From NCBI RefSeq assembly GCF_900113545.1, contig NZ_FOPS01000004.1, positions 1-64,000 of the forward strand: DNA of 64,000 bases, given 5' to 3'. Shown here piece by piece: positions 1 through 64,000 of the stretch. Made by a program: the position numbers and the translations under genes. Each line of letters opens with the position of its first letter. Position 1 is the first letter of the stretch. The stretch is from Neisseria elongata subsp. elongata. GTDB lineage: Bacteria; Pseudomonadota; Gammaproteobacteria; Burkholderiales; Neisseriaceae. The notes below the pieces were generated by a model. It did not search any database and was not told the DNA's origin. It saw only the letters and a list, made by a program, of their open reading frames with translations.

Positions 1-3000
1 GCGGCGGCTGTGGTGGATGCCGCGGATGCCGAGCTCGAGTTTTTCGCCCAACAGCCGCACGCCCAAGTCTAAATTAATGGAGTATTTGGGCTGGATGGAT
101 TGGTAGAACCGGGTGGCGCCGATGCCGCCTTCGATGCAGGTGGGCGCGCTGTTGTAGAAAATATCGTAGGCAAAGGAGAGGTTGGCATCACAGGTTTCTT
201 GTTTTAAACGGTATGTGCCGCCGAGCGACATAAAGAAGCGGCCGAAATCGAGGCGGCTTTGCAGCTCGATGCCTTGGGTAATTTTTCGGTCGTACTGCAT
301 CAAATCTTTGTTTTCGTTGGTGTCGATCACATTTTTGATGGTATTGGAGAAATAGGTGAGGCGCACGTCGCCTTCGCGCAACCTGCTCCACAGCGGGGCG
401 AAGTTGTAGCTGTAGCCGATCTCCCAGTTGGTGCTGCGCTCGGGCTTGAGGTCGATCGAGGGCAGCATGGGGTAGCTATATACCGCGCCGGCAGACATAT
501 TGGTGGCCTCGTAGATACTGGGGAAGCGCGTCATCTGCGCCCAGCGCAGGTGCAGGCGGCCGTTGTCGGTGAGGTCGTAGCTGAGGGCGATCATGGGCGA
601 CCAGGCCGAGCCGTTCATGCGCTTCACCGGCGGGAAGTTGGCATCGCTGTTGCGGTCGATATAGGTATGGATACGCTCCGCTTCCATCTCAATATCGGTG
701 CTGGCAATATCGCCCCGCTTGGTGCGGTAATCCGAATTATTGCTGCCATCCGTTACCCCTTCCGTGTACATACTTTGTCTATAGCTGTCATGTGTAATGT
801 CAAGCACGCGGCTTGACGACCAATAGTTAAAACTTCCAGGTTCAACCCGCAGATGGCGGTAGAAGCTGCCCTGCCTGCCCTGTGGGTTTTCCACGCGCTG
901 CTCAAAAAAGCCGTTTTCGAAAACGGGGCCGCTGAATTTCCGGTCGCGGTAGTGCGAGATTCTGGCCGGCATCGGGCGGTAGAGCACGGTTTGGCTTTCG
1001 TCAAAATCCTGGAATTGGTCGTTGCTATCGACATAGCTGGTATTGCCGTCTTGGTTGTGGCGTGAAATGGTGCCATCGGGGAAGAAGCCGTGGCGGCGGT
1101 AGAAGTCGCGGTAGATTTCTACCCAATCGTTCGGGCGGTTTTGCAGCTCAACTTGGGCGCGGTTGTAGGCATCGATTTCCTCTTGGGTCATCACTTGCAA
1201 ATAGGGTAATGCCAATCCGCTGATAACACTATCAGCGCCACCACCTTGGGTAACGGAGTAGATGGGGTCGCGGCGGGCACGGGCACGGGCGAGTGCGTCG
1301 TCAAATGCCCAGAAGCGGTCGTAACGGATGCCTGCCTCAATCCGCAGGCGTGAAGTCGGTCGCCAGTCGAAACTCAATTGTGCGCCCCACTCTTTGCGCC
1401 GCCCGGCACGCGGGCCGGTAAGCTTGGTGAGCGCGGTTACGGCATTCATGATGCCGAAGATGTCTTTGTCGTTGTTGGCCATAATGCTGGATTCATCCAG
1501 CTTTTCATATTGGTGGAGGGCGGAAAGGGTGAGGCTGAATTGGTCGTTCAGGCGCATGCGGTTGCTGAGGTTGAAGCCGGTGCGGGAAACCTTGGTGGTT
1601 TGGCGAGAACCGGCAAATACGATGTTTGCGCCATCGACAATGGGCGGATCATTGGGCGGGGTGTCGGCATTATAGCCTTCGTTAAGCAAATCTTGGCAGC
1701 TGTAGCCTTGTGCAAGATCGGGCTCTACATTGTGGCGGAAGCAGCGCGCCCAGGCATCGTATTTGGGATCGCCATACGGCACGGCCAAATCGGGGCCGCC
1801 GCTTTGGTGGCGGATACTGGTGGTGTTGACGCGCCATAAGTCGGCTTTGAGGTCTATCCAGCGGCTGCCTTCGGGCTGCCATTGGTAGCCGAGTTTGTAG
1901 GTACGGCTGTGGATATTGGAATCAATGCCTTGTATCGGCACGATTTCATAACGTTTCTGAGTCGTGTTGTTCCACAATCCGCTGAACCCAAGCAATAATG
2001 AATTGATAAAAGGATTTATCTCGCCAAAGCGGATTTTGGTATCCATGTAGTGCAGGTTGATTTGCTGGTTGCGCGGCAAGTACCAGTTGTTTTTTACAAG
2101 CAGGCTGCGGCTGGCCACGTTGCTGTTGGGCACTTGTTCGCCCGGACGGTAGAGTTCAGCCATGTCGGGAACCAGCGTTTCGGAAAGCCCTGCACGCGGG
2201 TCTTCAGAGAGCACGCTGTTGCCCTGATAGCCTTCAAAACCGTGCTTGCCACTGAAATAAGTGCCTTTGCGCCGGTCGCTGTAGGCAATCAGGCCGTCTG
2301 CAATATCGGTTTTGAAGGCGGCGGAAAACAGTAAGTTGCGGTCGTTTTTAAATTCGGTAAAACGACTGCCGGTACGCGGCTTGTCGTTATCTGCACCGTA
2401 GAAAGTCAGGCCGGAAAAAGCCACACCGCCATCCATCATGCCGGCTGCACCATCGGCAGTAGGATTGCCGGGCAAGGTGCGGTAGTCTTTGCCCAAATAG
2501 TCGTTTAATTTTTGCAGTGGCTCAGCAGTATTATTGGAAAACTCGGTTTTTACTTCCACGCCCCAGCTTTTGCCTTCGGGGATGATGTCGGCAGGCTCGA
2601 TGGTACGGATGGACACCGCGCCGCCCACGCCGGATTTCACGCCGCGCGTCATGGCCGGGCCTTTTTCCACCGTGATGCTGCGGAACAGGGCAGGATCGAC
2701 ATAATTGCGGTCGGCGATGCCGTAGTTGTTCATCCACACGTCCACGGTCTGCTCCGTGCCGTCGATGGTAACGGGGATGCGGCCTTTGCCGCTGATGCCG
2801 CGGATATTGGGCGTAATCGCGCTGCCGGCGTTGCGGGTGTTCATGTTGTACACGCCGTTTAAGCCTTTAAACACGTCGCCGGCGGCATCCGTGCGGTAGC
2901 GTTCGAGGTATTCGCGGCCGGCGTAGACGCTGGAAACGTTTTTATAAAACACGTCGTCCGCACCTTTTTGGTCGGCACTGCGTTTACCGGTAACGGTGAG

Positions 3001-3147
3001 CGATTCGATATTGCTGCTTTCTATCACTTTCGAGGACGGGATATCCGCCGCATCGTCTGCATGGGCCGGTAGAGAGTTCAAGATGCCGATAAGACTGATG
3101 GCGAGAATTTTTGGCTGAAAGGGAAAGCTGTATTTGGCTTGGGACAT
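1..3147 (-). CDS. TonB-dependent outer-membrane receptor (partial, C-terminus off window)
   Basis: The frame is open for 1,049 codons from an ATG at 3147 to the left edge, so the C-terminal strands lie outside the window. The start has a good Shine-Dalgarno (AGAAAGG) about 8 bases upstream. Residues 1-30 form a signal peptide ending in PAHA. A TonB-box-like ESLTVTG lies at about 48-54. A plug domain follows, with NIRGISGKGRIPVTIDG and GPAMTRGVKSGVGGAVSIR, then a long beta-barrel with many aromatic/Asn strands. More than 1,049 residues is large for the family. A stretch TRFPSIYEAT resembles the FRAP-type region of haem receptors, but the ligand is not settled. No TonB, ABC permease or binding protein lies beside it. 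TdfG-like receptors of Neisseria are a candidate relative; this is inference. Confidence 0.92.
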   Translation of the reverse strand, partial: MSQAKYSFPFQPKILAISLIGILNSLPAHADDAADIPSSKVIESSNIESLTVTGKRSADQKGADDVFYKNVSSVYAGREYLERYRTDAAGDVFKGLNGVYNMNTRNAGSAITPNIRGISGKGRIPVTIDGTEQTVDVWMNNYGIADRNYVDPALFRSITVEKGPAMTRGVKSGVGGAVSIRTIEPADIIPEGKSWGVEVKTEFSNNTAEPLQKLNDYLGKDYRTLPGNPTADGAAGMMDGGVAFSGLTFYGADNDKPRTGSRFTEFKNDRNLLFSAAFKTDIADGLIAYSDRRKGTYFSGKHGFEGYQGNSVLSEDPRAGLSETLVPDMAELYRPGEQVPNSNVASRSLLVKNNWYLPRNQQINLHYMDTKIRFGEINPFINSLLLGFSGLWNNTTQKRYEIVPIQGIDSNIHSRTYKLGYQWQPEGSRWIDLKADLWRVNTTSIRHQSGGPDLAVPYGDPKYDAWARCFRHNVEPDLAQGYSCQDLLNEGYNADTPPNDPPIVDGANIVFAGSRQTTKVSRTGFNLSNRMRLNDQFSLTLSALHQYEKLDESSIMANNDKDIFGIMNAVTALTKLTGPRAGRRKEWGAQLSFDWRPTSRLRIEAGIRYDRFWAFDDALARARARRDPIYSVTQGGGADSVISGLALPYLQVMTQEEIDAYNRAQVELQNRPNDWVEIYRDFYRRHGFFPDGTISRHNQDGNTSYVDSNDQFQDFDESQTVLYRPMPARISHYRDRKFSGPVFENGFFEQRVENPQGRQGSFYRHLRVEPGSFNYWSSSRVLDITHDSYRQSMYTEGVTDGSNNSDYRTKRGDIASTDIEMEAERIHTYIDRNSDANFPPVKRMNGSAWSPMIALSYDLTDNGRLHLRWAQMTRFPSIYEATNMSAGAVYSYPMLPSIDLKPERSTNWEIGYSYNFAPLWSRLREGDVRLTYFSNTIKNVIDTNENKDLMQYDRKITQGIELQSRLDFGRFFMSLGGTYRLKQETCDANLSFAYDIFYNSAPTCIEGGIGATRFYQSIQPKYSINLDLGVRLLGEKLELGIRGIHHSRR

Positions 3148-3196
3148 TTCTGCGGCCTTTCTATTAAGCCTTAGTAATTAAGATGTGAATTTTATT

Positions 3197-3225
3197 ATAT
3201 TAATACAAATGATACTGCACATCAA
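3197..3225 (-). promoter_or_regulatory. Predicted promoter of the TonB-dependent receptor
   Basis: On the minus strand, TTGATG (3225-3220), a 17-base spacer and TAATAT (3202-3197) match a sigma-70 promoter. The surrounding DNA is AT-rich. Only a weak Fur-like palindrome overlaps it, so iron control is not claimed. Confidence 0.5.
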
Positions 3226-3400
3226 TTATTAAAAATCTCTAAGAACGAAATGCGAAATACGACTGATTCGGCAGTTTGTTTTCAGTTATCCAAATAGTTG
3301 AAATTTTATGATTCAATTTTTCTACCGCTGATATAAATTGATGCGAGCAGCTTAAGATTTGTGAACTTATGGTGGTTCTAAACGCTGTGTCTCTGATTGC

Positions 3401-3446
3401 AAAAAGGCCGTCTGAAGATTTCAAATGCTGTTTCAGACGGCCTTTT
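3401..3446. terminator. DUS inverted repeat between the receptor gene and pqiB
   Basis: AAAAAGGCCGTCTGAA pairs with TTTCAGACGGCCTTTT across a short loop. It sits between two divergent genes, where neither needs a terminator. This is odd and fits a rearrangement junction. Confidence 0.6.
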
Positions 3447-3448
3447 CG

Positions 3449-3477
3449 TTGCCATGTCGGGGGCAAAGCGGCATAAT
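3449..3477 (+). promoter_or_regulatory. Predicted pqiB promoter
   Basis: TTGCCA (3449-3454), a 17-base spacer and CATAAT (3472-3477) lie 29 bases before the pqiB ATG. The start has no clear Shine-Dalgarno. Confidence 0.45.
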
Positions 3478-3505
3478 TACCCCTCTTTTGTCCCTATAAC
3501 GCGCT

Positions 3506-5131
3506 ATGTCCGATCAAGCCCCGTCTCCCGTTCCTTCCCGTATCCGAAAAACGAATGCTTTCGCGTCTTTTGTCTGGCTGGTGCCACTGATAGCCTTTTT
3601 AGTGGGCGGGTGGCTGCTGTTCGATCACATCCGCAACACAGGGCCGACAATTACGCTGCATATTGATAGCGCGGACGGTATCGAAGTCAATAACACGGTG
3701 GTTCGCGTATTGAGCGTGAATGTCGGCAAAGTAACCAAGATCCGCCTGCGTGAAGACGGTAAGGGCGTAGAGCTGACGGCACAACTCAATGCGGATGTGA
3801 AACATATGATGCGGAGCGACACGCAGTTTTGGGTGGTGAAACCGCGCATCGACAGCAACGGCATTTCCGGCCTGAACACACTGGTTTCCGGCTCGTATAT
3901 TGCCTTTATGCCGGGCAAGGCGGCGGAATCGAAAGATACATTCGATGTTGCCGACGTACCGCCGATTTCCGCGCTGGCGCAGGACGGTTTGCGGCTGCAA
4001 TTATCGGGTGCGAACAGCAAAATGCTGGAAACGGGCGCACCCGTCGTATATGAGAGCTTTCCCGTCGGACGGGTAGAAAGCGCAAAATTCGATCCGGAAA
4101 GCCGCCGCGTCAGCTACACCGTGTTTATCGAACATCCGAACGACAGCTTAATCAACAGCAGCAGCCAATTCTGGCTGGACAGCGGCATCCGTATTCAGGC
4201 CGACGGCGGCGGTTTCCAGTTGGACAGCGCGCCGTTGGGGGCGTTGATTTCCGGTGCCATTACCTTCCGCACGCCCGACCGTGCCGCACCTCCGGCCAAG
4301 GCGGAAGGAAAATTCGAGCTGTACAACAACCGCGCCGCAGTGGACCGCCTGCCGGGCGAACGCGCCATGTATTACACGGCCTTTTTCCGCCAATCGGTGC
4401 GCGGCCTGAATGCCGGTTCGCCGGTGGAATACAAAGGCGTGAAAGTGGGCAGCGTGGCCGACGTGCCTTATTTCGGCAGCGGCGACAGCCTGAAACTGTT
4501 TGAAAACGGCTGGATCCCGGTACGCCTGCGGATAGAGCCGCATTTAATCGAGCAAAACGGCGACCGCGAAAGCCGCGAATACTGGCAGAAGGCTTTTCAG
4601 ACGGCCTTAAACGGCGGCCTGAACGCCACGTTGTCGAGCGACAACCTGCTGTTGGGCAGCAAAATGATCGAACTGACCGACGCACCTTCGGACGGAGAAC
4701 GGCTGAAACCGATGGCCGAATACAACGGGCTGACGGTCATTGCCACACGCAGCGGCGGTTTCGACGATTTACAGGCGCAGCTGGGCAACCTGTTGGAAAA
4801 ATTCAACAAACTGCCGTTGGATAAAACAGTGGGCGAACTGAACGGCAGCCTGGCCGAATTGAAATCCACGCTGAAGTCGGCCAACAGCCTGCTGGCCAAA
4901 CCGCAAACTCAGGCCATCCCGGCAGAATTGAACAAAACACTGGCCGAACTGCGGCAGGCATTGCAAGGTGTTTCGCCTTCCTCGCCGGTGTACCGCGATG
5001 TTCAGGAAACCCTGCGCAATATCGACCAAACCCTGCGCGACGCGCAACCCGTGCTCAACACGTTAAAAGAAAAACCGAACGCGCTGATTTTCAACCGTTC
5101 GGAGAAAGATCCGATACCCAAAGGCCGCTGA
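3506..5131 (+). CDS. pqiB: PqiB, MCE-domain lipid transport protein
   Basis: 541 residues, close to the 546 of E. coli PqiB. An N-terminal membrane anchor spans about 20-40 (FVWLVPLIAFLVGGWLLF). Three MCE (MlaD-like) domains follow at about 45-140, 160-270 and 285-395. The C-terminal 430-525 region is Leu-rich helix with repeated LNKTL/LAELR patterns, as in the needle-forming part of the family. PqiB proteins form hexameric tunnels carrying phospholipid between inner and outer membranes, with PqiA in the inner membrane and the lipoprotein PqiC. Here neither pqiA nor pqiC is adjacent. A pqiA end lies 58 kb away at the right edge in the opposite orientation. Confidence 0.93.
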   Translation: MSDQAPSPVPSRIRKTNAFASFVWLVPLIAFLVGGWLLFDHIRNTGPTITLHIDSADGIEVNNTVVRVLSVNVGKVTKIRLREDGKGVELTAQLNADVKHMMRSDTQFWVVKPRIDSNGISGLNTLVSGSYIAFMPGKAAESKDTFDVADVPPISALAQDGLRLQLSGANSKMLETGAPVVYESFPVGRVESAKFDPESRRVSYTVFIEHPNDSLINSSSQFWLDSGIRIQADGGGFQLDSAPLGALISGAITFRTPDRAAPPAKAEGKFELYNNRAAVDRLPGERAMYYTAFFRQSVRGLNAGSPVEYKGVKVGSVADVPYFGSGDSLKLFENGWIPVRLRIEPHLIEQNGDRESREYWQKAFQTALNGGLNATLSSDNLLLGSKMIELTDAPSDGERLKPMAEYNGLTVIATRSGGFDDLQAQLGNLLEKFNKLPLDKTVGELNGSLAELKSTLKSANSLLAKPQTQAIPAELNKTLAELRQALQGVSPSSPVYRDVQETLRNIDQTLRDAQPVLNTLKEKPNALIFNRSEKDPIPKGR

Positions 5132-5148
5132 TGCGGTCGGAAAGACAG

Positions 5149-5195
5149 TCAGGCCGTCTGAAAACCTGTGGGAGGTTTTTTCAGACGGCCTGATT
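5149..5195. terminator. DUS hairpin terminator after pqiB
   Basis: TCAGGCCGTCTGAAAA pairs with TTTTTTCAGACGGCCTGA, followed by a T-run, 18 bases past the pqiB stop. Confidence 0.8.
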
Positions 5196-5244
5196 TTTTC
5201 CCGTCGCCGTGCCCGCCGTAGCCATCTCGGCTTACGGCAGGTTT

Positions 5245-5351
5245 TATAGTGGATTAAATTTAAACCAGTACGGCGTTGCCTCGCCTTGCCGTACTATCTG
5301 TACTGTCTGCGGCTTCGTCGCCTTGTCCTGATTTAAATTTAATTCACTATA
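5245..5351. repeat. Correia repeat-enclosed element (CREE), short form, 107 bp
   Basis: Terminal inverted repeats start TATAGTGGATTAAATTTAAA at the left and end in TTTAATTCACTATA at the right, with one mismatch. The core contains the typical CCAGTACGGCGTTGCCTCGC and CTTCGTCGCCTTGTCC segments. The length matches the internally deleted CREE class. These elements are thought to be mobilised MITEs. Their TATAGT ends can act as -10 boxes. It sits between the convergent pqiB and suhB genes. Confidence 0.9.
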
Positions 5352-5405
5352 GTGCAATGAAGGTACGGCACGGCCGGCGTATGCGGACAGCTAGCCTATT
5401 GAATG

Positions 5406-5457
5406 AGGCCGTCTGAAACCCCCTTTTCCTCTCGGAAGAAGAGTTTTCAGACGGCCT
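5406..5457. terminator. DUS hairpin terminator after suhB
   Basis: AGGCCGTCTGAAA and TTTCAGACGGCCT enclose a loop of about 25 bases, 25 bases past the suhB stop on the minus strand. Confidence 0.75.
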
Positions 5458-5481
5458 TCAATGATGCTGACCGTTTCAGGC

Positions 5482-6270
5482 TTAACCGATATGGTTGCCG
5501 ATGATTTGCAGCATTTGCGCCAAAACTTTCGGGTTGGCGGCCACAATGTCGCCGCTTTCCAGCCAACCCTGTTCGCCCGTCATATCGGTAACCACCGCGC
5601 CCGCTTCTCTGGCAATCAGCGCACCGGCGGCAATGTCCCAGGGCTTGAGGTTGAATTCGAAGAAACCGTCGAAACGGCCGCAGGCCAATGCGCACAAGTC
5701 CAGCGAGGCCGCACCTTCGCGCCGCGCACCGGCGGTTTGCGACAAAAAGTCTTTCAAAATGGCCAGATAAGTATCCGTCCGGCTTTGGTCTACCACGGGG
5801 AAACCCGTTCCGATCAGGCATTGCGGCAGGTCGATGCGGCTGGAAACGCGGATGCGGCGGTCGTTCAGCAGCGCGCCTTTACCGCGCGAGGCCATGTAAA
5901 GGTCGTTGCGTTCGGGGGCGTAAACCAAAGCTTCCTGCAATTTGCCGTTGTGCAGCAGTGCCATCGAGATGGCGTATTGTGGATGGCCGTGCAGATAGTT
6001 GGTGGTGCCGTCGAGCGGATCAATAATCCATTCGTAGGAGCCATTCGGATTGCCGTGGCTGCCGCTTTCTTCGGCGGTGATTTTGTGCTGGGGATAGGCT
6101 TCGAGCAGGGTTTCGATCAGGATGTTTTCCGACATGCGGTCGATGTCGGAAACAAAATCGTTAAACGCTTTGCTGTCGGTTTTGATGTTGCCCAAGTCTT
6201 TGGAGGCGCGGATCATGAGGTCGCCCGCCTTGCGCGCGGCTTTGAAGGCGGTATTTAAAATCGGGTTCAT
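5482..6270 (-). CDS. suhB: Inositol-1-monophosphatase family protein SuhB
   Basis: 262 residues, the usual length. The Mg-dependent phosphatase signature is complete: Glu67 in ITAEESG, the WIIDPLDGTTNY motif with Asp84 and Asp87, and WDIAAG near residue 212. SuhB hydrolyses inositol monophosphate. In E. coli it also joins rRNA antitermination complexes and helps rRNA folding, which is probably its essential role. It is a single-gene unit with its own terminator. Confidence 0.95.
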   Translation of the reverse strand: MNPILNTAFKAARKAGDLMIRASKDLGNIKTDSKAFNDFVSDIDRMSENILIETLLEAYPQHKITAEESGSHGNPNGSYEWIIDPLDGTTNYLHGHPQYAISMALLHNGKLQEALVYAPERNDLYMASRGKGALLNDRRIRVSSRIDLPQCLIGTGFPVVDQSRTDTYLAILKDFLSQTAGARREGAASLDLCALACGRFDGFFEFNLKPWDIAAGALIAREAGAVVTDMTGEQGWLESGDIVAANPKVLAQMLQIIGNHIG

Positions 6271-6455
6271 ATAAATTCCTGTATAGAGAAATGAGGCGGG
6301 AAGGCCGTCTGAAAAAGGCTTTTTGTGCGGCTGACGCGTTTAACGATTGTTAAAGAACCGGACGCGCCGTAAAATGCGCGGTTTATCCGTCATGCAGGCG
6401 GAAAGTGCGCATTATACGCCTTTTCCCGCCGGTAAAACAGACAGGGCAGGAAACC

Positions 6456-7610
6456 ATGAACACGCTTTTTTATATGCAGGAACAACGTCTGTACCGTTTT
6501 TCAGACGGCCGCAGCGAGCCGGTAACGTGTCAGGCGGTAGAGCAATATATCGGCAACCTGAAACAGATACACCGCAAAAAAGAATGGAAAACCCAAGGCA
6601 GCGGCGCCGACTTTATGGGCATCCGGCAGGAGGGGCTAGATTTGTCGGACATCCATCCGAGCGATTCGGTCTGTACTGCCGACGGCCGGCTGGTGTACGG
6701 TGCGACATTGCAGGGCGGTGCGGCGATACAGGCCAAACCGATTAACGACTTGGCGCAGGCCGAAGGCCTCCTGCTGCGGCATACCGACTGCACGATATAC
6801 GACATGGCTTACGATGCGGCACACGAACGCCTGGCATTGTCGCTGGCCGGCGATTGTTACGGCGACCGGCATCTGGCCGTCATGCCGCTTTCGGGCAACC
6901 GTTTTCAGTTTATTACCGAAGGCGAATGCCGCGACAGCAACCCCTGTTTCGATCCGAAAAACGGCAACATCCTTTATTACGACTCCTGCGGCCTGGCCTA
7001 CACCGACCACGGCACACTGAACAGCATCCGCTCCATCAACCGCCTGAACCTGTCCGACGGCGAACTCGAAACCGTATTGCACGACGAACAATACGACTTT
7101 TTCATGCCGCAGCCCGACCACGCGGGCAACCTCTACTGCATCCGCAAACCGCACCGCGAAGAAGTGCAAAAACAAGGCAACATACTGCGGGACATCCTGC
7201 TGATACCGTTCAAACTGTTCAAAGCCATGTTCGGCTGGCTCGATTTCTTCAGCCAACGCTACGGCGGCGAATCGCTGCGCACCTCCGGCGCGAATCCGGC
7301 CAAGTCCAAACAACAGTCGGAAGAAGAACGCTTTATCGAAGGCAATCTGGTCAAAGTACGCCGCCGGCGCGACAAAGAAGAGCAAAACGAACGCTACCCC
7401 TCGGCCATTCCGAAAAGCTGGCAGTTGGTAAAATACACGCCCGAAGGCGGATGCACGGTTTTACACTCCGGCGTAATGGCCTACACCCTCTGCCCGGACG
7501 GCGGCATCATCTACTCCAACGGCCGATACATCGTGCACGCCACGGCGGAAGGGGAAGAAAAAATGCTGACCGAAGCCCGCTGGGCAAGCAAACTCCGCCT
7601 GCAACCTTAA
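6456..7610 (+). CDS. Conserved protein of unknown function, beta-propeller-like
   Basis: 384 residues from the ATG at 6456. That start was chosen over an in-frame one at 6405 because AGGAAACC precedes it. No signal peptide is present. The protein has recurrent short beta-strand blocks with DG turns (LSDGELETVLHD, CPDGGIIYSNG), like WD40/TolB-type propellers. A basic, charged insertion lies around 295-325 (KVRRRRDKEEQ), just after a hydrophobic amphipathic helix (ILLIPFKLFKAMFGWLDFF, about 232-250) that could touch the membrane. I do not recognise a named family. The gene is 60 bp upstream of trmJ with a DUS hairpin between. Confidence 0.8.
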   Translation: MNTLFYMQEQRLYRFSDGRSEPVTCQAVEQYIGNLKQIHRKKEWKTQGSGADFMGIRQEGLDLSDIHPSDSVCTADGRLVYGATLQGGAAIQAKPINDLAQAEGLLLRHTDCTIYDMAYDAAHERLALSLAGDCYGDRHLAVMPLSGNRFQFITEGECRDSNPCFDPKNGNILYYDSCGLAYTDHGTLNSIRSINRLNLSDGELETVLHDEQYDFFMPQPDHAGNLYCIRKPHREEVQKQGNILRDILLIPFKLFKAMFGWLDFFSQRYGGESLRTSGANPAKSKQQSEEERFIEGNLVKVRRRRDKEEQNERYPSAIPKSWQLVKYTPEGGCTVLHSGVMAYTLCPDGGIIYSNGRYIVHATAEGEEKMLTEARWASKLRLQP

Positions 7611-7613
7611 ACC

Positions 7614-7652
7614 TTTTCAGACGGCCTCATGACCACTTGAGGCCGTCTGAAA
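7614..7652. terminator. DUS hairpin between the propeller-like gene and trmJ
   Basis: TTTTCAGACGGCCTCA pairs with TGAGGCCGTCTGAAA. The GCC-flanking CTCA/TGAG extends the stem. Confidence 0.7.
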
Positions 7653-7670
7653 CATACAGCAAACCACACT

Positions 7671-8489
7671 ATGCCGAACACCAAACCCACCGCCCCCGAC
7701 TACCTCTCCAACATCAACGTCGTCCTCACCCGCACCAGCCATCCGGGCAACATCGGCTCCGCCGCCCGCGCCATGAAAACCATGGGGCTGACCAAACTGA
7801 CCCTCGTCGCACCCAACCTGATGCAAACCCCGATGACCGCCGAGCCGCCCGTGTTCGACCCTGCAAACCCGCAGGCGTTCAAACTGCCCGAAGAAAGCTT
7901 CATCCTTGCTTCCGGCGCGGCCGACGTACTGGAAAACGCCCGCATTTGCGCCACACTGGAAGAAGCCCTTGCCGACACCGTATTGAGCTGCGCGCTGACC
8001 AGCCGCCGCCGCGAACTGACCGCCGAACTGCAAACCCCGCGCGCACTGACCCCCGAGCTTCTATCGGCAGCCGAAGCAGGACAACAAACCGCGCTGGTGT
8101 TTGGCAACGAAACCTACGGCCTGAGCATAGAAGAAGTACAAGCCTGCAACCGCCTGATGACCATCAACGGCAATCCCGACTACTTCTCGCTCAACCTCGC
8201 CCAGGCCGTGCAAGTCGTGTGCTACGAAATCTACAGCCAAACCGACAGCAGCATGGAACATCTGAAAGTGGAAAAAAACACCGCCACCCATGCCCAAATC
8301 GGCGGCATGGTCACCCATATGCAGGGCCTGATGGAAGACATCGGCTTTTTCAACCGCCGCAACGGCGAACGCATCATCCGCCGCCTGCAAAACCTGTTTG
8401 CCCGCGCCGGCACGGAAACCGAAGACATCGACATCCTGCGCGGTTTTTTCAATACAGTGAAAAAACGCCTGGATAAAAATAGGGAATAA
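7671..8489 (+). CDS. trmJ: tRNA (cytidine/uridine-32-2'-O-)methyltransferase TrmJ
   Basis: 272 residues with a SpoU/SPOUT fold. Motif 1 is TSHPGNIGSAARAMKTMGL (about 22-40), motif 2 is LVFGNETYGLS and motif 3 is FSLNLAQAVQVVCYEI. The C-terminal about 80 residues form the extra helical domain typical of TrmJ. It 2'-O-methylates position 32 of the tRNA anticodon loop using SAM. The family member could be a related SpoU enzyme, but motif order and length favour TrmJ. Confidence 0.9.
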   Translation: MPNTKPTAPDYLSNINVVLTRTSHPGNIGSAARAMKTMGLTKLTLVAPNLMQTPMTAEPPVFDPANPQAFKLPEESFILASGAADVLENARICATLEEALADTVLSCALTSRRRELTAELQTPRALTPELLSAAEAGQQTALVFGNETYGLSIEEVQACNRLMTINGNPDYFSLNLAQAVQVVCYEIYSQTDSSMEHLKVEKNTATHAQIGGMVTHMQGLMEDIGFFNRRNGERIIRRLQNLFARAGTETEDIDILRGFFNTVKKRLDKNRE

Positions 8490-8820
8490 AAACGTCATCC
8501 CGCAGCCGTTGTCGAAACTAAAGAGGCCGTCTGAAAACCTTCCAACAGGTTTTCAGACGGCCTCCTTGCGGTATTGGCATATAACATCCAAATCGCGGCA
8601 GCATCAGCCCTACCGGAGCATCTTCCATACCGCTTGGCAAACAAACCGTCAAATTGAAATTTTCAGACGGCATCTGCATGCCCGTTCATCAACATCTTTT
8701 TTACTGTAAAAGTCCCTGCCCCACATATTCCTATTTTGTAAATTTTGGTTTATAGTTCGGCCACTACTGCGGACTACATCCCGCATGGTTTCAGAAGAAA
8801 AACACATAAAGGAACAAAAT
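8490..8820. other. Intergenic region upstream of acnB
   Basis: No gene is seen. It holds a DUS hairpin at 8522-8564, a lone AT-type DUS (GATGCCGTCTGAA on the minus strand, about 8660-8673) and the acnB leader. A TATAGT -10 box at 8751-8756 has no convincing -35 partner. AAAGGAAC just before 8821 is the acnB ribosome binding site. Confidence 0.6.
8522..8564. terminator. DUS hairpin terminator after trmJ
   Basis: AGAGGCCGTCTGAAAACCT pairs with AGGTTTTCAGACGGCCTC, giving a long perfect stem. Confidence 0.8.
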
Positions 8821-11406
8821 ATGTTAGCAACTTATCGCAAAGCCGCCGCCGAGCGCGAAGCACTCGGCATCCCAGCCCTTCCTTTAACCGCACAGCAAAC
8901 CGCCGATTTGGTCGAATTGCTGAAAAACCCGCCGGCCGGCGAAGAAGCATTTCTGGTCGAACTGCTTGCCCACCGTGTGCCGCCCGGTGTGGACGATGCC
9001 GCCAAAGTCAAAGCCTCATTCCTGGCTGCCGTTGCCGAAGGCAGCGCATCCAGCCCGTTGGTTTCCCCCGAATATGCGACCGAACTCTTAGGTACGATGC
9101 TCGGCGGTTACAACATTCATGCCTTAATCGAACTCTTGGACGACGACAAACTCGCGCCAATCGCTGCCAAAGGTTTGAAACATACGCTTCTGATGTTCGA
9201 TTCTTTCCACGACGTTCAGGAAAAAGCCGAAAAAGGCAACAAATACGCGCAGGAAGTTTTGCAATCTTGGGCGGATGCCGAATGGTTTACCTCTCGCGCC
9301 AAAGTTCCCGAAAAAATCACCGTTACCGTCTTCAAAGTTGACGGCGAAACCAATACGGACGACCTCTCCCCTGCGCCCGACGCGTGGAGCCGTCCCGACA
9401 TTCCGCTGCACGCGCTGGCAATGTTGAAAAACCCGCGCGACGGCATCACTCCCGACAAACCGGGCGAAGTCGGTCCGATTAAATTGTTGGAAGAACTCAA
9501 AGCCAAAGGCCATCCGGTTGCCTATGTCGGCGACGTAGTCGGCACCGGCTCTTCACGCAAATCTGCGACCAACTCCGTTATTTGGCATACCGGCGAAGAC
9601 ATCCCGTTCGTACCGAACAAACGCTTCGGCGGCGTCTGCTTGGGCGGCAAAATCGCACCGATTTTTTTCAATACTCAAGAAGACTCCGGCGCGCTGCCGA
9701 TTGAAGTCGATGTTTCCGCACTGAAAATGGGCGATGTCGTCGATATTCTGCCTTATGAAGGCAAAATTGTGAAAAACGGCGAAACCGTTGCCGAATTTAG
9801 CCTGAAATCCCAAGTATTACTGGACGAAGTGCAAGCGGGCGGCCGTATCAACCTGATTATCGGTCGCGGTCTGACTGCCAAAGCGCGCGAAGCCCTGAAA
9901 CTGCCTGCTTCCACTGAATTCCGCCTGCCTCAAGCACCTGCCGAAAGCAAAGCCGGTTTCACATTAGCACAAAAAATGGTCGGTCGCGCCTGCGGTTTGC
10001 CGGAAGGACAAGGCGTTCGTCCGGGTACTTACTGCGAACCGCGCATGACTACGGTCGGCTCGCAAGACACTACCGGTCCGATGACCCGCGACGAGTTGAA
10101 AGACTTGGCTTGTTTGGGCTTCTCTGCCGACATGGTAATGCAGTCTTTCTGCCACACCGCGGCTTATCCGAAACCTGTCGATGTGAGAACCCATAAAGAA
10201 CTGCCCGCCTTTATTTCTACCCGTGGCGGCGTGGCTCTGCGTCCGGGCGACGGCGTGATCCACTCATGGCTCAACCGCCTGCTGCTGCCTGATACCGTCG
10301 GTACCGGCGGCGACAGCCACACCCGTTTCCCTATCGGTATTTCCTTCCCCGCAGGCTCCGGCCTAGTTGCTTTCGCAGCAGCCACCGGCGTAATGCCGCT
10401 CGATATGCCTGAGTCCGTATTGGTACGCTTCAGCGGCAAACTGCAACCGGGCGTAACCCTGCGCGATTTGGTAAACGCCATTCCGCTTTACGCGATTAAA
10501 CAAGGTTTGCTGACCGTTGCCAAAGCCGGTAAGAAAAACATCTTCTCCGGCCGCATCCTCGAAATCGAAGGCCTGCCTGATTTGAAAGTGGAACAAGCCT
10601 TTGAATTGACCGACGCATCCGCCGAACGCTCCGCCGCCGGCTGTACCGTGAAGCTCAACAAAGAGCCGATTATCGAGTACATGAAATCCAACGTCGTGTT
10701 GATGAAAAACATGATTGCCGACGGCTATCAAGACCCGCGCACGCTGGAACGCCGCATCAAAGCCATGGAAAAATGGCTGGCAAACCCCGAATTGCTCGAA
10801 GCGGATAAAGATGCCGAATACGCCGCCGTGATTGAAATCAATATGGACGACATCAAAGAGCCGATTATCGCCTGCCCGAACGACCCGGACGACGTATGCT
10901 TCATGTCCGAACGTTCCGGCACCAAAATCGACGAAGTGTTCATCGGTTCGTGCATGACCAACATCGGCCACTTCCGCGCTGCCTCTAAACTTCTGGAAGG
11001 CAAGAGCGACATCCCCGTACGCCTGTGGGTAGCGCCGCCGACCAAAATGGACGCGAAAGAGTTGTCCGACGAAGGTCACTACGGCGTACTCGGCCGCGCC
11101 GGTGCGCGTATGGAAATGCCGGGCTGCTCATTGTGTATGGGTAACCAAGCCCAAGTACACGAAGGCGCAACCGTCATGTCCACTTCCACCCGCAACTTCC
11201 CGAACCGCTTGGGTAAAAACACCTTCGTTTACCTTGGCTCGGCAGAATTGGCGGCGATTTGCTCCAAACTAGGTAAAATCCCGACCGTTGAAGAATACCA
11301 AGCCAACATCGGTATCATCAACGAGCAGGGCGACCAAATCTACCGCTACATGAACTTCAACGAAATCGACAGCTACAACGAAGTAGCCGAAACGGTGAAC
11401 ATTTGA
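8821..11406 (+). CDS. acnB: Aconitate hydratase B (2-methylisocitrate dehydratase)
   Basis: 861 residues, near the 865 of E. coli AcnB. The start at 8821 follows AAAGGAACAAAAT and gives the family N-terminus [15 protein letters not shown]. An in-frame ATG 12 codons earlier is unlikely. Domain order is HEAT-like N-terminus, swivel domain ([16 protein letters not shown]), then the catalytic domains. The [4Fe-4S] ligands are Cys711 ([11 protein letters not shown]), Cys769 and Cys772 (GCSLCMGN). It interconverts citrate and isocitrate in the TCA cycle and can act on 2-methylcitrate derivatives. Apo-AcnB binds mRNA in other bacteria. Confidence 0.97.
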
Positions 11407-11462
11407 TAGGTTGATAAAACGGTTTCAGACGGCCTCCAAATCTATAAAGGCCGTCTGAAAAC

Positions 11463-11497
11463 AAAAAACGGAATGGTTTTGACTATTCCGTTTTTTT
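11463..11497 (+). terminator. Rho-independent terminator of acnB
   Basis: AAAAAACGGAAT and ATTCCGTTTTTTT form an A/T-flanked hairpin that works on either strand. It follows a DUS hairpin, so the gene has two stacked terminators. Confidence 0.8.
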
Positions 11498-11556
11498 ATG
11501 GTGCAAACAATGCCGTTTTTGTAAGAGGCAAGGGCTGAATCAGTGGAAGTAAAATA

Positions 11557-11596
11557 TTTTCAGACGGCCTTCAAATGCCGGAAGGCCGTCTGAAAA
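11557..11596. terminator. DUS inverted repeat upstream of aspC
   Basis: TTTTCAGACGGCCTTC pairs with GAAGGCCGTCTGAAAA. Confidence 0.6.
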
Positions 11597-11680
11597 ATGT
11601 ATGAAACAGGGTGTGCCGTTCTTATTTTCATTGCGTGAAGAAAATTGTGCGGAAATAGGCTGTTTCGGCATATAAACAGC

Positions 11681-11709
11681 TTGCCTTTAACACAACTTAG
11701 CAGTATAAC
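11681..11709 (+). promoter_or_regulatory. Predicted aspC promoter
   Basis: TTGCCT, a 17-base spacer and TATAAC lie about 40 bases before the aspC start. Confidence 0.55.
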
Positions 11710-11749
11710 CGTTTGGTTATCCAACCAGTCAAAACAGAAAGGACGTGTC

Positions 11750-12943
11750 ATGTTTTTCGATAAAATCGAAGCTGCGCCTGCCGACCCGATTTTGGGTTTG
11801 GGCGAAGCATTCAAAGCCGAAACCCGCAGCAATAAGGTGAACTTGGGTATCGGTGTTTACAAAGACGCTAAAGGCAACACCCCGATTCCGAAAGCGGTGA
11901 AAGAAGCCGAAACCCGCCTGTTGGCCAATGAAAACAGCAAAAACTATCTGACCATCGACGGTGTGGCCGCCTACAACGCCGAAACGCAAAAACTGCTGTT
12001 TGGCGCGGACAGCGAAATCATTGCCTCCAAGCGCGCCAAAACCGCGCAGAGCTTGGGCGGTACGGGTGCGCTGCGCATCGCCGCCGAGTTTGTCAAACGT
12101 CAGACCGGTGCGAAAAACGTGTGGATTTCCGCCCCGACCTGGCCGAACCACAATGCCATTTTTAAAGCCGTCGGCATCAATATCCGCGATTACCGTTATT
12201 ACGACAAAGCATCGCACGGCTTGGATTGGGACGGCCTGATTGCCGATTTGTCCCAAGCCGAAGCCGGCGACGTGGTGCTGCTGCACGGTTGCTGCCACAA
12301 TCCGACCGGCATCGACCCGACCCCCGAACAATGGGAAACATTGGCGAAAATGTCGGCTGAAAAAGGCTGGCTGCCGCTGTTCGACTTCGCCTATCAGGGC
12401 TTTGCGCACGGTTTGGAAGAGGATGCTTACGGTTTGCGCGCTTTTGCCAAGCTGAATAAAGAATTGCTGGTGGCCAGCTCTTATTCTAAAAACTTCGGCA
12501 TGTACAACGAGCGCGTGGGTGCGTTTACCGTGGTGGCCGCCGATGAAGATACGGCCAACCGCGCCTTCAGCCAAGTCAAAACCATCATCCGCACACTGTA
12601 TTCCAATCCGGCATCGCACGGCGGCAATACGGTGGCCATGGTGCTGCAGGATACGGAATTGAAAGCGCAATGGGTGGCAGAGCTGGACGAAATGCGTGCG
12701 CGGATTAAGGAAATGCGGCAGAAATTTGTCGATTTGCTGAAAGAAAAAGGCGCGCAACAGGATTTCGACTTTATCGTGAAGCAAAACGGCATGTTCTCCT
12801 TCTCCGGCCTGACGCCCGAACAGGTGGACCGCCTGAAAGACGAGTTTGCTATTTATGCAGTGCGTTCCGGCCGCATCAATGTTGCGGGCATTACCGCCGA
12901 CAATATTGACTATCTGTGTGAAAGCATTGTGAAAGTGCTGTAA
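11750..12943 (+). CDS. aspC: Aspartate/aromatic aminotransferase
   Basis: 397 residues. The ATG at 11750 has GAAAGGACG upstream. An in-frame ATG 35 codons earlier lies before the predicted promoter and is rejected. It is a class I PLP transaminase very like E. coli Asp[10 protein letters not shown] at the N-terminus, [13 protein letters not shown] in the cofactor pocket, and the Schiff-base Lys247 in [15 protein letters not shown]. It links oxaloacetate and 2-oxoglutarate to aspartate and glutamate, and may also take aromatic substrates (TyrB). The last 70 codons and the terminator are duplicated just downstream. Confidence 0.93.
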
Positions 12944-12989
12944 TTACGGATAATTAAGGGGCCGTCTGAAAACATTTTCAGACGGCCTC
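12725..12989 (+). repeat. Tandem duplication, copy A (aspC 3' end and terminator)
   Basis: About 265 bp covering the last 70-odd codons of aspC and its DUS hairpin. It is repeated with divergence at 13000-13264. Confidence 0.93.
12960..12987. terminator. DUS hairpin terminator of aspC
   Basis: GGCCGTCTGAAAA and TTTTCAGACGGCC are separated by only two bases, 16 bases past the stop. Confidence 0.8.
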
Positions 12990-12999
12990 TTGTTGATTG

Positions 13000-13264
13000 G
13001 CTTGTTAATTTGCTGAAAGAAAAAGGCGCGCAACAGGATTTCGACTTTATCGTGAAGCAAAACGGCATGTTTTCCTTCTGCGGTTTGATACCTTGGGCAA
13101 GAGGCCGTCTGAAAAGCGAATTTGCCATTTATGCCGTGCGTTCCGGCCGCATCAACGTTGCGGACATTAACCGGCAATATTGACTATCTGTGTGAAAGCG
13201 TTGTGAAAGTGCTGTAATTACGGATAATTAAGAGGCCGTCTGAAAACATTTTCAGACGGCCTCT
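13000..13264 (+). pseudogene. Degenerate tandem copy B of the aspC 3' end
   Basis: It matches copy A base for base over most of its length, e.g. GTGAAGCAAAACGGCATGTT. It has no start codon of its own in context. A 2-bp deletion near 13170 frameshifts it, so the frame reads [10 protein letters not shown] then stops. Where aspC has codons for [11 protein letters not shown], the copy has [11 protein letters not shown], and its DNA there now contains an exact AGGCCGTCTGAAAA. The downstream hairpin (13232-13263) is copied too. It cannot make an active enzyme. Confidence 0.9.
13232..13263. terminator. Duplicated DUS hairpin between aspC copy B and glcB
   Basis: GAGGCCGTCTGAAAA and TTTTCAGACGGCCTC form a near-loopless hairpin. 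It lies between convergent genes and probably now serves glcB. Confidence 0.75.
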
Positions 13265-13289
13265 TATTCATGGAAAGGCTGCTAAACGA

Positions 13290-15470
13290 TTATTCCGCCG
13301 CAGCTTTCGCTACGCGCCGCCAGTGGTGCAGCAGCGGTTCGGTGTAGCCGTTGGGCTGCTCGGTGCCTTTGAAAATCAGGTCGCAGGCAGCGAGGAAGGC
13401 GGGGGAGGTATCGAAGCGGCCGACCATGGGGGTGTAGGCCGGATCGCCTTCGTTCTGTTTGTCCACCACGGCAGCCATACGCTCCAAAGTGGTGCGGACC
13501 TGTTCGGCACTGACAATGCCGTGCAGCAGCCAGTTGGCGATGTGCTGGCTGGAAATCCGCAGTGTGGCGCGGTCTTCCATCAGGCCGACGTTGTGGATGT
13601 CGGGCACTTTGGAGCAGCCCACGCCTTGTTCCACCCAGCGGACGACGTAGCCCAAGATGCCTTGGCAGTTGTTGTCCAATTCCTGTTGTTTTTCCGCTTC
13701 CGTCCAGTTGGTGTCGGCGGCTGTGGGGATGGTGAGCAGGTCGTCCAGATAATCGGCGGCAGGGCGGGCGGCCAGTTCGCGCTGTACGTCGAATACGTTG
13801 ATTTGATGGTAGTGCATGGCGTGCAGGGTGGCTGCGGTAGGCGAGGGCACCCATGCGGTGGTGGCGCCGGATTTCGGATGGCCGATTTTCTGTTTCAGCA
13901 TTTCCGCCATCAAATCAGGCATCGCCCACATGCCTTTGCCGATTTGGGCTTTGCCGGGCAGGCCGCATTGCAGGCCGGTTTGGACGTTGCCGGCTTCGTA
14001 GGCGGCAATCCATTTGCTGGCTTTCATGTCGCCTTTGCGTATCATCGCGCCCGCCTGCATGGAGGTGTGCATTTCGTCGCCGGTGCGGTCGAGGAAGCCG
14101 GTATTGATGAAGACGACGCGGTCGGAAGCCGCTTGGATGCAGGCGGCGAGGTTGGCCGAGGTGCGGCGTTCTTCGTCCATGATGCCCATTTTCAGAGTTT
14201 TCGGCGGCAGTTTGGCCAGTTTTTCGATGGCGGCAAACAGTTCGTCGGCAAAGCGGACTTCTTCCGGGCCGTGCATTTTGGGTTTGACGATATAAACGCT
14301 GCCGCTGCGGCTGTTTTTGTTTTCGCTGCGGTTCAGGTCGAGCGGGGCGATGAGGGCGGTCATCACGCCGTCTAGGATGCCTTCTGGAATTTCTTTGCCT
14401 TCGGCATCCAATACGGCGGGCGTGGTCATCAGGTGGCCGACGTTGCGGATGAAGAGCAGCGAGCGGCCGGGCAGGGTGAAGCTGCCGCTGCCGTCGGGTT
14501 TGGTGTATCCGCGGTCTGCATTCAGTTTGCGGGTGAAGGTTTTGCCGCCTTTTTCCACTTCTTCGGTCAGTGTGCCGTTCATCAGGCCGAGCCAGTTGGC
14601 GTATACCAGTGCTTTGTCCTCTCCGTCTACGGCGGCCACGGAGTCTTCGCAGTCCATGATGGTGGAAAGGGCGGCTTCAAGGATGATGTCTTTTATGCCG
14701 GCAGGGTCTTGGCTGCCTATCGGGCTGTTTTTGTCGATGAGGATGTCGATGTGCAGGCCGTTGTGCAGAAAGAGGAGCGAGGAGGGTGCTTCTGCATCGC
14801 CGTTGTAGCCGATGAAGAGTTCGGGCGTTTGCAGGCTGCTTTCGCCGCCGTCTTTCAGCTTGGCTTTCAGACGGCCTCCTTCTACGCGGTAGGCGGATAC
14901 GTCGCGGTGGCTGCCTTGCGCCAGCGGGATGCTTTGGTCGAGGAAGTTGCGGGCGAAGGTGATGACGGCGTCGCCGCGTTTCGGATTGTAGGCTTTGCCT
15001 GCGGCCAAATCGCCGCTTTGGTCGATGGCATCCGTGCCGTACAGTGCGTCGTACAGGCTGCCCCAGCGGGCATTGGCGGCATTGAGGGCGTAGCGGGCGT
15101 TGTTGATGGGGACGACCAGTTGGGGGCCTGCCTGCTCGGCCACTTCCCGATCAACGTTTTGCGTGCCGATTTTAAACGGCGCGGGTTCTTCGACCAGATA
15201 GCCGATTTCTTTCAGGAAGGCGCGGTAGGCGGCGGCATCGGTTGCGGCTCCGTTTTGTTTGTGCCAGTCGTCGATTTGTTGTTGGATGGCATCGCGTTTC
15301 TCCAAGAGGGCGCGGTTGCGCGGCGCGAATTCCGCCAAGAGTTCCGCAAAGCCCTGCCAAAATGCCTCGGCCTGTATGTCGGGGCGGGACGGGAGGACTT
15401 GCTCGGTGATGAAACGGTAGAGGTGGTTGTCGATTTGCAGGCCGGCTGCGGGGATATAGTTGTATGCCAT
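13290..15470 (-). CDS. glcB: Malate synthase G
   Basis: 726 residues, typical of the monomeric G isoform. GGAG lies 10 bases before the ATG. Visible landmarks are [24 protein letters not shown], the metal/acid region [16 protein letters not shown], and [18 protein letters not shown]. It condenses glyoxylate with acetyl-CoA to malate. An AG-DUS lies inside the coding region near 14867-14879. No isocitrate lyase is in the window, but glcD is 5 kb away. The glyoxylate may therefore come from glycolate rather than the glyoxylate shunt; this is inference. Confidence 0.95.
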
Positions 15471-15624
15471 GATAAATTCTCCAAAATATTGTTCTTATGA
15501 AACATCGCGATGACGCCATGCAACCTTAACACTATTTTTCAATGGATAAAAGTAGGCCGTCTGAAAATTATTTAATTACAATCGATTTCGGTGTCGGATT
15601 TTGTTTTCTTACATTTGGAACACC

Positions 15625-15661
15625 GAAGGCCGTCTGAAAGTTGATTTTCAGACGGCCTTTT
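15625..15661. terminator. DUS hairpin terminator of rlmB
   Basis: GAAGGCCGTCTGAAAGT and TTTTCAGACGGCCTTT, 16 bases past the rlmB stop on the minus strand. A further lone DUS lies at about 15553. Confidence 0.7.
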
Positions 15662-15676
15662 GCTTAGTTTAATCTT

Positions 15677-16426
15677 TTATCTTTCGGCTTTCAGCACTCG
15701 CTGACGGCGCGTTTCGCTCAACACCATGCCCGCGCTGACGGAGACGTTCATGCTTTCGACCGTGCCGAACATGGGTATCGACACCAGCATGTCGCAATGC
15801 TCGCGCGTCAGGCGGCGCATGCCTTCGCCTTCGTTGCCCATCACCCATGCCGCGCTGTCGGGCAGGTCGCAATGGTAGAGGTCGGCGTCGCCGCCCATGT
15901 CGGTGCCGATGATCCAGATGCCGTATTCTTTCAGCTCGCGCAGGGTGCGGGCGAGGTTGGTTACGGTAATGTAGGGGACGGTTTCCGCCGCGCCGCAGGC
16001 GACTTTGCTGACGGTGGCGTTCAGTCCCGCGCTTTTGTCTTTCGGCGCGATGACGGCGTGTACGCCCATTGCGTCGGCGGTACGCAGGCACGCGCCGAGG
16101 TTGTGCGGGTCGGTGATGCCGTCGAGTATCAACAGCAACGGCGGTTCGCTCAGGTTTTCCAATACGTCTTCGAGGTGGACGTGGTTTTTGGAAGCGTCGA
16201 TAAACCCGACCACGCCCTGATGCCGCGCGCCTTTGCTGATGGCGTTGAGGCGGTCGGCGTCGGCGAAGTGTACGCGCACGTTTTCGTTTGCCGCTTTTTC
16301 CAACACATCGCGCGTGCGGGCATCGTTTTTGCCTTCTTGGACGTAGAGTTCGGTAATCGATTTCGGGTTTTGCCACAGGCGGGCGTTGACGGCGTGGAAG
16401 CCGTAGATTAAGCGTTGGTTGGCCAT
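15677..16426 (-). CDS. rlmB: 23S rRNA (guanosine-2251-2'-O)-methyltransferase RlmB
   Basis: 249 residues from the ATG at 16426, which begins [17 protein letters not shown] as in the family. The frame is open 24 codons further, but that part overlaps a TATAAT-like box at 16454-16459 (minus). An N-terminal substrate-binding domain (1-75) is followed by a SpoU domain with the motif [17 protein letters not shown], then MGNEGEGMR and [18 protein letters not shown]. It methylates G2251 in the ribosomal P-loop. Confidence 0.95.
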
Positions 16427-16479
16427 GCTGGGTCTTTCGGTTTGAAAGGCGGGATTATAGCAGGCTGCCGCAATGGGGA

Positions 16480-16519
16480 AGGCCGTCTGAAAAGCCAAAA
16501 CGGTGTTTCAGACGGCCTT
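16480..16519. terminator. DUS hairpin terminator of hldD
   Basis: AAGGCCGTCTGAAAA and TTTCAGACGGCCTT, 61 bases past the hldD stop and before the rlmB promoter. Confidence 0.65.
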
Positions 16520-16579
16520 TTTGCCGTTTGCATGGATAGGTTATGGATAAACGGTTTCCATCATCTCTTGTTTTAAATG

Positions 16580-17626
16580 CTAAAAGCTAGACCGATTCTT
16601 GCTTTTTGGGCAACTTTGCAGTGGGGAATGGTGTTCGAACAGCCAGTCCACATAACGGTCCACGCCTTGTTCCACAGTCAGGAATTCTTGTTCATAGCCC
16701 GCGTCGCGCAGGCGGGTGATGTCGGCTTGGGTGAAGCTTTGGTATTTGCCTTTGAGCGCGTCGGGAAACTCGGTGTAGCGGATTAGGCCGTGTTTGATCA
16801 GCGATTCCAGCGGCAGGCGGTCTTTGCCTTCGGCGGCGCGGCAGGCGTTGACGGTGGCGGCGGCCAAGTCGTTGAAGGGCTGGCTGCGGCCTGTGCCGAG
16901 GTTGAAAATGCCCGATTTTTCGGGGTTGTCGAGGAAGAACAGGTTCACTTTCACGACGTCTTCCACGCTGACGAAATCACGGCTTTGGCCGCCTTCGGGA
17001 TAGCCGTCGTAACCGCCGAACAGGTTGACATAGCCTTGCTCGCGGTATTGGTTGAAGTGGTGGAAGGCTACGGAAGCCATGCGTCCTTTGTGCTGTTCGC
17101 GCATGCCGTATACGTTGAAATAGCGGAAACCGGCCACCTGCGCGGTCAGCCCTTCTTCGATGCGGCGGCGGACGATTTGGTCGAACAGGAATTTGGAATA
17201 GCCGTAGACGTTCAGCGGTTCTTCCAATTCCCGCTCTTCGCGGAAGGTTTCGCCTTTGCCGTAAACGGCCGCGCTGGAGGCGTAGAGGAAGGGGATGCGT
17301 TCGTCCTGACACCAGTCCAAGAGGTCGAGCGTGTACTGGTAGTTGTTGTCCATCATGTATTTGCCGTCGTGGTTCATGGTGTCGGAACACGCGCCTTCGT
17401 GGAATACGGCTTCAATGTCGTCAAACGGAAAGAGATGTTCGCGCACTTGGCGGATGAATTCGTGTTTGTCGAGATAATGCGCGATGTCGCAGTCGGCCAG
17501 ATTTTTGAATTTCTGGCCGTTGCTCAGGTTATCCACCGCCACGATGTCGCTGATGCCGCGCGCGTTCAATCCTTTGACGATGTTGCTGCCGATAAAGCCG
17601 GCGGCACCGGTTACGATGATGGTCAT
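16580..17626 (-). CDS. hldD: ADP-L-glycero-D-manno-heptose 6-epimerase
   Basis: 348 residues with AAGGAAA before the start. It is an extended SDR enzyme with the dinucleotide motif [10 protein letters not shown] at 6-15, the catalytic region [11 protein letters not shown] and a YGYSK Tyr-X3-Lys pair. It makes the L,D-heptose precursor for the lipooligosaccharide inner core. The last about 15 residues ([17 protein letters not shown]) look longer and more polar than usual for the family, which may reflect a lost stop codon. It is a single-gene unit. Confidence 0.93.
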
Positions 17627-17701
17627 GTTGTTTCCTTATACAGGCCGTCTGAAAGGTGGTTATTGTAAACCAAAGGCAGGCAGGCCGAAATATCCGCTAA
17701 A

Positions 17702-17753
17702 AAGGCCGTCTGAAATCCTTATTCGGGATGAAAGAAGGATTTCAGACGGCCTC
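17702..17753. terminator. DUS hairpin terminator of the lepA-lepB operon
   Basis: AAGGCCGTCTGAAATCCTT and AAGGATTTCAGACGGCCT give a stem of about 17 pairs, 23 bases past the lepB stop. Confidence 0.8.
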
Positions 17754-17775
17754 TGTTCGGGAGGGCGGTTCGGTT

Positions 17776-18831
17776 TTAGTTCACGCTGTTGCCGATGCGG
17801 CCGAAGTCGCCCAAGTTCATCCAGATGAAAAACGCTTTGCCGACAATAAGTTTGTCATCGACAAAACCCCAGTAGCGGGAATCCGCGCTGTTGTCGCGGT
17901 TGTCGCCCATCATGAAATAGCGGCCTTCGGGCACTTTGCAGGTAAAGGCACTGCCGTCTTCGGCATATTGGCAAAACTCTTTCAATCCGCTGCTTTGATA
18001 ATTTTTCTCCGGCATCAGTACGTTGAGGTAACGCAGCAATCCTTCGGGATTGAACGACGGCTGGCCTTCATCCAGAAGGATGTCGAAGTTTTTACCGTTT
18101 AAGGCCGTCTGAAAGCGTTCGGACGAATGCGTTAGGGCGGGATTTTCGTCTTCGGGGTATTCGTAGTTGCCCGCTGCCGTTTGCGGTACGGGCTGGCCGT
18201 TCACGGTCAATACCTTGTTTTTGTATTCCACCACGTCGCCGGGAATGCCGACTGCACGTTTGATGTAATTGGTTTCCGGCTCCAAGGGATAATTGAAGAC
18301 CACCACGTCGCCGCGCTGAATGGTACCGGTATCGATTAACACATTATTCATAATCGGCATGCGGATGCCGTAGGCAAACTTGTTGACTAAGATAAAGTCG
18401 CCTTTCACCAGGCCCGGGCGCATGGAGCTGGACGGAATCTGAAACGGTTCGGCAATGAAGGTACGCAGTATAAATACGGTCAGGATAATCGGAAAAAAGC
18501 CGGACATATAATCGCGGAAATGGTTTTCGTCATCCAAGGTGCCGCTCAACACCTTTTGTCCTTTTTCATCCACCGTGGTCGTCTGCCCGGGTTTGAAAGA
18601 CAGCTTGCGCCACAGCCAAATCGCGCCGGTAAATACGACAAACACCAGCAATACGGCGGTAAAGCTCATCTTGAACGCCAGCAAGCCGAATATGCCGATC
18701 ATGGTCAAGAGATAACCCCATTGCAGGCCGTCGCTCCATTCGCCGTTTTCGCCCCGCTCTTTGCTGCTGATTGCAAACAGGCCGATGCCGACAATTAAGG
18801 CCATTAGTGCGCCGATCAGATAGATATTCAT
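17776..18831 (-). CDS. lepB: Signal peptidase I
   Basis: 351 residues. Two or three N-terminal membrane segments (about 3-21, 39-56 and 57-74) are followed by another hydrophobic stretch at 111-125. The catalytic dyad is Ser136 in QIPSSSMRPG and Lys191 in NYIKRAVGIPGD. GDNRDNSADSRYWG near the C-terminus is the usual box E. It cleaves signal peptides of exported proteins at the outer face of the inner membrane. Its ATG directly follows the lepA stop (TAAATG), so the two are translationally coupled. An internal DUS lies near 18100. Confidence 0.96.
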   Translation of the reverse strand: MNIYLIGALMALIVGIGLFAISSKERGENGEWSDGLQWGYLLTMIGIFGLLAFKMSFTAVLLVFVVFTGAIWLWRKLSFKPGQTTTVDEKGQKVLSGTLDDENHFRDYMSGFFPIILTVFILRTFIAEPFQIPSSSMRPGLVKGDFILVNKFAYGIRMPIMNNVLIDTGTIQRGDVVVFNYPLEPETNYIKRAVGIPGDVVEYKNKVLTVNGQPVPQTAAGNYEYPEDENPALTHSSERFQTALNGKNFDILLDEGQPSFNPEGLLRYLNVLMPEKNYQSSGLKEFCQYAEDGSAFTCKVPEGRYFMMGDNRDNSADSRYWGFVDDKLIVGKAFFIWMNLGDFGRIGNSVN

Positions 18832-20625
18832 TTATTTGTCCCCCACCTGCAAAATCGCCAGAAACGCGCTCTGCGGAATTTCCACATTGCCCACTTGTTT
18901 CATGCGTTTTTTACCGGCTTTTTGTTTTTCCAGCAGTTTTTTCTTACGCGTAATATCGCCGCCGTAACATTTCGCCAATACGTTTTTGCGCAGCGCCTTC
19001 ACGTTTTCGCGGGCGATGATTTGCCCGCCGATGGCAGCCTGCACGGCGATGTCGAACATTTGGCGCGGGATGAGTTCGCGCATTTTCGCCGCCAGTTCGC
19101 GGCCGCGTTGCACGGAGGTTTGGCGGTGCACAATCAGGCTCAGCGCGTCTACTTTGTCGCCGTTCACCATAATATCCAGTTTTACGAGGTCGGACGGCAT
19201 AAATTCTTTAAATTCATAGTCCAAAGAAGCATAGCCGCGCGAGGTGGATTTGAGTTTGTCGAAGAAATCCATCACCACTTCGTTCATCGGCAAATCGTAG
19301 GTCAGCATCACCTGCCGCCCCATGTACTGCATATTGCGCTGCACGCCGCGTTTTTGGTTGCACAGCGTCATCACGTTGCCGACATAATCCTGCGGCACGA
19401 GGATAGTGGCGGTGATAATCGGCTCCATAATCGTGTCGATGGTGGCGATGTCGGGCAGTTTGGACGGGTTTTCCACGTCGATTTTCTCGCCGCTTTTCAA
19501 AATCACTTCGTAAACGACAGTCGGCGCGGTGGTAATCAAATCCATGTCGAATTCGCGTTCCAAGCGTTCCTGCACGATTTCCAAGTGTAGCAAGCCCAAG
19601 AAGCCGCAGCGGAAGCCGAAGCCCAATGCTTGGGAGACTTCCGGCTCGAATTTCAGCGAAGCGTCGTTAAGTTGCAGCTTTTCCAGCGCGTCGCGCAGGG
19701 CTTCGTAATCGTGGCTTTCCACGGGATACAGGCCGGCGAACACTTGGCTTTGCACTTCTTTGAAGCCGGGCAGCGGCTCGGAAGCGGGGTTTTGCACCAG
19801 CGTTACCGTGTCGCCCACTTTGGCCTGTCCCAGCTCTTTCACGCCGGTAATCAAAAAGCCCACTTCGCCTGCTTTAAGCTCTTGTTTGTTTACCGATTTC
19901 GGGGTAAACACGCCAAGCTGTTCCACTTGGCTTTCGGCCTTGGTGGACATGAAGCGTACTTTGTCTTTCAGTTTCAGACGGCCGTTTTTCACGCGGATGA
20001 GCATCACCACGCCGACATAGTTGTCGAACCACGAGTCGATAATCACGGCTTGCAGCGGCGCGTCTTCATCGCCTTCGGGGGCGGGGATTTTGGCCACGAT
20101 TTCTTCCAGCACGTCTTCCACGCCCAAGCCGGATTTGGCGGAACACGTGACCGCGCCCACCGCGTCGATGCCGATGATGTCTTCGATTTCCTGCGCCACG
20201 CGGTCGGGGTCGGCGGCGGGCAGGTCGATTTTGTTCAGCACGGGCACGACTTCCACGCCCAAATCAATCGCCGTGTAGCAGTTGGCCACGGTTTGCGCTT
20301 CCACGCCCTGCGATGCGTCCACCACCAACAGCGCGCCTTCGCAGGCGGACAGACTGCGCGACACTTCGTAGGAAAAATCGACGTGTCCCGGGGTGTCAAT
20401 CAGGTTCAGCAGGTAGGTTTCGCCGTTTTTGGCTTTGTAGTTCAGCGCGGCGGTTTGCGCCTTAATCGTGATGCCGCGCTCTTTTTCGATGTCCATGCTG
20501 TCCAAAACCTGCGAACTCATTTCGCGGTTTTCCAAGCCGCCGCAGAATTGGATGAAGCGGTCGGCGAGGGTGGATTTGCCGTGGTCGATGTGGGCGATGA
20601 TGGAGAAATTGCGGATATTTTTCAT
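18832..20625 (-). CDS. lepA: Elongation factor 4 (LepA), ribosome back-translocase GTPase
   Basis: 597 residues, the family length, from the ATG at 20625 ([18 protein letters not shown]). The frame stays open nearly 600 codons further upstream, but that part is antisense to glcD and crosses the DUS hairpin. G1 is AHIDHGKS (11-18), G3 is DTPGHVDF and G4 is NKID. The C-terminal domain ends in the basic [17 protein letters not shown] region. It acts on stalled or mistranslocated ribosomes. It is first in an operon with lepB, as in many proteobacteria. Confidence 0.97.
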
Positions 20626-20643
20626 TTGGTTCGCTATGGGTTG

Positions 20644-20694
20644 CAGGCCGTCTGAAAACATGTTTCCAAACAAATCGGTTTTTTCAGACGGCCT
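20644..20694. terminator. DUS inverted repeat upstream of lepA
   Basis: CAGGCCGTCTGAAAAC pairs with TTTTTTCAGACGGCCT. It lies between the divergent lepA and glcD genes. Confidence 0.55.
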
Positions 20695-20726
20695 TTGAAA
20701 ATAGAAAAGGCAAATAGCCGCGCATT

Positions 20727-20753
20727 TTAGCCGAAAAAGCCCGTTTCGGCTAA
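20727..20753. promoter_or_regulatory. 10-bp perfect palindrome in the lepA-glcD divergent region
   Basis: TTAGCCGAAA and TTTCGGCTAA are separated by 7 bases. It is not a DUS. It could be an operator or a hairpin in the lepA leader; the sequence does not decide which. Confidence 0.4.
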
Positions 20754-20803
20754 TTGGGGCCGTCTGAAAAATAACGGCGGGTCGGCAAAGCCCGGATGCG
20801 GTT

Positions 20804-20831
20804 TTGCAAGCATCCGCCAATGGACTATACT
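20804..20831 (+). promoter_or_regulatory. Predicted glcD promoter
   Basis: TTGCAA, a 16-base spacer and TATACT lie 32 bases before the glcD ATG. The -35 is inside a small GGATGC/GCATCC inverted repeat (about 20794-20815) that could be an operator. Confidence 0.5.
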
Positions 20832-20862
20832 GCCCGCTTGTTTTTCCCGAACGCAGACCGCC

Positions 20863-22353
20863 ATGCAGGAACCCGCCCCGCAAACCGTCCTCAATGTCGA
20901 ACAACGCGCCATGTTGCAGGAAATCCTGCGCGGCGCGCTGGGCGGCCTGACCCTGCTGACGGCGGAAAACGAACTGAAAGCCTACGAATGCGACGCGCTG
21001 ACCGTTTTCACCCGCCCGCCGCTGGCCGTCGCCCTGCCGGAAACCGAAGCGCAGGTGCAGGCCGTTCTGCAAACCTGTTCGAAGTTGGGGATACCCGTTA
21101 CTGTACGCGGTGCGGGCACGGGTTTGACCGGCAGCGGCACGGCCACGCCCGACGGGCTTTTGCTGGCGATGGCGCGGTTTAACCGCATTTTGAAAATCGA
21201 TCCGCAGGCGCGTACCGCCACGGTAGAGCCCGGCGTGCGCAACCAGGCCGTTTCCGATGCCGCCGCGCCGTACGGCCTTTTCTACGCCCCCGACCCGTCC
21301 AGCCAGCTTGCCTGCACCATAGGCGGCAACATCGCGCAAAATGCCGGCGGCCTGCACTGTTTGAAATACGGCCTGACCACCCACAATGTGTTGAAAATCC
21401 GCGCCGTATTGATGGACGGCAGCATCATCGAACTGGGTGGCGAAGCGTATGACGCGCCGGGCTTGGATTTGCTGCCGCTGTTTATCGGCAGCGAAGGCAT
21501 GTTTGCCGCCGTCACCGAAGTCGTATTGAAACTTCTGCCCAAGCCGCAAACCGCGCAAGTCATCCAAGCTTCGTTTGCCGATATGGGCAAAGCAGGGCGA
21601 GCGGTGGCCGATATTATTGCCGAAGGCATCATTCCAGCCGGGCTGGAAATGATGGACGGCGCGTCCACCCGCGCCGTGGACGACTACCTGCATGCCGGTT
21701 TTGACCGCGAAGCCGAAGCATTGCTGCTGTGCGAATCGGACGGCATGGCCGAAGAGGTTGAAGCGGAAATCGGTAAAATACGGCACATCCTGAACCGCGC
21801 CGGCGCGACCGGCCTGAAAGTGTCGCGCAACGAAATCGAACGTACCGCCATTTGGGCGGGCCGCAAATCCGTCTTCCCTGCCGCCGCCCGCCTTGCGCCC
21901 GATTCTTATTGCATGGACGGCACCATCCCGAGGCGGAAAATCGGCGAAATGCTGGATTTTACCGACGGGCTGTCGAAGAAATACCGCCTGCAGTGCATCA
22001 ACGTTTTCCATGCGGGAGACGGCAATATGCACCCGCTCATCCTGTTCGACAATCAGGCGGGCGAATGGCCGCGCGCCGAGGCCTTCGGTGCGGAAATCCT
22101 GCGCCGCTGCGTGCAGCTCGGCGGCACGATTACAGGGGAACACGGGGTAGGGCTGGAAAAAATCGACGGCATGTGTGCCCAATTCGGCGAAGGGGAACGC
22201 GCCGCCTTTTGGGGCATCAAAGCCGCGTTCGACCCTGAAATGCTGCTCAACCGCGATAAAAAACTGCCGCTGAAAACGCGCTGCGCCGAATACGCCCGCA
22301 CATTCGACGGCGGCAGCATTGCCGCCAAGTTTCCCGATTTGGAATATTTTTAA
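20863..22353 (+). CDS. glcD: FAD-linked glycolate/D-2-hydroxyacid oxidase subunit GlcD
   Basis: 496 residues, the size of E. coli GlcD (499). The FAD-binding PCMH domain has [13 protein letters not shown] at about 85-97, [21 protein letters not shown] and [16 protein letters not shown]. The C-terminal oxidase domain has the active-site block [12 protein letters not shown] and [14 protein letters not shown]. In E. coli GlcD works with GlcE and GlcF to turn glycolate into glyoxylate. No glcE or glcF is seen here, so it may act alone as a D-lactate/D-2-hydroxyacid dehydrogenase. No strong ribosome binding site precedes the ATG. Confidence 0.87.
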
Positions 22354-22358
22354 ACATC

Positions 22359-22404
22359 CGTTTTTCAGACGGCCTGCCTTATGCTGGAGAGGCCGTCTGA
22401 AAAA
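22359..22404. terminator. DUS hairpin terminator of glcD
   Basis: GTTTTTCAGACGGCCT and AGGCCGTCTGAAAAA around a short loop. Confidence 0.7.
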
Positions 22405-22449
22405 GCAATCTTTCCACACCCTGAAGCAGGGTAAGCACTGAGAGGATCC

Positions 22450-23124
22450 ATGATGAAACCCATTTCCCTATTGCCCGCCGCGCTGGCACTTCTAACCGCC
22501 GCACTACCTGCCTCGGCAGCCGAACTGCCGCAAAGCGCGGAATTGCAATACAGCGGCTCTTACGGCATTCCGGCAACTATGACATTTAGCCGCAGCGGCA
22601 ACAGCTACCGCATCGTTTCCGTCATCAAAGTGCCGATGTACAACTTCCGCTTCGAAAGCGGCGGCACCATCCACGGCAACAGCCTGCACCCAAGCTATTA
22701 CAAAGACATCCGCAAAGGCAAAACCTATGCCGAAGCCAAATTCGGCGGCGGCAAAATCACCTACGGCAAAAGCGGCGAATTGCAAACCGAAAACGCCGCC
22801 GGACAAATCCTCGACCTGTTCGCCCTGTCGTGGCAGCTGGCCGCCACCGACGGCAAACTCCCCGCCGGCCTGAAAATCACCAACGGCAAGCGCGTCTATA
22901 ATGTCAGCGGGCTGGTGAAAACCGGTTCGGCACAATATGCGTTCAACGGCGGCAAAACCACCATCGACAACTACCGCGTCAAACGCGGCGACGACATCGT
23001 GAACTATTCCTTCGCGCCCGCGTTCGGCAACATTCCGGCCAAAATCACCTACACTGACAACGGCAAAACCTACGATTTGAAACTGACCGGCCTGAAAATC
23101 AACGGCCAAACGATTAAACCTTGA
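22450..23124 (+). CDS. Exported DUF3108-type protein
   Basis: 224 residues. AGAGGAT directly precedes tandem ATGs at 22450 and 22453. Residues 1-24 form a Sec signal peptide ([17 protein letters not shown]). The mature part is rich in beta strands ([44 protein letters not shown]), as in DUF3108 periplasmic proteins of beta-proteobacteria. It has no cysteine and no enzyme motif. The role is unknown. It stands alone between two DUS hairpins. Confidence 0.82.
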
Positions 23125-23145
23125 AGCTGTGTTGTCCTGAGATAA

Positions 23146-23192
23146 AAAGGCCGTCTGAAAAATGCGTTTGTAGGATTTTTCAGACGGCCTTA
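23146..23192. terminator. DUS hairpin terminator of the DUF3108 gene
   Basis: AAGGCCGTCTGAAAAAT and ATTTTTCAGACGGCCTT. Confidence 0.75.
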
Positions 23193-23250
23193 TCTGGAAT
23201 GACAAATAGGAAATCAATACAGCATTTATTTTCTATATTGGGAATCCCGT

Positions 23251-24069
23251 TCAAAAATAACTATCGGCCAATATAAACAAGGTGGTTAGTGCAGCCAGCC
23301 TCAGTGCATCCCGCCCCCAAAACGAATGACTTATGCAATGTATCCAGCGTATTGGCCGCACAGTTTGCAATACCAGTTTTTGCACTGTTTCCGATTGTTC
23401 CAACAGTTTGTCATGCCATAAAACCGACGCCTGTTTCAGCAAACCGTATTTTTTTAACAATAACGAAGTCGAATGCAGATAGCACAACCAATCCCGGCTT
23501 TGGCATTCCTCCAAGGTCAATACTTCGGACGGGTCGTCCTCAAAATCGAGGAAAGAGACTTTATCGCTGTCTATCATGCAGTTGCGGGCGAAAGCCTGAC
23601 TTAGGAATTGCCCGCGCCGATGCACGTCTTCGATTGCCGACAATCCTGTTTCCCATGCGTCCAAGTGCCCCTCTCCGGCTTCTTGTTCGATTCGGACGTC
23701 AAGTGCGATACCGGTCAAATTACCCATCATCAGGGCGTTGTTCTGTACAGCCAGTAATTCTGGTACGCGGATGCCGGCCTTATAAAGCGTACGTAGGCGG
23801 GTTGATTCAACTGCAATCGCTTTTTCTCCACCTAAGTTTGGTACAGGCTTTAGTACTCCTAAATGGAGCGGTTTGGTAATCATACCCAGTAGTGCGTAAC
23901 GCCAGGCAGGATTATGCGGTTTAGCTTTACGTATCCAAACGGTCTTGCCGTCTGAAAGTGTATAGCGCGCGATATTGTTACTTTGCTGAGCGGCGAGCCG
24001 GGTAAGTTCGACGGCAAAGTTTGGGGCATTGGTATGGTTGGTGTCCGTATCTTTTTTATTTATCTGCAT
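23251..24069 (-). CDS. Kinase-like protein (LPS core kinase/InaA-like fold)
   Basis: 272 residues. A basic N-terminal lobe (KTVWIRKAKPHNPAWR) is followed by a catalytic-loop-like stretch with His/Arg and ARN (EDVHRRGQFLSQAFARN, about 147-163) and an acidic metal-loop-like FLDFEDDP (about 173-180). These match the weak pattern of WaaP/InaA/Kdo-kinase-type sugar kinases. The C-terminus ends in a hydrophobic segment (LAALTTLFILADSYF) that may reach the membrane. It starts one base after the thrC stop, so it is cotranscribed with thrC, although no pathway link is obvious. It might instead be a pseudo-kinase. Confidence 0.65.
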   Translation of the reverse strand: MQINKKDTDTNHTNAPNFAVELTRLAAQQSNNIARYTLSDGKTVWIRKAKPHNPAWRYALLGMITKPLHLGVLKPVPNLGGEKAIAVESTRLRTLYKAGIRVPELLAVQNNALMMGNLTGIALDVRIEQEAGEGHLDAWETGLSAIEDVHRRGQFLSQAFARNCMIDSDKVSFLDFEDDPSEVLTLEECQSRDWLCYLHSTSLLLKKYGLLKQASVLWHDKLLEQSETVQKLVLQTVRPIRWIHCISHSFWGRDALRLAALTTLFILADSYF

Positions 24070-24070
24070 C

Positions 24071-25480
24071 TTAATCTAACACGTTGCGGATAATTTCTTT
24101 TACTGCTTCGGCCTGATTCGGTACGTTCTGCACCTTCTGCGGCAAATCTTCCAAACCCTGCAGTTTGGCCGGACGCGGGATGTCCACATCGCCGACCGCT
24201 TCGCGGATGGTGTCGGCAAATTTTGCCGCCAGCGCGGTTTCCAGGCAAACGACGGTTTCGCCTGCCTCGCGCAATTCGCGGGCGACTTTCACACCGTCGG
24301 CGGTATGCGGGTCGATGAGTTCGCCGTCTTGCCCGTAAACCTGTTTGATGACGGCCAGGCGGTCGCGGTGCAGGCTTTTGCCGGAAACAAAGCCGTATTC
24401 ATTGCGGATTTTGTCCAGCGCGAAAGCGAGGTTGAAGCCTTTGCCTGCGCCGACTTCCGCCCACAACGTTTCGATTTCCGCCGCATCCCGGCCGGTCAGG
24501 TCGAAAATGAAGCGTTCGAAGTTGGACGCTTTGGAAATGTCCATCGACGGGCTGGAGGTAACGTGGGTGTGCGCGGCGGTGCGCGGACGGTAGGAACCGG
24601 TTTTGAAAAACTCGTCTAATACGTCGTTTTCGTTGGTGGCGACCATCAGGCGGCGCACGGGCAGGCCCATTTGTTTGGCGATGTGTCCGGCGCAGACATT
24701 GCCGAAGTTGCCGCTGGGCACGCAGAAGCTGACGGTTTCGTCATTGCTCTCCGTCGCTTTGAAATAGCCGGCGAAGTAGTAAATCACCTGCGCCATCACG
24801 CGTCCCCAGTTGATGCTGTTGACCGTGCCGATGCGGTATTTTTCTTTGAAGGCGGCATCGTTTTGAATGGCTTTTACAATGTCTTGGCAGTCGTCAAACA
24901 TGCCGTCCACGGCGATGTTGTGGATGTTTTCGTCTTGCAGGCTGTACATCTGCGCGCGTTGGAACGCGCTCATTTTGCCTTCCGGCGACATCATGAACAC
25001 ATGGATGCCTTCCTTGCCGCGCAGGGCGTATTCGGCGGCCGAACCGGTGTCGCCGCTGGTGGCGCCGACGATGTTCAGGGTTTGCCCTTCGCGTTTCAAA
25101 ACATATTCGAAGGCATTGCCCAAAAACTGCATGGCCATGTCTTTGAAGGCCAGTGTGGGGCCGTTGGACAGGGCTTGGATTTTCAGGCCGTCTGAAAGGG
25201 TGCGCACGGGGGTGATTTCCGCATTGCCGAAGGCTTCGGCGGTGTAGGTGCGGTTGATGATGGCGCGAAGGTCGCCTTCGGGGATGTCGGTGGCAAACAG
25301 GCGCATGATTTCAAACGCCAAATCGGCATAGGCCAAACCGCGCCATTTGTCTAAGGTCGCACGGTCGATTTGCGGATAATGTTCCGGCAGCATCAGGCCG
25401 CCGTCGGGTGCCAGCCCCATAAGCAGGACTTCGCCGAAGGTTTTGCGGTCGGTTGCGCCGCGTGTGCTGATGTATTTCAC
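24071..25480 (-). CDS. thrC: Threonine synthase
   Basis: 469 residues, the longer bacterial/yeast-type enzyme. The N-terminus is MKYISTRGA. The PLP Lys113 lies in TLAFKDMAMQ. GATSGDTGSAAEYA binds the phosphate and VPSGNFGNVCAG follows. It converts O-phospho-L-homoserine to threonine. It leads an operon with the kinase-like gene. A DUS lies within the coding region near 25190. Confidence 0.96.
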   Translation of the reverse strand: MKYISTRGATDRKTFGEVLLMGLAPDGGLMLPEHYPQIDRATLDKWRGLAYADLAFEIMRLFATDIPEGDLRAIINRTYTAEAFGNAEITPVRTLSDGLKIQALSNGPTLAFKDMAMQFLGNAFEYVLKREGQTLNIVGATSGDTGSAAEYALRGKEGIHVFMMSPEGKMSAFQRAQMYSLQDENIHNIAVDGMFDDCQDIVKAIQNDAAFKEKYRIGTVNSINWGRVMAQVIYYFAGYFKATESNDETVSFCVPSGNFGNVCAGHIAKQMGLPVRRLMVATNENDVLDEFFKTGSYRPRTAAHTHVTSSPSMDISKASNFERFIFDLTGRDAAEIETLWAEVGAGKGFNLAFALDKIRNEYGFVSGKSLHRDRLAVIKQVYGQDGELIDPHTADGVKVARELREAGETVVCLETALAAKFADTIREAVGDVDIPRPAKLQGLEDLPQKVQNVPNQAEAVKEIIRNVLD

Positions 25481-25496
25481 TTTTTTCTCCGAATCA

Positions 25497-25530
25497 TGTT
25501 TTCAGACGGCCTCAAAAGGCCGTCTGAAAA
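25497..25530. terminator. DUS hairpin between the lipoprotein gene and thrC
   Basis: GTTTTCAGACGGCCTC and AAGGCCGTCTGAAAA are nearly loopless, just past the lipoprotein stop. Confidence 0.75.
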
Positions 25531-25533
25531 GGT

Positions 25534-25923
25534 TTAGGGTCTGTAAATACGTTTCACGCAGGATGTTACTGTGCGGGCGGTGATTTTCGCCACGGCCTGA
25601 TTGCGGCTGTTGGTGTCCAGCATGGAAGTCAGGTCGGCCACGCTGACCTGGTTCAGCGCGTCTTCGCTCACGCAGCTGCAGATTCTGTCTTCCCACTGGC
25701 GTTGGCGTTCCGCGCTCATGCTCAGTGCAATCATGCGCCATTCGTTACGGTTGTTCAGCTCGGTGCGGCATTGTCCGTCGATAACGGTTTTCAGCATCGA
25801 ATTGCCGATGCCGGCCATATCCTGACTGCCGCCGAAACCGCCGAACACCGAGTTCGAATCATAAGCACAACCGCCCAACAACGCCGCTACAGAAGCAATG
25901 GCAACAACCTTCTTCATATTCAT
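25534..25923 (-). CDS. Small lipoprotein of unknown function
   Basis: 129 residues from the ATG at 25923. GAGGG lies 6 bases before it and touches the alternative ATG at 25929. The signal peptide ends in the lipobox ALLGGC with Cys19 as the lipidated residue. The mature protein is small and soluble, with two further Cys in one block (RICSCVS) and one near the end (TSCVKR). No family is recognised. A TATAAT-like box lies on the minus strand at 25989-25984. Confidence 0.8.
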   Translation of the reverse strand: MNMKKVVAIASVAALLGGCAYDSNSVFGGFGGSQDMAGIGNSMLKTVIDGQCRTELNNRNEWRMIALSMSAERQRQWEDRICSCVSEDALNQVSVADLTSMLDTNSRNQAVAKITARTVTSCVKRIYRP

Positions 25924-26028
25924 AATCATCCCTCGCCGCAAGGCCGTCTGAAACGCCCTGCAAAGTCTTTAAACGAACGCGTATTATACCGTAAGCGGTG
26001 TGAGATGGGGGATTGGGGAAAGTCGAGT

Positions 26029-26034
26029 TATAAT
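26029..26034 (+). promoter_or_regulatory. -10 box for the AT-rich membrane-protein gene
   Basis: A perfect TATAAT lies 32 bases before the ATG at 26066. No good -35 hexamer is at the right distance. Confidence 0.35.
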
Positions 26035-26065
26035 CCGTTTTTCTGGGAAAATAGAGGATTTATAA

Positions 26066-27664
26066 ATGGCTAACTCAAACGAAAACACGCAAAACCCTAA
26101 AGACAATCAAGAGAAAATGGCTAATGAAGGCATTCAAGAGCATTCAGAGCATACCGCTGAAAATAAACAGCCTGAATCAAAAGACAATGCACAGAAAAAA
26201 GATGAATCTACATGCTTATGTAGATTTTTTAAAAAGATTGCAGAATGGATATACGCGAGAAAAAATAAAAACTCAAACAAGGCGAATGAAAATGCCACAG
26301 AAAATAATGATGCTGCAAAACTGGCAGAAATGAAACAAGCTGATACGGTTGAGCAACCAAAAGAGCAAAGGAAACCGTCTGATCATTTGGAAACCATCAG
26401 CAAACTCATCGGAATATCGACAGTATTAGGGATACTCGTCGGTGGATTTGTTATATTTGCTTATCTCTTAAAGATTAATCAATTAAGCATTCTTCCTGAT
26501 GTAATCAGCAATCCGTCTAGCCTAATCGCTGCAAGTACAGTTTTTATAATTATTTCTATTATTATATTTTTGTTGTACCAACTTTTAGTGTATTTATTAT
26601 TACCAGATTCAGTTCTTTTGATACAGGATATTCGAAGCCTAAAATCTCCTAAGTCAAATCGCTCTGATAAAAGCGTTGGATGGGTAAAAATATTATTATT
26701 TATAATATTTTACTTGGTATTTGTTTATGCTCTTTCTCAATTACTCGAAATTTTTTTAAAATATTTATACCCACAAGCAAAAAATATATATCCACTTGTG
26801 ATAATAATTAATGTCGTTATAGTTCTCTATTATTTTTATAAAAACTGGATTAAAGACCTCAATTCAATTTATAAAATTATTATCAAGGGAGCCATGACAT
26901 ATATAATAATATTATGTCTATTGATATTCGGTTTTAGCGATAAAATAGCAATTTTATATTTTACCCATATCATTGAAATTCCTGAAAACTCTTCATGGTA
27001 CTTATTGCATAATAACTTCCAACAAAACAACGGCTCTCAAGAAACCAACGGCATTGATAAAAATGACTTAAGGAAAATAAAAGAAAAATTCAACTGTTCT
27101 TCCTTTTTAAAGAAACAGGAAAGGGACAACATAGAACCACAGAAGAAAATACATTGCTCAACCACTCCCGAACAACGCAACAACGCCCTATACGGCTATA
27201 TGGCGTGGAATTTGGGCGATACTAAGTTTTTCTGCCCGGCGACTACTGATAACACTGAAGCTGACTTCACTGAAAAAGATGAGAAAGGTCAGGATACTGA
27301 AAAACGAAAAGCAGCTAAGCAACTAACCGAAGAATGTATCGTCATCAGCGGAAAAGCCCTGCAAATCATGCCGAAAGGTTATATCAGTACCAATACTGAT
27401 GGCATTGACGACGGTAATCCTGACAATACCGGTCATGACGATCCTGCAATTGATATTAATACTGACGTTAGATTCAAAAATGACCTTAACGCCCAATCCA
27501 ATGCCGGCTTGAATAATTTCAATGTCCAACCTATCCTGCCGATACAATCCAATGCAAAAAATATGTCAATCCAGATTAATTACAGCAGCTGTAATCATGA
27601 TTCGCCAAGAAACAAGGATGGTCATCCTGATATAGGATACACCGACAAAAAAATCTGCCAGTAA
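26066..27664 (+). CDS. AT-rich orphan membrane protein of unknown function
   Basis: 532 residues with GAGGA 9 bases before the ATG. Residues 1-105 are hydrophilic, charged and low in complexity (many Asn, Lys, Glu, Gln), with a Cys pair at 50-52. Five predicted membrane segments follow at about 113-135, 152-179, 205-230, 241-258 and 274-299. The C-terminal 230 residues are soluble with six cysteines, a charged linker (TEKDEKGQDTEKRKAAKQ) and an Asp/Asn-rich stretch (TDGIDDGNPDNTGHDD). The DNA is far richer in A/T than its neighbours (many ATA and AAA codons) and holds no internal DUS. This points to transfer from outside. I do not recognise a family. Confidence 0.82.
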   Translation: MANSNENTQNPKDNQEKMANEGIQEHSEHTAENKQPESKDNAQKKDESTCLCRFFKKIAEWIYARKNKNSNKANENATENNDAAKLAEMKQADTVEQPKEQRKPSDHLETISKLIGISTVLGILVGGFVIFAYLLKINQLSILPDVISNPSSLIAASTVFIIISIIIFLLYQLLVYLLLPDSVLLIQDIRSLKSPKSNRSDKSVGWVKILLFIIFYLVFVYALSQLLEIFLKYLYPQAKNIYPLVIIINVVIVLYYFYKNWIKDLNSIYKIIIKGAMTYIIILCLLIFGFSDKIAILYFTHIIEIPENSSWYLLHNNFQQNNGSQETNGIDKNDLRKIKEKFNCSSFLKKQERDNIEPQKKIHCSTTPEQRNNALYGYMAWNLGDTKFFCPATTDNTEADFTEKDEKGQDTEKRKAAKQLTEECIVISGKALQIMPKGYISTNTDGIDDGNPDNTGHDDPAIDINTDVRFKNDLNAQSNAGLNNFNVQPILPIQSNAKNMSIQINYSSCNHDSPRNKDGHPDIGYTDKKICQ

Positions 27665-27682
27665 GTTATGGCAAACCATGCC

Positions 27683-27785
27683 GTCATTCCCGCGCAGGTG
27701 GGAATCCATCTTTGAGGATAGACAAAGCCCTAAAAATCAATCAACTGAAATTCATAAGTGGATTCCCGCCTGCGCGGGAATGACG
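27683..27785. repeat. Neisseria intergenic mosaic element with two dRS3 repeats
   Basis: Two 20-bp dRS3 units of the form ATTCCC-N8-GGGAAT lie at 27686-27705 and 27762-27781. They flank a 56-base spacer and are bordered by CGTC/GACG. dRS3 units are known targets for filamentous-phage integration and for recombination in Neisseria. No phage gene is visible here. Confidence 0.88.
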
Positions 27786-27830
27786 GTTGTGATGTATCCT
27801 GTCTTTATTGTTCCCTTTGCCATCCGTCCG

Positions 27831-27868
27831 TTTTCAGACGACCTGATATAATCCACGTCGTCTGAAAA
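27831..27868. repeat. Inverted mucosa-type DUS enclosing a TATAAT box
   Basis: TTTTCAGACGACCT and CGTCGTCTGAAAA (AG-mucDUS core GTCGTCTGAA) flank TATAAT at 27847-27852. The TATAAT is the likely rarA -10 box. It sits in the loop of the hairpin. Confidence 0.7.
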
Positions 27869-27888
27869 CCCTTTTCACGGAAACTGCC

Positions 27889-29196
27889 ATGTCCGACCTT
27901 TTCACCCGCAAACCCGATGCGCCGCTTGCCGAACGTCTGCGCCCGCATACGCTTGATGATGTCATCGGGCAGCAGCATTTAATCGGCGAAGGCAAGCCGC
28001 TGCGTGTGGCGGTGGAAGGCGGGAAGCCGCATTCTATGTTGCTGTGGGGGCCGCCGGGTGTGGGCAAGACGACGTTGGCGCGGATTTTGGCGCAGAGTTT
28101 CAATGCCCAGTTTCTGCCTGTTTCCGCCGTGTTCTCCGGCGTAAAGGACATACGCGAGGCAATCGATAAGGCTGAAATCGCTTTGCAGCAGGGACGCGCG
28201 ACGATTTTGTTTGTCGATGAAGTCCACCGCTTCAACAAGGCGCAGCAGGACGCGTTTTTGCCGCATGTTGAAAGCGGTTTGCTGACCTTTATCGGCGCGA
28301 CGACGGAAAACCCGTCGTTTGAAGTCAATCCCGCGCTGTTGAGCCGCGCACAGGTATATGTTTTGCAATCCTTGTCTTCAGACGACCTCAAGAAACTGAT
28401 TGCCAAAGTGTTGGCTTTGCCCGAATACCGGGATTTCACGATTGAAGCCGATGCGCAGGAGCTGCTCGTCAATACCGCCGACGGCGATGCGCGCAGATTG
28501 TTGAATTTATTGGAACAACTTTTACGCGCCGCCGACACACGTCGTCTGAAAACCTTAACCGCCGAATTTCTCGCCGACAGTCTCGGGGCGCAAATCCGCC
28601 GTTTCGACAAAGGCGGCGAGAGTTTCTACAACCAAATCTCCGCCCTGCACAAATCCGTGCGCGGCTCGCATCCGAATGCCGCGCTGTATTGGTTCTGCCG
28701 TATGCTCGACGGCGGCACCGACCCGCGCTACCTCGCCCGCCGCATCGTGCGCATGGCGTGGGAGGACATCGGGCTTGCCGACCCGCGCGCCTTCCAAATC
28801 GCCAACGATGCCGCCGCCACCTTTGAACGCTTAGGCTCGCCAGAAGGCGAACTCGCGCTGGCGCAAGCCGTGTTATACCTTGCCGCCGCCGCGAAATCCA
28901 ACGCGGGCTACAAGGCATACAACCAAATGCGCCGCTTCGTCAAAGAAAACGCCAGCGACGAAGTGCCCGTCCACCTGCGCAATGCCCCGACCAAGCTGAT
29001 GAAGGAATTGGGCTACGGACGTGAATACCGCTATGCCCACGACGAACCGAACGCCTACGCCGCCGGCGAAAGCTATATGCCCGACGGCCTGGACGAACCG
29101 GACTTCTACCAACCCGTCCCGCGCGGGCTGGAAATCAAAATCGGTGAGAAGCTGGAATGGTTGAAATCGCTGGATGAGGAAGCGTTGAAAGAATAA
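27889..29196 (+). CDS. rarA: Replication-associated recombination protein A (RarA/MgsA), AAA+ ATPase
   Basis: 435 residues. Walker A is GPPGVGKT (54-61), Walker B is ILFVDEVHRF, and sensor 1 is IGATTENPSFEVNPALLSR. The C-terminal half carries the MgsA tetramerisation domain (HKSVRGSHPNAALYWFCRM, DEPNAYAAGESYMPDGL). It acts at stalled or collapsed replication forks and is related to clamp-loader subunits. The gene carries DUS of mucosa type inside (28376-28388 and 28540-28551) and upstream, unlike the AG type around it. It was probably imported from an N. mucosa-like donor. Confidence 0.95.
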   Translation: MSDLFTRKPDAPLAERLRPHTLDDVIGQQHLIGEGKPLRVAVEGGKPHSMLLWGPPGVGKTTLARILAQSFNAQFLPVSAVFSGVKDIREAIDKAEIALQQGRATILFVDEVHRFNKAQQDAFLPHVESGLLTFIGATTENPSFEVNPALLSRAQVYVLQSLSSDDLKKLIAKVLALPEYRDFTIEADAQELLVNTADGDARRLLNLLEQLLRAADTRRLKTLTAEFLADSLGAQIRRFDKGGESFYNQISALHKSVRGSHPNAALYWFCRMLDGGTDPRYLARRIVRMAWEDIGLADPRAFQIANDAAATFERLGSPEGELALAQAVLYLAAAAKSNAGYKAYNQMRRFVKENASDEVPVHLRNAPTKLMKELGYGREYRYAHDEPNAYAAGESYMPDGLDEPDFYQPVPRGLEIKIGEKLEWLKSLDEEALKE

Positions 29197-29216
29197 AAAA
29201 CAACGCGGGGTAGGGC

Positions 29217-29253
29217 AGAGGCCGTCTGAAAAACAACCTTCAGACGGCCTCTG
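29217..29253. terminator. DUS hairpin between convergent rarA and nnrE
   Basis: CAGAGGCCGTCTGAA and TTCAGACGGCCTCTG form a clean stem that serves both genes. It is AG type, unlike the DUS inside rarA. Confidence 0.8.
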
Positions 29254-29268
29254 ACATATTGCCCGGCC

Positions 29269-29898
29269 TTAATCGATGCCAATATCCAAACAGACGATTT
29301 CGCCGCAGTATGTTTTGCCGTTTCCGCCCAGGTGCGCCGGTTTGTAGGCGGCGAAGGTGTAGGTTAAATCGGCACGGAAGGTATCCGCATCCGCTTCTCC
29401 CGTGTCGCAGTTCAGCCCGGTCGGGATGTCCAGCGCGACTTTCAGGCCGTCCGATTGATTCAGCAGGCGGCAGATTGCGGCGATGCCGGCGGGCAGCCTG
29501 CCGCCGAAGCCTGTGCCGAAGATGCCTTCGATAATCACGTCGTAACCTGTTTTCAGACGGCCTGCCAAGTCTTCGGCGGCAATCAAGCCTATGCCGTCCA
29601 AACCTTGCAGCCGGCTGCGGTTTAATTCCGCCAGTTCGGATAGTTTTTCTCCGGCGGCAAACAGGATGTCCGCCCGCCAGCCGTGCACCTGCAGTATCCG
29701 CGCCATCACCAGGCCGTCGCCGCCGTTGTTGCCTTTGCCGCACACAATCAGCACCCGCCCGGCCTGGGGCCGCCTTCGCAGCAGGTCGGCGGCTGCGGCT
29801 CGTCCCGCGTTTTCCATCAGTTGCTCGAAAGTCGTGCCTTTGTCGACTGCCATTTGTTCGTGTTCGCGCATTTCTGCGGCGGTGTAGATTTTCATCAT
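29269..29898 (-). CDS. nnrE: NAD(P)H-hydrate epimerase (YjeF N-terminal domain only)
   Basis: 209 residues. AAGGAG precedes tandem ATGs at 29898 and 29895, so the second may be the true start. VCGKGNNGGDGLVMARIL is the family phosphate/nucleotide loop, and ALDIPTGLNCDTGE carries the catalytic Asp. It epimerises damaged R-NAD(P)HX to the S form. In many bacteria it is fused to the NnrD dehydratase. Here the dehydratase domain is absent, as in the standalone eukaryotic enzyme. An internal AG-DUS lies near 29553. Confidence 0.9.
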   Translation of the reverse strand: MMKIYTAAEMREHEQMAVDKGTTFEQLMENAGRAAAADLLRRRPQAGRVLIVCGKGNNGGDGLVMARILQVHGWRADILFAAGEKLSELAELNRSRLQGLDGIGLIAAEDLAGRLKTGYDVIIEGIFGTGFGGRLPAGIAAICRLLNQSDGLKVALDIPTGLNCDTGEADADTFRADLTYTFAAYKPAHLGGNGKTYCGEIVCLDIGID

Positions 29899-30042
29899 TT
29901 GCTCCTTTTGTCTCCACCGTTTTATGAAACATCAAAACGGAAATCCCATCAATAGTGCTCCCCTGCTTTTCCGATGAATCATTCCTTTTTTTGATTTGCC
30001 GCAAGAAGCCGTCTGAAATCAGGGTTTTGGCAGCTCTTGGAT

Positions 30043-30071
30043 TTGATTTTTTTATTAACAAGATTTATTAT
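30043..30071 (+). promoter_or_regulatory. Predicted promoter of the Cys-rich small ORF
   Basis: TTGATT, a 17-base spacer and TATTAT. The expected transcript start is near 30078, leaving a leader of about 130 bases. Confidence 0.45.
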
Positions 30072-30088
30072 CATAGCGAAATAAAGCA

Positions 30089-30107
30089 GCAAATAATTAA
30101 AATTATC
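30089..30107. promoter_or_regulatory. Fur-box-like site
   Basis: Read on the minus strand the 19-mer is GATAATTTTAATTATTTGC, which matches the Fur consensus GATAATGATAATCATTATC at 14 of 19 positions. It lies just downstream of the predicted transcript start, a usual place for repression by iron-loaded Fur. Confidence 0.45.
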
Positions 30108-30210
30108 TTTTTTGCGGGAGCGGGCGGCGAGATATATCCTTATCCTTCCCCGCGTCAGATTCGTCTTTCCAGGCTGTTTGTTTTTTAATCGACACCGAAA
30201 GTAACCCCCT

Positions 30211-30333
30211 ATGTCTACCATACCTTTATCAAAACTCAGTAAAGGCGCGGTTGCGCACATTGATTCTATTGTCGCCAAACCGAAAAAACGCGATTGCAGC
30301 AGCGGCTGCGGCAAATGCGGCGGTTGCGGTTAA
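30211..30333 (+). CDS. Possible 40-residue Cys-rich peptide
   Basis: A 123-base ORF beginning MSTIPLSKLSKGAVAHIDSI and ending CSSGCGKCGGCG, bounded by an in-frame stop at 30202. Four Cys in the last 12 residues suggest metal binding. The first 20 residues resemble the opening strand of FeoA-like SH3 domains (PLSxLxxGxxAxIxxI), but the rest of FeoA is missing. The Shine-Dalgarno is weak (GAAAG, 9 bases before). The Fur-like site upstream suggests an iron-linked role. It could also be a remnant of a longer gene. Confidence 0.5.
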   Translation: MSTIPLSKLSKGAVAHIDSIVAKPKKRDCSSGCGKCGGCG

Positions 30334-30355
30334 ATATGGATAGCTAGGAAGAAAA

Positions 30356-30388
30356 AAGGTCGTCTGAAATGGTTTCAGACGACCTTTT
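30356..30388. terminator. Mucosa-type DUS hairpin after the small ORF
   Basis: AAAGGTCGTCTGAAA and TTTCAGACGACCTTT with a 3-base loop. Both arms are AG-mucDUS. Confidence 0.75.
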
Positions 30389-30531
30389 GTATATTTTTGG
30401 ACGATAGTCTAAACAGAAAAATATTGCATATATTGATGTCAGATATAAATAGTTGAGTCTAGAGCTTTTCAGACGAACCCTAAAAGCGAACTTTAACAAC
30501 CCAAACCTGCATCTCATTGATTCACAGAAAC

Positions 30532-30573
30532 AAAGGTCGTCTGAAAACCAAACTCCGGTTTTCAGACGACCTC
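30532..30573. terminator. Mucosa-type DUS hairpin, mpl terminator
   Basis: AAGGTCGTCTGAAAACC and GGTTTTCAGACGACCT, 26 bases past the mpl stop. Confidence 0.75.
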
Positions 30574-30598
30574 AATCATTCCAAAATTTCAACCAACC

Positions 30599-31975
30599 TT
30601 ATTTCAACGCCTCCAGCAGCTTCCCGTGTATCCCGCCGAAACCGCCGTTGCTCATCACCAAAATATGGTCGCCTGCTTCGGCATGTTTCACGATTTCGGC
30701 AACGAAGGCATCAAAGTCTTGTCCGACGTGCAGCTTTCCGCCCAAAGGCGCGAGGGCTTCGGCGACGTCCCAGTCCACGCCGCCGGCGTAGCAGAATACT
30801 TGGTCGGCACCTTTGAGGCTTTCGGGCAGGGCGGCTTTCATGGTGCCGAGTTTCATGGTGTTGGAACGCGGCTCAAGGACGGCGAGAATGCGGGCGTTTC
30901 CGACGCGCTGGCGCAGGCCTTCGATGGTGGTTTCGATGGCGGTCGGGTGGTGGGCGAAATCGTCGTAAACGGTGATGCCATTTACCGTGCCTTTGATTTC
31001 CATGCGGCGTTTGACGTTTTTAAACGCGCTCAAGGCTGCGCAGGCGGTCTGAATATCGACGCCGGCATGGCGCGCGGCGGCGATGACGGCAAGCGCGTTC
31101 ATGCGGTTGTGTCCGCCCATCAAATCCCATGCGACGTGTCCGGCTTTTTTGCCGTCAAGCAATACGTCGAACGAGCCGTCGGCATTGACTTCACCGACCT
31201 GCCAGCCGTGTCCGGTGCCGAATTTTTCCACCGGCGTCCAGCAGCCTTTGTCGAGAGTGTCTTGCAGACTTTGCTGCTGTCCGTTGCAGACGATGAGGCC
31301 TTCAGATGGCACGGTGCGCACGAGGTGGTGGAACTGGGTCTGTATCGCGCCCAAATCGGCGAAGATGTCGGCGTGGTCGAATTCCAGATTGTTCAACACG
31401 GCGGTACGCGGACGGTAATGCACGAATTTGGAGCGTTTGTCGAAAAAGGCGGTATCGTATTCGTCGGCTTCGATGACGAAAAACGGCGATTTGCTGTTCG
31501 GGTCTTGGCGCGGCGTTTGCGGCAGGCGGGCGGAAACGCTGAAGTTTTCCGGTACGCCGCCGATGAGGAAGCCCGGCGCAAGTCCGGCATATTCCAAGAC
31601 CCAGGCGAGCATGGACGCGGTGGTGGTTTTGCCGTGCGTCCCCGCCACGCCGAGTACCCAATGATGATGCAACACGTTTTCCGACAGCCATTGCGGGCCG
31701 GAAATATAAGGCAGGCCGCGGTTCAAAATCGCTTCAACCACATCCATCCCGCGCTTGGCGACATTGCCGATAACGTAAACGTCGGCTTTAAATTCGTCCA
31801 ACTGCGCGGCATCGAAGCCTTCGTGTACGTCTATGCCCAAGGCTTCGAGCTGGGTGCTCATCGGCGGATACATCTTCGCGTCGCAACCGCTGACTTTGAA
31901 CCCCGCTTCTTTGGCAATGGCGGTCACCCCGCCCATAAACGTGCCGCCGATACCGATAATGTGGATGTGTTTCAT
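30599..31975 (-). CDS. mpl: UDP-N-acetylmuramate:L-alanyl-gamma-D-glutamyl-meso-diaminopimelate ligase
   Basis: 458 residues. The Mur-ligase N-terminal domain opens with HIHIIGIGGTFMGG. The ATP loop is GVAGTHGKTTTASM (about 109-122). The central motif is VIEADEYDTAFFDKRSKF and the C-terminal domain has YDDFAHHPTAIETT. Mpl attaches recycled murein tripeptide to UDP-MurNAc, saving peptidoglycan precursors. The FMGG and DEYD motifs separate it from MurC. It is flanked by mucosa-type DUS downstream and an AT-type DUS upstream (32009-32020). Confidence 0.95.
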   Translation of the reverse strand: MKHIHIIGIGGTFMGGVTAIAKEAGFKVSGCDAKMYPPMSTQLEALGIDVHEGFDAAQLDEFKADVYVIGNVAKRGMDVVEAILNRGLPYISGPQWLSENVLHHHWVLGVAGTHGKTTTASMLAWVLEYAGLAPGFLIGGVPENFSVSARLPQTPRQDPNSKSPFFVIEADEYDTAFFDKRSKFVHYRPRTAVLNNLEFDHADIFADLGAIQTQFHHLVRTVPSEGLIVCNGQQQSLQDTLDKGCWTPVEKFGTGHGWQVGEVNADGSFDVLLDGKKAGHVAWDLMGGHNRMNALAVIAAARHAGVDIQTACAALSAFKNVKRRMEIKGTVNGITVYDDFAHHPTAIETTIEGLRQRVGNARILAVLEPRSNTMKLGTMKAALPESLKGADQVFCYAGGVDWDVAEALAPLGGKLHVGQDFDAFVAEIVKHAEAGDHILVMSNGGFGGIHGKLLEALK

Positions 31976-32098
31976 AATTTTGAATCTTTAAATGAATTTA
32001 AATCTAAATGCCGTCTGAAAGCATTGTTTTGACGCAGTTGAAACGAGGTTTCAAGCATGGAAAACGTTTCAGACGGCCTCTGAAAGGAAAATCGGGCT

Positions 32099-32869
32099 TC
32101 AGCCGTTCTGTTCCGTCTGGAAAACTACCCGCACACGTTCCAAATCTTCCTGCGTATCCACACCGGCGGCAGGGGCTTCTTTGGCGGTTTCGACGGCAAT
32201 CGGGTAGCCGTGCCACAGGACGCGCAGTTGTTCCAGCGATTCGATGGTTTCCAGCGGCGAGACGCTCATTTCGGCGTAGCGTTGCAGAAAACCGGCGCGG
32301 TAGGCGTAGATGCCGATATGGCGCAGGACGGTGGTTTCGGCGGGCAATTCGCGTTTTTCGGCGCGCATGGCATCGCGCGGATAGGGAATCGGGGCGCGGC
32401 TGAAGTAGATGGCGTTGCGGTTTTTGTCGAGGACGACTTTGACGATGTTGGGATTCATAAATTCGTCGAAATCGTGCAATTCGTGCGCCGCGGTCGCCAT
32501 CTGCACGTTGTTTTCCACCAAGACTTCGGCAGTGCGGTCGATGAGTTCGGGGGCAATCAGCGGCTCGTCGCCCTGTACGTTGACGACCACCAGATGTTGC
32601 GGCAGTTTCAGCGCGGCAGCGGCTTCGGCAAGGCGGGTTGTGCCGCTTTCGTGCCGGTTTGAAGTCATGACGACTTCGACGCCGTGCGCCTGACAGGCCG
32701 TCTGAATATCGGGATGGTCGGTGGCAACGACGACGTGCGCGGCTTTGCTTTTTGCCGCCTGTTCGGCAACGCGCACGACCATCGGTTTGCCGTGGATGTC
32801 CGCTAAGGCTTTTCCGGGCAGGCGCGATGAATCCAGCCGCGCCGGAATCAATACGACGAATTCGGTCAT
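32099..32869 (-). CDS. kdsB: 3-deoxy-manno-octulosonate cytidylyltransferase
   Basis: 256 residues. The nucleotide loop is [15 protein letters not shown] at 8-22. [11 protein letters not shown] holds the Mg-binding Asp. [12 protein letters not shown] and [10 protein letters not shown] are family blocks. It makes CMP-Kdo for the lipid A-Kdo core. Its start overlaps the stop of the upstream 60-residue gene by 4 bases (ATGA), so they form one unit with lpxK further upstream. Confidence 0.96.
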
Positions 32870-33048
32870 GCTTTGAGTTCCTCTTCGCTCAACGCTCGTG
32901 CTTCGTTTTCCAGCATATAGGGAATGCCGTCTTTAATCGGATAGGCAAGCTTCGCCTGACGGCTCCACAATTCCTGTTTGTCCTGATGATATTCCAGCCT
33001 GCCTTTGGTAACGGGGCAGACGAGGATGTCTAAGAATTTTTTTTCCAT
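32866..33048 (-). CDS. Trm112-like small protein (YcaR type)
   Basis: 60 residues with [11 protein letters not shown] at 8-18 and [11 protein letters not shown] at 36-46, the two hallmarks of the Trm112/YcaR family. Most members have a CxxC-like zinc site. Here only one Cys (Cys11) remains, so zinc binding is doubtful. In Neisseria and enterobacteria this gene sits between lpxK and kdsB, as here. Its role is unclear. Confidence 0.88.
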
Positions 33049-33109
33049 GGGGTTTCTTTCGGGTTTGATGGTTTTAGCGAAACTCGCTTTCAGACGGCCT
33101 TAAGCGGCA

Positions 33110-33685
33110 TTATTTTCTCCGTGCCGCTTTTGGTGGTTGTGTTGGGCAGTCTGGGGCAGGATTTTTGCCGCCGCACATAATCTGCTGGATTTCTCGGACT
33201 AATTTTTCGTTTTGATTTGATTTTTCGTATTTTTCGGTGAGGATGATCATCATCGGATTCATCGTTGCTTCAAGATAGCGCGGCATTTTATCGAGTATCG
33301 ATTGACCTACCTCCGTGCCGTAAAAGCCGATCAACGCATCGACTTCTTCCTGAGTAAGAACCGTCTTTACGCCGTCCATAGTTGCTTTACGCAATTGGGC
33401 GCGCACTTGCGGCGTATTGATTTCGGCAACTATTCGATTTGCATGATTTCTCAAGGCTGCTTCCAACTGCGGACGCTTGTCGGCCGGCGCATCTTTCAAA
33501 AAATTCTGTATATTCGGATTAGCAAGCACCATGCCACCAACCCTTTGGAAAGACTGATCCAACAGAGCGTCCATCCTTTGTACTTCAAACAGACGTTTCA
33601 GCGACGCGTCGCTGGGCGGGGCGGCAAATGCGTTGGTACACAGTACCAGTGCGGCGAAGGGCAATAATAAGGTTTTCAGTTTCAT
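33110..33685 (-). CDS. Exported DUF2059-like protein
   Basis: 191 residues from the ATG at 33685, 5 bases after AAGGAG. A GTG two codons earlier overlaps the ribosome binding site. The signal peptide is MKLKTLLLPFAALVLCTNAFA. The mature protein is helical, with the DUF2059 pattern VLTQEEVDALIGFYGTEVGQSILDKMP. A Cys pair and Pro/Lys-rich tail (CGGKNPAPDCPTQPPKAARRK) end the protein. The function is unknown. Confidence 0.85.
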   Translation of the reverse strand: MKLKTLLLPFAALVLCTNAFAAPPSDASLKRLFEVQRMDALLDQSFQRVGGMVLANPNIQNFLKDAPADKRPQLEAALRNHANRIVAEINTPQVRAQLRKATMDGVKTVLTQEEVDALIGFYGTEVGQSILDKMPRYLEATMNPMMIILTEKYEKSNQNEKLVREIQQIMCGGKNPAPDCPTQPPKAARRK

Positions 33686-33740
33686 ATCCACTCCTTTAAC
33701 GAATGATTAATGCAGATAAAAAATACAACCGGCTTCCATT

Positions 33741-33840
33741 ATTCCTACGCAGGCGGGAATCCGGAGATTTGGGATTTCTGAAGTCCCCCAGGCATTCCTG
33801 AAAATTCAAGGTCTGGATTCCCGCCTGCGCGGGAATGACG
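33741..33840. repeat. Intergenic mosaic element with two dRS3 repeats
   Basis: dRS3-like units lie at 33741-33760 (ATTCCT-N8-GGGAAT, one mismatch) and 33817-33836 (exact). The right unit shares its sequence, including GATTCCCGCCTGCGCGGGAATGA, with the element at 27683-27785. It sits between lpxK and the DUF2059 gene. Confidence 0.85.
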
Positions 33841-33891
33841 GCGTGAGGCGTTCTTATTCGAGTCCATGATAACTTAGCTTAAACCATGCTT

Positions 33892-34917
33892 TCAGACGAC
33901 CTTCGGCGCATGCTCCAGCCGTTCCAACACAAATTCCGCCAAATCAGGTTCGATTATCGCACAAACAGGCAATACCCATACATGATTCAGATTGATGCCG
34001 TCTGAAAACTTAACCGCATCCTTTTCCGTAATAATCACCGCGTCCGCATCCGGCAGGTCTGCCGCTGCGATGTCGGCATGGTCGGGCAGCGCGACGGTTT
34101 GGTTCAAGGTGATGCCCATGTTCCGCAACGAATCGAAAAAACGCTCGGGCTTGGCGATGCCCGCCACGGCGGCGACGGTTTGGTTTTTCAGACGAACTGT
34201 GTCCAGTATTTCGGACGGCTGGTTCAAACGGTAAATCTGTCCCGTTTCGATGCGGCTGTGAAACATATTTTCAGACGGCGCAAACGACGCATCTGCCTTG
34301 CCGCCGCTAATCACGACCGCGTCCACCGAATCCAGCCGCGACAAAGGTTCGCGCAAACTGCCGTTGGGCAGCAAATCCAAATCGGTGCGCCCCGTATCCG
34401 CCGCCGGAAACACCGCGATTTCCACATCCCGCCGCAGGGCGTAATGCTGCAAACCGTCGTCCGCCACAATCAGCCCGATGTCGGGATGCGCCGCCAGCAA
34501 CGCCCTGCCTGCCTCCGCACGGCTGCCGCCCACTGCCGTCGGCGCGCCGGTTTTACGGAACAGCAGCAAAGGCTCGTCGCCAGCATCTTCCGCACGGCTC
34601 TCGGCATTCAATACATGAACCGCCTTGCTCTTGCGCCCGTAGCCCCGGCTGATGATGCCGACCTTGACGCCTTTTTCCTGCAAACCCGACACCAGCGCGG
34701 CGACAATCGGCGTTTTCCCCGTCCCGCCCGCGTGGATATTGCCGACCACGACCACGGGCACGGGCAGCTTTTCGCTTTTCATACGGCCTGAAACGAAATC
34801 ATCGCGCCGTTTCGCCGCAATTTTGGCAAACAGCATGGATAAGGGTTTGAGCAGGAAAGATAAAAACGGATTGGGGCGTTGCCAATGTCGTTCGATGATT
34901 TGATGGGGTTTGGGCAT
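33892..34917 (-). CDS. lpxK: Tetraacyldisaccharide 4'-kinase
   Basis: 341 residues. The P-loop is [12 protein letters not shown] (about 59-70), followed by ISRGYGRKS and [17 protein letters not shown]. It phosphorylates the lipid A precursor at position 4' in the inner membrane. The N-terminus has a hydrophobic helix ([18 protein letters not shown]). The start codon shares bases with an AG-DUS (GGCCGTCTGAATG). The stop TGA lies in a mucosa-type DUS (AAGGTCGTCTGAAAG). An AT-type DUS lies inside (33995-34006). Confidence 0.95.
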
Positions 34918-34991
34918 TCAGACGGCCTTCAGAGTATGGAAAATGTATGGTAGTAGGCAGGTTTTATCTTTCGGTTGGGTTGTCGTGGCAA

Positions 34992-35549
34992 TCAATATGA
35001 TGAAACGGAAATGGTTTCTATGCGGGAGTTTTTGCGATAGCGGCGGGTTTGGTTCGGTATTTTGTCTGGATCCGCATAAATTCCCGCCCCGCTTTCGACT
35101 CGGAACGTCATCTGTTTCGGCATACGGGTAAATTCGGCGGTTTCGCGCATTTCGATTTCCGACAGGCTGATGCGTTTGAGCTTGCCCAGTTTTGCTTCCG
35201 CATCTTGGATTTTCATGCCCGGGCGGATGCCCAAAGCGGTGCGGCAGGCGGGGGAGGAAGTGCCCAGCCAGATAATTTTCTTGTTCAGCCGCAAAGGCGC
35301 ATCGGGATCGTCGTCGCCGTTCAAATGGGCCGACACGGTAATATCTTTGGACAGCGTGATGTCGACAAAGGCCGCACCTTCGGCATCACTTTCCCGTTTG
35401 AATTTCGCTTTGGGAAATTTTTGCCTGACCTGTTTCAGGTCCTGCCCGAGTGAGACGTCGCCGATGCTGGTCGGGCTGATCAGGCATTCTGCGGCGGCGG
35501 GCAGGGTGCAGCCGAAAGTCAGTGTCAGGAAGATTCCGATTTTGTTCAT
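34992..35549 (-). CDS. Exported protein of unknown function
   Basis: 185 residues. The signal peptide is MNKIGIFLTLTFGCTLPAAA. Two Cys in the mature part (ECLISP and SPACRTALG) could form a disulfide. The SPTSIGDVSLGQDLKQVRQKFP block resembles the start of small SmpA/BamE-like repeats that recur as GIRPGMKIQDAEAKLGKLKR. So it may be two tandem copies of one small fold; this is inference. No name is assigned. It lies between lpxK and recN, each in its own unit. Confidence 0.78.
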   Translation of the reverse strand: MNKIGIFLTLTFGCTLPAAAECLISPTSIGDVSLGQDLKQVRQKFPKAKFKRESDAEGAAFVDITLSKDITVSAHLNGDDDPDAPLRLNKKIIWLGTSSPACRTALGIRPGMKIQDAEAKLGKLKRISLSEIEMRETAEFTRMPKQMTFRVESGAGIYADPDKIPNQTRRYRKNSRIETISVSSY

Positions 35550-35596
35550 ATTCGTTTCCGTGAATGGAAAGGGGCAAACCCCGATATTACCATTTC

Positions 35597-35642
35597 AGGC
35601 CGTCTGAAAATATGTTCGGGAAACCCGCTTTTCAGACGGCCT
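35597..35642. terminator. DUS hairpin terminator of recN
   Basis: CAGGCCGTCTGAAAA and TTTTCAGACGGCCTG, 23 bases past the stop. Confidence 0.75.
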
Positions 35643-35664
35643 GACCGTATGGCGGCGTCGTTGT

Positions 35665-37326
35665 TCAGCGTGCCGCCATTTCCAGCAGTTCGGCGGCATG
35701 GCTGCGCGTGGTGGCGGTGAGGGTTTCGCCGCCGAGCATACGGGCGATTTCTTCCACCCGTTCTTCGGCGGAGAGTACGCGGATGCTGCTGACGGTTTGC
35801 TCGCCCTCGCTGTTTTTCCTGACCTGCCAATGCTGTTCGCCGCAGGCGGCCACTTGGGGCAGGTGGGTAACGGCCAGCACTTGGTGTTTCCTGCCGAGGC
35901 TTCTCAGGGCGCGGCCCACCATTTCGGCTACGCCGCCGCCGATGCCGGTGTCCACTTCGTCGAAAATCAGGGTCGGCGTTTGGGTGTATTGACTGGTGAC
36001 GACTTGCAGGGCGAGGCTGATGCGCGCCAGTTCGCCGCCGGAGGCGACTTTGTTCAGCGGGCGCAGCGGACTGCCTTTGTTGGCGGCCACTTGGTATTGC
36101 ACTTGTTCCAGTCCGAAGGCGGACGGGGAGGCGGGCAGCAGTTCGATGTGGAAGCGCGCGCCCTTCATGGCCAATTCCTGCATGTGGGCGGCGGTTTCGC
36201 TGCCGAGGCGTTCGGCGGCCTGACGGCGGCCGGCGGAAAGTTGCTGCGCCGCTTCGTGATATTGTTTTTCGCAGCGTTCGGCGGCGGCTTCGAGGGCGGC
36301 AATGTCGGCGGCGGCTTGAAGTTGTTGCAGCGCGGCTTCGATTTCCTGCATTTTAGCCGGCAAATCCTGCGGTTCGACGCGGTATTTGCGCGCCATGCCC
36401 ATCAGTTCGCCCAGGCGTTGTTCTTGTGCGGCCAGTTCGGCCGGATCGAGGTCGCTGCGGGAGGCTACGTCGCGCATGTTGGCGGATACTTCGCCCAATT
36501 CGGCTTCGATGCTGGCCAGAAGGTTCAGGCTTTCGTTGAAGCGCGGTTCTATGCGGCTGAGGGCTTCGAGTTTTTTCTGGCAGCGGTAGATTTGCGCCTG
36601 CAGGCCGTTGTCGCCGTTGATGGCTTCTTCGGTTTCCTGTGCGGCTTCCATCAGTTCTGCGGCGTGGGCGAGGCTGTCGTGGCTTTGGCTGACGGTTTCC
36701 CATTCGCCGGGCGCGGGGGCGAGGCGGCTGAGTTCGTCAAACTGCCATTCCAGCCGTTCGCGTTCGATTTGCAGGTTTTCGCTTTGGGTTTGGGCGGCCT
36801 TCAGGGCTTGGTTGGCGTTTTGCCAGCTTTGGTAGGCGGCTTTGACTTCGCTCGCCAGCGCGGTGCAGCCGGCAAAGGCATCCAGCAGTTCGCGCTGCGC
36901 GGCTTCTTGGTTGAGCGAGTGGTGGGCGTTTTGGCCGTGAATGTCGATCAGGCGGCTGCCTATGCTTTTCAGTTGCGACAGGGTGGCGGCCTGGTTGTTG
37001 ATGTAGCTGCGGCTTTTTCCTTTGGCATCGATGATGCGGCGGACGGAGAGTTCTTCCGCATCTTCCGCCAGCAGCCCTTGTTCGCGCAGTTCGGCCTGCA
37101 ATTCGGGCAGTTCGGAAAGGTCGAACAGGGCGGAGAGGCGTGCTTCTGCCGCACCCTGCCTGATTTGGCCGTAGTCGGCCTTGTCGCCCAACAGCAGGCC
37201 GATGGCGTCGAGGGTGATGGATTTTCCGGCGCCGGTTTCGCCGGTCAATACGGTGAAACCGGGTTGGAAGTCGAGGTTGAGTCGGTCTACGATGACGAAG
37301 TCGTTGAGGGAAAGTGCCAGCAGCAT
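35665..37326 (-). CDS. recN: DNA repair protein RecN
   Basis: 553 residues, the family size. Walker A is GETGAGKS (29-36). A long coiled coil spans about 150-370 with many Gln, Glu and Ala. The C-terminal ABC signature is KVASGGELARISLALQ, and Walker B is LIFDEVDTGIGGGVAE. RecN is an SMC-like ATPase for double-strand break repair. In Neisseria it matters for resistance to oxidative damage and for transformation. AAGGATTCACC precedes the ATG. Confidence 0.96.
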   Translation of the reverse strand: MLLALSLNDFVIVDRLNLDFQPGFTVLTGETGAGKSITLDAIGLLLGDKADYGQIRQGAAEARLSALFDLSELPELQAELREQGLLAEDAEELSVRRIIDAKGKSRSYINNQAATLSQLKSIGSRLIDIHGQNAHHSLNQEAAQRELLDAFAGCTALASEVKAAYQSWQNANQALKAAQTQSENLQIERERLEWQFDELSRLAPAPGEWETVSQSHDSLAHAAELMEAAQETEEAINGDNGLQAQIYRCQKKLEALSRIEPRFNESLNLLASIEAELGEVSANMRDVASRSDLDPAELAAQEQRLGELMGMARKYRVEPQDLPAKMQEIEAALQQLQAAADIAALEAAAERCEKQYHEAAQQLSAGRRQAAERLGSETAAHMQELAMKGARFHIELLPASPSAFGLEQVQYQVAANKGSPLRPLNKVASGGELARISLALQVVTSQYTQTPTLIFDEVDTGIGGGVAEMVGRALRSLGRKHQVLAVTHLPQVAACGEQHWQVRKNSEGEQTVSSIRVLSAEERVEEIARMLGGETLTATTRSHAAELLEMAAR

Positions 37327-37438
37327 GGTGAATCCTTTGGATGTCGTGGGCGGCGATTATATAGGGGAAGCGGCCGTGAGACGACTGTTTGCTTGTCTTG
37401 AGCGGTCGCGACGGAGCAAAGGCCGTCTGAAAGTAAGG

Positions 37439-37444
37439 TATAAT
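37439..37444 (+). promoter_or_regulatory. -10 box of prmB
   Basis: TATAAT lies 34 bases before the prmB start, just after a DUS. The -35 region is poor. Confidence 0.4.
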
Positions 37445-37477
37445 CCGCGCCGTTTTTAAAATCACACCGGATAAATT

Positions 37478-38377
37478 ATGTTTAAAGAAGCCGAACGATA
37501 CCTTTCCACCGTGCGCGATATGTTGCGCTTTGCCGTCAGCCGTTTCAATGAGGCGGGGCTGGCGTTCGGCCATGGCAGCGACAATGCGCACGACGAAGCC
37601 GCTTATCTGATCCTGCACACGCTGAATCTGCCGCTGGATTTGCTGGAACCCTATCTGGATGCGGTTTTGCTGCCGTCTGAAAAACGCCGCCTGCTGGCTT
37701 TGATCGAGCGGCGGGTAAACGAACGTGTGCCGGTGGCGTATTTGACGAATCAGGCTTGGCAGGGCGAATTTGATTTTTATGTGGACGAACGGGTGCTTGT
37801 GCCGCGTTCGTTTATTTACGAGCTGCTGGGCGAGCCGCTGCGCCCGTGGATAGAGTATGACGAGCTGGTGCATACGGCTTTGGATTTGTGTACCGGCAGC
37901 GGCTGCCTGGCCATCCAGATGGCGCATCATTATCCGGCGGCGGACGTCGATGCGGTCGATATCAGCCTGGATGCGCTGGAAGTGGCGGCCATTAATGTGG
38001 AAGATTACGGCTTGGAAGACCGCATCAATCTGATTCATACGGATTTGTTCGAAGGCTTGGAAGGCACTTACGATTTAATCGTTTCCAATCCGCCCTATGT
38101 CGATGCCGAGTCGGTGGCCGAACTGCCGCCGGAATATTTGCACGAGCCGGAAGAGGCCTTGGGCAGCGGCGAAGACGGACTGGACGCGACGCGGCAGATT
38201 ATTCTGCAGGCGGCGAAGTTCCTCAATCCGCGCGGCGTGCTGCTGGTGGAAATCGGCCACAACCGCGATGTGTTGGAAGCCGCTTATCCCGAACTGCCGT
38301 TTACCTGGCTGGAAACCAGCGGCGGCGACGGCTTCGTGTTCCTGCTGACGCGCGAACAGTTGCTGGGTAAGGAATAG
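37478..38377 (+). CDS. prmB: Ribosomal protein L3 N5-glutamine methyltransferase PrmB
   Basis: 299 residues. An N-terminal helical domain is followed by a SAM-binding Rossmann fold with DLCTGSGCLAIQMAHHYP, and the catalytic NPPY in IVSNPPYVDAESV. The VLVPRSFIYELL motif separates PrmB from PrmC, which has VLIPRPDTE. It methylates a glutamine of ribosomal protein L3. Confidence 0.93.
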   Translation: MFKEAERYLSTVRDMLRFAVSRFNEAGLAFGHGSDNAHDEAAYLILHTLNLPLDLLEPYLDAVLLPSEKRRLLALIERRVNERVPVAYLTNQAWQGEFDFYVDERVLVPRSFIYELLGEPLRPWIEYDELVHTALDLCTGSGCLAIQMAHHYPAADVDAVDISLDALEVAAINVEDYGLEDRINLIHTDLFEGLEGTYDLIVSNPPYVDAESVAELPPEYLHEPEEALGSGEDGLDATRQIILQAAKFLNPRGVLLVEIGHNRDVLEAAYPELPFTWLETSGGDGFVFLLTREQLLGKE

Positions 38378-38410
38378 GCGGAAGCAGTGCCGCCCGGCAT
38401 TGAAAAAAGC

Positions 38411-38467
38411 CTGAGGCCGTCTGAAAACCGTTTTTCTTGTCGGAAACGGTTTTTCAGACGGCCTCAG
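38411..38467. terminator. Extended DUS hairpin between convergent prmB and the hydrolase gene
   Basis: CTGAGGCCGTCTGAAAACCG and CGGTTTTTCAGACGGCCTCAG give a stem of about 20 pairs. It is a bidirectional terminator. Confidence 0.85.
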
Positions 38468-38482
38468 CCGTGACGGGCTGCC

Positions 38483-39130
38483 TTATCGGGCATCTGCCTG
38501 TTGCAGTACGGCGGGGGCGAAACGTTGGATGGTGTCGCGCAGGGGAATCAATTTGCCGTGGAAGAAATGCGAGGCTTGGGGGATGAGGATGACGGGGATG
38601 TCTTGTCCGGCCGCCCAGTCCAATGCCTGCTGCGGTTTGACGACTTCGTCCAGCTCGCCGTGTATCAGCAGGGTGCGGGCCGGGTTCGGCGCGTCGGGTT
38701 CGCGTTCGCGATCGTAGTGGCGCACGGCAGGGCCCATCAGCAGCAGTAAGTCAGGGGTCTGGCGGGCGGCAGCGAAAAGGGAAACGTAGCCGCCGAAGGA
38801 AAAGCCCGCGATGACCAGTTTCGGTGCTTCGGGGTGGCGGCTGCGGGCGTAGTCGATAACGGCCAGGCAGTCTTCCGTTTCGCCACGGCCGTAATCGTGT
38901 TCGCCGCCGCTGTTGCCGACGCCGCGCAGGTTGGGCAGGTAACAGTGGAAGCCCAGCCGGTTGAGTGCTTTGGCTGCGGTTTGGATGACTTTGTTGGTGT
39001 TGGTGCCGCCTTGCAGCGGGTTGGGGTGGTTGATGACCGCCACGCCCTGCGGGGCGGTTTGCGACGGCAGGAAAATGGTTTCGAGCGTGCCTACGGGGCC
39101 GTTGATGCTCAAAACTTCCGGTTGGTTCAT
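38483..39130 (-). CDS. Alpha/beta hydrolase
   Basis: 215 residues. The nucleophile elbow is IAGFSFGGYVS (Ser at about 111). The acid is in HGELDEVVKPQQ and the histidine in QASHFFHGKL. HPNPLQGGTNTNKV is a conserved N-terminal block of this short cytosolic hydrolase family. No signal peptide is present. The substrate is unknown. It is divergent from the PF10136 protein gene. Confidence 0.88.
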   Translation of the reverse strand: MNQPEVLSINGPVGTLETIFLPSQTAPQGVAVINHPNPLQGGTNTNKVIQTAAKALNRLGFHCYLPNLRGVGNSGGEHDYGRGETEDCLAVIDYARSRHPEAPKLVIAGFSFGGYVSLFAAARQTPDLLLLMGPAVRHYDREREPDAPNPARTLLIHGELDEVVKPQQALDWAAGQDIPVILIPQASHFFHGKLIPLRDTIQRFAPAVLQQADAR

Positions 39131-39286
39131 GATGGCGTTCCTTGCGGTTTCGGATGGCGGATTGTAAAGGCGGCAGTCGGGCTTTGTCTATGAAGGATGC
39201 CCGAAACGATTTTTCAGACGGCCTTTACATCACCGCGCCTTTCCGTTATTTTCCTTCTCCCGCTTTCCACACCAAACATTCTAATC

Positions 39287-41314
39287 ATGAAAAAAATTAC
39301 TCCGGACAACCTGCCCGTCCTGCTGGCCGAGGCCCTAGCGAAAAAGGATATGGCGACGATACTCGATGCGCTGGTGCAATTTTTGCGCAGGGGCGGTATC
39401 AGGCGCGCGGGGCAGCGTTTCGACCTTCTGCTGGATGTACTGCGGCGTGATTCGGAATTGGCGGCACTGTTCGGCAGCCGTTTTTACCAATGGCTGGGCA
39501 GCGTACACGTTTATCCGGCCTTGGTCGGCTTGGGCATTTTTTCGCGCAGCGGTTTTGCACGCGAAATCGGTATCCGAATCTATGAACGCTTTATGCCGTC
39601 GTTTAAGGATTTGAATAACCTGCGCGATGTCTTCCTGCATCTGTTTCATTCGCAGAACGATGAGAAATGGCTGGAAACCATTAACTTGCGCCGTTGGTTG
39701 AAGCTGTACGGCTGCCTGCGTGCGGGCGCGGAGGATGCAACGGTTCAGACGGCCGCAAGGCATCTGACGCAGGCGCGGCTTCATGCTTTGGAAATGCTGT
39801 CGATTTGGGTAGCGGCGGAGGAATTGGAACCCGAGTTTACCCGCATCGAACCGAAACTGATGGAAGTGGATTCTGCATTCGTCGCCCTGCATCAGGAAAT
39901 CAGCCGGCTGGTGGCGCATTACCGCCTGCCGGATTACAAAGAGGCATTCGATACCGCCCACCTCGAAGTGATGATGGAACAATGCCGGCAGCAGGTGGAG
40001 AGGCTCCGCAAACGGGGCACCGGCGCGGGCGCGGGCTCGTCGGTCAAGGTGGCGCACCTATTGGAAAGGCTGTCGCAAACGCTCGACCGTTTGGATGTGC
40101 TGCTGGAAATCCAAACGGCTGAAAACGGCCGTGCCTACCGCCGCCATACCGTGCGTTTGCTGCGTTCCCTGACGATGGCCGCCGTAGAACAGCACAGCAC
40201 GGAGCTGCTGAGGAGGCGCAGCATCAAAATGCTGGCGCGCAGCATTTCGGAGAACACCAGCGGCCACGGCGAACATTACATCACGCGCAACAGGCGCGAA
40301 TATTGGGGCATGTTGGCTTCGGCTTCGGGCGGCGGCGTGATTATCGCCCTGATGGCGGGCAATAAAATCAACATCGCCGGCTGGGGTTTGGGCGATTTTA
40401 CAACCGCCCTGCTGTCCGGCCTGAACTACGGCTTGGGCTTTATGTTCATCCACATGGTGCACTGCACCGTGGCCACCAAACAGCCTGCCATGACCGCTTC
40501 CCGCATCGCCGAATCGGTGGAGCAGGGCGACAAGGTGCGCGGCGCGGTGGAAGGCAAACTGGCCAAACTGCTGATCGACGTCGCGCGTTCGCAGACCGTG
40601 GCGGTGTTCGGCAACGTTTGTATTGCCGTACTGGTGGCCACGCTGGTGTCGCTGTCTTTCGCGCAAAACAACGGTCGGCCGTTCTTGGATGCCGATGCGG
40701 TTGCCTACCAGTTCAAATCGCTCCAGCCGTTTACCCAGCCGACGCTGTGGTATGCCGCAATCGCGGGCGTGTGGCTGTTTTGCTCTGGTATCATCTCCGG
40801 CTTTTTCGACAACCGCGCCGACTACCTCAACCTGCGCCAACGCTTGACGGTGCAGCCGTTGCTGAAAAAAATCCTGCCGCCGGGCATCCGCGCCCGTTTG
40901 GCCGACTATCTGCATCGCCACTACGGCTCGCTGGCGGGCAATTTCATTTTCGGCATGCTGTTGGGCATGACGGGCTGGGTCGGCCATCTGCTCGGCCTGC
41001 CGCTGGACATCCGCCACGTCGCCTTTTCTTCGGCCAATTTGGGTTACGCCGCCGTCAGCGACGGCAGTAACATTCTATATTTCCTGATAAATCTGGCTTT
41101 TGTGTTGATGATAGGCGTAGTAAACCTGTTGGTCAGCTTCTCGCTCGCGCTGATTGTCGCCCTGCGTTCGCGCGGCACGCGCATCGAAAGCCTGTCGAAA
41201 CTGATAGACTCGATGTGGATGCAGATCAAAGCCAATCCGATGAGTCTGATTTATCCTGTTCAGACGGCCTCCGAAATCCAAAAAGCAGTAAAAGAAAACA
41301 AAAACGGCGGATAG
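39287..41314 (+). CDS. PF10136-type membrane protein (annotated elsewhere as 'site-specific recombinase')
   Basis: 675 residues from the ATG at 39287. An in-frame ATG at 39197 would translate a DUS and is rejected. No clear ribosome binding site precedes it. The N-terminal 340 residues are soluble and helical. The C-terminal half has about six membrane segments, including GGGVIIALMAGNKI, FGNVCIAVLVATLVSLSF, YAAIAGVWLFCSGIISGFF and FLINLAFVLMIGVVNLLVSF. The family name implies recombination, but no recombinase catalytic motif is visible. A role in the membrane seems more likely. A DUS overlaps the 3' end of the coding region. Confidence 0.75.
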   Translation: MKKITPDNLPVLLAEALAKKDMATILDALVQFLRRGGIRRAGQRFDLLLDVLRRDSELAALFGSRFYQWLGSVHVYPALVGLGIFSRSGFAREIGIRIYERFMPSFKDLNNLRDVFLHLFHSQNDEKWLETINLRRWLKLYGCLRAGAEDATVQTAARHLTQARLHALEMLSIWVAAEELEPEFTRIEPKLMEVDSAFVALHQEISRLVAHYRLPDYKEAFDTAHLEVMMEQCRQQVERLRKRGTGAGAGSSVKVAHLLERLSQTLDRLDVLLEIQTAENGRAYRRHTVRLLRSLTMAAVEQHSTELLRRRSIKMLARSISENTSGHGEHYITRNRREYWGMLASASGGGVIIALMAGNKINIAGWGLGDFTTALLSGLNYGLGFMFIHMVHCTVATKQPAMTASRIAESVEQGDKVRGAVEGKLAKLLIDVARSQTVAVFGNVCIAVLVATLVSLSFAQNNGRPFLDADAVAYQFKSLQPFTQPTLWYAAIAGVWLFCSGIISGFFDNRADYLNLRQRLTVQPLLKKILPPGIRARLADYLHRHYGSLAGNFIFGMLLGMTGWVGHLLGLPLDIRHVAFSSANLGYAAVSDGSNILYFLINLAFVLMIGVVNLLVSFSLALIVALRSRGTRIESLSKLIDSMWMQIKANPMSLIYPVQTASEIQKAVKENKNGG

Positions 41315-41354
41315 GCCGTCTGAAAAAAGTAAATCCATTTAGCGAGGCACAACC

Positions 41355-41978
41355 ATGCAGGCACAATTTCTAACACTCGACGGCATCGATGGTTCGGGTA
41401 AATCCACCCATCTGGAAACCATGCGCGAATGGTTTGAACGGCGCGGAATGCCGGTTCTGTTCACCCGCGAGCCGGGCGGCACGCCTTTGGGCGAGGAATT
41501 ACGCCGCCTGCTGTTATCGCCCGACAGCCGCGTCGGACTGCGTACCGAAACCCTGCTGATGTTCGCCGCCCGCCGCCAGCATTTGGAAGACGTGATATTG
41601 CCGGCTTTGGATAAAGGCACCCACGTCGTTTCCGACCGTTTCACCGATGCCACCTTCGCTTATCAGGGCGGCGGGCGCGGTATTCCGGCGGCGGACATCG
41701 AAGTGTTGGAAAACTGGGTGCAGGGCAGCCTGCGCCCGAACCTGACCCTGCTGTTGGACGTGCCGCTTGAGGTATCGTTCGAACGTATTGCCCGTTCGCG
41801 CGAGAAAGACCGTTTCGAACAGGAAGAGGCGGAGTTTTTCGCCCGCGTGCGCCGTGCTTATCTCGACCGTGCCGCCGGCCATCCGCAACGCTACCGCGTC
41901 ATCGACAGCAACCGGAGCAGGGAAGAAGTGCGTGCGGCGGTGGAAGCAGCCTTGCAGGCGCATTTCGAGGCCGTCTGA
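41355..41978 (+). CDS. tmk: Thymidylate kinase
   Basis: 207 residues. The P-loop is GIDGSGKS (10-17), the Arg motif is FTREPGGTPLGEELR, SDRF binds nucleotide, and the lid has SREKDRFEQE. It makes dTDP from dTMP. The stop TGA is provided by a DUS (GAG GCC GTC TGA), so the last two residues before it (Ala-Val) are DUS-encoded. Confidence 0.96.
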   Translation: MQAQFLTLDGIDGSGKSTHLETMREWFERRGMPVLFTREPGGTPLGEELRRLLLSPDSRVGLRTETLLMFAARRQHLEDVILPALDKGTHVVSDRFTDATFAYQGGGRGIPAADIEVLENWVQGSLRPNLTLLLDVPLEVSFERIARSREKDRFEQEEAEFFARVRRAYLDRAAGHPQRYRVIDSNRSREEVRAAVEAALQAHFEAV

Positions 41979-42038
41979 AAACAGCGGACGCTTGTCGTAC
42001 GGCCGTTTGATTTTTGAATCGAGTTGTTGTTTGCGCGA

Positions 42039-42145
42039 TATCGTGGATTAAATTTAAATCAGGACAAGGCGACGAAGCCGCAGACAGTACAAATAGTACG
42101 GCAAGGCGAGGCAACGCCGTACTGGTTTAAATTTAATCCACTATA
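42039..42145. repeat. Correia repeat-enclosed element (CREE), 107 bp, opposite orientation
   Basis: The left end is TATCGTGGATTAAATTTAAA and the right end TTTAAATTTAATCCACTATA. The core has ACAAGGCGACGAAGCC and CGAGGCAACGCCGTACTGG, the reverse complement of the element at 5245-5351. It lies between tmk and purE, which converge. Confidence 0.9.
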
Positions 42146-42152
42146 AAAAAAC

Positions 42153-42189
42153 GCCGAATTCATGATTGATTCATGAGTTCGGCATTTTT
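42153..42189. terminator. Rho-independent terminator between tmk and purE
   Basis: GCCGAAtTCATGA and TCATGAgTTCGGC pair, with AAAAAA before and ATTTTTT after. It directly follows the CREE. Confidence 0.75.
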
Positions 42190-42367
42190 TGTGCGGTAAA
42201 TCCGTTTTATGCTTGCTATGGAATGGGATTCCCTCAGCCTGAAGAGCTTAAGGTCTGAGATGCCGTCGATATGAAGCGGGCCGGTTTGCATGATTCATGC
42301 AAACAGTAAAAGCGGATAAAGCCGCCATACTCTTTTCAGACGGCCTCATTATTGATTTCTGCCAAAC

Positions 42368-42856
42368 CTATTCTTTGGCAGGAAGCTCCATTTCCAAAAC
42401 GGTCTGTTTCTGCCGTTCGCGGAAATCGGCCAGTTTGGCCGCCAGTTCGGGATCGTGGTTGGACAGCAGGGAAACCGCAAACAGCGCGGCATTTGCCGCT
42501 CCCGCTTCGCCGATGGCGAAGGTGGCGACGGGTATGCCTTTGGGCATTTGGACGATGGACAAGAGGGAATCTTCGCCCCTCAGATATTTGCTCGGCACGG
42601 GTACGCCCAGTACGGGCAGGGTGGTTTTTGCCGCCACCATGCCGGGCAGATGGGCCGCGCCGCCCGCTCCGGCGATAATGGCCTGAATGCCGCGTTCGCG
42701 TGCGGTTTCCGCGTATTCGAACATCAAGTCCGGCGTGCGGTGAGCGGAAACGACGCGCGCTTCGTAAGAAATACCGAATTGTTCGAGAAATTGGGCGGCA
42801 TGCCGCATAACGGGCCAGTCGCTGTTGCTGCCCATGATGATGCCGATTTTTGCCAT
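42368..42856 (-). CDS. purE: N5-carboxyaminoimidazole ribonucleotide mutase
   Basis: 162 residues. Class I PurE motifs are [26 protein letters not shown] and [12 protein letters not shown]. The start follows TAAGGAACCACC. It rearranges N5-CAIR to CAIR in purine synthesis. No purK is next to it. Between its stop and the upstream CREE lies about 220 bp with a TTTGCATGATTCATGCAAA palindrome (about 42286-42304) of unknown use. Confidence 0.96.
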
Positions 42857-42994
42857 GGTGGTTCCTTAATCGTTTGATGGGTGGGTAGGGTTTCAAACCC
42901 TGAGGATGCTGGTTTTGATTTTGCCTGAAACAGGTATCGTTTCAAAAACGGCAGGCGTTGCCGGAATGCTCCGCAGTCCGCCCCGCCGCCGGTT

Positions 42995-43603
42995 CTAACG
43001 CCAAATTTTCAAATTTTTGATATTTTGCCGTGCTTTGGAAAAAATGTCTTCCGATTCTTGCGCATTGTTGTTGCCGGAATGGTTGGCATTGGCCGCATCG
43101 TCGTCGATAAAGGCGGGGAATACAGCCGGATTTTGTGTGCGGCGCGAATTTTGGAAGGCTGCCCGAACCGCTGCTTCGGCTTCCAATTCGTCGTAAGAAG
43201 ATTTGGCGGCCAAATATTTTTGCACGGCGGGGATAAAACCTTTGTCGTGATGGCTGATATGGGTAAACAGCCAGTTGTGCAGTATGCCCAGCAGTTCTTG
43301 TCCGATGTCTTCGCCTTCGCGCTGTTTTTGTTGGATTTCCCTGACTTTATCGACAAAACGCTGATGGATTTGTTTGTGTTGTTTGCCGAGCGGATATCCG
43401 GCATCGTCCATCAGTTTTTCTTCATCGGAAAAATGTTCGACCGTATAGCGGATTAGGTCTTCGATGATTTTTCCCTCCGCCTCGAAATCCTTGCGTTGAT
43501 TGGCTTCGTGCAGTTCGTTAATGCAGCGGACCAGGATCTTATGCTGCTCATCCACCAATTCTATGTGGGTGTCGAGATCCGGAGTCCAGTCGAAATAGCT
43601 CAT
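42995..43603 (-). CDS. Bacteriohemerythrin with C-terminal extension
   Basis: 202 residues from the ATG at 43603, with AGGAAACAATAAA before it. The 19 codons upstream in frame are not conserved-looking. The diiron ligands are all present: His21, His57, Glu61, His76, His80, His115 and Asp120. Typical single-domain proteins end near residue 135. Here about 65 more polar residues follow (AAFQNSRRTQNPAVF, ANANHSGNNN, KARQNIKNLKIWR). It binds O2 and may sense, store or deliver it, or handle nitric oxide. A class II FNR-like site lies upstream. Confidence 0.9.
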   Translation of the reverse strand: MSYFDWTPDLDTHIELVDEQHKILVRCINELHEANQRKDFEAEGKIIEDLIRYTVEHFSDEEKLMDDAGYPLGKQHKQIHQRFVDKVREIQQKQREGEDIGQELLGILHNWLFTHISHHDKGFIPAVQKYLAAKSSYDELEAEAAVRAAFQNSRRTQNPAVFPAFIDDDAANANHSGNNNAQESEDIFSKARQNIKNLKIWR

Positions 43604-43962
43604 TTTATTGTTTCCTGTTCTGATGGTTTTCCCTGTGAGGGGGGTATTGTAATGATGCAAGTACTCTGCGGCTTAATCTAAGTCAAAGAATATAGCCGGC
43701 AGGAAGCGCATCATTTCAGACGGCCTGAATGGGAGGGTGCAGGCTGCTTAAGAATGAGATTGATACAATCGGGCTGATTTAAAGCATTTATGATTTCGAT
43801 ATGTTAAGTCTGCCGCATGTTTTGTCGTTTTTGTGTTAATCTTATAAGCGGGCTTCACACTACCATCTTTAGTCTCCCCACATAAAGGTACTGCGGGCGA
43901 TCGTTTGCCCGGAGTCATAACTCAGGCCCTTGTGTTTATTTATATATTCTAAGGATTCAACC
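43604..43962. other. Divergent regulatory region between hemerythrin and cstA
   Basis: No gene is seen. It holds the hemerythrin promoter with an FNR-like site, one AG-DUS near 43717, and a long cstA leader with a short CGGGC/GCCCG hairpin (about 43893-43911). Confidence 0.55.
43646..43686 (-). promoter_or_regulatory. Candidate FNR-dependent promoter of the hemerythrin gene
   Basis: The plus strand reads TTAATCTAAGTCAA at 43673-43686, matching TTGAT-N4-ATCAA at 8 of 10 positions. On the minus strand TACAAT (43651-43646) lies at the distance that puts the site centre near -40.5. That is the class II activator position. Confidence 0.45.
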
Positions 43963-46044
43963 ATGAAATCGCTGAAAACGTTCCTTATATGGGGCATTGT
44001 GGTTTTGGTCGGCCTAGCCTCCTTTACCACCTTGGCCGTCAGCCGCGGCGAGCATGTCAGTGCGATATGGATGGTAACCGCCGCCATATCGGTGTACTGC
44101 ATCGCCTATCGTTTCTACAGCCTGTACATTGCCAAAAACGTGATGCAGCTTGATCCGAACCGCCTCACGCCCGCCGAGCGGCACAATGACGGTTTGGACT
44201 ATGTGCCGACACACAAAGGCGTATTGTTCGGACACCACTTTGCCGCGATTGCGGGCGCAGGTCCGTTGGTCGGTCCCGTACTGGCTGCACAAATGGGTTA
44301 CCTGCCGGGTACGCTGTGGATTATCTTCGGCGTAGTGTTTGCCGGTGCGGTACAGGACATGATGGTCTTGTTCGTCTCCATGCGCCGTGACGGTAAGTCT
44401 TTGGGCGATATCGTAAAACAAGAACTGGGCACTGTGCCGGGCGTGATTGCGTCCATCGGCATTTTGATGATTATGGTCATCATCATGGCGGTGTTGGCGC
44501 TGATTGTGGTGAAAGCCTTGGTTCACAGCCCTTGGGGTACGTTTACCATCGCCGCCACCATGCCGATTGCGCTGTTTATGGGTATTTACACGCGTTATAT
44601 CCGCCCGGGCAAAATCGGCGAGATTTCCATCGTCGGCTTTATCTTGCTGATGTTGGCCGTGATATATGGTGAAGACGTGGCGCACAGTTCATTTGGCCAC
44701 TGGTTCGACCTTGACGGTATCCAGCTCACTTGGGCGATTATGATTTACGGTTTCGTGGCTTCGGTATTGCCTGTTTGGTTGTTGCTGACTCCGCGCGACT
44801 ATCTCTCTACCTTCCTGAAAATCGGAACGATTGTGGCCTTGGCTTTGGGCATCGTGATTGTTAATCCAGATCTGCGTATGCCTGCCGTAACCCACTTTAT
44901 CGATGGTTCCGGCCCCGTATTCTCCGGCGCACTGTTTCCGTTCTTGTTCATTACCATCGCCTGTGGTGCGGTTTCCGGCTTCCACGCGCTGATTTCTTCC
45001 GGTACCACACCGAAAATGGTTGAGAATGAAGAACACGTCCGCATGATCGGCTATGGCGGTATGATTATGGAAAGTTTTGTGGCCATTATGGCTCTGGCCG
45101 CCGCCTCGTCGCTTGATCCGGGTGTGTACTTCGCCATGAACAGCCCGGCTGCCCTGATCGGTACGGATGCCAACACAGCTGCCGAAGTGATTACAACCAA
45201 ACTCAACTTCCCTGTCGATGCTGCAACCTTGCTGCACACGGCAAAAGAAGTGGGTGAAAGCACCATCCTTTCCCGTGCCGGCGGTGCACCAACCCTCGCA
45301 GTCGGTATGGCGCACATCATGAGCCAGTTGATTCCGGGCGAAGCCATGATGGCATTCTGGTATCACTTTGCCCTGCTGTTTGAAGCCTTGTTCATTCTGA
45401 CCGCCGTTGATGCCGGTACACGCGTCGCACGCTTCATGATTCAAGACTTGGGCAGTATCTTCTACAAACCTTTCGGCAACACCGACTCTATCCCTGCCAA
45501 CCTGATTGCGACCTTCTTCGCCGTGGCATTGTGGGGTTACTTCCTCTACACCGGCGTGACCGACCCGTTGGGCGGCATCAACTCGCTCTGGCCTTTGTTC
45601 GGTATCGCCAACCAAATGCTGGCAGGCGTAGCCTTGATTATGTGTACCGTCGTATTGGTGAAAATGAAGCGCGACCGCTATATTTGGGTAACACTTGTTC
45701 CGGCTTTCGGCGTACTGTTTGTAACCTGCTATGCCGGCCTGCAAAAACTGTTCCACAGCGACCCGCGCGTCAGCTTCTTGGCGCACGCCGGAAAATTCCA
45801 AACTGCTTTGGATGAGGGCAAAGTATTGCCGCCGGCCAAAGACATCGGCGAAATGTCGCAGATTATCTTCAACGACTACATCAATGCCGGCCTGACCGCA
45901 TTGTTCCTCTCCGTCGTCGTCGTCGTTGCCATCTACGGCTTACGTACCGCCCTGAAGGCGCGCAAAGTGGCTTGGCCGACCGCGAAAGAAATCCCTGCGG
46001 TATACCGCGACGGCAAACAACCGGAGGCACAAGGTGAAGCGTAA
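43963..46044 (+). CDS. cstA: Carbon starvation protein A (peptide/pyruvate transporter family)
   Basis: 693 residues from the ATG at 43963, which follows AAGGATTCAACC. Eleven codons upstream in frame are discounted. It has many membrane segments throughout. Family blocks are GHHFAAIAGAGPLVGPVLAAQMGYLPG and FHALISSGTTPKMVENEEHVRMIGYGGMI (each shown here only as landmarks). CstA/BtsT proteins import peptides or pyruvate. It is cotranscribed with the small ybdD-like gene, which overlaps its end by 11 bases. Confidence 0.94.
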   Translation: MKSLKTFLIWGIVVLVGLASFTTLAVSRGEHVSAIWMVTAAISVYCIAYRFYSLYIAKNVMQLDPNRLTPAERHNDGLDYVPTHKGVLFGHHFAAIAGAGPLVGPVLAAQMGYLPGTLWIIFGVVFAGAVQDMMVLFVSMRRDGKSLGDIVKQELGTVPGVIASIGILMIMVIIMAVLALIVVKALVHSPWGTFTIAATMPIALFMGIYTRYIRPGKIGEISIVGFILLMLAVIYGEDVAHSSFGHWFDLDGIQLTWAIMIYGFVASVLPVWLLLTPRDYLSTFLKIGTIVALALGIVIVNPDLRMPAVTHFIDGSGPVFSGALFPFLFITIACGAVSGFHALISSGTTPKMVENEEHVRMIGYGGMIMESFVAIMALAAASSLDPGVYFAMNSPAALIGTDANTAAEVITTKLNFPVDAATLLHTAKEVGESTILSRAGGAPTLAVGMAHIMSQLIPGEAMMAFWYHFALLFEALFILTAVDAGTRVARFMIQDLGSIFYKPFGNTDSIPANLIATFFAVALWGYFLYTGVTDPLGGINSLWPLFGIANQMLAGVALIMCTVVLVKMKRDRYIWVTLVPAFGVLFVTCYAGLQKLFHSDPRVSFLAHAGKFQTALDEGKVLPPAKDIGEMSQIIFNDYINAGLTALFLSVVVVVAIYGLRTALKARKVAWPTAKEIPAVYRDGKQPEAQGEA

Positions 46045-46228
46045 ACTCGCCGCCTGGTGGAAAACCGCCAGGCTGACAGCCAACCTCATGGCAGGTGTGC
46101 CCGATTATGAAAACTACGTTGCCCAACAGCGCAGGCATAATCCGAGCGCTCCCGTGATGACCGAGCAGCAATTCCAAGACTATTGCCGTAAACGCCGCTG
46201 CGGCGCAAACGGCGGGCGGTGCTGCTAA
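46034..46228 (+). CDS. YbdD/YjiX family small protein
   Basis: 64 residues, overlapping the cstA end, with GGAGGC upstream inside cstA. The motif MAGVPDYENYVAQQRRHNP is the family signature. The C-terminus CRKRRCGANGGRCC is basic and Cys-rich. YbdD/YjiX proteins nearly always follow cstA-type transporters and may assist them. The 3' end is part of a tandem duplication. Confidence 0.92.
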   Translation: MKRKLAAWWKTARLTANLMAGVPDYENYVAQQRRHNPSAPVMTEQQFQDYCRKRRCGANGGRCC

Positions 46229-46345
46229 GGCGTAGTGCCATAATGAAGCAGGCCGTCTGAAAAGCATAAACGGTTTTTCAGACGGCCTTTTTGTATTCGG
46301 ACGGTTGGGCGGTTATTGAATCTACACTTTCGGATAGCCTTTCTT
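46190..46345. repeat. Tandem duplication at the ybdD-chuY junction, copy 1
   Basis: About 156 bp from AAACGCCGCTGCGG to GCCTTTCTT. It holds the true ybdD end and its DUS terminator (46251-46292), plus a decayed copy of the last 12 codons of the convergent chuY-like gene, in which the terminal DUS has become TTTCGGATAGCC. Confidence 0.88.
46251..46292. terminator. DUS hairpin terminator of cstA-ybdD
   Basis: CAGGCCGTCTGAAAAGC and GTTTTTCAGACGGCCTT. A copy with a damaged left arm (GGCCGTCTAAAAG) is repeated 155 bp downstream. Confidence 0.75.
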
Positions 46346-46346
46346 A

Positions 46347-46503
46347 AAACACCGCTGCGGCGCAAACGGCGGGCGGTGCTGCTAAGGCATAGTGCCGATA
46401 ATGAAGCAGGCCGTCTAAAAGCCATAAACGGTTTTTCAGACGGCCTTTTTATATTCGGACGATTAGGCGGTTACCGAATATACGCTTTCAGACGGCCTTT
46501 CTT
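46347..46503. repeat. Tandem duplication at the ybdD-chuY junction, copy 2
   Basis: It matches copy 1 closely. It contains a non-functional copy of the ybdD 3' end (CGCTGCGGCGCAAACGG onward), a DUS hairpin with one broken arm, and the genuine end of the chuY-like gene with an intact DUS in its last codons. Confidence 0.88.
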
Positions 46504-47095
46504 TATCCGCAATCAGTTTCGCCACGGCGGTGGCCAAGCCTTTCCTGTCCATGTAGTCGCGCGGGATTTCGTCGATGGCGGTGTGCAGCGTATAGCTGTC
46601 GCTGCCGCTGTTGCCCAAGCCGCACGGGCGCACTATCGTCCAATGCAGGCCGCTTTGGCGCAGGTGGTTTTCCGCTTCGGTTTTGGCCTGAACCGCTTCG
46701 CCCAATGCCTGTTTGAACATTGCGTTCGTGTTTTCCCACTGTTCGCCGCAGCCCATGCTGGTTACGAGTATCAGGCGGGCTTGGGGGGCGTGGGCGGCCA
46801 CCGCGTCGATGATGTTGATGTTGCCGGCCGCATCGCTGCGTACGCCCGCTTCGTTTTTGCCGCCGACAAAGCTGACGACGGTTTGCGGTTTGCTGTCGCG
46901 GATGACGGCGGCGCAGGCTTGCGCGTCAAGCACGTCGGCCGTTGCCGTATTTGCGCCGTGTTGTTTGAAAAACGGGTCTTCGGCCTGTTCGGGGCGGCGC
47001 AGGACGGCGGTAATGCCGTCTGAAAAACCGTCTGCCGACAGGCGCGCAATCAGTTCGCGGCCGCTTTTTCCGTTTGCACCGAATATGGTCAGCAT
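46463..47095 (-). CDS. NAD(P)H-binding protein, ChuY-like (anaerobilin reductase candidate)
   Basis: 210 residues. The Rossmann motif is MLTIFGANGKSGRELIARL at the very N-terminus. VVSFVGGKNEAGVRSDAAG and LVTSMGCGEQWENTN follow, with a late VRPCGLGNSG. Size and fold match ChuY of the E. coli chuWXY operon, which reduces anaerobilin with NAD(P)H. Placement two bases after the HutW-HutX frame makes that role likely. By sequence alone it is a generic atypical SDR. An AT-type DUS lies inside (47011-47022). Confidence 0.78.
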   Translation of the reverse strand: MLTIFGANGKSGRELIARLSADGFSDGITAVLRRPEQAEDPFFKQHGANTATADVLDAQACAAVIRDSKPQTVVSFVGGKNEAGVRSDAAGNINIIDAVAAHAPQARLILVTSMGCGEQWENTNAMFKQALGEAVQAKTEAENHLRQSGLHWTIVRPCGLGNSGSDSYTLHTAIDEIPRDYMDRKGLATAVAKLIADKERPSESVYSVTA

Positions 47096-47097
47096 GG

Positions 47098-47625
47098 TTA
47101 CGCCCCTTTTTCTTCGGCAAACAGCGCGCGCATGGCTTCGATTTGGTTTTGGCGCAATTCGCCGTTTTCATCGCGGCCGACATAAATCTTGAACATCGCG
47201 CCGCCGCTGCGGTTGATGAAGTTGAGCGAAACCGTGTCTTTGCCCATAAACGGGCGTTCGACCAAATAAACCGCCGTGCAGTTTTCATAATAAATATGGC
47301 CGTGGATGCCGCCCGGTTCGGCTTCTTTAAAATTGTAGAAGCCGCGTCCCACGCTGCCGTCCGGCAGTTTGCCGGTTACTTCGGCAATCACGTCGGGCGT
47401 ATGGGCGATAAACGTAACCGCTTCGTCCCATTTGGCGATTGCCTGCATGATTTCGACAAAGCGTCCGCCATCCGTTTTCTTCACCGTGCCGGCGGGCAGG
47501 CAGTTGATGACTTCTTCAAAACTGCATTGGAAGCGTCCGGCCAGCATTTCGAGAATCTGGCCGGGATTTTCGGCCAACGAGTTGCGCAATACCGTTTGTT
47601 GTTCGGCAGACAGGGGGTTAGGCAT
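47098..47625 (-). CDS. hutX: HutX from an internal start inside the fused frame
   Basis: The ATG at 47625 is preceded by AAGGAG six bases upstream, inside the codons for Lys-Glu of the HutW tail. This is a better ribosome binding site than the one for hutW itself. The product would have 175 residues, the normal HutX length. The codon CAA (47631-47629), two codons before this ATG, differs by one base from TAA. The fusion could have arisen by loss of the hutW stop. Confidence 0.55.
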   Translation of the reverse strand: MPNPLSAEQQTVLRNSLAENPGQILEMLAGRFQCSFEEVINCLPAGTVKKTDGGRFVEIMQAIAKWDEAVTFIAHTPDVIAEVTGKLPDGSVGRGFYNFKEAEPGGIHGHIYYENCTAVYLVERPFMGKDTVSLNFINRSGGAMFKIYVGRDENGELRQNQIEAMRALFAEEKGA

Positions 47626-48930
47626 AGATTGCTCCTTTTCTTCGTTTGCGGGTAGGGCAAGCATCAGCTTGCGGGTTAAGGTGGGCGACCAGTAGCGGCC
47701 GCTGGTGTTTAAATGAATCAGGCCGTCCGAATCGGGTTTGCCCGTCAAACCGAGTTCCGCCCACTGCGCCAGCAGGGCCTGCGCGCGCGGTTGCCCGGCA
47801 AACAGGCGGCTGTTTATCGTTCCGGTTTCGATATCGTGCTGCAAACGGCCGAGCAGGTATTTGTTTCCGCTGTGGCGGCTCATGTAGGCGATGTTTTTTT
47901 GGCCGGCGGGCGTGGCAAGGTAACTGTCCAAATCGCTTTGCACCTGATAACTGTATCCGCCGCCGTTGCCGCCCGCGCCCGAACCGAAGGCCAGGCAGGC
48001 CATATTCGACTTGACCAGGCGGTTGTACAGGTTGCGTTCGCCGCGTTCGGGATAGGCGAAGTGGTTGTTGCTGATTTGCCGCCAGCCCTGTTGCGCCAAA
48101 TACTCGACCGTATAGGCATATTGCAGCGACTGCGTGTCGAAGCCGGCCGGCGGTGGAAACGCGCCTTTTTCTATCATGCGGTTGATGGGCAGGAAGGGAT
48201 AACAGTTGAAGGCGTAAGTATCGAGACCCGACAGCGGCAGGGCGGCCGCAATGCGCAAGTCATTATGCCAGATTTCATCATTTTGCCCCGGCAGGCCGAA
48301 AATCAAATCGGCCACAATTACGGCATCCAGCCTGCCCAGCTTTTCCAAATAGGCGGCCGCTTCTTCGCCGCTGTGTTTGCGCCCCAAACGGCGGCGGATG
48401 GCGGTATCGAAAGTTTGCACGCCGATGGAAATACGGTTTACCCCCGCATCGATGCAGGCCTGTGCCTTGGCTATATCGAAATGGCTCATGCGGCCTTCCA
48501 GTGTAAATTCGCAGTCGTCGGCCAGCGGCAGATAACGGTAGCAGGCTTTGATGAGGCGGACCAAATCGTCGGTCAAAAGCGCGGTGGGCGTGCCGCCGCC
48601 GAAATAGACGGCGCGGATTTTGCCGTTTCCTTGGCGGATTTCGGCTTCCTGCGCCAATTCGGCGATGATTTTATCGGTATAGGCGCGGCTGTAATCGTCT
48701 TTCCAGGCGTTGCGGTAGAAGCCGCAGAAAACGCAATGGTTGGCGCAGAACGGGATATGCAGGTAGGCCAAGGTATCTTCCTGCAAAACCGTTTGCGCCT
48801 GCTCGCGCCAAAGCCGCTGCCACTCATCGGACGGCACGTCGATGCCGCCCCACACAGGCATCAGTGCCTGCCGCTCGGGAAAAGCATCCGGTACGGCTTG
48901 CCCGTTGCTGATTTTTATTTCTCGTTTCAT
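47098..48930 (-). CDS. hutW: Fused HutW-HutX: radical SAM haem-utilisation protein joined to a haem carrier domain
   Basis: 610 residues. Residues 1-435 are a HemN/ChuW-type radical SAM protein with the cluster motif CANHCVFC (Cys62, Cys66, Cys69), YFGGGTPTAL, and ISIGVQTFDTAIRRRLGRKH. Residues 436-610 are a complete HutX/ChuX domain (LAGRFQCSFEEVINCLPAG, HGHIYYENCTAVYLVERPF). The join reads EKEQS-MPNPL. ChuW opens haem anaerobically to anaerobilin and ChuX binds haem. A free HutX may also be made from Met436, which has its own ribosome binding site. Upstream is a perfect FNR box. Confidence 0.9.
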   Translation of the reverse strand: MKREIKISNGQAVPDAFPERQALMPVWGGIDVPSDEWQRLWREQAQTVLQEDTLAYLHIPFCANHCVFCGFYRNAWKDDYSRAYTDKIIAELAQEAEIRQGNGKIRAVYFGGGTPTALLTDDLVRLIKACYRYLPLADDCEFTLEGRMSHFDIAKAQACIDAGVNRISIGVQTFDTAIRRRLGRKHSGEEAAAYLEKLGRLDAVIVADLIFGLPGQNDEIWHNDLRIAAALPLSGLDTYAFNCYPFLPINRMIEKGAFPPPAGFDTQSLQYAYTVEYLAQQGWRQISNNHFAYPERGERNLYNRLVKSNMACLAFGSGAGGNGGGYSYQVQSDLDSYLATPAGQKNIAYMSRHSGNKYLLGRLQHDIETGTINSRLFAGQPRAQALLAQWAELGLTGKPDSDGLIHLNTSGRYWSPTLTRKLMLALPANEEKEQSMPNPLSAEQQTVLRNSLAENPGQILEMLAGRFQCSFEEVINCLPAGTVKKTDGGRFVEIMQAIAKWDEAVTFIAHTPDVIAEVTGKLPDGSVGRGFYNFKEAEPGGIHGHIYYENCTAVYLVERPFMGKDTVSLNFINRSGGAMFKIYVGRDENGELRQNQIEAMRALFAEEKGA

Positions 48931-48960
48931 GGCATCATGAATAAAATAACAACAGTTATT

Positions 48961-49002
48961 ATTCTGTGTAAAAAATGAGATATTGTTTTTGATTCATATC
49001 AA
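48961..49002 (-). promoter_or_regulatory. FNR-dependent promoter of the hut operon
   Basis: TTGATTCATATCAA at 48989-49002 is a perfect FNR box (TTGAT-N4-ATCAA). On the minus strand CAGAAT at 48966-48961 is a 4-of-6 match to a -10 box. It puts the transcript start near 48954 and the box centre at -41.5, the classic class II position. The leader would be 24 bases. Confidence 0.65.
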
Positions 49003-49284
49003 ATAATAGAGAATTATTATTAAAATTGATAGATATTATTTAAAAGTGGGGTTTATATGGGAGGAATTAAGGATTTTAATATTTGTTGAAATCATATAAT
49101 TATGTTTAGAAACGGTGTGTGCAAAGCAAGGCTGCGGGTGGCGTAATTTATAGAAACCGATTCACCGGGCACTTTGCATATTCAAAAATTATCTCTCCTT
49201 AAGGCTAAGGAGGCAGACAAGTTAAAACGGATTGGTGGTTTATGATTCGGTTTTGATTGCATCGTTTCCGCACCGGTAATACAG

Positions 49285-49318
49285 AGAGGCCGTCTGAAAC
49301 TTTTCAGACGGCCTCTAT
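49285..49318. terminator. DUS hairpin terminator of tkt
   Basis: AGAGGCCGTCTGAAA and TTTTCAGACGGCCTCT with a 3-base loop. Confidence 0.8.
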
Positions 49319-49338
49319 TGGAATACCGGAAAACCGTT

Positions 49339-51321
49339 TTACAACACTGATTTTACAGTATCGACAACATTGTCCACGGTAAAGCCGAATTCTTTGAACA
49401 GCAGTTCGGCAGGGGCGGATTCGCCGAAGCGGTTGATGCCGACGACTGCGCCGTTCAATCCGACGTATTTGTACCAGCCGTCGGCGTGTCCGGCTTCTAC
49501 TGCAACGCGCGGCAGGCCTTCGGGCAGGACGGCGGCTTGATAGGCGGTGTCTTGGCGGTCGAATACGTTGGTGGACGGCATGGACACGACGCGCACGGCG
49601 ATGTTTTGCGCGGCGAGGGCTTTTTGCGCTTCCAGAGCCAGCTCGACTTCGGAACCGGTGGCAATGATGACGGCTTGGGCGTTGCCTTGGGCTTCGCTGA
49701 TGACGTAGCCGCCGCGTTTGATGTCGTTCAGTTGTTGTTCGTTGCGCGCTTGGAATTTCAGGTTTTGACGGCTGAAAATCAGGCAGGACGGATGGTCTTC
49801 GGCTTTTACCGCTTCCGCCCATGCCACCAGCGATTCGGCGGTGTCGCACGGACGCCATACGTCCATGTTCGGAATCAGGCGCAGGGTGGCGGTTTGCTCG
49901 ATAGGTTGGTGGGTCGGGCCGTCTTCGCCGAGGCCGATGGAGTCGTGGGTGAAGACGAAGACGGGGTTGATTTTCATCAGCGCCGCCATGCGCAAGGCAT
50001 TGCGCTGGTATTCGCTGAACATCAGGAAAGTTGCGCCGAACGGTTTCACGCCGCCGTGCAGGGCAAGGCCGTTCATGATGGCGCCCATGCCGAACTCGCG
50101 CACGCCGTAGTGGATGTAGTTGCCGCCTTTTTCGCGGGTAACGGAGACGCTGCCCGGCCAGTCGGTCAGGTTGGACGGGGTCAGGTCGGCAGAACCGCCC
50201 ACCAGTTCGGGCAGCTCTTTAGCCAAAATTTCGATGCTGTTTTGGCTGGCTTTGCGGGTGGCGATGGTTTCGGCTTTGGCGCACACTTCTTTCAATGCAG
50301 CTTGAACATATGCATCGAAATTGTCCGGCAGTTTTTTATCCATGCGGCGCACGAATTCTGCGGCTTCGGCAGGATATTTGGCTTGGTATTGCGCGAACAG
50401 TTCGTTCCATTCGGCTTCCAGTTTCGCGCCTTGTTCTTTCGCGCTCCATGCGGCGTAAATTTCTTGCGGGATTTCAAATGCGGGGTAAGTCCAGCCCAAA
50501 TGTTTGCGCGTGGCTTCGATTTCATCCGCGCCCAAAGGTGCGCCGTGGGTTTTGTGGCTGCCTTCTTTGTTGGCGCTGCCTTTGCCGATTAAGGTTTTGC
50601 AGCAGATGAGGGACGGTTTGCCGGTTTCGGCGCGGGCGGCTTCAATGGCCGTCTGAATGGCGGCGGTGTCGTGGCCATTTACGTTGGGAACGACATGCCA
50701 GCCGTAGCTTTCAAAGCGTTGCGGGATGTTTTCGGTAAACCAGCCGTCCACTTTGCCGTCGATGGAAATATTGTTGTCATCATATAAAACAATCAGTTTG
50801 CCCAAGCCTAAGGTGCCGGCGAGCGAACAGGCTTCGTGCGATACGCCTTCCATCATACAGCCGTCGCCCATGAAGACATAGGTGTAGTGATCGACGATGT
50901 TCAAACCGTCTTTATTGAACTCGGCGGCAAGGATTTTTTCGGCCAATGCCATACCCACCGCGTTGGCAATGCCTTGTCCCAACGGGCCGGTCGTAGTTTC
51001 CACGCCGTCGGTATAGCCGTATTCGGGGTGGCCGGGGGTTTTACTGTGCAGTTGGCGGAAGTTTTTCAGGTCTTCAATGCTCAGGTTGTAGCCGGTCAGG
51101 TGCAGCAGGCTGTATAACAGCATGGACGCGTGGCCGTTGGAGAGGATGAAGCGGTCGCGGTTGTAGAATTTGGGGTTGGCGGGGTTGTGGCGCAGGAATT
51201 TCGTCCACAATACTTCCGCCATTTCCGCCATACCCATCGGCGCGCCGGGGTGGCCGGAGTTGGCTTTTTGGATGGCGTCGGCAGAGAGGAAGCGGATGGC
51301 GTTGGCAAGTTGGGAGGGCAT
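49339..51321 (-). CDS. tkt: Transketolase
   Basis: 660 residues. The N-terminus is [22 protein letters not shown]. The thiamine-diphosphate motif [13 protein letters not shown] runs to [26 protein letters not shown] is the central active-site block. The C-terminal domain has [12 protein letters not shown]. It moves two-carbon units in the non-oxidative pentose phosphate path. TAGGAAACACC precedes the ATG. Confidence 0.97.
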
Positions 51322-51380
51322 GGTGTTTCCTAATAGTTGGGTTTGAAATGGGTTTGTAGGCCGTCTGAAAAGCGGGTCGG

Positions 51381-51776
51381 CTATTCGCCGCTTAACAGGT
51401 CGTAATTTTCGTAAACGGATTCGACGAGCGGGCTAAAGTCATCGGCGGAGAAATAGGAATGGCCGATGCCGATTAACCGGCTTAAAGGGTCGTCCGTATC
51501 GGCGGGTTCGGTATCTTCGTCGGTAACAAAATCCTGCCGTGCGCGCGCTATCATGCCTTGCACGTATTTCGCGCCCGCGCCGAGGCCGGTGAGTTTGCCG
51601 GCCGCATAGGCATCAATGTCGTCGGCATCCATCAGGCACACCAGCCGGCCGAAGCAGTAGCCGTAGAAGGTGAAGCCCGCCATTTGAAACAGCAGTTCGT
51701 CGTTGATATCCCAGCGCGGATCGTTTGTGATGGCGGAGAAAAGGCGGTTTGCTTTATCGTGGAAGGCTTGTTGCAT
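51381..51776 (-). CDS. Conserved protein of unknown function
   Basis: 131 residues, acidic and cytosolic, with no membrane segment. AGGAATCC lies before the start. A central Gly/Ala segment ([19 protein letters not shown]) follows an aromatic-rich helix ([19 protein letters not shown]). No family is recognised. It lies upstream of tkt with a lone DUS between. A TATAAT sits on the minus strand at 51853-51848, about 70 bases upstream. Confidence 0.75.
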
Positions 51777-52221
51777 GGTGGATTCCTGAGGGGCGGGCGG
51801 TTTTGTCCGAGTTGTTTGCGATGAATGGGGGATGAAAAACGGTGCAAATTATAGCCGAAGCCATGCTTTTTTCCTACAAGGCGGATTGGTGCGGGGGAGG
51901 GAAACTTAAGTGTTTCGGTAAAAGCGGATGTCGGGCGTATGCGTTGAAACTATTGGGAAAACGGTTTGCCGTGCATGGTGTTGATGTTTCGGCAGACGAA
52001 GCATGATTGAGGCCGTCTGAAAAGATGTTTGCACGTTTTCAGACGGCCTTTTAAGCGGTTTGAGACGGGTTTGTATGTTTCCCTTGCTTTTATCTCGCTG
52101 CGGCGCCGGTGGCGGTTTTGCGAATAGGCCTTGCTTGAAAGGAATGGCAGCCGTTTTTTAATCAAGAGGCCTTGGCGATTGTCAGCCCGGATTTGGAGGC
52201 CGTCTGAAAAGCGGGGCGGCT
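51777..52221. other. 445-bp intergenic region, no gene
   Basis: It holds a -10 box for the gene to its left, a DUS hairpin (52012-52052) and a lone DUS abutting the metallophosphoesterase stop (52197-52210). Short frames here all run through DUS and lack ribosome binding sites. Confidence 0.55.
52012..52052. terminator. DUS hairpin in the 51.8-52.2 kb gap
   Basis: GAGGCCGTCTGAAAA and TTTTCAGACGGCCTTTT around a 12-base loop. Confidence 0.6.
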
Positions 52222-53313
52222 TCAGCGGCGGCCTTCCACATCGATAATCAGCACTTCCGACTGCGAGCAGAGCCGCAGCGGGATGCCCCAGAAGCCGTAA
52301 CCGGAAGTAACGAAAAAGTGGCCGTTGCCGATTTTTTCATATCCGTAGTGCAGGCGGTTGATGGTGCGGACGATGAGGTTGGCCGGAAAAATCTGGCCGT
52401 TGTGGACGTGGCCGGAAACTTGGATGTCGATGGGCAGAGTCGAATGCAGTTCGATTTCCGAAGGGCGGTGGTCGAGCAGGACGACGGGTTTGGATGTATC
52501 GGCCTGCTCCAGCAGTTCGGCGGTTTTCAGACGGCCTTTGTCCAAATCGTCAGGACGGCCGATAACGGTCAGGCCGCCCGTTTCGATGATTCCGTCGTTT
52601 AGCACCGTGATGCCCGCCGCTTCGATGGCGCGGGTAATCTGCCGTTGTGCGCCGAACAGATCGTGATTGCCCAATGTGGCGTATACGCCCAGCGGCGCGC
52701 GCAGTTTGGACAGGTGCGGCTGCATGTGTTCGGCTTCGTAAGCGGCGGTGTCGTCGTCCATGATGTCGCCGGGCAGCAGGATGATGTCAGCTTTTTCCTG
52801 TTGCATGATGCCGGCCAGTTTGTCGAGTTGGCGCGCGCCGAACAGGATGCCCAGGTGAAGGTCGCTGGCTACGCCGATGCGCAGCGGTTTGGCCAAAGGC
52901 TTGTCCAATACCACGCGGTAGTGGCGGACGGTCGGGAGATAGGCATTGTAGAGCGACAGGCAGAACAGTGAAGCGACTACCGCCGGTGCGGCAATACGCA
53001 GGATGCGCCGGAGTTTTTCGTCGGCCACGCGCTGGCGCAGCAGCAGTTTCAATAACCAAGCAAACAAGGCGGCAAAGCCGGTATACAGCAGTAAGACCAT
53101 CCACAGTGCGGTCAGGCGGAAAGAGCCGTGCCACAGCCTGAGGAGGGAGAGGAGTATCAGGCCGTTGCCGAAGGCAAACAGGGCGAGGCAGAGCAACCGG
53201 CGGCCGCGTTTTTTCAGACGGCCTTCAAACTGCCAGCATAAGGCTTTGTAAAAACCGTAGGTAAACGGCTGCATCAATAAGACAAACAGGGTCAGGAAGG
53301 AGAGAAATTTCAT
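52222..53313 (-). CDS. Membrane-anchored metallophosphoesterase
   Basis: 363 residues from the ATG at 53313 (MKFLSFLTLFVLLMQPF). A 17-codon upstream extension is unlikely. Four N-terminal hydrophobic helices lie within about 1-125. A calcineurin-like domain follows with SDLHLG, LPGDIMDDD, TLGNHD and SGHVHNGQ, giving a full set of two-metal ligands. The layout matches YkuE/YaeI-type phosphodiesterases, some of which act on lipids or nucleotides. The substrate is unknown. Confidence 0.9.
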   Translation of the reverse strand: MKFLSFLTLFVLLMQPFTYGFYKALCWQFEGRLKKRGRRLLCLALFAFGNGLILLSLLRLWHGSFRLTALWMVLLLYTGFAALFAWLLKLLLRQRVADEKLRRILRIAAPAVVASLFCLSLYNAYLPTVRHYRVVLDKPLAKPLRIGVASDLHLGILFGARQLDKLAGIMQQEKADIILLPGDIMDDDTAAYEAEHMQPHLSKLRAPLGVYATLGNHDLFGAQRQITRAIEAAGITVLNDGIIETGGLTVIGRPDDLDKGRLKTAELLEQADTSKPVVLLDHRPSEIELHSTLPIDIQVSGHVHNGQIFPANLIVRTINRLHYGYEKIGNGHFFVTSGYGFWGIPLRLCSQSEVLIIDVEGRR

Positions 53314-53446
53314 GTATGAGTTGCGTGTGTGGTGATTCGGACGGATTGTAATGCCGTCCGACACGGGTGGCGGCAGGGTTTTATGATAAGAAAGCTGCCA
53401 CCCGGATGCATACCTCGGGACGGCTGAGAGCTGATGATGCGGGTGT

Positions 53447-54028
53447 TTAGTATTTTATGCGCACGCCCGCGGATACTTCGTGGGTGTGTACTTTTACACC
53501 GTCGAATTTGCCCCAGTGGTTGTAGCGGTAGCCCGCATCCAGGGCGATGTTTTGATTGATGTCGTAACCGATGCCCGTCATCACGCCCAAGCCGGTTTTG
53601 GTTTTGCGGGTTTCATAACGTTCGATAAAGTTTGAACTGTATTCCGTTGTATCAAACGATACGCGGTTGAGGCCTACGCGTGCGCCGACATAAGGTTTAA
53701 CAGGGGATTGCAGGTTGATGTCGTAAATGGCGGAAACACCGAGACTTTGGAATTTGGCTTTCGCGTCATAATTGGTGGAGCTGCTGATTCTGCCGCTTTC
53801 TTTGTGGGATTTGTAGTGGGTGTAGTCGGCTGCCACACGGAAATCGCCAAAGTCGTAACCGCCCGACAGGCGCGGACTGAAGCCTTTTGTCGTCACGCTT
53901 TCGCCGTAAGCCTTGCCTTTTACCGAAGCATGGCCGACATCACCTTGGATATAAAATCCACGGTGTTCGTCTGCCAGTGCGACGGCGGGAAGGGAAAGGG
54001 CAACCAGTGTAGTCAGAATTTTTTTCAT
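53447..54028 (-). CDS. NspA/Opa-family outer-membrane beta-barrel protein, copy 1
   Basis: 193 residues. The signal peptide is MKKILTTLVALSLPAVALA. The barrel strands match NspA in order: GFYIQGDVGHA, KGFSPRLSGGYDF, FRVAADYTHYK, PVKPYVGARVGLNR, LDAGYRYNHWGK, and the terminal SAGVRIKY with a final aromatic for BAM recognition. NspA itself has 174 residues, so the loops are longer here. It is expected to have 8 strands. It is a tandem paralogue of the next gene. Confidence 0.9.
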   Translation of the reverse strand: MKKILTTLVALSLPAVALADEHRGFYIQGDVGHASVKGKAYGESVTTKGFSPRLSGGYDFGDFRVAADYTHYKSHKESGRISSSTNYDAKAKFQSLGVSAIYDINLQSPVKPYVGARVGLNRVSFDTTEYSSNFIERYETRKTKTGLGVMTGIGYDINQNIALDAGYRYNHWGKFDGVKVHTHEVSAGVRIKY

Positions 54029-54098
54029 GATGTTGTTCCTCGTAGGTGGAAAAAATTATTGATGGCCATCAGGCTCTCTGCAACTGTTGGTTGTTTGG

Positions 54099-54127
54099 AT
54101 TGTATTGCGTTTCGTCTGTTACAACAA
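54099..54127 (-). promoter_or_regulatory. Predicted promoter of NspA-like copy 1
   Basis: On the minus strand TTGTTG (54127-54122), a 17-base spacer and TACAAT (54104-54099). The same layout occurs before copy 2. Confidence 0.5.
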
Positions 54128-54149
54128 TCACAGTTTTCATTGAAAAATT

Positions 54150-54186
54150 GCAAGCCGCCCGAAGTTTGGCACTTCGGGCGGCTTGC
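54150..54186 (-). terminator. Rho-independent terminator of NspA-like copy 2
   Basis: GCAAGCCGCCCGAAGT and ACTTCGGGCGGCTTGC form a perfect 16-pair stem with a 5-base loop. TTTTT follows on the minus strand. It contains no DUS, which is unusual here. Confidence 0.9.
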
Positions 54187-54209
54187 GTGAATACCGATGG
54201 TTTGAAAAA

Positions 54210-54791
54210 TTAGAATTTTACACGCACACCGGCAGATACTTCGTGAGAGTGTACTTTCAAGCCATCGAATTTGCCCCAGTGGTTGTAGCGGTAGCCGGCA
54301 TCCAAGGCAACATTTTGGGTGATGTCGTAGCCGACACCGGCCATCACGCCAACACCGGCTTTGGTTTTACGGAAAGATTCAGTTTCGTGGTAGCCGGTAG
54401 TACCCCGGAAATCGTCGCTATAAGAAATGCGGTTAAGACCCAAGCGTGCGCCGACATAAGGTTTAACCGGAGAATTTAAGTCGAAATCATAAATGGCGGA
54501 AACACCAAAGCTTTGGAATTTGATTTTTGCGTCAAATGTGTAAAGCGGATCGCGTTCATGTTCTTTCAAAGTTTTATAGTGGGTGTAATCGGCAGCTACA
54601 CGGAAATCACCGAAATCATATCCGGCAGACAGGCGCGGGCTGAAGCCTTTGGCACTGCCTTTACCGCCATCATCTTTGGTTTTAATGGTTGAGTGGCCGA
54701 GATCGCCTTGAACGTAGAAACCACGGTTGTCATCTGCCAATGCGACAGCGGGAAGGGAAAGGGCAACTAAGGTAGCCAGAACTTTTTTCAT
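54210..54791 (-). CDS. NspA/Opa-family outer-membrane beta-barrel protein, copy 2
   Basis: 193 residues. The signal peptide is MKKVLATLVALSLPAVALA. It is nearly identical to copy 1 in the strands (YDFGDFRVAADYTHYK, SPVKPYVGARLGLNR, LDAGYRYNHWGKFDG). It differs in the exposed loops (KTKDDGGKGSAKG and KEHERDPLYTFD against KGKAYGESVTTKG and KESGRISSSTNYD). The terminal SAGVRVKF is identical to NspA. In meningococci NspA binds factor H; whether this one does is unknown. Confidence 0.9.
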   Translation of the reverse strand: MKKVLATLVALSLPAVALADDNRGFYVQGDLGHSTIKTKDDGGKGSAKGFSPRLSAGYDFGDFRVAADYTHYKTLKEHERDPLYTFDAKIKFQSFGVSAIYDFDLNSPVKPYVGARLGLNRISYSDDFRGTTGYHETESFRKTKAGVGVMAGVGYDITQNVALDAGYRYNHWGKFDGLKVHSHEVSAGVRVKF

Positions 54792-54859
54792 GATGTCATC
54801 CTCAATAATTGGATAGAAAATTATTAGTAGTCAAACGGCTTGCAACCGCCGACGGGCCG

Positions 54860-54888
54860 ATTGTATTCTGTTATGAAGGTTTAAACAA
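54860..54888 (-). promoter_or_regulatory. Predicted promoter of NspA-like copy 2
   Basis: On the minus strand TTGTTT (54888-54883), a 17-base spacer and TACAAT (54865-54860). Confidence 0.5.
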
Positions 54889-54995
54889 CGTTAAGATGGT
54901 TTTGATATGGCTGGGAAGCTTCCACACAACAATAAAAAAGCGGAGCCGTATATTGGAGGCCGTCTGAAAACCATCTGCCGCAGCAATACAAAGAT

Positions 54996-56171
54996 TTATA
55001 AAAAGCATTGCAATAAATCGTTTAAAAACAACCGTCCCCGTTCGGTCGGGCGGAACACGGTCGGGTCGGTTTCCAGCAGACCTTTTTGCCTTGCCGTTTC
55101 GATTTGCGCCATGATTTTGGCGGCGGGTACGCCTGTGCGTTCCTGCAACATCGCGGCGGGTACGCCGTCGGTCAGGCGCAAGGCGTTCATCATGAATTCG
55201 AACGGCAAATCTTCGGCGGCGACGGTTTTGCGTTCAACGGCTTCACTCGGCTGACTTTGCATTAAGGCGAGGTAGTCGTTGGGATGGCGGCGGCGGACGG
55301 TGCGCTCGATGCGGTCGGGGTAGGAAATTTTGCCGTGCGCGCCCGCGCCTATGCCCAAATAATCGCCGAACTGCCAGTAGTTCAAATTGTGGCGGCACTG
55401 CATGGCGGGTTTCGCAAAAGCCGATGTTTCGTAGTGGACAAAACCCGCGCCTTCCAGCGCGCCGTGTACCGCGTCTTCGATGTCGAGGGCGGCTTCGTCT
55501 TGCGGCAAACCTTTCGGCGGCGTATGACCAAACGGCGTGTTCGGCTCCATGGTCAGATGATACGCGCTGATGTGTGTCGCGCCTGTGGCGATAGCGGTTT
55601 GTACGTCGTCCAATGCCGTCTGAACGGTCTGGTTCGGCAGGGCGTACATCAAGTCGATATTGACTTTATCAAATAATTTCAACGCAGTATCGATGGCGGT
55701 TAAGGCTTCTTTGCCGTTGTGGACGCGTCCTAGTCGCATCAGCATATCGTCGTTGAAACTTTGTACACCAATAGAAAGCCGCGTGATACCCGCATCTTTA
55801 AATCCTTGAAATTTCTCAATTTCAAACGTGCCCGGATTGGCTTCCAACGTAATCTCCGCTTCCGGCTGCAAGCGTAACAGCGAACGCATGCCGCTCAACA
55901 AACGGTCAATCGATTCCGCCTGAAACAGGCTGGGCGTACCGCCGCCGAAAAATATCGTTTCCACCGGCCTGCCCCAGATATTGGGCAATTCAAGCTGCAA
56001 GTCGGTCAGCAGCGCGTCGATATAGGCGGCTTCGGGCAGCCCGTTTTTCAGGCTGTGGGAATTGAAGTCGCAATACGGACATTTTTTGATGCACCACGGG
56101 ATGTGGATGTAGAGCGACAGGGGCGGCAGGGCGGTCAGTTGTCCGGGGCGTTGGAAAGTGATTTGGGTCAT
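54996..56171 (-). CDS. hemW: Radical SAM haem chaperone HemW
   Basis: 391 residues. The [4Fe-4S] motif CIKKCPYCDF has Cys27, Cys31 and Cys34, and FFGGGTPSLF and LSIGVQSFNDDML follow. It lacks the extra cysteine and tail of true HemN, so it is HemW, which transfers haem to membrane proteins such as respiratory enzymes. Haem binding uses the C-terminal domain. An AT-type DUS lies inside (55612-55624). The start has no strong ribosome binding site. Confidence 0.93.
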   Translation of the reverse strand: MTQITFQRPGQLTALPPLSLYIHIPWCIKKCPYCDFNSHSLKNGLPEAAYIDALLTDLQLELPNIWGRPVETIFFGGGTPSLFQAESIDRLLSGMRSLLRLQPEAEITLEANPGTFEIEKFQGFKDAGITRLSIGVQSFNDDMLMRLGRVHNGKEALTAIDTALKLFDKVNIDLMYALPNQTVQTALDDVQTAIATGATHISAYHLTMEPNTPFGHTPPKGLPQDEAALDIEDAVHGALEGAGFVHYETSAFAKPAMQCRHNLNYWQFGDYLGIGAGAHGKISYPDRIERTVRRRHPNDYLALMQSQPSEAVERKTVAAEDLPFEFMMNALRLTDGVPAAMLQERTGVPAAKIMAQIETARQKGLLETDPTVFRPTERGRLFLNDLLQCFL

Positions 56172-56188
56172 GGTATGTTTTTGGGATT

Positions 56189-56221
56189 GAGGTCGTCTGA
56201 AATTTTTTCAGACGGCATCTG
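56189..56221. terminator. Hybrid DUS hairpin upstream of hemW
   Basis: The left arm is mucosa type (GAGGTCGTCTGAA) and the right arm, read on the minus strand, is AT type (GATGCCGTCTGAA). It terminates the membrane-protein gene to the right. The stem carries a G-T/C-A mismatch set because the dialects differ. Confidence 0.65.
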
Positions 56222-56238
56222 TGGTATTAAGTTTCGTC

Positions 56239-57006
56239 TCAGATGGTTTTATTTGCCCGCTGCAAGGACACACCATATTGTTTTGATACTTTTTCAAAAT
56301 CGGCTGTGTCTTGTTGCGGGATGATGATAAAGGTGTAATAGTCGCTTCCTGTGTCTGCACTATAAAGTACTGCACCGGCGGCTTCAAATAAGGGATATAC
56401 GGCCCTTGCTAGCTGATCGGGCAGATCTTCTTCAAGCTGCTGTTCGGTCCAATTTAGGACAACATTAAAACGTTGCGCCATTTCTGTGATGCAGTCAATA
56501 AAACTTTCCCCGTCTTTCCAATCAACGGAAAACAGATGTGCGTAGTCTTCGAGATTATTGTGTAGGATGAAGCCTTCGGTTAAGAGGTTTTTGAATACGG
56601 CGGTTTCGTTATTTTTTTCCTGCGTATTATTTTCCCCGCTTTCATCTTCCCCTCTTAAGTCTTGATGGATATTTTCGATAATGATGCTAACGGTTTTCGG
56701 CCGGTCGCGGTAAATAACATCCAGCCAATGCCGGAAAAGTGTTTCATGATTTTTTAATGGGCGGAACAATGTATAAATAAACAAACAGATAAAAAATAAA
56801 GGGAACATCAACCATATCAATAAACGCAGTAAAACGACAATGACGGGCAGAAAAGGCTTTGAGACAAACAACAAAGTTTTAGAAATAAACAGTAACAAAA
56901 TTAATGACAAAGTTACTATAGACGACAATATCAAACGGATAGTTTGCATCAGCAGAATAAAGGGCAGCAAGAGCAGTTTCAAAAGTTGATGGCGGGAATG
57001 GGCCAT
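56239..57006 (-). CDS. Membrane protein of unknown function
   Basis: 255 residues from the ATG at 57006. AAGGAAAACG precedes it, and the 10-codon upstream extension is weaker. Three hydrophobic segments lie within about 7-85 (LLKLLLLPFILLM, LSLILLLFISKTLLFV, LLIWLMFPLFFICLFIYTLF). A soluble acidic domain with a charged linker (EDESGENNTQEKNNET) follows. The DNA is more AT-rich than its neighbours. The family is not recognised. It sits between rdgB and hemW. Confidence 0.78.
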   Translation of the reverse strand: MAHSRHQLLKLLLLPFILLMQTIRLILSSIVTLSLILLLFISKTLLFVSKPFLPVIVVLLRLLIWLMFPLFFICLFIYTLFRPLKNHETLFRHWLDVIYRDRPKTVSIIIENIHQDLRGEDESGENNTQEKNNETAVFKNLLTEGFILHNNLEDYAHLFSVDWKDGESFIDCITEMAQRFNVVLNWTEQQLEEDLPDQLARAVYPLFEAAGAVLYSADTGSDYYTFIIIPQQDTADFEKVSKQYGVSLQRANKTI

Positions 57007-57039
57007 AAATTCGTTTTCCTTTCGGTACAAGGACAATTA

Positions 57040-57081
57040 CAGGCCGTCTGAAAAGACGTTTTGGGGTTTTCAGACGGCCTG
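57040..57081. terminator. DUS hairpin terminator of rdgB
   Basis: CAGGCCGTCTGAAAA and TTTTCAGACGGCCTG, 6 bases past the stop. Confidence 0.75.
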
Positions 57082-57087
57082 TATACT

Positions 57088-57681
57088 TTATAAGGCTTCA
57101 ATTTTTCTCAACAATTCCCGCAACGCCTGCCCCCTGTGGCTTTCGGCGTTTTTGATTTCGGGGTCAAGCTCGGCGGCGGTGCAGTTGTGTTCGGGCAGGT
57201 AGAAATGCGGGTCGTAGCCGAAGCCGTGGGTTCCTGCGGCTTCGGCCTGCCATTGGCCGCGCCAGAAGCCTTCGGCGATGATGGGTTGCGGGTCGTTTTC
57301 GTGGCGGACGAGGACGAGGACGCAGACGTAGTAGCAGCTTTTATCGGCTTTGTCGGCGAGGTGGTCTGAAAGGCGCTTGTTGTTGGCGGTATCGGATTTG
57401 GGATTGGCTCCGGCATAGCGGGCGGAGAGGACGCCGGGTGCGCCGTTTAATGCGGCGGTGCAGATGCCGGAGTCGTCGGCGAGCGCGGGCAGGCCGCTGT
57501 GTTTGGCGGCATGGCGGGCTTTGGCGAGCGCGTTTTCGATGAAGGTGTGGTACGGCTCGGGGCATTCGGGCGTGTCGAACTGCGATTGCGGCAGGACTTC
57601 GATGTTCAAATCGGCAAAGAGGCGGGAAAATTCTTTGAGTTTGCCCGCGTTGCCGCTGGCGAGAACGATTTTTTCGAACAT
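57088..57681 (-). CDS. rdgB: XTP/dITP diphosphatase (RdgB/HAM1)
   Basis: 197 residues. LASGNAGKLKEF, the catalytic ALADDSGICTAALNGAPGVLSARYAG (landmark only in part: ADDSG) and GFGYDPHFYLP with SHRGQAL are complete. It removes inosine and xanthosine triphosphates from the nucleotide pool. TAAGGAAAACCC precedes the ATG. A 76-residue membrane protein gene lies 9 bases upstream and is probably in the same unit. Confidence 0.96.
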   Translation of the reverse strand: MFEKIVLASGNAGKLKEFSRLFADLNIEVLPQSQFDTPECPEPYHTFIENALAKARHAAKHSGLPALADDSGICTAALNGAPGVLSARYAGANPKSDTANNKRLSDHLADKADKSCYYVCVLVLVRHENDPQPIIAEGFWRGQWQAEAAGTHGFGYDPHFYLPEHNCTAAELDPEIKNAESHRGQALRELLRKIEAL

Positions 57682-57690
57682 GGGTTTTCC

Positions 57691-57921
57691 TTAGCGGGAT
57701 TGGTTTTGCTGTTCGCGCATTACTTTAGCGCGGGCGTGTTCGCGGACGAAGAGGCCGAGGCAGGCGACTTGGCCGAAGACGGCACCGAATGCGAATAGGA
57801 AGGCGGCGACGGCGAATTGTTTGCTTTGAATGGAAAGCAGGTACGCGCCCAGAGTTACCAATGCGATGAAGAGCAGGGTGAAGAGGACAGTCAGGATGAG
57901 GAAGGTTCGGCGTTTGGTCAT
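57691..57921 (-). CDS. Small two-helix membrane protein
   Basis: 76 residues with two membrane segments (about 6-29 and 36-58) and a basic C-terminus (REHARAKVMREQQNQSR). No family is recognised. It is 9 bases upstream of rdgB in the same direction. Confidence 0.72.
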   Translation of the reverse strand: MTKRRTFLILTVLFTLLFIALVTLGAYLLSIQSKQFAVAAFLFAFGAVFGQVACLGLFVREHARAKVMREQQNQSR

Positions 57922-57948
57922 GGCGGTAAACGGGGTTAGGTGGCTCGG

Positions 57949-57990
57949 GAGGCCGTCTGAAAAGCGGGAAATGCGTTTTCAGACGGCCTT
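57949..57990. terminator. DUS hairpin terminator of the phosphatase operon
   Basis: GAGGCCGTCTGAAAAGCG and CGTTTTCAGACGGCCTTTTT, just past the phosphatase stop on the minus strand. Confidence 0.8.
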
Positions 57991-57995
57991 TTTGT

Positions 57996-58463
57996 TTATC
58001 CTGCCGTTTCCAGCCTGTCGAGCAGGGCTTCTGCGGCGGCGGAGACGAGGCGGAAGGTTTCGGCGAAGTCGCCGGTGTACCAGGGGTCGGGCACGGCCTG
58101 ATAGCCGCTGTCGGGAATCAGGTCGGTGAGTTTGAACTGTTTTCCGGGGCGGCTGCCGAACTGCCGTTCCAGTTCGGCCAGGTTGTCGTCGTCCATGGCG
58201 ATGATGAGGTCGTAATGCGCCGGGTCTTTGCGGCGGATTTTGCGGCTGGAAAATCCGTCGGCGGCAATGCCGTGCGCCTTGAGTTCGGCCTTGGTGCCTC
58301 GGTGCATGCCTTCGCCGTCATGCCAGCCGGACGTGCCCGCGCTGGCGGTTTCGACGAGGTGCGACAGGCCGCGTTCGGCGGCTTGGTGGCGCAGGACGTA
58401 TTCGGCCATCGGCGAGCGGCAGATGTTGCCGAGGCAGACAAACAGGATGCGGTGTTTGTTCAT
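57996..58463 (-). CDS. Low-molecular-weight protein-tyrosine-phosphatase
   Basis: 155 residues. The P-loop is VCLGNICRS with the nucleophile Cys10 and Arg16, and the general acid lies in VPDPWYTGDF. Its ATG overlaps the stop of the upstream gene by 4 bases. A longer open frame continues across that gene but is out of register with it and is discounted. It may act on protein tyrosines or on small phosphates. No tyrosine kinase is in the window. Confidence 0.92.
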   Translation of the reverse strand: MNKHRILFVCLGNICRSPMAEYVLRHQAAERGLSHLVETASAGTSGWHDGEGMHRGTKAELKAHGIAADGFSSRKIRRKDPAHYDLIIAMDDDNLAELERQFGSRPGKQFKLTDLIPDSGYQAVPDPWYTGDFAETFRLVSAAAEALLDRLETAG

Positions 58464-59563
58464 GAGTGTCTGCCGTCGCCGTAGAGCGGGTTGTGGCCGG
58501 GCAGTTTGACCGCTTGCGAGTAGGTGGGCAATTCGTCGTTTTCGCCTATGGGGTCGTGCAGCAGGCGGATGTTTTCCACTTGGCATTCGGCCAGCAGGTC
58601 GAGGAAGTTTTGCTGCACGATTTCGATTTTGTCCATCGGCGAGAGCGGCCAGGTGAAGGTTTGCGGCTGGAGTTCGAACTGGCTGTCGGTGGCGTTGAAG
58701 CCGAATACGAGCCTGCCGCCTTCTTGTGCGGCCATAACGACGCCGACGCGCGGGCTTTGCAGGCGGATGGAGCGGATGGAGTTGGCGGTGAAAACGTCCA
58801 AAGCCATACGCAGGCGCATGTGGCCGGCATCGGTGAGTGCGGCGGGCGGGCTGTCGGGGGAGAGGGGGTTGGCAAACAGGGTTACGCCGGGGGCGGACAG
58901 GGCCTGCTGCCATACCTGCATCAGCGGCAGGGCGGCTTCTTGAAGGTTTTTGCCCAAGGCGGCGGTCAGTTCGCGGCCGCCGTAGCCCAGAGCGAAGGCT
59001 GCGCTGACGGATTGGCCTTCGACCAGCGGCAGGCTGTCGTTTTGCGGCAGCGAGGCGGCGAATTCTGCGGCGGCTTCGGCGTTTTGTTTGGCTTTGAACC
59101 ATTGTCCGGCGTTGATTTCGGAGATTTGTCCGGCAGTGAACAGTTGCGGCAGCCAGGTGGCGCGGGAGAGGGCGCGTGTGTGCGGGTAGTTGGCCAGGCA
59201 GACGGAGAGTTCGTGCGCGGGTGCGGCGGCGGTGAGGGCGGCGGCTTGTTTGCAGCCGGCAACCAGAATCACGGGCAGGGCGAACCATTGTATTTCTTCG
59301 TCGGTTTTGGCCTGCAATACGTCGTTGAGCGCGGCCATCATGGTGCCGTATGCGGCCTCGCTCGGGGTCATGCTGAGGGCGACGGAAAGGTTGAGGTAGA
59401 AATTTTGCGACAGCATGCCGTAAATCTGCGCGCGCAGTGCTTCTGCGGCCAGTTTGCCCTGTGCGCCGCCGCGCGCGGCCTGTTCGGCGTGCATCAGCAG
59501 TTCGCGTTTGACGGGTTCGGCGGGATAGGGGCGGGTGTCGGGGAGATAGCGGTGTTCTGACAT
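58460..59563 (-). CDS. Conserved protein of unknown function
   Basis: 367 residues, cytosolic, Ala- and Leu-rich, with no membrane segment or clear motif. It is translationally coupled to the phosphatase gene (ATGA overlap), suggesting a shared process. The upstream region has a TATAAT on the minus strand (59612-59607). The ORF overlaps a long antisense open frame, but the unit and ribosome context support this strand. I cannot assign a family. Confidence 0.78.
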   Translation of the reverse strand: MSEHRYLPDTRPYPAEPVKRELLMHAEQAARGGAQGKLAAEALRAQIYGMLSQNFYLNLSVALSMTPSEAAYGTMMAALNDVLQAKTDEEIQWFALPVILVAGCKQAAALTAAAPAHELSVCLANYPHTRALSRATWLPQLFTAGQISEINAGQWFKAKQNAEAAAEFAASLPQNDSLPLVEGQSVSAAFALGYGGRELTAALGKNLQEAALPLMQVWQQALSAPGVTLFANPLSPDSPPAALTDAGHMRLRMALDVFTANSIRSIRLQSPRVGVVMAAQEGGRLVFGFNATDSQFELQPQTFTWPLSPMDKIEIVQQNFLDLLAECQVENIRLLHDPIGENDELPTYSQAVKLPGHNPLYGDGRHS

Positions 59564-59630
59564 GGTGTTTCTGCCTTTGTTTTGATGTGTCGGGTGAAAG
59601 GCGGTGATTATAACGCAAACCGTATCTTGA

Positions 59631-59673
59631 AAGGCCGTCTGAAAGCATCGGGGCGTTTTTCAGACGGCCTTTT
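59631..59673. terminator. DUS inverted repeat upstream of pheA
   Basis: AAAGGCCGTCTGAAAG and TTTTTCAGACGGCCTTTT. It lies between divergent genes. Confidence 0.55.
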
Positions 59674-59748
59674 CCCGCCGCGTGGGGCGGAGGCGGGTTT
59701 TACGGTAAAATGGTGCCGATTTTACGACACCGGAAACAAGGAGCGACC

Positions 59749-60831
59749 ATGTCCGCCGAGCTGGAAAAACAACTGCTGCCGCACCGCAATGCGATAGACG
59801 AAATCGATGCCTCCGTTTTGAAGTTGCTGAACGAACGTGCCGTCCATGCGCGCGCCATCGGCGAATTGAAGGGGACGGGCGCGGTATACCGCCCCGAACG
59901 CGAGGCGCAGGTGTTGCGGCGGATTAAGGAATTGAACCGGGGCCCGCTTTCGGACGAAGGCGTGGCGCGGCTGTTCCGCGAAGTGATGAGCGAATGCCTG
60001 GCGGTGGAACGCCCGCTGACCATCACCTACCTCGGCCCGGCCGGCACGTTTACCCAGCAGGCGGCCGTCAAGCATTTCGGCCACGCCGCCGACACGGTGG
60101 GCTGCAATACGGTGGACGAATGTATGCGGCAGGCCGAATCCGATCAGGCCGATTATGCCGTCGTGCCGCTGGAAAATTCCACCGAAGGTTCGGTCGGCCG
60201 CACGTTGGATTTGCTGGTGTCCTCGCCGCTTCGTGCCTGCGGCGAAGTGGTGTTGCGCATCCACCACCAGTTGTTGCGCAACCGCGAGGGGTTGGACGGC
60301 GTGCAAACCGTTTACGGCCACGCGCAGGCCTTGGCGCAGTGCCACGACTGGCTGGGCAAAAACCTGCCGGACAGCATCGTCCGCGTACCGGTGTCGAGCA
60401 ATGCCGAAGCCGCGCGGCTGGCGGCGGCAGACGGTTCCGCGCTGGCCGTTGCAGGCATAACCGCCGCTGAAATCTACGGCCTCACCGTTTTGGCGCGGAA
60501 TATCGAAGACGAGCCGAACAACACCACGCGCTTTCTGGTGTTGGGCAAACAGGACACTGCGCCGAGCGGGCGCGACAAAACCTCGCTGCTGTTTTCCACC
60601 CCCAACCGCGCCGGCGCCGCCGCCGAACTGCTCACGCCGTTCAGCGAGGCGGGCATTTCGATGACCAAATTCGAAAGCCGTCCGAGCAAAACCGGCTTGT
60701 GGGAATATGTGTTTTTCATCGACATCGAAGGCCATAAGGACGACGAAACCGTCCGCCGCGTCTTGGCGCGTTTTGCCGAGCGCAACGTCTTCGTCAAAAT
60801 CATCGGCTCTTACCCCGTGGCCGTGCTGTGA
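59749..60831 (+). CDS. pheA: Chorismate mutase / prephenate dehydratase (P-protein)
   Basis: 360 residues from the ATG at 59749, preceded by AAGGAGCGACC. An in-frame ATG 13 codons earlier is rejected. AroQ-type mutase spans about 1-90 (RNAIDEIDASVLKLLNERA). The dehydratase spans about 95-275 (YLGPAGTFTQQAA, VPLENSTEGSVGRTLDLL, NTTRFLVL). The ACT domain follows to the end with the Phe-binding FESRPSK. It makes phenylpyruvate and is normally inhibited by phenylalanine. Confidence 0.96.
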   Translation: MSAELEKQLLPHRNAIDEIDASVLKLLNERAVHARAIGELKGTGAVYRPEREAQVLRRIKELNRGPLSDEGVARLFREVMSECLAVERPLTITYLGPAGTFTQQAAVKHFGHAADTVGCNTVDECMRQAESDQADYAVVPLENSTEGSVGRTLDLLVSSPLRACGEVVLRIHHQLLRNREGLDGVQTVYGHAQALAQCHDWLGKNLPDSIVRVPVSSNAEAARLAAADGSALAVAGITAAEIYGLTVLARNIEDEPNNTTRFLVLGKQDTAPSGRDKTSLLFSTPNRAGAAAELLTPFSEAGISMTKFESRPSKTGLWEYVFFIDIEGHKDDETVRRVLARFAERNVFVKIIGSYPVAVL

Positions 60832-60914
60832 TGGTGAAATTCAGGGAAACGCCCCGTGCGGCGGCCGCTTTCAGACGGCCTCCATGCCTTTAACACCCGA
60901 CTAAGGAACCAGAG

Positions 60915-61589
60915 ATGGAAAATATCTTATTGCGGCAACTGGAAAACGTGCTTTGCGAAGGCATGAAGGTTCCCGAAGAGTTGCGCCGGCTTTACCAATG
61001 GATTGAAGACAACGGGTTTTACGAAGACCGCGAAGGCATCCGCTACGGCTATTTGTACCCGCAGCAGGCGTTACGGGACAGTTGGACCGATACCGAACGT
61101 GAAGGCGGCACCATCATCTCGTTCTACGTCGACAGCAGAGAGGAACAGGACGAGACCGTTACCCGCTACTACGGCAATAAGAATGAAGAAATAAGCAGCC
61201 GTCTGTGCATATTCAGCCAAACGGGCGCGGAAGGTTCGATGGGCGCGCTGTGGCTGGACGACGAAGGCGAAACGCGAATCGTCCACCTCGGCTCCGGTTC
61301 GGGCTCCGCCATGCTGTGCACGCTGGCGCAAAACGGCTTGGATTTCCTGCGCCTGCTGGCCATCGGCTACGACGAAATCTGCTGGGATTCCGAACTGCCG
61401 CTGCCGCCGAACCACGATGAAGACGGACTTTTTGTCAAACCCAACCTGCTTTTCCGCACATGGGTGGAAAACACCTTCCGCACCACCATCCCCGAATTGG
61501 GCACGGAGATTGTTACCCCCGTACAGATGGGGGAGCAGGAAAGCAAGGGCGATTCGTTTGTCGAATGGTCGAACAAGGTGGTGAGGTAA
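60915..61589 (+). CDS. SMI1/KNR4 (SUKH) family protein
   Basis: 224 residues with AAGGAACCAGAG before the ATG. The N-terminal VPEELRRLYQWIEDNGF and the late LDFLRLLAIGYDEICWDSE are typical of SUKH domains. Many of these are immunity proteins against secreted toxins. No toxin gene is beside it; it is followed after 3 bases by an SDR gene. It may be a housekeeping SUKH member or a stray immunity gene. Confidence 0.8.
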   Translation: MENILLRQLENVLCEGMKVPEELRRLYQWIEDNGFYEDREGIRYGYLYPQQALRDSWTDTEREGGTIISFYVDSREEQDETVTRYYGNKNEEISSRLCIFSQTGAEGSMGALWLDDEGETRIVHLGSGSGSAMLCTLAQNGLDFLRLLAIGYDEICWDSELPLPPNHDEDGLFVKPNLLFRTWVENTFRTTIPELGTEIVTPVQMGEQESKGDSFVEWSNKVVR

Positions 61590-61592
61590 AGC

Positions 61593-62426
61593 ATGGTGGA
61601 AAATCCCGCCTGCGGCTTCCAAGCGGAAACCGCCCCGTCCCCGCCCGCCGCCTGCGCCATACTCGGCTTCGGTTACCTCGGCCGCCCGCTGGCCGAACGG
61701 CTCTATCAGCACGGCTGCCGCGTCTCCGCACTGAAAAGGCGGCTCACGTCCGACGACATCAACCTGCCCATCGGGCTGCACACCGCCGATTTAAACCAAA
61801 CCCCGCTTTCAGACGGCCTCTTCGCCTGCTGGCAGGGCATTCCGACTTGGATTTGCCTGCTGCCGCCTTCGGCCTTCGCCGACTATCCCGCACTGATTGC
61901 GGCATGGGTTGCGGCGGCGGAACGGTATGGCGCGGAACATCTGATTTTTACCGGCAGCATAGGCGTTTACGGGCGGCGGGAGCGGGTGTGCGACGAAGAC
62001 AGCCCGCCCGATGACGGAGATGAAAAAGCCGTGCGGCTGCTGGCGGCAGAGCAGGCGGTGCGGGCAAGCAGCGTGGCCGCCACCGATATTTTGCGGCTGG
62101 GCGGCCTCTACGATGCCGAACGGCATCCGCTGGCGACCGTTGCCAAAAACGCAGGCCGTCTGAAAGGCAGGGAAGCGGTCAATATGCTGCACCGCGACCG
62201 CGCTGTTTCCGCCCTGTTTCAGACGGCCTGTACGCCCGACGGACACCGCCTGAGGAATCTGGTGGAAACCCCGCACCCGTCCCGCCGGAGTTTCTACGCC
62301 GCCGAGGCCGCCAAACTCGGCCTGCCCGTGCCGCAATTTGCCGAGGGCGGCGGACGGGGCAGGACAGTGCAAACCCGATACGGCGATTTTTCTGCTATAT
62401 TGCAGCTTGCCGATACGGCGGGATAA
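61593..62426 (+). CDS. NAD(P)-dependent epimerase/reductase-like protein (YeeZ type)
   Basis: 277 residues. AILGFGYLGRPLAERLYQHG (about 22-41) is the dinucleotide fold, with FTGSIGVYGRR as the catalytic-region Ser/Tyr block. It resembles YeeZ-like atypical SDRs of unknown substrate. It starts 3 bases after the SUKH gene stop and is probably cotranscribed. Two AG-DUS are embedded in its coding region (near 62155 and 62217) and a third near 61808. Confidence 0.82.
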   Translation: MVENPACGFQAETAPSPPAACAILGFGYLGRPLAERLYQHGCRVSALKRRLTSDDINLPIGLHTADLNQTPLSDGLFACWQGIPTWICLLPPSAFADYPALIAAWVAAAERYGAEHLIFTGSIGVYGRRERVCDEDSPPDDGDEKAVRLLAAEQAVRASSVAATDILRLGGLYDAERHPLATVAKNAGRLKGREAVNMLHRDRAVSALFQTACTPDGHRLRNLVETPHPSRRSFYAAEAAKLGLPVPQFAEGGGRGRTVQTRYGDFSAILQLADTAG

Positions 62427-62582
62427 AACATACGGCCGGCGCGGGCGGTTTGAGGCCGCCTGAAAAAAACGCCGGACAGACAGAGACACGCAACGCGACA
62501 CCGCACAAACAATGAGGCCGTCTGAAAGCAAAGCCCTAACGGAGCCCAACCGTTCAGACGGCCTCGAAAGACAGAAAACGAT

Positions 62583-63143
62583 ATGCCGACACTTTCCATA
62601 TTCAACCACATCATCCGTCAAAACCCCGAAACGCAGGCCGTGCTGGCGGGCTACAACGGCATCGTCCTCACCATCCGCGCTGCCGGTTTCACCCTGCACG
62701 GCCGCTTCAACAGCGAAGGCCTGCTCGAACACAGCCCGCACGCCGCCGATGCCGTGCTGGTGTTCCGCGACAGCGTATTGCGGAAAATGCTGAACGGGCA
62801 GCAGCCCGGCGTGGGCGATTTTGAAATCGAAGGCGACATGACCTTGGGCTTCAGGCTGCTGACCGTCATCGGCGGCCTGCGCTATCGGGCCGACCGCGAT
62901 TTGAGCCGCCTGTTCGGCGAAGAGGCGGCGGAACGCATAGGCGGGCGCGGGCGGAAAATCGCCGGCACGCTGAAATCAATCGGCCGCAGCCTGTTGGAGC
63001 AGGGCGCGGATTTTTCCCGGGAACCCGAATCGCCCGTGGTTTCGCGCGAAGAATTCGAGCAGTGGGCGGAAGAGGTCGAACGCCTGCGCGACGACATCGC
63101 CCGCCTGCATGCGCGCTTGGATAAGTTTGAGCGCGATTGGTAA
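62583..63143 (+). CDS. ubiJ: Ubiquinone biosynthesis accessory factor UbiJ-like
   Basis: 186 residues (E. coli UbiJ has 201). An N-terminal SCP2 lipid-binding domain (about 15-110; VLVFRDSVLRKML, EGDMTLGFRLL) is followed by linker helices and a C-terminal coiled coil (about 150-186; WAEEVERLRDDIARLHARLDK). UbiJ binds the hydrophobic quinone intermediate in the Ubi complex. ubiE and ubiB, its usual neighbours elsewhere, are not here. Confidence 0.85.
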   Translation: MPTLSIFNHIIRQNPETQAVLAGYNGIVLTIRAAGFTLHGRFNSEGLLEHSPHAADAVLVFRDSVLRKMLNGQQPGVGDFEIEGDMTLGFRLLTVIGGLRYRADRDLSRLFGEEAAERIGGRGRKIAGTLKSIGRSLLEQGADFSREPESPVVSREEFEQWAEEVERLRDDIARLHARLDKFERDW

Positions 63144-63162
63144 ATCCGAATATCATCCGATA

Positions 63163-63221
63163 AAAAGGCCGTCTGAAAGCCTGTTCCGCTTGGTTGGAAC
63201 TTGGTTTTCAGACGGCCTTTT
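63163..63221. terminator. DUS hairpin terminator of ubiJ
   Basis: AAAAAGGCCGTCTGAAA and TTTTCAGACGGCCTTTT with extra pairing of GTTCC/GGAAC in the loop. Confidence 0.8.
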
Positions 63222-63420
63222 GTATTTTTTCGGCTATCGTTTGCAAGAGTGGAAGAGGGGGGCGGTCATGCGATTTTTGATTAGAAGGAATACATCAGTG
63301 CCGCGATGCCCGGCCTATGGTGAGTCGAAAAAAGGACTTTCCATACCGTCCTTCACGCCCGGGCGGGAATGAGACGATTCGGCGTTTTCCATGTTGATTG
63401 CAGGCAAAAGGCCGCAGTTA

Positions 63421-63475
63421 AAAGGCCGTCTGAAAGTATGGCTTCCTGCATGGGACGGCTTTCAGACGGCCTTTG
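63421..63475. terminator. DUS hairpin terminator of pqiA
   Basis: AAAGGCCGTCTGAAAG and CTTTCAGACGGCCTTT, 21 bases past the pqiA stop on the minus strand. Confidence 0.75.
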
Positions 63476-63495
63476 CCGTTGAGGCGGCATTTGCT

Positions 63496-64000
63496 TTACG
63501 TATGTCCGTTTTCCTGTTCCGAACCGTATTTGTCCCACAGCAGGCGCGGGTCGAAATAGTGCGCCGACAGCATGGTCAGCAGCACCACGAGGCAGAAATA
63601 CAGCGAGGCGGGGCCGGGGGTAACGCGGGCGATGTTGGTGTGGAACGTGCTCATCAGGATGATGATGACGAAAATATCAATCATCGACCAGCGGCCGATT
63701 TTTTCCGTAATCCGGTACAGCAGGGAAACTTTGCGGATGTCGAACGGCACGCCGTAGCGGCTGCACAGCAGCAAAAAGGCCATGGCGAAAATTTTTAAGA
63801 CCGGAATCATGATGCTCGCGCTGAAAATAATCGCCGCAATCGCACGGTCGCCGCTGTCCCACATGAAGATGATGCCGCCCATGATGGTACTGATTTCGGT
63901 AACCGTCGGGTTGGAGGAAATCATAATCGGCAGCATGTTGGCGGGGAGGTAGAGCACCGCCGCCGCCAGCAGGAAGGCCCACGACAGTTTCTCGCTGTTC
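63496..64000 (-). CDS. pqiA: PqiA, inner-membrane lipid transport protein (partial, N-terminus off window)
   Basis: 168 codons in an open frame running off the right edge. WAFLLAAAVLYLPANMLPIM is the start of the second PqiA domain. Further segments follow (AIIFSASIMIPVLKIFAMAFLL, MIDIFVIIILMSTF, SLYFCLVVLLTMLSA), and the family end FDPRLLWD. PqiA works with PqiB, but here no pqiB follows. The partner is at 3506-5131 in reverse orientation. Confidence 0.9.
   Translation of the reverse strand, partial: NSEKLSWAFLLAAAVLYLPANMLPIMISSNPTVTEISTIMGGIIFMWDSGDRAIAAIIFSASIMIPVLKIFAMAFLLLCSRYGVPFDIRKVSLLYRITEKIGRWSMIDIFVIIILMSTFHTNIARVTPGPASLYFCLVVLLTMLSAHYFDPRLLWDKYGSEQENGHT

Follow-up and report, generated by a model that had tools for sequence, protein, structure and literature searches.

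The window (the whole 64-kb stretch of DNA that was analysed, from the genus Neisseria) carries on its minus strand an open reading frame (ORF) in which the radical SAM haem-degrading enzyme HutW is joined to the haem carrier HutX, followed by a chuY-like gene and preceded by a candidate FNR box. The features of the locus are as follows.

48989–49002, minus strand: perfect FNR-type box TTGATATGAATCAA, a candidate regulatory site starting 72 bases 5' of the hutWX ATG
47098–48930, minus strand: fused hutWX ORF, 610 codons (610 aa), running uninterrupted from ATG at 48930 to TAA at 47100–47098
47653–48888, minus strand: HutW domain, residues 15–426, radical SAM haem-degrading methyltransferase (TIGR04107, PF04055)
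48724–48747, minus strand: CxxxCxxC 4Fe-4S motif (C62/C66/C69)
47632–47637, minus strand: internal Shine-Dalgarno sequence AAGGAG, translated as Lys432-Glu433 (AAGGA in 32 of 33 fused frames)
47623–47625, minus strand: ATG of Met436 inside the frame, at which a free 175-aa HutX (47625–47098) is proposed to start
47122–47589, minus strand: HutX/ChuX domain, residues 448–603 (TIGR04108; ChuX structure 2ovi_A, E = 6.4e-30)
46463–47095, minus strand: chuY-like putative anaerobilin reductase gene (5guy_A), 2 bases after the hutWX stop

The original prediction was of a whole HutW and a whole HutX in one frame with no stop between them, and both profile models bore this out, each scoring above its curated cut-off. 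TIGR04107 (HutW/ChuW; cut-off 400 bits) matched the window ORF with 516.8 bits over model positions 2–418 of 419, a practically full-length HutW, and TIGR04108 (HutX/ChuX; cut-off 110 bits) matched it with 197.7 bits over model positions 1–154 of 154, a full-length HutX, with Pfam in agreement on both domains. By its profile score and CxxxCxxC motif the first domain is HutW, for which an anaerobic activity converting haem to anaerobilin is predicted. All three radical SAM cysteines (C62, C66 and C69) were kept in each of the 33 intact fused frames described below, as were H510 and H545 of the HutX half, which align with histidines of 2ovi_A and which we take to be positions with a haem role in ChuX. 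Mean conservation in these frames was 0.80 for HutW, 0.81 for HutX and 0.61 for linker residues 428–445. A predicted structure of the fusion was set aside (mean pLDDT 44, from an alignment of three sequences only).

The fusion is genuine and conserved: we found 33 intact fused frames, the window's included, 16 of them in Neisseriaceae and 17 in Pasteurellaceae. Within Neisseria, an intact fusion was present in 15 of 46 genomes (counting the window's own, whose 91% relative, L041, is a Neisseria sp.), and the same 46 genomes included one frame-broken copy (G008) and two partial remnants (G039 and G022). The family sample of 83 Neisseriaceae genomes added a single fusion outside this genus (G048), and in seven genomes of the genus g10 a distant HutW (40–43% identical) was followed, after stop codons, by a separate hutX. 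The fused frames of G031 and G048, 626 and 647 aa long, have one stop codon in the matched range, located beyond the HutX domain. In family f171, which we assign to Pasteurellaceae because its genome G859 and the Bibersteinia trehalosi genome of L042 share HutX coordinates, the fusion occurred in 18 of 140 genomes, with one copy (G829) frameshifted in HutX; the remaining 11 of the 29 matching genomes held HutW alone (G859 and G959), an adjacent pair (G857), a distant HutW (four genomes) or HutX alone (four genomes). Across a phylum-wide sample of 398 genomes, HutX scored above the cut-off in 33, three of which had it in frames longer than 600 aa, namely the window's own genome, G789 and G737, all Neisseriaceae or Pasteurellaceae. 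In evenly drawn class samples, a whole-protein search (E 1e-40, at most three candidates scored per genome) matched one of 369 genomes, the window's own, and TIGR04107 at E 1e-60 matched two of 274 genomes; neither search added anything new. A sequencing or assembly error joining two genes has nothing in common with the other frames: the original prediction had named a sequencing error here, with separate genes in all close relatives, as fatal to it, but such an error has nothing in its favour beyond the single window and is refuted by the 32 other intact fused frames, many of them in single-contig assemblies, so that its probability is practically nil.

Two side observations concern the Neisseriaceae. 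The family holds two lineages of the HutW/HutX system, that of g10 (L032–L038) being much more distant. At three loci (L016–L018, in G008, G039 and G022) HutW is decaying, and in G008 the HutW frames are broken with the HutX half and the internal start still open.

The junction in the window reads GAA AAG GAG CAA TCT ATG, with AAGGAG (47637–47632) lying six bases 5' of the ATG of Met436 (47625–47623), as first described, and CAA directly after it. The intact internal start for HutX that had been proposed on this basis is conserved at the DNA level, with the Lys codon always AAG, the start always ATG or GTG and the spacing fixed. The junction AAG-GAN-NNN-NNN-start, that is AAGGA-N7-ATG/GTG, was found in 32 of the 33 fused frames, whose relatedness means that such counts are not independent events; the start was ATG in 31 and GTG in one (L088), and the sole frame without the motif was L087 of genome G881. 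The linker varies in length and sequence on either side of the motif, and the spacing from AAGGA to the start codon is constant. Among the 32 frames with the motif, Met was replaced only by Val encoded by GTG, which is also a start codon. Searching the 33 fused ORFs for AAGGA-N5-8-ATG/GTG returned 32 in-frame matches, every one at the junction, and a single match out of frame. The junction Lys codon was AAG in all 32 frames with no change on the tree; across the 34 fused ORFs, AAG accounted for 170 of 940 Lys codons (those at the junction counted), and its share was 3–33% in the 13 other alignment columns with at least 25 Lys. As three of 114 near-invariant two-fold columns also lacked synonymous change, the junction AAG alone is worth about 0.03, and it gains its weight in combination with the constant spacing, the presence of a start codon and the junction-only motif search. 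From these alignments, the Lys-Glu/Asp of the linker is a translated Shine-Dalgarno sequence, and internal initiation at Met436, yielding free HutX, is likely.

Were the fusion the only product, the Shine-Dalgarno sequence and ATG would be either a relic or the trace of a K-[DE]-x-x-M pattern kept for the protein. Lys followed by Asp or Glu, counted back from the start codon, occurs in 32 of 33 frames, which protein constraint could produce equally well, and at least one other in-frame Met had equal or stronger predicted Shine-Dalgarno pairing in 22 of the 34 ORFs, the internal site being the best among all in-frame Mets in 12 only. However, constraint on the protein leaves both the AAG in 32 of 32 frames and the replacement of ATG by GTG unexplained, and a relic would be expected to decay, given that 93 of the 114 near-invariant two-fold columns changed synonymously two to six times on the same tree. 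We therefore regard a fusion-only output as unlikely. Another possibility is that AAGGA acts as a pause signal that makes translating ribosomes stall between the domains, letting HutW fold ahead of HutX, without any initiation there; the motif is purine-rich and sits exactly between the two domains, but neither the constant distance to a start codon nor the GTG replacement follows from pausing, and this explanation is very improbable. For 16 chosen representatives of the 33 frames, the RNA spanning −30 to +30 around the internal start had a median rank within the most open 2.6% of codon positions; two of the 16 (L087 and L089) were not unusually open there. An open, A-rich stretch is expected of any flexible linker.

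The predicted anti-Shine-Dalgarno pairing in the window was −7.2 kcal/mol at the internal site versus +0.6 kcal/mol at the ORF's own ATG, which has no Shine-Dalgarno sequence there. This difference would also suit free HutX as the main product with the fusion as a minor one, as would G008, where the HutW half is split over several broken frames and both the HutX half and its start remain open. Nevertheless, HutW is as conserved as HutX, several Pasteurellaceae ORF starts pair better, and passages of one study report that the ChuW protein of Actinobacillus pleuropneumoniae, which we take to be fused, was detected and increased under iron starvation (PMC12507848), so that a mainly free HutX appears improbable. 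The reading we favour is initiation at Met436 alongside synthesis of the full-length fusion. The fusion was the only HutX above the cut-off in 25 of the 33 genomes, and the signal was lost in none of these 25; the two changes to the start signal (G881 without AAGGA and G958 with GTG) both fell among the eight genomes with a second hutX. That an altered start signal goes with a second hutX is suggestive only, with two genomes and related sequences.

The CAA codon after AAGGAG had been proposed to be a mutated TAA stop, which a comparison of hutW/hutX junctions at that codon was expected to reveal. The 33 fused frames are silent on this point, since an open frame is stop-free by definition, and the question is therefore decided by unfused relatives. 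The nearest relative with adjacent but unfused genes is G857 (L095), in which hutW ends in CAA TAA, followed by GGATTTTT and the ATG of hutX; the TAA stop and the hutX Shine-Dalgarno sequence AAGGA overlap as TAAGGA, the two genes are in different frames, and the distance from the stop to the hutX ATG is five bases greater than that from the CAA position. The hutW stop of this pair thus lies elsewhere, and an origin of the CAA codon from a TAA stop is not supported. Because the G857 stop lies inside TAAGGA and out of frame with hutX, a frame slip best explains the joining of hutW to hutX and is preferred to a change from TAA to CAA. The TAAGGA is retained, out of frame, in seven fused frames of one clade.

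In the HutW tree, G857 was nested among the fused frames, and a single clade of the 33 fused frames plus L093 and L094 was not rejected (AU p 0.272, lnL 2.99 lower). In a quick HutX tree, all fused frames lay to one side of a weakly supported branch (68); the stand-alone HutX of genus g501 fell outside the fused frames and G857. The G857 pair may resemble the ancestral state or have split later. The genomes G959 and G859 (L093 and L094) had HutW without HutX, and hutX and hutZ elsewhere in the genome. In a test of the direction of transfer between Neisseriaceae and Pasteurellaceae, the G+C content of each fused ORF was near that of its own locus. Other arrangements were also observed in Pasteurellaceae. 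The stand-alone HutW of Bibersteinia trehalosi is flanked by genes that by eye resemble pyruvate formate-lyase and its activating enzyme (L042, 477–5096), and hutX and hutZ adjoin each other elsewhere in the genome (L045). Seven genomes of g501 have a stand-alone hutX, which at the three loci viewed (L100, L101 and L104) follows an ORF that by eye resembles a TonB-dependent receptor, and three of the seven (G916, G919 and G921) carry the fusion as well.

We further considered the surroundings of the fused gene. The product of the downstream gene matched the solved ChuY structure 5guy_A (E 3.9e-16) and the ShuY-like 5ffq_A (4e-16), which makes anaerobilin reductase its putative activity. A same-strand ChuY match lay within about 1.3 kb 3' of the fusion in 33 of 34 fused loci; it overlapped the hutWX stop or was at most 2 bases away in 16 of 18 Pasteurellaceae loci, and was 2 to 1226 bases downstream in the 16 Neisseriaceae loci (partial matches in L006 and L007). 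No ChuY match was found in the 1.5 kb downstream of the fusion in G866 (L089). The FNR consensus is TTGAT-N4-ATCAA, and the perfect FNR-type box in the window has a probability of about 0.003 in 300 dinucleotide shuffles. Perfect boxes were located upstream of 21 of the 34 fused loci (4 of 16 in Neisseriaceae and 17 of 18 in Pasteurellaceae), two loci matched at 9 of 10 positions, and 11 of the 34 matched at 8 or fewer of 10. FNR control of hutWX is likely in the window and is not universal across the fused loci. Given the chuY match 3' of 33 of 34 loci and the perfect FNR-type box at 21 of 34, hutWX-chuY looks like a compact haem-degradation operon that is probably regulated by oxygen in most lineages. 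A search of the window for a Fur box gave no convincing match (13 of 19 positions, p about 0.21), and matches were stronger in some relatives. HutZ had no match in the window genome (G000) and none above the cut-off in any of the 16 fused Neisseriaceae genomes, six of which gave weak matches below it; it was found in all 18 fused Pasteurellaceae genomes. All 16 fused Neisseriaceae genomes encoded a PF01126 haem oxygenase, and the two Pasteurellaceae genomes checked had none. As a separate observation, the 10-base uptake signal GCCGTCTGAA occurs 103 times in the window, never in hutWX and once in the chuY gene (at 47015).

The components of this locus have known counterparts. In Vibrio cholerae hutWXZ, HutW and HutX orthologues are encoded in the same order and HutX is reported to deliver haem to HutW, but the genes are separate and accompanied by hutZ, whereas here they form one frame with chuY beside it (passages of the review PMC12670364). 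The chuTWXYUhmuV cluster of Escherichia coli O157:H7 has the same W-X-Y product order, matching the ChuY-like downstream gene here; unlike hutWX, its chuW and chuX are separate, and no fusion is mentioned in the relevant passages of that review (PMC12670364). In A. pleuropneumoniae, chuW (APL_1523/APPSER1_08325) adjoins the epimerase-like APL_1522 in the order seen here, with no chuX locus tag between them (PMC3091793), although the matching parts of the sources term it ChuW/HutW or coproporphyrinogen oxidase and leave a fusion unmentioned (PMC3091793, PMC12507848). From the adjacency of APL_1522 and APL_1523 we infer that this chuW is the fused form (PMC3091793). The gene is described there as iron-regulated (PMC3091793, PMC12507848), with the ChuW protein increasing under iron starvation and the transcript not changing significantly (PMC12507848, PMC3091793), and it appears in a table on adaptation to the pig lung (PMC3328466). 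Fusobacterium likewise pairs a W enzyme with a dedicated haem trafficking partner, HmuF, according to excerpts of PMC10404700, but HmuF is a separate, flavodoxin-like protein and not a fused ChuX-type carrier. Cas11b, which arises inside cas8b, is likewise a second protein that starts at an internal Met within a longer frame; the proteins are unrelated, and the product is experimentally reported there (abstract of PMC11899642) and only predicted here. For commensal Neisseria, a hutWXZ-like system is described without mention of a fusion in the matching text (PMC7643975). Our literature search found no description of a HutW-HutX fusion in matching passages, abstracts and sections. Members that carry a hutX fusion may be mentioned in the NCBI description of TIGR04107. 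HutW, HutX and internal in-frame starts are thus known, and the fusion with the old carrier start kept appears to be new, none having been found described in the material matched.

Taken together, the sequence shows that the fusion exists and is conserved, that the start signal has been retained, and that chuY and an FNR box are present. We propose that hutWX encodes a radical SAM haem-degrading enzyme carrying its own haem carrier at the C-terminus, and that a frame slip would have joined hutX to a hutW lying before it, the hutW stop at that time sharing TAAGGA with the Shine-Dalgarno sequence of hutX; this sequence and the hutX start codon would have survived inside the joined frame. Translation from the internal start would then give free HutX of 175 aa alongside the 610-aa fusion. 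For the window and most of the lineages sampled, we expect that hutWX-chuY would be turned on without oxygen through FNR binding to its box; tethered HutX would pass haem to the attached HutW, HutW would open the haem ring and free the iron, and ChuY would reduce the product. Direct hand-over of haem inside the fusion is plausible because HutX is reported to transport haem to HutZ when oxygen is present and to HutW when it is absent (passages of the review PMC12670364). Free HutX may serve as an additional carrier, a haem buffer or a supplier of an oxygen-dependent degrader encoded elsewhere, which would be HutZ in Pasteurellaceae and perhaps the PF01126 haem oxygenase in Neisseria. We consider this whole explanation, comprising the tethered carrier, frame-slip origin, dual output and an FNR-controlled hutWX-chuY, to be fairly probable. 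A further joint reading remains tentative and falls somewhat short of probable: one oxygen-controlled gene would yield both tethered and free carrier, the free form would serve HutZ in Pasteurellaceae whose only HutX is the fusion (G897 and the g347 genomes), and the cassette would have moved between the two families with its start intact.

Haem is toxic, so that hand-over without release is needed, and a natural carrier-enzyme fusion is good evidence that HutX and the oxygen-independent HutW work as a pair. The fusion also provides one polypeptide in which haem hand-over can be measured. The internal start, if used, would make hutWX a clean case of a gene merger that kept both old outputs, with a second product hidden by annotation as a single ChuW/HutW protein, and the likely origin of the merger can be read in the unfused relative G857, where the stop and the Shine-Dalgarno sequence share TAAGGA. 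If the joint reading holds, haem degradation with oxygen and without it would both be supplied by a single gene in those Pasteurellaceae in which the fusion is the only HutX.
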